DNA from: a virus
Direction: 5' to 3' (one strand)
Virus record (IMG/VR): IMGVR_UViG_3300030451_003628
Location: 1 to 20,293 of that record
DNA length: 20,293 bases
Below the pieces are notes generated by a model. That model did no database searches. It was not told the DNA's origin and saw nothing but the letters and a program-made list of their open reading frames with translations. Each line of letters begins with the position of its first letter. Within the stretch, counting starts at the first letter, position 1. Positions 1 to 20,293 of this stretch are shown here, in pieces. The position numbers were made by a program, and so were the translations under genes.

Positions 1-108
1 TTCCTTAATACCTTTTCTTGTCATACCAGCACCTTTTTTGGTAGGACGATAATTACCGCCTTTACCTACGGTTCTGCGTATTGGTTTTGATTTTCTCTTA
101 GTTGCCAT
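1..108 (-). CDS. Small basic phage protein, N-terminal part (possible DUF5872 family)
   Basis: The first 36 codons of a gene that runs off the left edge. The visible part is strongly basic, beginning MATKRKSKPIRRTVGKGG and continuing with RPTKKGAGMTRKG. This pattern resembles the N-terminus of small basic phage proteins of the DUF5872 type, whose diagnostic C-terminal part (PGSKLKTAVT-like) would lie outside the window, so the family call is from memory and tentative. It is the last visible gene of the late minus-strand series, about 50 bases after the preceding gene. The charge suggests nucleic-acid binding or a virion-associated role, which is inference. Confidence 0.6.
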   Translation of the reverse strand, partial: MATKRKSKPIRRTVGKGGNYRPTKKGAGMTRKGIKE

Positions 109-160
109 AATTAAAATGTAGTAGCACCATAATAAGTGCTACTACAAAAAGTTTCAAACA

Positions 161-460
161 CTAAGAGTGAAAGACAGTTACTCTATCTATATTACTTAAT
201 ACAACGTGAATACCGTCTTCAAATAAAACTCCAGAATCTGGAATATTCATTGTTTCAGTATCATTTGCGTTGCAAGGAGCAATTAATATGGTAGAGCCTG
301 ATACAGTACCGTCTCTAAAAGTAACGGTGCCGTCAGAAGATCCTCCAGCTATTATATAACCTCTCAATCTTGATCTACCGTTTTGCAAAACTGCGCCACC
401 GGTAGCAGAAGAAGTGGTTGTAGCCGTCTTTACATCTGATCCTACAATTCTACCTGCCAT
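161..460 (-). CDS. Small structural-type phage protein, 99 aa
   Basis: I do not recognise a named family. The protein is rich in Gly, Ser, Thr and Val with alternating beta-strand-like segments, for example GAVLQNGRSRLRGYIIAG and VTFRDGTVSGSTILIAP. It has no coiled coil, signal peptide or membrane segment. This is the look of a small all-beta virion protein such as a head decoration or adaptor protein. An AGGAG site lies six bases before the ATG. It sits directly after another beta-rich protein in the late operon, which supports a virion role. Function is inference only. Confidence 0.75.
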   Translation of the reverse strand: MAGRIVGSDVKTATTTSSATGGAVLQNGRSRLRGYIIAGGSSDGTVTFRDGTVSGSTILIAPCNANDTETMNIPDSGVLFEDGIHVVLSNIDRVTVFHS

Positions 461-475
461 AATTATCTCCTAGTA

Positions 476-982
476 TTAAGCGTCAGCAAATGGAGTTACT
501 AAAGTTCCTGAACCTAAAGTGATTCCTTCTACAGCATACTTAGCGCTTGCTATAGCGTGAACTTTAATAATGCTTCCTGCTAATCCGCCTTTGGTTGATC
601 CGTTAAGTGTAATAACATCGTTAGTAGCACCTGAAATAAAGGTTTTACCTGTTGCGTTGTTAACACCAGTATATAAACCACCAACAAACTTATCAGTACC
701 GTCTGTTTTGATATCTAAATCAGTAGCTGCGGTAACAATAACAAAGGTAAATGATGCACCTAAATTATTGGTTTGATTTGGATCTGTTGGATCGCTTGGT
801 GTAGTAGTAACAATTGAAGGTAATGTAAATTTACCATCAGCGTCATTACATAGAAGTATCTTACCTGCATGTGCGTCTACAGTTAAGGATGTGTCAGCTG
901 TAAGACTTACGGTTGCGTTAGTCCCTGCTGAAATAAATCCTGCCAAAGATTTGACTGGACCTGAAAAAGTTGATTTAGCCAT
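476..982 (-). CDS. Beta-rich structural-type phage protein, 168 aa
   Basis: The protein starts MAKSTFSGPVKSLAGFISAG and is built almost entirely of short beta-like strands rich in Thr, Ala, Gly and Val, ending in TLGSGTLVTPFADA. Proteins with the MAKSTFSGPVKS-type start occur beside capsid genes in marine phages and are usually annotated as virion or decoration proteins; that is recalled and not checked. GGAG lies six bases before the ATG. Only 15 bases separate it from the next gene, so the two are probably co-transcribed and may act together on the capsid surface. No enzyme motif is visible. Confidence 0.8.
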   Translation of the reverse strand: MAKSTFSGPVKSLAGFISAGTNATVSLTADTSLTVDAHAGKILLCNDADGKFTLPSIVTTTPSDPTDPNQTNNLGASFTFVIVTAATDLDIKTDGTDKFVGGLYTGVNNATGKTFISGATNDVITLNGSTKGGLAGSIIKVHAIASAKYAVEGITLGSGTLVTPFADA

Positions 983-1078
983 TGTATTCTCCTGCTAAAT
1001 TAGTTGCGCCATCTTTGGAGTAAGTCTGCCGAGTCAGTTGGAGCAACAAGTTACCTCGGTTTAGATAACTATACTACT

Positions 1079-1495
1079 TTAGCAGTCTTGAGGGAAGTTT
1101 TCTTTTGACTTGAGTATCTGTTCTCTACAGCTAAATAAAGCTTGATAAGATTCTTTTATTGAGGGGTCTTTACCAAATTCATCTAACATATCTTGGCCTA
1201 TCATTTCTACTAAAGAAATAACAGTAGTCATTCTGCCTTGGATATCTTGTATTTTTTGGGAATCTTTTGAACTCATTTCTGCCTCGATTTTCTGTCTTAT
1301 ATCATAACCTTCTAGCCAATTTTTTACATTAACTATTTTCTTATCATAGTCAGAATATGTTTCCCAATCACGTATTTGTTCAATATTTCTGCCGCATCCT
1401 TGACATCTTTCGTCAAAAGGGGCCATAGACGTAGTACAACGACCAGTGCAGGGTGAGTTTGCTAGGGACAAACTCGAATGTAAACCAGTATTCAT
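1079..1495 (-). CDS. DUF1289 cysteine-motif protein with C-terminal extension
   Basis: Residues 13-55 match the DUF1289 pattern: SPCTGRC, then CQGCGRNIEQIRDWETYSD, giving Cys16, Cys20, Cys31 and Cys34 in a CX3C-X10-CX2C arrangement followed by the typical W-x(2,3)-S-D segment. DUF1289 proteins are short, mostly proteobacterial, and presumed to bind a metal or Fe-S cluster; no activity is established. Here a helical extension of about 80 residues follows, ending in another pair of cysteines (Cys123 and Cys138). The gene lies just past the capsid terminator and has a candidate promoter of its own, so it looks like a moron, an independently expressed extra gene in a late operon. There is no clear Shine-Dalgarno site. 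ATG 1495 is the only ATG upstream of the first cysteine, and the promoter spacing suggests a leaderless or nearly leaderless message. Confidence 0.8.
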   Translation of the reverse strand: MNTGLHSSLSLANSPCTGRCTTSMAPFDERCQGCGRNIEQIRDWETYSDYDKKIVNVKNWLEGYDIRQKIEAEMSSKDSQKIQDIQGRMTTVISLVEMIGQDMLDEFGKDPSIKESYQALFSCREQILKSKENFPQDC

Positions 1496-1499
1496 AGTA

Positions 1500-1528
1500 T
1501 TTATAATTGGTTTACGTAGATTCTACAA
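1500..1528 (-). promoter_or_regulatory. Candidate sigma70 promoter for the DUF1289 gene
   Basis: On the minus strand TTGTAG (1528-1523) and TATAAA (1505-1500) are separated by exactly 17 bases. The -10 box ends only four bases before the ATG, so the transcript would start at or next to the start codon. It lies between the capsid terminator and the DUF1289 gene, which is where a private promoter would be needed. Confidence 0.4.
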
Positions 1529-1576
1529 TAAGAATCTTATTAAAGGTAGCTTTTTGTAAATTTATTTTAGATAAAG

Positions 1577-1600
1577 GAAAGGGAGCCGAAGCTCCCTTTC
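1577..1600 (-). terminator. Intrinsic terminator after the major capsid gene (UUCG tetraloop)
   Basis: A perfect 10-bp stem, GAAAGGGAGC paired with GCTCCCTTTC, encloses a 4-base loop. Read on the minus strand the loop is TTCG closed by C-G, the extra-stable cUUCGg tetraloop, followed by the U-rich CTTTATCT. It lies 36 bases beyond the capsid stop codon and fits termination of the capsid transcript. Confidence 0.8.
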
Positions 1601-1635
1601 AGTAGGTTTAAACAACCCACCCCGAGAAACGGGTA

Positions 1636-2544
1636 TTAAGCACCTTGAGATGCAAATACTGCTCTCCAGTTGGAGAATCCGAAGCTGTATCTCTCTCTGG
1701 CTTTATATCTCATATTGCCAGTATCGAAATCACCTTCTAGTGCAGTTTGCATTGGGCTTCTTTGGAAATGTTTAAATCCATCAGGACAATCAGTTTTTAA
1801 GAACCAAGCGTCAGTATCTGTTAGATAGTGGTTAACCACGTATCCTTCAGGAACCATGCCCATGTTCTTAATAGCGTTGATGTCGTTGTCAGATGTACCG
1901 ACTCTTCCTGGAGTCTCTAGTAATCTGTCAGCAACAAATTGCAACTGAGGTGGAACAATCAACTTTGTACCTTGTAATGCAATCGCTAGATTTCTGTCGT
2001 CAGTTAAAGTTGAAACAGAAATAAGAGCGTCTTCTAATGAAGTTTCATTAAGGTCAGTATAAGTTGATGGTCTGTTACTTGCAGTTCCACCGCCACCTAG
2101 AGGGTGAGCGTTAGAAACAAGAGGTTGACCGTCACCACCAGTAAAGTTGGTGTCAAACGCGTTATTTAATACTGAAGCAGCTTTAATCTGCTTTGTATTT
2201 GCCATAGATCTAGCCAAGGCTTTTGTATACCTTGAACCAAGTCTGTCGTATAGATTGTCTTCGATAGCTTCTTCTGTAAGAGCAAAAGCCAGAGCTACTG
2301 TTTCGTGGCTGTATCTTGAAGTGTAACCTTCAGTTGCGTTATCAAATGAAACGCCTGCGCCTTCAGCTTTAGTTTGTGCATTACCAAAGCCTACGATTAG
2401 TACCTCTTCTTCAAATGCTCTATCTGAAGATTCAGTTTCAAAGATTTCTGCGTGCTCATTGTCGTACCTAGCGTATTCCATGCCAAACAAGGCATTCAAA
2501 CCAGGCTCGAGTTCTTTTGCTAATTGTGAACGATTAATCGCCAT
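1636..2544 (-). CDS. Major capsid protein (Mu gpT-like, HK97 fold expected)
   Basis: This 302-residue protein should form the icosahedral shell. The N-terminus (MAINRSQLAKELEPGLNALF) and the acidic region through residue 45 resemble Mu gpT-like major head subunits. The segment PLVSNAHPLGGG at 141-152 corresponds to the family's conserved NxHP loop, and the C-terminal RYSFGFSNWRAVFAS region at about 286-300 is also typical. Length is normal for the family. Position agrees: the scaffold gene is upstream, a decoration-like protein lies immediately before it with a two-base gap, and a strong terminator follows. GGAG lies seven bases before the ATG, inside the end of the upstream gene, so translation may be coupled. 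The HK97 fold is known for the family and inferred here. Confidence 0.88.
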   Translation of the reverse strand: MAINRSQLAKELEPGLNALFGMEYARYDNEHAEIFETESSDRAFEEEVLIVGFGNAQTKAEGAGVSFDNATEGYTSRYSHETVALAFALTEEAIEDNLYDRLGSRYTKALARSMANTKQIKAASVLNNAFDTNFTGGDGQPLVSNAHPLGGGGTASNRPSTYTDLNETSLEDALISVSTLTDDRNLAIALQGTKLIVPPQLQFVADRLLETPGRVGTSDNDINAIKNMGMVPEGYVVNHYLTDTDAWFLKTDCPDGFKHFQRSPMQTALEGDFDTGNMRYKARERYSFGFSNWRAVFASQGA

Positions 2545-2546
2545 GA

Positions 2547-3125
2547 TTATACTCCTGCTGTTTGAGCGTAGAAATGCTCGTTAATTTTGACAATCATGTT
2601 AACGTTTCCAGACTGAGATCCAGTACCCAAACTATTGTTATCAGGATCACCTGAAAAACCAATAATTCTTAACTGAGCCGCAGTTGTAGCCATAGTTCCG
2701 CTGATTTCAACAGCAGAAATACCAGTTTTTGTAGAACCAGCAGTGTAAGCAATGTCAGCATTCAAACCTACAACAGTTTGAGTAACTGAACCAGTTGCTG
2801 CACTTTGGACTTCAAAAAGGGCTTCAGGATCGTCAACAACGAAAGCCACCGCATCTGATGAAACAGTACCGTTAGGCCAGTAAGCTGAATAGATTACATC
2901 GCCATTTGAGTCGGTATATTTACATCCCCTAAAGACGCCAAGTGCTAGATCACCAGCAGCAGCTACTAAAATAGTACCTGTGCTAGTCATTTTGACTAGG
3001 TCGCCTGAAAAGATATTTCCGGACGCGCCAGAAGCAATCGAGTATTCGGTAGTACCTGCAGTATTATAACCCGAACCAACTTGCCCTACTGGCTTTAGAC
3101 CGAAAGGTGCATCTTTATTTGCCAT
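2547..3125 (-). CDS. Capsid decoration-like / minor head protein, 192 aa
   Basis: The start MANKDAPFGLKPVGQVGSGY is the pattern of phage proteins of the APFGxxPVG type that sit next to the major capsid gene. The rest is a beta-rich domain with Gly/Thr/Ser turns (SGDLVKMTSTGTILVAAAGD and GVFRGCKYTDSNGDVIYSAYWPNG at about 40-86). No coiled coil, membrane segment or enzyme motif is seen. AAGG precedes the ATG. The gene is two bases upstream of the capsid gene, so near-equal expression is likely, as expected for a head-stabilising protein. A decoration role is inferred from composition and position. Confidence 0.75.
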   Translation of the reverse strand: MANKDAPFGLKPVGQVGSGYNTAGTTEYSIASGASGNIFSGDLVKMTSTGTILVAAAGDLALGVFRGCKYTDSNGDVIYSAYWPNGTVSSDAVAFVVDDPEALFEVQSAATGSVTQTVVGLNADIAYTAGSTKTGISAVEISGTMATTAAQLRIIGFSGDPDNNSLGTGSQSGNVNMIVKINEHFYAQTAGV

Positions 3126-3169
3126 AATATTACCTTTTATCTAAAAAGTTGTCTTAAGTGACTTAGAGA

Positions 3170-3646
3170 TTAATCTCTTTTGCCACCACCAAAAGTAACG
3201 CTTGAACTTCTCTGAGGTTTTAATATCGGAGAAGATGGATCAGATTCCTTCATCAAATCATTATCAATTGCATCCTGTTGGGATTGCGCACGATCAGAAT
3301 AGTAGGCGTTTCTTTCATCACGCGTTTCATTGGGAATCTTAGCCAAAAGCAAACCACCCACGGCTACTACACCAGCGTGCTTTCCATCGTCCATCGTTGG
3401 AAGCTCGAAATCTCCTATCTCTTCTTTACGCACTAGCTCAAAGCCTTCACGTAATCTTGACATAACATTTTTCTTATCTTCCTGACCGACAATTTCGGCT
3501 CTTATCCACCTGTAGGAATAACCTTCAGGTGCTGGTGGAGTCTCCAACATAGATGGGGGACGCCAAGGTTTGCGAGCGTTCATATCAGCTCGAGTATCTG
3601 CAGAACGTGGGGTTCTGTTGTTTGTTTTTTTGTTCTCTTTTGTCAT
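3170..3646 (-). CDS. Conserved phage protein between scaffold and decoration genes, 158 aa
   Basis: I do not recognise a named family. The N-terminal 30 residues are basic and probably disordered (KKTNNRTPRSADTRADMNAR). A compact middle follows with YSYRWIRAEIVGQEDKKN and MSRLREGFELVRKEE (about 43-78), then GGLLLAKIPNETRDERNAYY, and a Gln/Asp/Ser-rich tail ending in FGGGKRD. The YRWIR...LREGFE pattern recurs, to my memory, in marine phage head modules without a known role. AAGG lies before the ATG, inside the intergenic gap of six bases after the scaffold gene. A small virion or assembly factor is the most natural guess. Confidence 0.75.
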   Translation of the reverse strand: MTKENKKTNNRTPRSADTRADMNARKPWRPPSMLETPPAPEGYSYRWIRAEIVGQEDKKNVMSRLREGFELVRKEEIGDFELPTMDDGKHAGVVAVGGLLLAKIPNETRDERNAYYSDRAQSQQDAIDNDLMKESDPSSPILKPQRSSSVTFGGGKRD

Positions 3647-3652
3647 AGTTTC

Positions 3653-4567
3653 TTACCTTTTAATATGTTTAGCGTATTCTTGAACCGGTACATTCAAACG
3701 ACGCGCCATTTCAACTTCGCTTTTGGTAAGTCTAACTTGTCGTTTGCGTCCAGAGCCTTCAGACCTTACAGCCGGGGCAACAGTTTGTTGCATCTTCTGT
3801 TTCGGTTTGACTTCCCCACCGTCTTCAAACTTATGAGGAAACTCAACTCTGATACGTTTATCTATCTCATCATAATACATTGAATCAGCAGGATCAAACC
3901 CTTCTTCTTCAATTAATTTGCGATGAATGTTAAAAGCAGCCAACGTCATGGTTTCATCTTCACCAAACCACTTGTTTTTTTCTGCCCAATCTTGCGCTGC
4001 AGGATCAGGATCAGGTGCTGCTTGTTGAGCTGGTTGTTGATATTGTTGTTGAAAGTCTTGAACTGAAACGGGGGTTTGAGGAGCTTCCTCAACCTTCATT
4101 TTAGTATTGACTAATTTACTTTCTTCAACCGTAATCTTATCTAAGATTTCTTGGGCTTTCGTTACTTTGTCCCAATCTTGTTCTTGATAAGCTGACTTTA
4201 AAACCGCATTTGCTTGAGCTCTTTGCGACTTTAATCTGTTCTCTGCTTCAGAATAATAATTTTGATGAGCCTCTGAATTAGAGGTCTTTAATTGATTATT
4301 TTCTTCTTGCAAAGATTTTGCGTATTCAAATGCTGATTGAGCAGCTCGTTCCTGCTCGCGCATTTTTTTGGTAAGCGTAGCAATCCGCTTTTGAACGTTC
4401 TTAGAATAATTTTCTAATTCGTCCTTGTCTTCGTCCTTTGCTTGTTCCTCTTCAGAAACATCTTCTACAGGCGCCGATTCATCTGCCTCTTCTTCAGGCA
4501 TTTCAAGCTCGACAACCTCACCATCTTCTACTTGTTCTTCTACTAAGTTTTTTTCTTCTTCTTGCAT
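3653..4567 (-). CDS. Probable capsid scaffolding protein
   Basis: This 304-residue protein shows the scaffold signature. The first 50 residues are extremely acidic (VEELEMPEEEADESAPVED-like), residues about 55-155 are a long predicted coiled coil (KRIATLTKKMREQERAAQSA, then further charged helix), and a Gln/Pro-rich linker follows at about 165-190. The C-terminal region contains DWAEKNKWFGEDETMTLAAF and RIRVEFPHKFEDG, a block found in scaffold proteins of several marine podovirus-like phages. The C-terminus is very basic (GSGRKRQVRLTKSEV), as expected for a capsid-binding tail. It sits between the portal and capsid genes, the usual scaffold slot. GAGG precedes the ATG. The scaffold assignment rests on architecture, region similarity recalled from memory, and position. 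Confidence 0.72.
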   Translation of the reverse strand: MQEEEKNLVEEQVEDGEVVELEMPEEEADESAPVEDVSEEEQAKDEDKDELENYSKNVQKRIATLTKKMREQERAAQSAFEYAKSLQEENNQLKTSNSEAHQNYYSEAENRLKSQRAQANAVLKSAYQEQDWDKVTKAQEILDKITVEESKLVNTKMKVEEAPQTPVSVQDFQQQYQQPAQQAAPDPDPAAQDWAEKNKWFGEDETMTLAAFNIHRKLIEEEGFDPADSMYYDEIDKRIRVEFPHKFEDGGEVKPKQKMQQTVAPAVRSEGSGRKRQVRLTKSEVEMARRLNVPVQEYAKHIKR

Positions 4568-4579
4568 GATTTCCTCACG

Positions 4580-5074
4580 TTACAGCGTGACAATGTCATC
4601 GGGATCAGAGATCGTAGCGATAACTTCATCATCGTTAATTATTCGGCATTCAGCATCATCGCCTAATTTAAAGCGAGCTCCTGCATACCTTCCTATAAGC
4701 ACCCATTGTTTTTCTTCACACCAAGGGATGTCACCAAACTTGTCTTTGTCTTTATAACAAAGCGGGCCCATCTTCACCACATACGCAACAACTGAGGCTA
4801 GCGCTTCTCTGTCAACCGTATCTTTTACTAAAGTAATACCACCTTTAGAAACACCCCTTCCTTTGTAAGGAAGAATAAGCATGCGCCATCCACTAGGATT
4901 TGGCATCCGTTCTACAAGTGATTTTGACATTAGAGTCGGATCTAGGACTCTCTCTTCTGGACTAACAAAAGCAGTATCTGTTTCAGATTCTTTTTCTGTT
5001 TCTTTTTTGGTTTTTTTAGCTTCCGCTTCGACCTCTGCCGCTACGTGGTCAGGGACTAATATCTTCTCCGTCAT
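4580..5074 (-). CDS. Viral co-chaperonin, GroES-like
   Basis: Residues about 61-164 follow the Cpn10 fold order: GWRMLILPY matches the first strand (PLHDRVIV in GroES), KGRGVSKGGITLVKDT matches the mobile loop with GGITL in place of GGIVL, ASVVAYVVKMGP matches RGEVLAVGNG, KQWVLIGRYAGARFKLGDD matches the GD(I/V)V-x(4)-G segment, and EVIATISDPDDI matches the closing LIMSESDILAI strand. GroES caps GroEL to fold proteins; phage versions such as T4 gp31 are known to be needed for capsid folding. A 58-residue charged, Lys/Glu-rich N-terminal extension is unusual. The start is set at ATG 5074, ten bases after GAGG; a TTG at 5080 is possible. The gene lies inside the head module, overlapping the small gene before it. 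Confidence 0.83.
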   Translation of the reverse strand: MTEKILVPDHVAAEVEAEAKKTKKETEKESETDTAFVSPEERVLDPTLMSKSLVERMPNPSGWRMLILPYKGRGVSKGGITLVKDTVDREALASVVAYVVKMGPLCYKDKDKFGDIPWCEEKQWVLIGRYAGARFKLGDDAECRIINDDEVIATISDPDDIVTL

Positions 5075-5258
5075 CTTCAACTATCCTCTTTAGCAATTCT
5101 CTAAGTTCCATCTCTACGTCGTCGAGAGAATTGTAGCGACCACGTAGATATTGATAATCTTCAAAAGATTTAACGCCGTTTAATAACTGAGCGTTAATAT
5201 CTTCCTTCTTCTCCTTTAGCTGTTTTTTAAGTTGGTCAGCTATCCAAATGACTGACAT
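5049..5258 (-). CDS. Small coiled-coil phage protein next to portal gene, 69 aa
   Basis: An all-helical, charged protein starting MSVIWIADQLKKQLKEKKED and containing YLRGRYNSLDDVEMELRELLKRI, with a very acidic C-terminus. Similar short proteins with an x-WIAxxL start and an LRGxxxxLxxVE block occur beside portal genes in other phages; no function is known to me. Its ATG overlaps the stop of the upstream gene by one base, and its 3' end overlaps the co-chaperonin start by 26 bases, which argues for translational coupling and for the gene being real. Confidence 0.7.
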   Translation of the reverse strand: MSVIWIADQLKKQLKEKKEDINAQLLNGVKSFEDYQYLRGRYNSLDDVEMELRELLKRIVEDDGEDISP

Positions 5259-5458
5259 TAATAAACGCCAGAAAACTTACCGCCGAACTCAGCTTCACCC
5301 ATACCTCTTGCTTTACCTTTGCCCATTCCTGGCTTAGGTGTAGCGTCAGCGCTTACGTTCTTCATATCGTTAAAAGCAACGTTACCTTTATTTGAATAAG
5401 GTTGCTTCTTCAATATTTTAGGAGTTTCTAAATCTTTGATTTCAGTTCTTTTTATCAT
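5258..5458 (-). CDS. Small basic phage protein, 66 aa
   Basis: A short, basic, probably disordered protein ending in a Gly-rich motif, GKGKARGMGEAEFGGKFSGVY at about 46-66. Similar Gly-rich ends are found in small proteins beside the portal gene of related phages, from memory. No domain is recognised. The gene lies eight bases after the portal stop and its own stop overlaps the next ATG by one base, so it belongs to the late operon. A small virion or connector-associated role is only a guess. Confidence 0.65.
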   Translation of the reverse strand: MIKRTEIKDLETPKILKKQPYSNKGNVAFNDMKNVSADATPKPGMGKGKARGMGEAEFGGKFSGVY

Positions 5459-5466
5459 TTTCTTAT

Positions 5467-7962
5467 TTAATTAAGTTGGTTTAATCCTAAGTCGATTAAT
5501 TTTAGTTCTTTTTGCTGATCAAGTCTATCTTGAGCAGTTCCATCTCTCATTCTAGCGATATCTCGTTGCGCGTCAATTCTTTCTCGATCTATCTGATCTT
5601 GTCTTGCCTTTTCTTCAGCTCTGATTTGTTCTTTAACTGCAAACTGTTCTCTGTCTTGTTGTAACTCTTGACCTTTTAAAGCTAGCTCTTGTTTTCTTAT
5701 TTCTACAAGAGGATCTTCAGAAGGTGGAACAGCAACCTGCTGCGCAAACTGATTCATTAAATCAGTCATTATCGGAGCGCTGAACTGAGCCAAAATATCA
5801 TTAGCTTGTTGCGTAATTGCTGCAGCCTCTACTGGAGAAACTTGTTGCGCTTGCGCTTGAAGTTGTTGATATTGTTGTAAAGCTTCTGGAGGCATTTGTT
5901 GTTGCGCAATTAAATCAGCTTTCATTTGTAAATGTTGCATCACATGTGAATGCACGTTTGCTTGCACTTGAGCATTCATTTGCACCGGTTGCATGTTCAA
6001 TAAATTAATATGCGTTGCAATATGGGCATCATGGTTTTGCTGAATAAATGCTTGAGCTCCTTGACCTGCAAGTAAAGCTGAGTTTTCAAATCCAGCTTCA
6101 ATAGGTTTGGGTTCTGTATCAGGTGGTGGTATTAGTAAAGCATCAATATTGTCTACTCCTAAAGAAGCATACATTCTTCGATAAGCCTCATACACACCGT
6201 TAGGGCCATGAATCTGAGGATTGGATTGAACTAACTGCATCATTTCTTGAGCCATTACAATTCTTTGGCTGGTTGAGAAAATATCTGGATTTGATACTGG
6301 GAATACGTCTACCTTTTCATCAAAGTCAGCTTGTTTAACTTGCATCATTCCACCAGCTATTGCATACGGATAAACATCTGGAAGACTTTTAGCAAAAATA
6401 TCTGCAAGCAAATCAAATTCTTTTTTCTGCGCTGAATGTAAACGCTTATGAATTGCAGATAAAACTTTAGTTGACCTTTCAAGTAAAGCGAGTGTGGTTC
6501 CAACCGGAGCTTGAGCGTTGCCTTCGCCTACATTTATTTCGGCGATTGAAGCAAAACGCTGTCCTGATTGAACCAACAATCCTAATAAATTTAATAAGGT
6601 TCCGCTTGGTTCTTTGAACGGCAACGGTTGAATTGCATCTCTAAGACTCCCTGCTGGAGCATCCACATCTCTAAACTCACCCGGCTGAATCGGAGAATCT
6701 TCATCTCTAATTCTAATACCTCTGGTTTTAAAACCAGCCGGTAAGTTAGATAACGTTCCAGCGTCAATCAATTGTCTAACAATTGAAGTCGAAGCTTTGG
6801 ATAGTCCGCCAATCATATGGGTTAAACCAAATCCGTAAAAACCTAGTCCAGGCAAAAACTTAAAGTGAACAAAATATTCAATCTTGTTTTTCATTGGATC
6901 GTCTTCAGCAAAGTTTCTTCTGATTGAAAGGATGTTGTCTGAATTGGTATCAATAGTTACGATGTAAGGCAGTTTGACTTCAGTAAAGTCACCGTCTTCA
7001 TCTTTGTCTTCAAAACCTTCGAGGTCTAAGTTGCAATGAATTTCGTAAAGATTACATACTTCACCGGTATCGTAAGAAGGTCTTATTCCTTCTAGTTTTT
7101 CTTGTTCGCTTTCTAGTCCAGCATCAATTGTTTCATCATCACCGGTATCAACTTTTACATTTCTATAAAAACCAATTGCTTGAAGTTTTTTAACTTCGTT
7201 TTCAGGCATCTTAATTAGATGCGTAATTCTAGGGCAGTTTTCTAAATCTGTAGTGTAATAGGGAACGATTAAATCTTCTGGGGCTACAAACTTAGAAACT
7301 GCTCTGCCTAGATTTTCATCATAATAAACTTTCTTAAATGCACTTCCTGCAAGGGGCAGATAAAAAAGCATCTGATCTAAATCTTCGTCATACTCTTCCA
7401 TAACGTGAGTAATCTGATAATTCATAAACTCTTTTACGCGTTGCGCTTGTTCTTCGACTGCTGAATTGTATTCACCTACGACCTGAGTTTTAACAGGGCC
7501 TTGAGGTGGCAATAATTCTTTATAAGCTTGCGCTTGGAATTGAGTGACACTCTCTCCAAGCAAAGGATGGATCACGCCACTTGCTCCTTCAAACGGCTCT
7601 GATCTCTCTTCATCAAATTTCATACCGAGGTATTTCAATCCATCGGTATAAGTTTTCTCCCAGTCTTCGCGAGCAGACTTGTCGTTTTCAATTGCAGACA
7701 TCAACTCAACATATATTTTGTCAAGTTCATTCTCAGAAACGACTTCGGCTAAGTTTTCTCCAAAACCTAGTCCAGGCATTTCGACTTCAGGCTCTCCCAA
7801 GATGACAGAACCGTCGTCTTGTACTTGAATGCCTTCTTCGTCTAGACCTTCTAAAACTTCAATAATTTGTTCATCAAGATCATCGGCTGATCTTTCGGTT
7901 GTTAAATCTTGTACGGGCTCAGCTGTTTGCGCTGGATCGGGTACCTGTCTTTCAATTGCCAT
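5467..7962 (-). CDS. Portal protein (P22-like size and layout)
   Basis: This 831-residue protein should form the dodecameric portal ring through which DNA enters the head. After an acidic N-terminal 90 residues comes the portal core: REDWEKTYTDGLKYLGM, SEPFEGASGVIHPLLGESV, LLPPQGPVKTQVVGE and EDLDQMLFYLPLAGSAFKKV, followed by a FVAPEDLIVPYYTTDLENC block. About residues 380-560 hold helices typical of the clip and stem (GLTHMIGGLSKASTSIVRQL). From about 640 the protein becomes Gln/His/Met-rich and then a long charged coiled coil (RKQELALKGQELQQDREQFA), consistent with a barrel-like C-terminus. It lies immediately downstream of the large terminase, with ATG and terminase stop overlapping by one base. 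Length fits P22-like portals more than the shorter HK97 type. Confidence 0.85.
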   Translation of the reverse strand: MAIERQVPDPAQTAEPVQDLTTERSADDLDEQIIEVLEGLDEEGIQVQDDGSVILGEPEVEMPGLGFGENLAEVVSENELDKIYVELMSAIENDKSAREDWEKTYTDGLKYLGMKFDEERSEPFEGASGVIHPLLGESVTQFQAQAYKELLPPQGPVKTQVVGEYNSAVEEQAQRVKEFMNYQITHVMEEYDEDLDQMLFYLPLAGSAFKKVYYDENLGRAVSKFVAPEDLIVPYYTTDLENCPRITHLIKMPENEVKKLQAIGFYRNVKVDTGDDETIDAGLESEQEKLEGIRPSYDTGEVCNLYEIHCNLDLEGFEDKDEDGDFTEVKLPYIVTIDTNSDNILSIRRNFAEDDPMKNKIEYFVHFKFLPGLGFYGFGLTHMIGGLSKASTSIVRQLIDAGTLSNLPAGFKTRGIRIRDEDSPIQPGEFRDVDAPAGSLRDAIQPLPFKEPSGTLLNLLGLLVQSGQRFASIAEINVGEGNAQAPVGTTLALLERSTKVLSAIHKRLHSAQKKEFDLLADIFAKSLPDVYPYAIAGGMMQVKQADFDEKVDVFPVSNPDIFSTSQRIVMAQEMMQLVQSNPQIHGPNGVYEAYRRMYASLGVDNIDALLIPPPDTEPKPIEAGFENSALLAGQGAQAFIQQNHDAHIATHINLLNMQPVQMNAQVQANVHSHVMQHLQMKADLIAQQQMPPEALQQYQQLQAQAQQVSPVEAAAITQQANDILAQFSAPIMTDLMNQFAQQVAVPPSEDPLVEIRKQELALKGQELQQDREQFAVKEQIRAEEKARQDQIDRERIDAQRDIARMRDGTAQDRLDQQKELKLIDLGLNQLN

Positions 7963-9422
7963 TAGTAATAAACCCTCTTTCTTGGTTCGCGTTCTTCGTC
8001 GTCGTAATCGCTATCTAAGTAAACAAATCCACCTTCGCGGAATCGCATTAACGCTTGGGTCATAGTATCACATAAATCGTCATTAGCTCCAAATGGAAAT
8101 GCAGCACATTCTTCAATCATATCTTCTGCAAACATACGATTGGGTGCCCAAACCATACCGGCTTCAAAGATCGGCGCAACCGAGTGCATTCTTGAATGTT
8201 TGTCATGGCCACGCGTTGGCGAATAATTAACCACCGGTATTCCCATTCGCCGCAGTTCATGCGTCAACGGAGTTCCAGATGCTTTTGCCTCAATCAAAAC
8301 CATATCCGATTGCCAATATTGGTATTCGCGCATCGCAATTTCTTTAAGTTCTGGAAAATCCCAGCGACCTTTTTGCGAATCCAATAAGATAATACAGTCG
8401 GGTGAATCTTCCGTTGGCTTAAATACACCCCAAGTTGAAATCGCAGAATAGTCCGCGGTTTGTTTTTTAGAAAACGCAGTATCGTAACTTTGCATAATAT
8501 ATTTTACGCCGGGCAAGGAATCATTTTCCCACCTTTGCCACCACTCGCGTTTGATGATCGATCCCTCTTCAGCGGTTGGTTGTTGCATCCACTGAGCATT
8601 CCATTTCATTCCAGGCAACGACGCCTTAACTTTTAACAATTCATCTTGCGACCAAAACTCAGGCCATAAAGGTTTCTCGGTATCAGGAAAAATTGCAGGG
8701 AACTCTATCACTTCCCATTGATCTGCCAAAGGTTCTTTTTGCGCTTCAAGTAATTTAGCGGTCAAGTCGATTGAAGACCAACGCGTCATTACAATAACAA
8801 TCGCACCTTTCGGTTGCAAACGCTGACGAGGGCCAGAGGTGTACCATTCATACGCACTCTCCAACGCATTCGGCGACAGCGCATCTTGTTCTGAATGCGG
8901 GTCATCAATAATCAATAAATCCGCACCCCTTCCGGTTACGGCTCCGCCAACACCCGCTGCAAAGTATTCGCCCCCTTTATTGGTCTCCCAACGACCGGCT
9001 GATTTGTTATCGGCTTGCAGCTTTACATCTGGAAATACTTGCTTGTATTCTTTTTGCTCCATCAAGTTTCTAACTTTCCTACCAAACCTAACGGCCAGTT
9101 CGCCGGTATGAGTGGTCTGCATTATTTTCATCTTAGGTTTCAAACCCATTATCCAAGATGGAAAATACGTTGACGCAAATTCAGACTTGGTATGACGAGG
9201 CGGCATGTTGATAATCAAACGATTAAGTTTGCCTTGCGCAACCTGTTCAAGTTTCTCGGCAAAGATCTGATGATGGCGACCGCAGATAAACTCGGGCCAC
9301 ATCTGATTGATGTATTTTAAAAACGATTGTTGACACTCCTCCTGAACGGCGAAGCCTTGTTGTTTCTCTACTAACAGCAGAGCTTCTTTGAGCTCTGATT
9401 CTGTCAAATGTGACAGGTCCAT
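7962..9422 (-). CDS. terL: Terminase large subunit (packaging ATPase and nuclease)
   Basis: The motor that cuts concatemeric phage DNA and pumps it through the portal. The ATPase half shows a variant Walker A (INMPPRHTKSEF, residues 71-82), a Walker B strand (ADLLIIDDPH, 167-176) and a coupling motif (VMTRW, 211-215). The C-terminal nuclease shows the expected acidic residues: Asp314 in SYDTAFSKK, Glu378 in MVLIEAKASG and Asp448/Asp449 in FGANDDLCD. Length of 486 residues is normal. The start codon follows a neighbouring stop by three bases with no strong Shine-Dalgarno site, suggesting coupled translation. The small subunit is not adjacent; its probable gene is over 10 kb away at the right edge. 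Confidence 0.95.
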   Translation of the reverse strand: MDLSHLTESELKEALLLVEKQQGFAVQEECQQSFLKYINQMWPEFICGRHHQIFAEKLEQVAQGKLNRLIINMPPRHTKSEFASTYFPSWIMGLKPKMKIMQTTHTGELAVRFGRKVRNLMEQKEYKQVFPDVKLQADNKSAGRWETNKGGEYFAAGVGGAVTGRGADLLIIDDPHSEQDALSPNALESAYEWYTSGPRQRLQPKGAIVIVMTRWSSIDLTAKLLEAQKEPLADQWEVIEFPAIFPDTEKPLWPEFWSQDELLKVKASLPGMKWNAQWMQQPTAEEGSIIKREWWQRWENDSLPGVKYIMQSYDTAFSKKQTADYSAISTWGVFKPTEDSPDCIILLDSQKGRWDFPELKEIAMREYQYWQSDMVLIEAKASGTPLTHELRRMGIPVVNYSPTRGHDKHSRMHSVAPIFEAGMVWAPNRMFAEDMIEECAAFPFGANDDLCDTMTQALMRFREGGFVYLDSDYDDEEREPRKRVYY

Positions 9423-9425
9423 ACT

Positions 9426-10508
9426 TTAAATTTCGTCTAAAAGTTTTTGTATTTCGTTTTTTGAAGGATCGTTAATAGTTTTTGTTCTATATTTTACGCC
9501 TCCTCCAACATCTTTTTTAGGTATATATAATTTTATTTTTTCTTTGTTTTTACTAAAATCAAAAATTTCTTCGTAATAGGGTCTGGGTCTTAGTTGATTT
9601 AGTTTTGGGTCTAAGTCAACTCTAGAAGGTATGTTTTTTTTATCTAAAAAAACTTTTGCAAGCGAATTATCTCCAGATTTATAATTTTTTGGTATTTTTT
9701 GAATATCAATAATATCGTCGTAAAAATCTATAACGTCTTCATCCAAAGCTTTATATTTTCCTGTCAAAGGAATTGTATCGTCGGTATATAAAGCCAAGCG
9801 CTCTTTTAGAGGAATTGATTCTATAGATTTTTTTATTTCTGTTTTTCTTCTAAAGTTCCTAGTTGCTTTTTCAATATCTTGAGGACTGGCAAGTTTCTTG
9901 CCTTCATTTAACATATTGGTATAAAGCTCGTTGGCTTTACCTTCATCTTTAACTTTAATTGTTTTATAAATTCTTTTTGCTTCTGCTAAGTCGCCTTCAG
10001 TTCCAGAATTTTTTAACGACTTGACTCTTGAATGTTTGGCTAAGTCGCTGGCTAGATCAGCAAGTTTTAACTTACCGGTTGGGCCAAAGACCGCCATACT
10101 GATTGCGTACAAAGGATCTTCTGAGATCGGGCCAAACAAAGTTAGTTCTTCAATTGCTTTATCAATATCAGAACGCGCTTCATCTCCGCTGGCTTTCTTT
10201 TGTCGATAAAAATCTTCAAACTCTTTGGGTTTATAGTTTTTTGAAAAACCGATTGCCGCATCTTTTTCTTTACCAAAATTAATTACATCTCCAGATGCTT
10301 TTGCATCCGCAAATGATTGTTCAACGTACTTGCCGTCTTTAACGGTTAGTTTGGGCCAGACAATCCAATCTCCAGATTCTTCGTCTTGATCTGCAGCTAA
10401 TAAATGAGTTTGCGGACGGCCTTGTTCGTCGAACTTAGTCGGCTCTGGATAGTTTTGCGGGTTTAATACGCGATCAACAAACGGCAGATCTTTGTACTGT
10501 TCAAGCAT
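9426..10508 (-). CDS. Uncharacterised phage protein upstream of terL, 360 aa
   Basis: No named family is assigned. Residues 1-100 (DRVLNPQNYPEPTKFDEQGR, THLLAADQDEESGDWIVWPK, FSKNYKPKEFEDFYRQKKA) form a pattern that recurs in large virion-associated proteins of marine phages, a memory-based observation. The next segment has small hydrophobic helices (EELTLFGPISEDPLYAISMA, LKLADLASDLAKHSRVKSL). The remaining 200 residues are charged, Lys-rich and probably helical, with no catalytic motif. It ends three bases before terL and begins one base after the upstream stop, so it is firmly in the late operon. An internal or ejected virion protein, or a packaging accessory, is possible. Composition of the last third is more AT-rich than that of terL. 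Confidence 0.7.
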   Translation of the reverse strand: MLEQYKDLPFVDRVLNPQNYPEPTKFDEQGRPQTHLLAADQDEESGDWIVWPKLTVKDGKYVEQSFADAKASGDVINFGKEKDAAIGFSKNYKPKEFEDFYRQKKASGDEARSDIDKAIEELTLFGPISEDPLYAISMAVFGPTGKLKLADLASDLAKHSRVKSLKNSGTEGDLAEAKRIYKTIKVKDEGKANELYTNMLNEGKKLASPQDIEKATRNFRRKTEIKKSIESIPLKERLALYTDDTIPLTGKYKALDEDVIDFYDDIIDIQKIPKNYKSGDNSLAKVFLDKKNIPSRVDLDPKLNQLRPRPYYEEIFDFSKNKEKIKLYIPKKDVGGGVKYRTKTINDPSKNEIQKLLDEI

Positions 10509-10509
10509 C

Positions 10510-11481
10510 TTAGCCGAGAGCGGCTAGCTCAGAATCAATACTTGGTCCTTGCATCGTTTCAAGAACGGCTTGAAAAACTGCGTTGATATCTGCTTCGTCA
10601 AGACCGGCTTCTTGGAGCATCTGGATTACTTCTGCTTCACTTGCTCCGGCTTGAATCATTTCAATAACCATATTGACGTATTGGTCAAGCGCTTGCGCAG
10701 CTGGCGCAACATCTGCAACTTCAGCCATCACATCTTCGGCTTCACCTGCAGGCTCTTCCATTTCCATCATCATCATACTGACTTCATCGCCTTCGGCAAG
10801 TTTTACGCCTCTACCAATCAACACATCTTTAAAAGTAGTTTTGCCATCTCCGCTTAGATCTGGAAATGTAGATTCAGCTTCGCCGCCGTCTGCCATTTTC
10901 ACATCAGCTTGACGCTGCATGTCGCCGATCATTGCCTCTACCTCAACTAATTCTTTGATTGTTTGATTAATTTGCTCATTTAACATTGTTGCGCGAGCGG
11001 AATCGCCATTTATCTGCGCATCGTCAAATTCTCTTTGTAGTTCTCCAAGTCTAGCTTGAATGCCTGATAATCGCATTTGCGGACTTGCATTTAAAAAATC
11101 TGTAATATTTGCAGCATCTCCATTTGCCATCGCCATTCTTGGTTCCATCATTTCTATTTCTGCGTCACTCATTGCAAATTTAGGTCCAGAAATTTCAGAA
11201 ATATTTTCCTCGATTGGGACTCTAGGAATCGGTTGCGGAAACATAACGGGTTCGCCTACCATTTTAGTTTTTGGCATTCCAGCAAAAACCGGCGCCAAGG
11301 GTACCTTATCTTTAACACGCGAAATCATTCCGCCTAAACCACCACCCGTACGATCAGAACCTGCAAATCTCATATCCGCAGCAATTTGTTTAAGTAAATT
11401 ACTTGTTTTTGGTTTTGACTTTTTAGGTATGTTTATTAATTTTCTTCTTTCATCTTTGAATTTTTTACTAAATAAACTCAT
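10510..11481 (-). CDS. Uncharacterised phage protein with EF-hand/dockerin-like loop, 323 aa
   Basis: First gene of the late operon. The N-terminus is basic (SLFSKKFKDERRKLINIPKK), followed by a Pro-rich stretch (MFPQPIPRVPIEEN) and a helical region at about 135-195. Residues 208-219, DLSGDGKTTFKD, fit the calcium loop D-x-S-x-D-G-x-x-T-x-x-D of EF-hand and dockerin motifs exactly. After it comes a Met/Glu-rich acidic segment and a UBA-like helical end (EVIQMLQEAGLDEADINAVF at about 284-303). I recall similar DxNxDGKxT...DVLIGRGV segments in marine phage proteins but no proven role. AGGA precedes the ATG. Overlapping plus-strand reading frames are shadows. Confidence 0.72.
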   Translation of the reverse strand: MSLFSKKFKDERRKLINIPKKSKPKTSNLLKQIAADMRFAGSDRTGGGLGGMISRVKDKVPLAPVFAGMPKTKMVGEPVMFPQPIPRVPIEENISEISGPKFAMSDAEIEMMEPRMAMANGDAANITDFLNASPQMRLSGIQARLGELQREFDDAQINGDSARATMLNEQINQTIKELVEVEAMIGDMQRQADVKMADGGEAESTFPDLSGDGKTTFKDVLIGRGVKLAEGDEVSMMMMEMEEPAGEAEDVMAEVADVAPAAQALDQYVNMVIEMIQAGASEAEVIQMLQEAGLDEADINAVFQAVLETMQGPSIDSELAALG

Positions 11482-11542
11482 ATCTTTTTCCTACATATAT
11501 TTTTTAGTAAGCGAGCAAAGCAAAAGTCCTGGAGAAGATAGT

Positions 11543-11716
11543 ATGAACGAAGTGCTAAATACCTTACTCGCTTGTAGAAATAATAGCCGACTAAGGGATC
11601 CTTTACAAGCAAAGATTCAAAAGTTGAAAAATACCAGAATTTGTAACTGTATTGTTGTACTTGTCTGTATGTATATGGATGTTGTTTTATATATGGGGGG
11701 GTGGGGGTATGTTTAG
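11543..11716 (+). CDS. Possible small plus-strand ORF, 57 codons
   Basis: An ATG at 11543 follows GGAG by eight bases and opens a 57-codon frame. It encodes a basic N-terminal part and a hydrophobic C-terminal part (CIVVLVCMYMDVVLYMGGWG), so it could be a small membrane protein. Against it, the frame runs through the candidate late promoter of the opposite strand and a G-rich homopolymer, codon choice is not convincing, and no family is recognised. Only a weak possibility. Confidence 0.2.
   Translation: MNEVLNTLLACRNNSRLRDPLQAKIQKLKNTRICNCIVVLVCMYMDVVLYMGGWGYV
11580..11608 (-). promoter_or_regulatory. Candidate promoter of the late (head/packaging) operon
   Basis: On the minus strand TTGTAA (11608-11603) and TATTAT (11585-11580) are separated by exactly 17 bases, 4/6 and 5/6 matches to the sigma70 consensus. 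Transcription would start near 11573, about 90 bases before the first late gene. Candidate only. Confidence 0.35.
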
Positions 11717-11790
11717 AGTGTTCCGATCTACCGACTTCTTGTCCGAAAAGAATCAGTTTATATGCGGAGTGAAACGACGTCCTTATTTTA

Positions 11791-11837
11791 TCTCGAGCCG
11801 AGCGTAGCGAGGCGAGAGCGATCGAGCAGGGCGCGAA
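11791..11837. repeat. GC-rich imperfect CGAGC repeat with hairpin potential
   Basis: In an AT-rich intergenic region this short GC-rich island repeats CGAGC/CGAGG-type units (CGAGCCGAGCGTAGCGAGG, then CGATCGAGC). The outer TCTCG (11791-11795) pairs with CGAGA (11813-11817), and CC/GG can extend the stem past a two-base bulge. Similar GC-rich low-complexity words are common in mobile DNA; the role here is unknown. Confidence 0.45.
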
Positions 11838-11908
11838 AGATCAATGGGTATATTTTTATAGATTTAGCAGTTATTTTGCGTATAAATACCCACATTTACC
11901 CCTAAATA

Positions 11909-11982
11909 TGCCTGTTTTTGTCTATTTTTGCCCGTTTTTGTCTATTTTTGCCCGTTTTTGCGTCTATTTTGCTCTGTTTTTG
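11909..11982. repeat. Tandem 20-bp repeat of phased A/T-tracts (predicted curved DNA)
   Basis: Three full units and a partial one of TGCCCGTTTTTGTCTATTTT (third unit has two extra bases). T5 tracts begin at 11915, 11925, 11935, 11945 and 11955, exactly 10 bases apart, followed by two more at 11967 and 11977. A-tracts repeated once per helical turn are the classic cause of intrinsic DNA bending. The block sits between a minus-strand terminator and the late promoter, in DNA with no credible gene. Confidence 0.75.
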
Positions 11983-11988
11983 TATAAA

Positions 11989-12058
11989 ACCACTCCCCTA
12001 CCCTAGCATTTGGATAAAAAAAAGGGGCGAAACGCCCCTTTACCACTCCCCTACCCTA
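11989..12058. repeat. 17-bp direct repeats flanking a terminator
   Basis: ACCACTCCCCTACCCTA occurs identically at 11989-12005 and 12042-12058, one copy on each side of the terminator hairpin. The right copy contains the stop codon of the micropeptide at 12056-12112. The CCCTACCCTA core also appears as a three-fold CCCTA run at 13666-13680 beside the next terminator. Confidence 0.8.
12013..12041 (-). terminator. Intrinsic terminator of the 13327-12056 minus-strand operon
   Basis: A perfect 9-bp stem (AAAGGGGCG, 12021-12029, with CGCCCCTTT, 12033-12041) and a three-base loop. On the minus strand it is followed at once by a run of T (complement of the A-tract at 12016-12023). It closes the small-gene operon and insulates it from the late promoter. 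Confidence 0.85.
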
Positions 12059-12112
12059 ATCAATTAACCAAATAAATGACATCAGTAGGAAAATAATCAC
12101 TATTTCAATCAT
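12056..12112 (-). CDS. Candidate 18-residue transmembrane micropeptide
   Basis: The frame encodes MIEIVIIFLLMSFIWLID, a single hydrophobic helix with an acidic residue near each end. GAGG lies six bases before the ATG, and the ATG overlaps the stop of the preceding gene (TTATGATTGA), the usual arrangement of coupled genes. The stop falls in the direct repeat just before the terminator. A longer in-frame reading from 12238 would overlap the preceding gene entirely and is less likely. No family is known; an 18-residue peptide cannot be assigned by eye. Confidence 0.45.
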   Translation of the reverse strand: MIEIVIIFLLMSFIWLID

Positions 12113-12326
12113 AATCGACCTCAGAATAAAGACCATTTTCAAAACCACATGCTTTAATAAATTTATCCCTATCAAAGCGATGGTTTTCTTGACCGAAGTA
12201 ATAACAAAGTCCCTCAACGAATTCAGAGAACGCCTCATCTCTGCAATCTTGGAATCTCATATCAGCATTCATTAATCGATTGATATCGTCTGCTATCGCT
12301 ACGAAGTGTTTTCTTGATAGGCTCAT
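12105..12326 (-). CDS. Small conserved phage protein (SRKHF family), 73 aa
   Basis: The pattern LSRKHFVAIADDINRLM near the start and ENHRFDRDKFIKACGF near the end matches a small family seen in many phages and some plasmids, usually annotated as hypothetical. It is probably helical, with no catalytic motif. AAGGGGGTGAAGAATG supplies a strong ribosome site and its ATG overlaps the upstream stop. It is in the operon of short genes ending at the 12013-12041 terminator. Function unknown. Confidence 0.75.
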   Translation of the reverse strand: MSLSRKHFVAIADDINRLMNADMRFQDCRDEAFSEFVEGLCYYFGQENHRFDRDKFIKACGFENGLYSEVDYD

Positions 12327-12601
12327 TCTTCACCCCCTTCATCAAAGTCATATCTTAACTCTTCGCATTTACCGAAGATGTTAACCAATTCGCCAACAGT
12401 CATTTTGGTTAACTTCTTGGAATGCCAAGAGTCGCAATAACAAAGAGCAGAATGAAGAGCGTCGACAGCCTCGCCTAAACTCCTCGCTCTGGTCGTTGGC
12501 ATATCCAAGTCATCAATCAAATAAGTATTGAATATTCTAGGGCGAATGTCGTAGCACTCTACGACATCGCCATTTAATAAAGCTACTTTTACCTTATCCA
12601 T
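12323..12601 (-). CDS. Hypothetical small protein, 92 aa
   Basis: I do not recognise it. The N-terminus looks like a short beta hairpin (KVKVALLNGDVVECYDI), followed by a helix (RSLGEAVDALHSALCYCDSW) and an acidic end (RYDFDEGGEE). Four cysteines are spread without a ribbon pattern. GAGG lies seven bases before ATG 12601; the ATG overlaps the upstream stop by one base, so it is coupled to its neighbours. The acidic tail is encoded by the ribosome site of the next gene. Confidence 0.65.
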   Translation of the reverse strand: MDKVKVALLNGDVVECYDIRPRIFNTYLIDDLDMPTTRARSLGEAVDALHSALCYCDSWHSKKLTKMTVGELVNIFGKCEELRYDFDEGGEE

Positions 12602-12783
12602 TACGCCACCTCTTTTTGGTTTTTGATCTCTTGGTCAAGCAGATTAATTCCGTCTTGCCAAAGTCTATCAGCGTCATCAATACGATCACATCTAAGTAAA
12701 AAGATAGCCATTTCAATTTTGAACTTGGCTACCTCTAGCGGGGACTTGGGGGCGTTGTCACGCCCCTTGATTAAGTTAGTCAT
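12601..12783 (-). CDS. Hypothetical small helical protein, 60 aa
   Basis: Unrecognised. Residues 16-55 are helical with a TPR-like feel (AKFKIEMAIFLLRCDRIDDA, then DGINLLDQEI). A G-rich ribosome site (AAGGGGGTGGAGAATG) lies inside the end of the previous gene, which it overlaps by eight bases. Part of the 13327-12056 operon; no function can be given. Confidence 0.6.
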   Translation of the reverse strand: MTNLIKGRDNAPKSPLEVAKFKIEMAIFLLRCDRIDDADRLWQDGINLLDQEIKNQKEVA

Positions 12784-13069
12784 TCTCCACCCCCTTGATT
12801 TTACAGATCAGGTCAACCTTGACGCCTTCGATCAATTTACCCACTCTCTCTTCAAGAGTATCAAGACGATAATCAAGATCGTCAAAGTCCTTTGCTCGAA
12901 GGTCTTCAATATGACATTCAGCGTCTTCGATTCGACCATCCAAACCATCAAGTTCATCTTGGTAGCCTGAAAGTTTAACAAGTTTTCTATCCAACTTTTC
13001 TAGTTGGCTAGGTAGTTCCTTGATCTCGGGAATACCGAAACCAAGCCATTCTAAAATCAATTTTTTCAT
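12776..13069 (-). CDS. Hypothetical coiled-coil protein, 97 aa
   Basis: The short N-terminal part (MKKLILEWLGFGIPEIKELP) could be an amphipathic or membrane-interacting helix. Residues 22-90 are a nearly continuous heptad-like coiled coil with repeated Leu/Asp/Glu/Arg (LEKLDRKLVKLSGYQDELDG, then DDLDYRLDTLEERVGKLIEG). This is reminiscent of short phage spanin- or holin-linked coiled coils, but there is no clear signal and no lysis neighbour. GGAG lies seven bases before the ATG. Function unknown. Confidence 0.65.
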   Translation of the reverse strand: MKKLILEWLGFGIPEIKELPSQLEKLDRKLVKLSGYQDELDGLDGRIEDAECHIEDLRAKDFDDLDYRLDTLEERVGKLIEGVKVDLICKIKGVEND

Positions 13070-13072
13070 ACT

Positions 13073-13327
13073 CTATCTCCTTAATAATATTGATTCAGTT
13101 CTATTTACAAAATCTTGAAGCGTTTCACCGTCCCAAGAACCTACGGTTATCCTGTCGGACTCATTCCAAATATGACAGGAATAAGACTTATCAGGATTAG
13201 ACCAAAACGTGCGATTGTATCCGCTGACTTGCAGATAATCATCTTGAATGAATTGATCTTGTTTGACGTGACGACCATTCTGAAAATGAGCAAGGTCTTT
13301 TGGCTCGTTGAACATATTTTTTAACAT
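13073..13327 (-). CDS. Hypothetical small protein, first gene of minus operon, 84 aa
   Basis: Unrecognised. It is a small mixed alpha/beta protein, rich in aromatic residues in the middle (YNRTFWSNPDKSYSCHIWNE), with a basic C-terminus. GGAG lies seven bases before the ATG. It leads the operon whose promoter and palindromic operator-like site are just upstream at 13346-13381, so regulation by that site would act on this gene first. Function unknown. Confidence 0.62.
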   Translation of the reverse strand: MLKNMFNEPKDLAHFQNGRHVKQDQFIQDDYLQVSGYNRTFWSNPDKSYSCHIWNESDRITVGSWDGETLQDFVNRTESILLRR

Positions 13328-13345
13328 ACATTTTCTCCGTTGTTG

Positions 13346-13373
13346 AGTATATTCTACATCAGCTTGGAGACAA
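13346..13373 (-). promoter_or_regulatory. Candidate promoter of the 13327-12056 operon
   Basis: On the minus strand TTGTCT (13373-13368) and TATACT (13351-13346) are 16 bases apart. The start would fall near 13339, giving a very short leader that begins next to the GGAG of the first gene. The -35 box lies inside the palindrome at 13367-13381. Confidence 0.4.
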
Positions 13374-13389
13374 TTTGTCTCTTTTTTTT
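13367..13389. promoter_or_regulatory. 15-bp palindrome GAGACAATTTGTCTC with adjoining T8: operator or plus-strand terminator
   Basis: The two 7-base arms are perfect around a single central base, and the site overlaps the -35 box of the minus-strand promoter, as a repressor operator would. Read on the plus strand, GAGACA-ATT-TGTCTC followed by eight T residues (13382-13389) also has the form of a short intrinsic terminator, although no plus-strand gene precedes it. Confidence 0.5.
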
Positions 13390-13451
13390 GAATAAATATC
13401 AGCTTTTTGAATTGGTCAAAAAATGATCATTTTGAGTGGGTGCGGTCTTAT

Positions 13452-13467
13452 TTATAATTAATTATAA
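13452..13467. repeat. Perfect 16-bp AT palindrome
   Basis: TTATAATTAATTATAA is its own reverse complement. It lies 18 bases from the TGATCA palindrome at 13420-13433. In such AT-rich DNA a chance palindrome is less surprising than in balanced DNA. Confidence 0.6.
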
Positions 13468-13561
13468 CCTACCCTTATAATATAAAATGTCAAAATTTCG
13501 CCTTAATATGATATATGAAAGGTGTTTCTTGAAAGGTGATCATTTGCTAATCTTAAATCGT

Positions 13562-13610
13562 TCCCGACTCCCGACAATATAATCCCGACCTTGTCCCGTC
13601 TTGTTCCGTC
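13562..13610 (+). repeat. TCCCGAC direct repeat cluster
   Basis: TCCCGAC occurs at 13562-13568, 13569-13575 and 13583-13589, with related TCCCGTC at 13594-13600 and TTCCGTC at 13604-13610. The first two are tandem. Three further exact copies lie on the same strand inside the terminase small subunit gene at the right edge. Iteron-like or protein-binding role is inferred. Confidence 0.6.
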
Positions 13611-13718
13611 TTGGCTCAAATTTTAAAAAGGGAAAGCCAAACAACAAGGGAAATGCTATTTTTTGCCCTACCCTACCCTACTAAAGAAACAAATATAATT
13701 TTGTTAGGTACTGTAAGT

Positions 13719-13745
13719 AAAAAAAAGGGCTACCTAAGTAGCCCT
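13719..13745 (-). terminator. Intrinsic terminator of the 15108-13764 minus-strand operon
   Basis: AGGGCTAC (13726-13733) pairs perfectly with GTAGCCCT (13738-13745) around a four-base loop. On the minus strand eight U residues follow directly (A-tract 13719-13726). It lies 19 bases after the last stop codon of the operon. Confidence 0.85.
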
Positions 13746-13763
13746 ACTCTAACGGAGATAGAG

Positions 13764-14078
13764 TTAAAATTGTTGAATAATATAACCGCCTGTTTTTGTT
13801 TTGCCGTCATACTCATATATTGGAATAACGGTTGTGTGCATTTCCAAATCTTCAAGCGTTTCTATTGAATCATACATTTCTAATATTTCTTCTAAGCTAT
13901 CGTACTCTGAATATTCGCAACAAATGGCGATAGGATCAAATTGTATTTGTTCGCCTATATCGTCCTCTAATGCATCAAAGTATTCATACAAAGCATCTAA
14001 CCCCATATAAGAAAAATTGTCTTCTCTGTATCTTCTAAACCAATCTATGAAAGTGGATTTTGTGACTGTCTCTATCAT
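13764..14078 (-). CDS. Small conserved acidic phage protein, 104 aa
   Basis: The segment DALYEYFDALEDDIGEQIQF followed by DPIAICCEYSEYDSLEEILE (about 28-67) matches a family found widely in phages and annotated as hypothetical: a Y/F-L-x-x-LEED-x-GE helix, then a D-x-IA-x-CCE(Y/F)xEY motif with paired cysteines. The C-terminus has strands including TTVIPI and GGYIIQQF. Acidic overall. AAGGTG precedes the ATG, one base after the upstream gene. The wide spread suggests a useful accessory function, not known to me. Confidence 0.78.
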   Translation of the reverse strand: MIETVTKSTFIDWFRRYREDNFSYMGLDALYEYFDALEDDIGEQIQFDPIAICCEYSEYDSLEEILEMYDSIETLEDLEMHTTVIPIYEYDGKTKTGGYIIQQF

Positions 14079-14564
14079 TTAGTTCACCTTATCCAATATT
14101 GCGTTAACTTGCTCTAATTGATCGTTAGATAAATTATTAATTGCATCTTGATTGATTAACTTATCGCTTTTCCATACATAGTTGAAAAACGGACTATCAA
14201 TTAATTTTTGATCTGCAATAAAAGAAGTATATCTTTCTAAACAATCAGCAATAAGTTCTTGCCATTCTTGGGCAGTTGTATAATCGTTTCCATACTCAAA
14301 AGGTTTTCTAAAATACTCTACATACGCTTTGATAAATAAGACGGCGTCAAGGTCTTCTTCAAGCCATACTTCAATGCCATTAGTAAATGAAAATTGACTT
14401 ATAGAGTCTTCAAGATGTAATTCTTCTACCAATTCAATAGGCACTATTAAATAGGCGTGGCTCTCTGTATGTAAGAATTTATACGGACTACTGGTATTTC
14501 TATTTGTGCAAGTCTGCATACTAAACACCAATTCGCCGTTATCATCGTAAATTAAACTATTCAT
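14079..14564 (-). CDS. Hypothetical protein, 161 aa
   Basis: No family assigned. An N-terminal beta-rich part (SLIYDDNGELVFSMQ, then TESHAYLIVPIELVEEL at about 33-49) resembles the SHGYLxVP pattern of some phage proteins of unknown function. The C-terminal half is helical and acidic (AQEWQELIADCLERYTSF, then NNLSNDQLEQVNAILDKV). GGAG lies eight bases before the ATG. It abuts the next gene with no gap, so the pair is probably translated together. Confidence 0.68.
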   Translation of the reverse strand: MNSLIYDDNGELVFSMQTCTNRNTSSPYKFLHTESHAYLIVPIELVEELHLEDSISQFSFTNGIEVWLEEDLDAVLFIKAYVEYFRKPFEYGNDYTTAQEWQELIADCLERYTSFIADQKLIDSPFFNYVWKSDKLINQDAINNLSNDQLEQVNAILDKVN

Positions 14565-14593
14565 ATTTTTTTCTCCTAGTTAAATAATTAAAA

Positions 14594-14878
14594 TTAAGAT
14601 ACCCATTGTCTAGGCTCATATCCATGACAATCATTTTCGTATTGTTTGTCATTTTTATTTAACCTATCCATATAATGGTTAAAATGTAAGTAATCAAACA
14701 TACACCCCCATTCATTATATTCAAGCATTTGTCTAAGCCTTTTAACCTCTTCATTGATACAGGATATATCTGTCATATCTGTATCATAATCATGTAAGAC
14801 TGCAATATTTTTTGCGATCTCTTTTTTGATTAAGGTTTTAAGTTCTTTTGTTATTTCTAAAAATTCCATTTTTAACAT
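14594..14878 (-). CDS. Hypothetical helical protein, 94 aa
   Basis: Unrecognised; mainly helical at the N-terminus (FLEITKELKTLIKKEIAKNI) with an aromatic and His-rich middle (WGCMFDYLHFNHYMDRL). The ATG at 14878 overlaps the upstream stop, but GGAG is only two bases before it. An in-frame ATG at 14869 is eleven bases from the same site, so the true start is uncertain by three codons. Second gene of the 15108-13764 operon. Confidence 0.6.
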   Translation of the reverse strand: MLKMEFLEITKELKTLIKKEIAKNIAVLHDYDTDMTDISCINEEVKRLRQMLEYNEWGCMFDYLHFNHYMDRLNKNDKQYENDCHGYEPRQWVS

Positions 14879-15108
14879 TTCTCCAATTGATGAATTTTGC
14901 CAAATCTATTTAAGTCAATTAAATAACTAACGGCATCTTTCCAATTTTTAAAAGGCGTTTCTGTTTTGTAGTTCCAATTTTCGATTGAATCTTCAAAATC
15001 TTCATATGCCATGATGATGCCGTCATCTTCTTTTAAAGCACCACCCCAACATTGAACTTGTTGCCCTTTATATTTAATAGTTATGTATTCCATTTTTACT
15101 ATCTCCAT
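14872..15108 (-). CDS. Hypothetical small protein, first gene of minus operon, 78 aa
   Basis: Unrecognised. It begins with a beta-rich part (MEYITIKYKGQQVQCWGGAL) and continues with an acidic helix (AYEDFEDSIENWNYKTETPF) and KNWKDAVSYLIDLNRFGK. AGGA lies seven bases before ATG 15108; a second in-frame ATG at 15093 follows GGAG by nine bases, so either start is possible. A consensus -10 box is 15 bases upstream. Reading is leftward, divergent from the plus-strand operon. Confidence 0.6.
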   Translation of the reverse strand: MEIVKMEYITIKYKGQQVQCWGGALKEDDGIIMAYEDFEDSIENWNYKTETPFKNWKDAVSYLIDLNRFGKIHQLEKC

Positions 15109-15122
15109 TTTGTTATCCTTTT

Positions 15123-15128
15123 ATTATA
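15123..15128 (-). promoter_or_regulatory. -10 box of the leftward divergent promoter
   Basis: A perfect TATAAT on the minus strand, in the context AGGTATAATAAA, 15 bases before the first leftward gene. No good -35 is present at 17 bases (TTGTAG is 19 bases upstream), so an activator or phage factor may be needed. Confidence 0.45.
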
Positions 15129-15171
15129 CCTATCTAAGATAATTTTTCTACAATTTGTTAAACTTTTTTTA

Positions 15172-15202
15172 TTGACATTTAGTAAACAATCCTTATTATT
15201 AA
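15172..15202 (+). promoter_or_regulatory. Candidate rightward promoter of the small-gene operon
   Basis: A perfect TTGACA (15172-15177) is followed 16-19 bases later by overlapping TTATTA/TATTAA hexamers (15194-15202), a fair -10 region. The first gene's AAGGAG and ATG follow at about 30 bases. This is the only consensus -35 upstream of the plus-strand genes. Confidence 0.5.
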
Positions 15203-15231
15203 ATAATAACCATTTAAAAGGAGTATAAAGA

Positions 15232-15663
15232 ATGGCAAATCAAATAAGAAAATTTGAGTTAGATGCTATTGCTAATGAGATAGAGTCTAAACTTACTGAA
15301 AAGGCTAAACAAGTCCAATCCGACTTAGAAAAGCAATCCGACTATAAAAATATTCTGGAACTTGTAAAAATTATTAACCGCTTACAAGATCAAGAAAAGG
15401 ATATTGAAAAAAGAATATCTATTCGTGCAAAAGAGTTAAAAGAGTATCTTGAAACTTACAATCAAAATCTGAATCAAAATTTTAGTTTAGAGCATAACAG
15501 CTATAACTCTTATATGCATGAAAAAGATTCTGTTTCATGGAATACAGAAACTTGGAAACTAAGAGATCAAGTTAATAACAAACTTGCTATCGCTCTTATG
15601 TCACCTGACGCTAGAAATAGAATGTCTGAGGTTATCCAAGAAGTTGTTGATAGTCTTAGCTAA
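15232..15663 (+). CDS. Hypothetical helical protein, first gene of the rightward operon, 143 aa
   Basis: Unrecognised. Residues 8-80 are a long charged helix or coiled coil (IANEIESKLTEKAKQVQSDL, then VKIINRLQDQEKDIEKRISI), with an Asn/Gln-rich linker at about 78-95. A C-terminal helical part (RDQVNNKLAIALMSPDARNR) follows. No DNA-binding motif is clear. A strong AAGGAG precedes the ATG. Being first after the promoter, it is likely an early and well expressed protein. The stop codon falls at the edge of the structured stretch that follows. Confidence 0.75.
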   Translation: MANQIRKFELDAIANEIESKLTEKAKQVQSDLEKQSDYKNILELVKIINRLQDQEKDIEKRISIRAKELKEYLETYNQNLNQNFSLEHNSYNSYMHEKDSVSWNTETWKLRDQVNNKLAIALMSPDARNRMSEVIQEVVDSLS

Positions 15664-15865
15664 CCAAACATGCAAGGTGCTGATAGAAGAGGATACAGCT
15701 TAAAGTATAAATCCTGTTTGGTTGAATGGTGGTACAACAAGCCGTCACTGAGTAGCCAACGGCACAATCATATGAACAACGCCTTGCATAAAATCCTAAT
15801 CAGAACAATCGAAAGGTTAGGTGTAGATGTTGGTAGTTTACTACAACAAAAAACTACCACTTTTA
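15662..15865 (+). ncRNA. Candidate structured RNA with a possible pseudoknot
   Basis: The only real gap in the rightward operon. Five pairings can be drawn: AACCAAAC (15662-15669) with GTTTGGTT (15716-15723); ATGCAAGGTG (15670-15679) with CGCCTTGCAT (15780-15789), ten pairs with one G-U; AGGAT (15690-15694) with ATCCT (15711-15715); GCCGT (15741-15745) with ACGGC (15759-15763); and CCTAATC (15795-15801) with GGTTAGG (15815-15821). The first two interleave, so they form a pseudoknot or are alternative folds. A terminator-like hairpin ends the stretch. A 68-codon frame lies across it but has no ribosome site and an atypical, Trp-, Ser- and His-rich composition. No known RNA family is recognised; tRNA and tmRNA do not fit. 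Confidence 0.5.
15831..15865 (+). terminator. Terminator-like hairpin before the 15880 gene
   Basis: TGGTAGTTT (15831-15839) pairs perfectly with AAACTACCA (15851-15859) around an 11-base loop, followed by CTTTTAAT. The stem is moderate in GC and the T-run short, so read-through into the genes beyond is likely. It lies just before the AGGAG of the next gene and could act as an attenuator or as the 3' end of the candidate RNA. Confidence 0.45.
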
Positions 15866-15879
15866 ATAGGAGATAAAAA

Positions 15880-16095
15880 ATGAAAATCTATATAGTTAGT
15901 GACGAAGACGAAAATCTACATACAATGTTTTTTGGCAACAAGAAAAAAGCTATCAAATATTACAACGAACTCAAAGAAACAGAACCTGCTGAATTAAAAA
16001 CCATTGATGTAGAGCCAAACAGAAAAGGTATTTTGTTTGCTATGAAAATGGCATGTACTTATGTTGGTTCATCTTGCGGGGGTACAGAGTTATGA
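15880..16095 (+). CDS. Hypothetical small protein, 71 aa
   Basis: Unrecognised. It starts with a beta strand and an acidic turn (MKIYIVSDEDENLHTMFFGN), then a Lys-rich helix (KKKAIKYYNELKETEPAEL) and a strand, ending with a small Cys/Gly-rich tail. The fold order beta-alpha-beta is common in small phage proteins that modulate host enzymes, but nothing specific is visible. GGAG lies seven bases before the ATG. Its stop overlaps the next ATG (ATGA). Confidence 0.68.
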   Translation: MKIYIVSDEDENLHTMFFGNKKKAIKYYNELKETEPAELKTIDVEPNRKGILFAMKMACTYVGSSCGGTEL

Positions 16096-16529
16096 AAAAC
16101 AAATATCTTGATTACGGGAACTTAGCTACCTTTTTTGAAAAAGATGAATCAGTACCGCCCCGACAATTAGCTAGTATCCCGCTAGGCGATCTTGAAAAAC
16201 CAATTACTAATGGCAGAGAACTATTGGAATATCTATCCAAGTGTCTTAACAAAGACCGCTATCAATTTAGAAACAGAGGTAGAGGTAGCAGAAAAGAACA
16301 TGGCAACGCCTATGGTATCCGACTAGAACATGCTGAGTGGGTAGCTATCTATTTCCAAGAAAAAGAAAGTGTTGTAGAAAAAGAAATCTTTCAGCGTAAA
16401 AGGTGGAAAGATAGATACGAACTTCATCAAATTATTTATCAGTTATCTAAACAGCTTTACGATCATCAACAAAGATATGGTGATGATATAGAAATCGAAT
16501 TTAAAAATGTAGGAGAAAATAATGAGTAA
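16092..16529 (+). CDS. Hypothetical basic protein, 145 aa
   Basis: Unrecognised. A short N-terminal region (LDYGNLATFFEKDE) is followed by a basic Arg/Gly segment (YQFRNRGRGSRKEHGNAYG, about 57-75) and a long helix (EKEIFQRKRWKDRYELHQII, then QLSKQLYDHQQRYGDD). The Arg-rich part could bind RNA or DNA, which is inference. An upstream in-frame ATG at 16053 lies inside the previous gene; ATG 16092 is preferred because it overlaps the stop (ATGA) and has a GGGGG run nine bases away. Overlaps the next gene by eight bases. Confidence 0.65.
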   Translation: MKNKYLDYGNLATFFEKDESVPPRQLASIPLGDLEKPITNGRELLEYLSKCLNKDRYQFRNRGRGSRKEHGNAYGIRLEHAEWVAIYFQEKESVVEKEIFQRKRWKDRYELHQIIYQLSKQLYDHQQRYGDDIEIEFKNVGENNE

Positions 16530-16848
16530 TGAATTAGCAACAATTCAACAATCAAAAATAATTCATGCTGAATTAAAAAACGGAAGTAATTACAAGTATT
16601 TATGGTTGGGTAATGATCATTTTTCCGAATTGTATATGTCTTGGTTAAACGAAGATATTCTTGGAGAAAACTTTGAAAGCAATGTGGGTAAATATGAGGG
16701 AATGTTGGACTTTGATAACGCCATTTCTTACACACTTGATATGGACGAGATCAAAGACGAGCAATCAATTATAGGTATGTCTTTTGATGAAGGATTAGAA
16801 GATTCAGAGATAGTGGATTACGAATTGGAAAATATTAATTGGAGATAA
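16522..16848 (+). CDS. Hypothetical acidic protein, 108 aa
   Basis: Unrecognised; strongly acidic, with regions such as YKYLWLGNDHFSELYMSWLN and DMDEIKDEQSIIGMSFDEGL. Acidity at this level is typical of phage proteins that mimic DNA or bind basic host proteins, but no specific resemblance is seen. AGGAG lies six bases before the ATG. The stop is two bases before the next start, whose ribosome site GGAG lies within this gene's last codons. Confidence 0.65.
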   Translation: MSNELATIQQSKIIHAELKNGSNYKYLWLGNDHFSELYMSWLNEDILGENFESNVGKYEGMLDFDNAISYTLDMDEIKDEQSIIGMSFDEGLEDSEIVDYELENINWR

Positions 16849-16850
16849 AA

Positions 16851-17399
16851 ATGACTGAACCAATCGAAACAATAAAAACCAAAAACTATATTGCTGATAT
16901 TTATTACGATACTCATGCAGAAAGTCCTAGAAAAATTAACGATAATCTTGGAACGCTAATTGCATTTCATTCTAGGTATGATTTATCCGACAACGATTAT
17001 TGGCAAAAGGAAGAACTAATAAATCATGTAAAGCAAAATGATGTCTTAGCCCTACCTTTATATTTTTACGAACATGGCAACATCTCACTTTCAACAAGTG
17101 AATTTTCTTGTAAGTGGGATAGCGGTCAAGTGGGTTATATCTTTGTTTCCTATGAAGATATTATCAAGGAGTATGGAAAACTTGATATTGAAACAGCTAC
17201 TAAAGTCCTGAAAGGCGAAGTAGAAGAATATTCCCAATATGTTAATGGCGAAGTTTACGGCTACCTGATTTACAACAAAGAAGAACAATACGATTGTCCT
17301 GATAGTATCGATTCTTGTTGGGGATTTATAGGTGATGAATACATCAAAGAAGAAGTCAATTCAATTCTTAAAAAATTAGAGGAGAACAATTATGAATAA
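16851..17399 (+). CDS. Conserved protein of the WDSGQVG family, 182 aa
   Basis: This belongs to a recognisable but uncharacterised family found in many phages and mobile elements. Diagnostic blocks are YDTHAESPRKINDNLGTLIAFHSRYDL (about 19-45, given as separate conserved words PR-x(4)-NLGT and FHSRY), LALPLYFYEHGNISLSTS (66-83), FSCKWDSGQVGYIFVS (85-100) and DSCWGFIGDEY (154-164). The core looks like a compact alpha/beta domain with many conserved aromatic and acidic residues, so an enzyme is possible but unproven. The start is ATG 16851, six bases after GGAG; the upstream TTG at 16839 lies before that site and is rejected. It is the best conserved protein of the rightward operon and overlaps the next gene by eight bases. 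Confidence 0.82.
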   Translation: MTEPIETIKTKNYIADIYYDTHAESPRKINDNLGTLIAFHSRYDLSDNDYWQKEELINHVKQNDVLALPLYFYEHGNISLSTSEFSCKWDSGQVGYIFVSYEDIIKEYGKLDIETATKVLKGEVEEYSQYVNGEVYGYLIYNKEEQYDCPDSIDSCWGFIGDEYIKEEVNSILKKLEENNYE

Positions 17400-17715
17400 A
17401 CAAATATCTAAATTTGAATTTAACCAAAATCATTACCTTGAGGGAACAATTCTCTTACAGGAGTACGAGTACAAAGGATACTTCATTAGAGAGTTTGAAC
17501 AAAAACCTTGCGATAGGTGGATTAAGGCTATGCGAAGTGAGGACGGCGGATACGAAGACCTTACAGGTGATGAAAGAGGTGAAGGCGGATACGAAATCCT
17601 AGATCATACAGGGGAAATAATAGAACAAGATTTTTACTGTATGGGGGATAGTGCTACTTATAATGCAGAGGTTGAAGTAGATTTTATGCTTATGGATAAA
17701 AATGAAGTCCAATAA
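17392..17715 (+). CDS. Hypothetical acidic protein, 107 aa
   Basis: Unrecognised. The middle contains GYFIREFEQKPCDRWIKAMR, followed by an acidic Gly-rich stretch (GGYEDLTGDERGEGGYEIL) and another strand pair with CMGDSATYNAEVEVDFML. GAGGAG lies seven bases before the ATG, inside the end of the previous gene. A frame starting at 17414 is a shadow. The 3' end overlaps a small gene at 17702. Confidence 0.66.
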   Translation: MNKQISKFEFNQNHYLEGTILLQEYEYKGYFIREFEQKPCDRWIKAMRSEDGGYEDLTGDERGEGGYEILDHTGEIIEQDFYCMGDSATYNAEVEVDFMLMDKNEVQ

Positions 17716-17875
17716 ATCATACTTAGTGACAGCAACAATCAAAGTAGTTGTATTAGATTGCCTTGATGAATATGAGGCTAAAGATAAAGCTACTGATCAA
17801 ATAGACTTAGCTAGGATTGATCTAGTAGCTGAGGAAATAACAAATGCTTTCCATGTTAGAGAGGTATCAAAATGA
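17702..17875 (+). CDS. Small hypothetical protein, 57 aa
   Basis: Starts MKSNKSYLVTATIKVVVLDC and continues with an acidic helix (EYEAKDKATDQIDLARIDLV). The beta-then-acidic-helix layout resembles the next gene, so the two may be distant paralogues. The ATG lies within the end of the previous gene and the stop overlaps the next ATG (ATGA). The ribosome site is weak (GGAT), which fits translational coupling. Function unknown. Confidence 0.6.
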   Translation: MKSNKSYLVTATIKVVVLDCLDEYEAKDKATDQIDLARIDLVAEEITNAFHVREVSK

Positions 17876-18060
17876 AAATGAAATTACATATTGTTGAGAA
17901 GTTTTATTACGAAGTTGAGATTGATGATGTTAAAGACTTCGAGGACGCCAAAGAAAAGTTTTACGAAGATGCTCAAAGAATAATGCAACAGCAAATTCCA
18001 AGTAGATCAAGGTGGAACGATTATGCGGTTGAAGTTTACGACAGGGATTGGTGCGACTAA
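17872..18060 (+). CDS. Small hypothetical protein, 62 aa
   Basis: An N-terminal strand pair (MKLHIVEKFYYEVEIDDV) is followed by an acidic helix (KDFEDAKEKFYEDAQRIMQQ) and a closing strand (YAVEVYDRDWCD). The pattern of a beta hairpin, helix and last strand recurs in several genes here. The ATG overlaps the previous stop, and its stop overlaps the next ATG by one base. Unrecognised. Confidence 0.62.
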   Translation: MKMKLHIVEKFYYEVEIDDVKDFEDAKEKFYEDAQRIMQQQIPSRSRWNDYAVEVYDRDWCD

Positions 18061-18164
18061 TGGGTAAGTTAAGACAATGGTTTAGGAAATGGTTTGATAG
18101 ACAAGTAGAGAAATCATTTCAAAGACAGGCAAACAAATTATTTGAAAAGGCAAAAAGGAAATGA
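18060..18164 (+). CDS. Cationic amphipathic 34-residue peptide
   Basis: Begins MGKLRQWFRKWFDRQ and continues with QRQANKLFEKAKRK. It has twelve Lys/Arg against three Asp/Glu, and hydrophobic residues at 4, 8, 11/12, 16, 20, 24, 27/28 and 31, which would form one face of a helix. Its ATG overlaps the upstream stop (TAATG) and it ends three bases before the next small gene. Too short for a family call. Membrane-surface or nucleic-acid binding are both conceivable. Confidence 0.5.
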   Translation: MGKLRQWFRKWFDRQVEKSFQRQANKLFEKAKRK

Positions 18165-18167
18165 ACA

Positions 18168-18242
18168 ATGGCAGAAATATTTTTAATTCTAATATGGATA
18201 GCATTATTCCTATTAGATACAGATGACGGAGAAAAGAAATGA
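18168..18242 (+). CDS. Candidate 24-residue membrane micropeptide
   Basis: The frame begins MAEIFLILIWIALFLL and ends with a short acidic and basic tail (DTDDGEKK). This is one hydrophobic helix with a soluble tail. AGGA lies eight bases before the ATG, inside the end of the preceding peptide gene, and the stop overlaps the next ATG (ATGA). No family can be named. The minus-strand operon has a similar micropeptide at 12056-12112. Confidence 0.5.
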   Translation: MAEIFLILIWIALFLLDTDDGEKK

Positions 18243-18466
18243 CACTTAAAAAGCGTATGGGATTCATAAATCAATCAACGGATGCTGAAAACAATTTAAA
18301 GATTGGAGAACTTGTAAATATTCTAATGCAATTTAATCCTAAAGATGAATTGATATTCAATCATTCAACAGATGATGGTATTGCAAGTTGCAAATTAAAG
18401 ACTGTTATAGAAACTGAGTTAGGTGCAGAAATAACAACAGAGGAGATCAAAGATGACCAACAATAA
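18239..18466 (+). CDS. Small hypothetical protein, 75 aa
   Basis: Unrecognised. It contains NNLKIGELVNILMQFNPKDE, a helix ending in an NPxDE-like turn, then LIFNHSTDDGIASCKLKTVI. A segment of the form L-x(6)-FNPxDE(L/V) recalls small phage proteins of the 'L..L..LDPDAEV' type that describe paired strands after a helix, an uncertain memory. The C-terminal TTEEIKDDQQ is encoded by the ribosome site of the following gene. Confidence 0.62.
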   Translation: MTLKKRMGFINQSTDAENNLKIGELVNILMQFNPKDELIFNHSTDDGIASCKLKTVIETELGAEITTEEIKDDQQ

Positions 18467-18662
18467 AATAACGATTGATGAAGTAGCTGATATGTTAGGT
18501 GCATCTAACATTCCACCTGAGATTGATTACAGGATCAAAGAATGTGCTACTAAAGGTTGTGTAGCAGTTGTTTATTTTTACGAAGATAAACTTAACGACC
18601 AAGATCAAAAAACTACTATGGGTTGGTCTGAATGGGTAAATCATAATGGAGGTATAAAATGA
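18453..18662 (+). CDS. Small hypothetical protein, 69 aa
   Basis: Unrecognised. The N-terminal part ITIDEVADMLGASNIPPEID could form a helix-turn-helix-like pair, though this is not convincing. The C-terminal part (CVAVVYFYEDKLNDQDQ, then GWSEWVNHNG) is mixed. GAGGAG lies seven bases before the ATG, and the stop overlaps the next ATG (ATGA). Confidence 0.62.
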   Translation: MTNNKITIDEVADMLGASNIPPEIDYRIKECATKGCVAVVYFYEDKLNDQDQKTTMGWSEWVNHNGGIK

Positions 18663-18841
18663 TATTAAGAGTTGTTCATTGTCTAAAGTGCGATAACTTA
18701 TATGGCGAAAAAAATAAGTTTATTGAAGTGTGTCCTTTTTGCGGAAACGAAGATACGCAAAAAACAGTCTATCTATCTGAAGAAGGAGATATGTATAAAG
18801 AGTTTATGGGAGAACTAAATGAAAATATTTGTAGCAATTAA
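18659..18841 (+). CDS. Small zinc-ribbon-like protein, 60 aa
   Basis: Two CxxC-type pairs, HCLKCD (8-13) and VCPFCGNED (24-32), spaced by about 13 residues form a probable zinc ribbon. Small phage zinc ribbons often bind nucleic acid or host proteins; the partner here is unknown. The remaining C-terminal part is an acidic helix. GGAGG lies six bases before the ATG, a strong site within the end of the previous gene. Overlaps the next gene by 23 bases. Confidence 0.68.
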   Translation: MILRVVHCLKCDNLYGEKNKFIEVCPFCGNEDTQKTVYLSEEGDMYKEFMGELNENICSN

Positions 18842-18980
18842 TATGTGGGAAGGTTTAGTTGAAGATGTTAGAGCATTTAAAACTAAGCCAAAGAATATAA
18901 AACCTTTAGATGAACATGCTGATAATGGACATCTAATTTACGAACTAGAAGTTGAGGAGAATGATAATGAAAACATTTAA
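18819..18980 (+). CDS. Small hypothetical protein, 53 aa
   Basis: Starts MKIFVAINMWEGLVEDVRAF and ends with a helix-breaking acidic tail containing LIYELEVEEN. GGAG lies six bases before the ATG. Both ends overlap neighbours by 23 and 14 bases, in line with the packing of this operon. The layout (strand, turn, strand with VEDVRAF) suggests a compact beta domain. Unrecognised. Confidence 0.58.
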   Translation: MKIFVAINMWEGLVEDVRAFKTKPKNIKPLDEHADNGHLIYELEVEENDNENI

Positions 18981-19179
18981 AGTAATTAGAAGTTGGACAG
19001 GGTATTCAGAAATAACTGTTCAAGCCAAAGATGAAGAACATGCTGATCTTTTAGTTTCGGAAGGCGATTACGATACTGATAACGAAGTTTTAACAGGAAA
19101 CGGATTAAGCTATGGGTATAACAATGAAGAAACAATTGATATCCAAGAGGTAAAAGAAAATAGAGGAGAACAAAGATGA
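18967..19179 (+). CDS. Small conserved phage protein (GYSEITV type), 70 aa
   Basis: The pattern FKVIRSWTGYSEITVQAKDE followed by EEHADLLVSEGDYDTDNEVL and YGYNNEETIDIQEV resembles a small beta-alpha-beta family common in marine phages and of unknown function. The start is ATG 18967, seven bases after GAGGAG; an upstream TTG at 18952 lies inside that site and is rejected. Its stop overlaps the next ATG (ATGA). Acidic. Confidence 0.68.
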   Translation: MKTFKVIRSWTGYSEITVQAKDEEHADLLVSEGDYDTDNEVLTGNGLSYGYNNEETIDIQEVKENRGEQR

Positions 19180-19355
19180 ATAATAATTTTAAGCCAATAC
19201 ATTTTTATAATCATAGTACCAATGAAAGTTTTCAAATAACTTCAAGGGAAGGATTGATAAATTGGATAAACGATTTTACAGAAAATCATAATGCTTTTAA
19301 TAGCTATGAGGAATTAAAAGAAAGATGTTTAGAAGAGAACGAAGATGCTGGTTAA
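19176..19355 (+). CDS. Small hypothetical protein, 59 aa
   Basis: Unrecognised. It contains FKPIHFYNHSTNESFQITSR and a helix (GLINWINDFTENHNAF, then YEELKERCLEENED). GAGGAG lies seven bases before the ATG, and the ATG overlaps the previous stop. The end LEENED is encoded by the ribosome site of the next gene. Confidence 0.6.
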   Translation: MNNNFKPIHFYNHSTNESFQITSREGLINWINDFTENHNAFNSYEELKERCLEENEDAG

Positions 19356-19515
19356 AGTTTACTTTGAAACATTTAAAGGCTCATACGCTGAAGAGATAGC
19401 AACATTCAATGATGAAGAAACCTATGATGCTTGTTATCCAATTCTGGAAAAGATAGCCAAGAAACATAGGTACATATTAACTGAATCACTTATAGAGGAG
19501 AACGAAGATGTATGA
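19345..19515 (+). CDS. Small conserved-looking protein (YFET..YAE type), 56 aa
   Basis: The pattern VKVYFETFKGSYAEEIATF, then DEETYDACYPILEKIAKKH and LTESLIEEN, resembles short phage proteins with a strand-turn-strand-helix layout, recalled without a function. GAAGAG supplies the ribosome site seven to eight bases before the ATG. Overlaps neighbours by 11 and 8 bases. Ends in EENEDV, again encoded by a ribosome site. Confidence 0.62.
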   Translation: MLVKVYFETFKGSYAEEIATFNDEETYDACYPILEKIAKKHRYILTESLIEENEDV

Positions 19516-19639
19516 CGAAGAACTAATTAAAGAAGCCGTTGATATTGTTATCGGTGATGACGGCTATAAAAGTGCAGAAGTTTTAGAAGTGTTAAAATTA
19601 TTAAAGAAGGAGTATCAAAATGAAATGGCAACAAGATAA
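19508..19639 (+). CDS. Small hypothetical helical protein, 43 aa
   Basis: Encodes MYDEELIKEAVDIVIGDDGY, then an acidic and basic helix (KSAEVLEVLKLLKKEYQNE). GGAG of a GAGGAG block lies seven bases before the ATG, and the 3' end overlaps the next gene by 20 bases. Its whole frame lies between two well-supported genes, which favours it being real. Unrecognised. Confidence 0.55.
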   Translation: MYDEELIKEAVDIVIGDDGYKSAEVLEVLKLLKKEYQNEMATR

Positions 19640-19838
19640 TTGGACAGAACTAAAAACAGAGGACGATCAAATTCTTGATGTTAATTTTTGGACAGATGAT
19701 ATTACAGGCAAACAATACATTTCTTTTTATCCTACTTTTGCAAATCATCAAGAATGGTTAGATACTAACGCTACTGAATCTCTAGCAACATACAGAGTAA
19801 TTTTAGAGGAGAAACCTAATGACGCAATACAACGATAA
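19620..19838 (+). CDS. Small hypothetical protein, 72 aa
   Basis: Unrecognised; Trp- and Asp-rich, with WTELKTEDDQILDVNFWTDD and YISFYPTFANHQEWLDTNAT. Probably a beta-rich small domain. AAGGAG precedes the ATG by six to seven bases. Its C-terminal LEEKPND is encoded by the ribosome site of the following gene, which it overlaps by 20 bases. Confidence 0.65.
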   Translation: MKWQQDNWTELKTEDDQILDVNFWTDDITGKQYISFYPTFANHQEWLDTNATESLATYRVILEEKPNDAIQR

Positions 19839-20025
19839 AGTTAAACAACGCCAAGAAGACCTTGAGAGAGAAAAGGAAATGAATTCTGTTAGCGGTTTAA
19901 TGATTATGATTAATAAGCCTGAGAACATTCATTATCTGGACACCTTCAAAGTCAACGGTGAGATTACTCGATCTCATTTCGATAAGCGTAAAAAAGATGA
20001 ATTGATTGCTAAGCCTATTCTTTGA
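19819..20025 (+). CDS. Small hypothetical protein, last gene of the rightward operon, 68 aa
   Basis: Unrecognised. A charged N-terminal helix (YNDKVKQRQEDLEREKEMNS) is followed by GLMIMINKPENIHYLDTFKV and a basic end. GAGGAG lies seven bases before the ATG. It ends five bases from the stop of the convergent terminase small subunit gene, and its stop lies within a hairpin that may terminate both transcripts. Confidence 0.65.
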   Translation: MTQYNDKVKQRQEDLEREKEMNSVSGLMIMINKPENIHYLDTFKVNGEITRSHFDKRKKDELIAKPIL

Positions 20026-20032
20026 GTAGGCT
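20012..20032. terminator. Hairpin between convergent genes, possible bidirectional terminator
   Basis: AGCCTATTC (20012-20020) pairs with GAGTAGGCT (20024-20032) with one G-T pair and a TTT loop. It covers the stop codons of both convergent genes. No T-run follows at once on either strand, so termination strength is doubtful. Confidence 0.45.
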
Positions 20033-20293
20033 AGTCCTTGCTAACCTTTTCTTTTTTTTCAGATTTTAAAATTTGATCCAAAGATATTTTTGACGCAGTT
20101 TTGTCCTCAATAACTGCTCCCGACTTATTTTCTAACTCCCGACTTCCGATCAATTGCGCTAAGCGTTTTTCTACTTCGTCCCGACTCATCTGATCTATCT
20201 TGCCATGCAGAACTTCCCGGCGGTCAACGATAAGGCCGCCAAGTTTCAATAACAAATTCTGAGCGTTAATGGCGGCAGTAAAGTTATCTTGTC
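20031..20293 (-). CDS. terS: Probable terminase small subunit, C-terminal part
   Basis: The frame is open to the right edge, so at least 87 codons are visible and the N-terminal DNA-binding part is missing. The reading NFTAAINAQNLLLKLGGLIV, then DRREVLHGKIDQMSRDEVEK, matches the C-terminal block of phage small terminases, where the oligomerisation helix is followed by L-x-VDR(K/R)EV-x(2)-G-x-ID-x-MSR(E/D)EV. TerS recognises the packaging site and loads the large subunit. The rest is a Lys/Glu-rich tail. Three TCCCGAC words lie within the gene. It is separated from terL by over 10 kb. Confidence 0.62.
   Translation of the reverse strand, partial: QDNFTAAINAQNLLLKLGGLIVDRREVLHGKIDQMSRDEVEKRLAQLIGSRELENKSGAVIEDKTASKISLDQILKSEKKEKVSKD
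20118..20185 (+). repeat. TCCCGAC copies inside the terminase small subunit gene
   Basis: Exact TCCCGAC at 20118-20124, 20137-20143 and 20179-20185, with TTCCGAT at 20144-20150. All share orientation with the intergenic cluster at 13562-13610. Packaging sites often lie in or near terS, so a recognition role is possible, though the copies also encode protein. Confidence 0.45.

Follow-up and report, generated by a model that had tools for sequence, protein, structure and literature searches.

A Recurring Structured RNA Element and a Separate Pseudoknot Module at Gene Junctions of Marine Phages

The Operon and Its Intercistronic Gap

The window, by which we mean the whole stretch of DNA analyzed, is an IMG/VR virus record of 20,293 bases. 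Its rightward operon of small genes begins with g1 and has a sigma-70-like promoter ahead of it (Table 1); the count of promoter-like sites in the operon region is at chance level. The g1 stop at 15663 and the next start at 15880 leave a gap of 216 bases, and this gap, along with every piece that an earlier sequence-only reading had named in it, was found in place. The features assigned to it, including a domain called E and an H-type pseudoknot called PK, are collected in Table 1. Probable homologs of g1 adjoin E elsewhere (g1 followed by E in L325, E followed by g1 in L046), at a weak 20–34% identity.

The terminase of the window is 58–63% identical to those of 023Pt_psg01, Phage DSL-LC04, and the Pelagibacter phages HTVC027P and HTVC023P. 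The closest terminases are those of HTVC023P-type pelagiphages and their kin, and we infer a SAR11-like host. One contig (L002) has a terminase 100% identical to that of the window, yet its flanking genes differ from those of the window, which means that these phages are mosaic. Repeats of CCCGAC, dense in places and often intergenic, were seen in the window (20100–20190), in L093 (3290–3345), and in L022 (5430–5600).

Table 1. Features of the gap and its surroundings (positions are those of the window).
Feature	Position	Strand	Remarks
Sigma-70-like promoter	15172–15199	+	TTGACA-16-TATTAT, 11/12, ahead of operon
Upstream gene g1	15232–15663	+	143 aa; first gene of rightward small-gene operon, operon start 15232
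68-codon open frame	15670–15876	+	ATG to TAA; rejected as gene
E domain	15670–15789	+	closed by helix b; P1, 4-bp pseudoknot, P2, variable P3, invariant single strands
P1, 5' strand	15670–15678	+	AUGCAAGGU (helix b of the sequence-only reading)
Pseudoknot, 5' strand	15679–15682	+	GCUG; 4/4 pairs covary across relatives
Purine-rich single strand	15683–15689	+	AUAGAAG, consensus GGAAAAG; conserved
P2, 5' strand	15690–15694	+	AGGAU
Pseudoknot, 3' strand	15696–15699	+	CAGC
Conserved strand	15700–15710	+	UUAAAGUAUAA; UUAAA invariant in alignments, but belonged to search pattern
P2, 3' strand	15711–15715	+	AUCCU
P3, 5' strand	15720–15724	+	GGUUG; also outer stem of inserted module B
Module B	15725–15764	+	within P3 loop; UGGU, then hairpin
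Module B hairpin	15741–15745 / 15759–15763	+	GCCGU / ACGGC; loop CACUGAGUAGCCA at 15746–15758
P3, 3' strand	15765–15769	+	CAAUC
Linker	15770–15780	+	AUAUGAACAAC; conserved
P1, 3' strand	15781–15789	+	GCCUUGCAU; invariant U-G and G-C closing pairs at inner end
Linker hairpin	15795–15821	+	CCUAAUC / GGUUAGG; sequence of window, not seen in relatives
PK	15822–15858	+	H-type pseudoknot; separate widespread module
PK, S1	15822–15826 / 15841–15845	+	UGUAG / CUACA
PK, S2	15832–15838 / 15852–15858	+	GGUAGUU / AACUACC
U-tract	15861–15864	+	UUUU directly after PK
Shine-Dalgarno and start codon	15868–15882	+	AGGAGA; next gene 15880–16095

Coding Potential and Known RNA Families

That the gap is a 68-codon protein gene, a reading for which one frame open from ATG to TAA can be cited, is extremely improbable. 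The codon score of the frame falls below those of all 41 genes of the window, its GC content by codon position is flat (0.37, 0.40, 0.40), no Shine-Dalgarno sequence stands ahead of it, and searches returned neither a protein family nor a tblastn relative. The gene is refuted by stops in the equivalent frame in 27 of 30 E elements, a result that also leaves the sequence-only reading unrefuted, since it had named relatives that keep this frame, with synonymous changes breaking the helices, as evidence against a structured RNA.

The same reading had suggested a structured RNA outside any family known to it, and Rfam 15 bears this out, with no family for E or PK and all scores in the window below the gathering threshold. 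Rfam is also silent on E in L297 and on 12 loci carrying module B. The best weak match is to freshwater-2 RNA (RF02980, cis-regulatory) at 15807–15882 of the window, with 16.6 bits against a threshold of 49.9 (E-value 2.9) and resting on the A-rich Shine-Dalgarno region; freshwater-2 is like the gap in having small hairpins directly before the Shine-Dalgarno sequence and unlike it in that its model contains no pseudoknot. The manA, wcaG, and PhotoRC-II RNAs are structured RNAs of marine phages that lie mostly in the 5' regions of genes (PMC2864571); all are in Rfam, and none matches these loci. A tmRNA in the window was considered and rejected, there being no tRNA-like domain, tag, or CCA and no hit from ARAGORN or Rfam, and an apparent tag-like reading (GCC AAC GGC...) was dropped. 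In openly available papers we found no description of the E, PK, or B motifs.

The E Domain and Its Relatives

Two strong interleaved helices had been proposed for the gap, helix a (AACCAAAC at 15662–15669 with GTTTGGTT at 15716–15723, extendable to 9 bp) and helix b (ATGCAAGGTG at 15670–15679 with CGCCTTGCAT at 15780–15789, 10 bp with one G-U). Both are present, but alone they do not go beyond chance: among 400 Markov shuffles of 15662–15865, 235 hold a helix of at least 8 bp, 22 one of at least 10 bp, and 59 an interleaved pair in which both helices reach 8 bp. The MFE z-score for 15640–15880 is −0.95. We regard the anatomy alone as statistically weak, and the significance as coming from conservation in relatives. 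The check for compensatory changes proposed for both long helices gave a divided answer, with helix b covarying and helix a not conserved. Helix a was rejected as a conserved part because its partner AACCAAAC is missing in the nearest relative, L113, and it also clashes with the conserved P3 (GGUUG/CAAUC in the window, GGUUG/CAACC in L113), so that neither a pseudoknot of the two helices nor a switch between them is supported; GTTTGGTT is retained in L113 because it is part of the GUUU linker and P3. The real pseudoknot pairing of the E domain in the gap is GCUG/CAGC, which joins the strand after P1 to the base of the P2 loop, and the P1 closing helix of the window has the invariant inner G-C and U-G pairs that mark the E module.

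When the sequences upstream of PK copies were compared, 15687–15785 of the window matched L113 with 79% identity over 109 nt (E-value 6e-22), the hairpin GCCGU/ACGGC being changed there to GCAGU/ACUGC. The closing helix and pseudoknot of E were recognized by reading the flanks of module B loci, and the window's pseudoknot is replaced by AUGC/GCAU in L113 and L046, GUGU/GCAC in L032, GUCC/GGAC in L231, and UAGC/GCUA in L235. E is common to at least about 30 marine phage sites. An initial E descriptor gave mostly chance sites and was then tightened, after which 6.2 Mb of natural sequence (fetched loci that are enriched for E, having been chosen partly for likeness) yielded 35 sites, vs. 0 in 25 Mb of shuffled window. 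A further pattern scan of viral sequence added at least some E members among the matches listed; most of its raw matches were chance occurrences in coding sequence and were discarded.

Across 17 aligned E cores, from sites picked by a pattern and a pairing descriptor that partly imposed the pairing of P1 (first 5–6 bp), the pseudoknot, and P2 (first 4 bp), 97.2% of cells are paired compared with 34–41% for slid structures, and two-sided changes occur in 13 of the 17 core pairs, a score that 0 of 500 shuffles reach. An absence of covariation had been put forward as a second outcome that would count against a structured RNA, and the alignment holds the opposite. The pseudoknot is 100% paired in the 17 sequences, with every one of its 4 pairs covarying. 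The pairing of P3, of the fifth P2 pair, and of the outer P1 pairs was imposed by neither search pattern nor descriptor, and P3 has two-sided changes in 5 of 5 pairs, with 83% of cells paired in 21 natural sequences.

A covariance model (R1) of 21 natural E sequences, from which the window was left out, matches the window at 15671–15788 with 68.3 bits (E-value 2.8e-14), its sole match in the window, and matches 14 of the 26 virus records tested. It is this model, together with the descriptor counts against shuffled sequence, that makes the structure of the gap significant by way of conservation. On these comparisons E is a new, strongly covarying structured RNA, which we propose as a family, as we do for PK, and it holds about 25 invariant bases, many of them unpaired. 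PK comes after E in the window, L113, L194, L325, L341, and L353. One leader in L351 (10551–10784, minus strand) contains two tandem E elements, of subtypes UUAAAGUAUAAA and UUAAAUCUAU.

Such an RNA could be a self-cleaving ribozyme, cutting the polycistronic mRNA of the phage at its gene junctions; the size, the pseudoknot, the conserved core, the tolerant P3 insertion site, and the intercistronic place would fit, as would the tandem copies in L351. We consider this unlikely, given that no Rfam ribozyme matches and the alignment names no cleavage site.

Among cultured and reference phages, R1 finds no E in HTVC027P, HTVC023P, 023Pt_psg01, DSL-LC04, or Melnitz, and blastn and tblastn searches for the element or its neighbors in named phages gave nothing convincing. 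Two E/B patterns had no exact match in bacterial species genomes. Pelagibacter phage HTVC115P (host HTCC7211) gave a single weak R1 match (18.4 bits, E-value 0.065), and inspection of 2743–2861 of MN698247.1 reveals all E helices: P1 UUGUGGU/GCCACAA, a pseudoknot UAGG/CCUA followed by UUAAA, P2 CAGGAA/UUCCUG, and P3 CCCAAUG/CAUUGUGGG. This probable copy of E sits between gp07 and gp08, shortly before GGAGG. In HTVC103P, HTVC104P, and HTVC134P, strong long hairpins with T-runs before the primase are ordinary terminators without E features, and they stand where several of the E-bearing phages have E.

Modules B, D, and F

The 17-mer GTCACTGAGTAGCCAAC occurs in at least 18 stretches of viral contigs, 17 of which are module B. 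Its stems covary (the outer ones read GGUUG/CAAUC, GGUUG/CAACC, CCAGU/ACUGG, UUUUG/CAAAA, AGGUG/CACCU, and others), and a candidate UGGU/GCCA pairing inside the module is invariant on both sides. Two more modules were observed alongside these. Module D, which is noncoding and recurs, has the form GTAGTTAGG...AAAAGTAAATGAGAACTAAACCACCATGCACTAACTAC, is closed by the helix GTAGTTAG/CTAACTAC, and lies upstream of PK, E, or B (L093 3374–3475, L220, L174, L198, and L231 12560–12665). Module F (GGTTGCACC...GACTA...TAGTC...GAATGCAC...CC) lies ahead of module B in L243 (3900–4080), L237 (about 4130–4190), and L245, and has no Rfam match.

The PK Module

The stem at 15831–15859 had been called terminator-like; a 9-bp stem exists there, and it is really S2 of the H-type pseudoknot PK. 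As a simple terminator S2 was rejected, since no terminator-like site of the window passes a standard terminator scan, and PK, which has a U-tract, departs from an intrinsic terminator, whose hairpin would be GC-rich with a short loop, in its A/U-rich S2 and its loop of more than 10 bases.

A blastn comparison with phages having related terminases matched the stretch before the next gene in L046 (E-value 2e-7), and a scan for gene g5 yielded L093 and L094, where PK stands directly before another gene. S1 differs among these copies (UGUAG/CUACA in the window, UGUAGCAG/CUGCUACA in L046, AGGCAG/CUGCUU in L093), with GGUAG/CUACC as S2, and the substitutions preserve the H-type pseudoknot. A PK pattern scan of viral sequence returned at least 120 stretches. 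The pairing of S1 lay outside the search pattern. S1 reaches at least 5 bp, with 5 bp in the window, in 48 of 97 distinct matches, whereas in 300 loop swaps between matches this count averages 20 and never exceeds 30. S2 variants turned up unasked as GGCAG/CUGCC (L325, L341) and GCUAGUU/AACUAGC (L210); elsewhere the scan imposed GGUAG.

Copies of PK precede Shine-Dalgarno sequences and tRNA-Glu genes, permuted phage tmRNAs carry PK at their 3' end, and in OM43 phage Melnitz it stands ahead of the T4-type late promoter motif TATAAATA. In large phage tRNA clusters it lies six bases 5' of a tRNA-Glu gene (L133 1685–1705, L147 1238–1260, L173 2032–2054, and L187 3840–3862). A 34-codon “hypothetical protein” of Melnitz (MZ577095.1 136522–136626; L381 831–935) overlaps the PK before TATAAATA and ibpA, and this annotation may be a misannotated noncoding stretch. 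Permuted tmRNAs were seen in L116, L124, L172, L179, L196, L213, L225, and L226. The pseudoknot that follows the tag on the 3' side of the permuted tmRNA (alpha RF01849, beta RF01850; L116, L124, L225) has the architecture of PK, with a shared layout of S1, U-rich loop, GGUAGN, S1', A-rich stretch, and NCUACC, so that PK could derive from the tmRNA pseudoknot or the reverse.

The operator of phage T4 gene 32 is an H-type pseudoknot that precedes a ribosome-binding region rich in A/U and free of structure. PK is like it in layout alone, and unlike it PK precedes many unrelated genes rather than a gene for a single-stranded DNA-binding protein.

The placements of PK at tmRNA 3' ends, beside tRNA genes, and between many unrelated genes, together with the occurrence of modules in tandem, would also fit a role without regulation, in which the modules guard 3' or 5' ends from exonucleases or serve as cis antitermination signals. 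This account is possible, and we hold it to be the less probable outcome, as the conservation of unpaired bases in E exceeds what a pure roadblock needs.

Genomic Placement and Proposed Role

Comparison at the level of sequence supports the fold of PK and establishes the fold of E, the conservation of the single strands of E, the noncoding character of the gap, the sense orientation, and the tight placement. Where the next gene is callable, E is in sense orientation to it in 28 of 29 cases, the gene calls in metagenome contigs being simple ORF calls. It commonly starts 1–16 nt past the upstream stop and ends 14–33 nt ahead of the next start; alternatively, it sits in a leader after a divergent gene. 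The gene that follows is a primase-helicase in L335, L286, L288, and L315; L325 and L113 have a DUF932 gene there, and elsewhere it is g1-like or a small unknown gene. The recurrence of the same E before unrelated genes speaks for a general effect on mRNA.

The fixed position of E, after a stop codon and ahead of the following Shine-Dalgarno sequence, likewise speaks for action in cis. The sequence-only reading had offered a host-directed small RNA, which would act in trans and for which the roughly 200 nt of noncoding sequence with its own folded 3' end could be cited. We found no positive evidence for it: no promoter of its own is seen in the gap, and in many phages E starts only a few bases from the upstream stop and ends at the next Shine-Dalgarno region, which makes such an RNA very unlikely.

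Runs of U follow E within 9 nt at 6 of 24 sites (1.1 expected) and PK within 11 nt at 31 of 107 (5.9 expected). Most E and PK sites are without a U-tract, so termination is not the whole story, and a plain terminator would not need the invariant bases of E. The reading that we prefer, with a probability of about one half, is that the gap is a cis-acting intercistronic element of polycistronic phage mRNA, acting through attenuation or control of mRNA ends. It would consist of two independent folded modules, E with B in its P3 loop and PK. Folding would take place after the upstream ribosome has departed, in mRNA that is either still growing or complete, and the folded RNA would govern the amount of downstream message that is produced or persists. 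Either RNA polymerase may be slowed or partly terminated at the U-tract often found after the folds, or the folds may shield the newly made end of the mRNA. That so many unpaired bases of E are invariant suggests binding of a protein or a small molecule, which at this point is a guess.

A more specific form of small-molecule binding would be a new ligand-sensing riboswitch, in which E is a putative aptamer and the following PK or Shine-Dalgarno region an expression platform. The compact pseudoknotted fold with its many invariant unpaired bases 5' of the Shine-Dalgarno sequence, the order of E then PK in six loci (the window included), and the tandem E elements in L351 agree with this, and a reported reliance of SAR11 hosts on riboswitches (PMC9004378) also counts in its favor. 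We nevertheless think it rather unlikely. The genes downstream of E share no pathway, PK is widespread without E, and none of the alternative folds that would mask the Shine-Dalgarno sequence is shared by all subtypes, in which P2' reads UCCU, UCCA, or ACCA; sequestration of the Shine-Dalgarno sequence by P2' fits the UCCU subtype only and was rejected.

More broadly, but still tentatively and short of even odds, E may be a new ligand-binding or catalytic RNA that controls or processes early and replication messages at gene junctions and is freely combined with B, D, F, and PK. In its most general form, the conclusion that we draw from the conserved folds and their placement is that this recurring marine-phage element most likely controls the RNA of adjoining genes.

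Implications for Marine Phages

To our knowledge, almost nothing is known of gene regulation in pelagiphages and their kin. One study examined pelagimyophages for riboswitches without finding any (PMC7029224), and a glutamine riboswitch has been reported in OM43 phage Melnitz (PMC9004378). The probable copy of E in HTVC115P, a phage cultured on Candidatus Pelagibacter HTCC7211, makes the element open to experimental test. If the proposed role is true, it would mean that marine phages have a layer of gene control based on RNA, with modules that are swapped and repeated in the gaps between genes.
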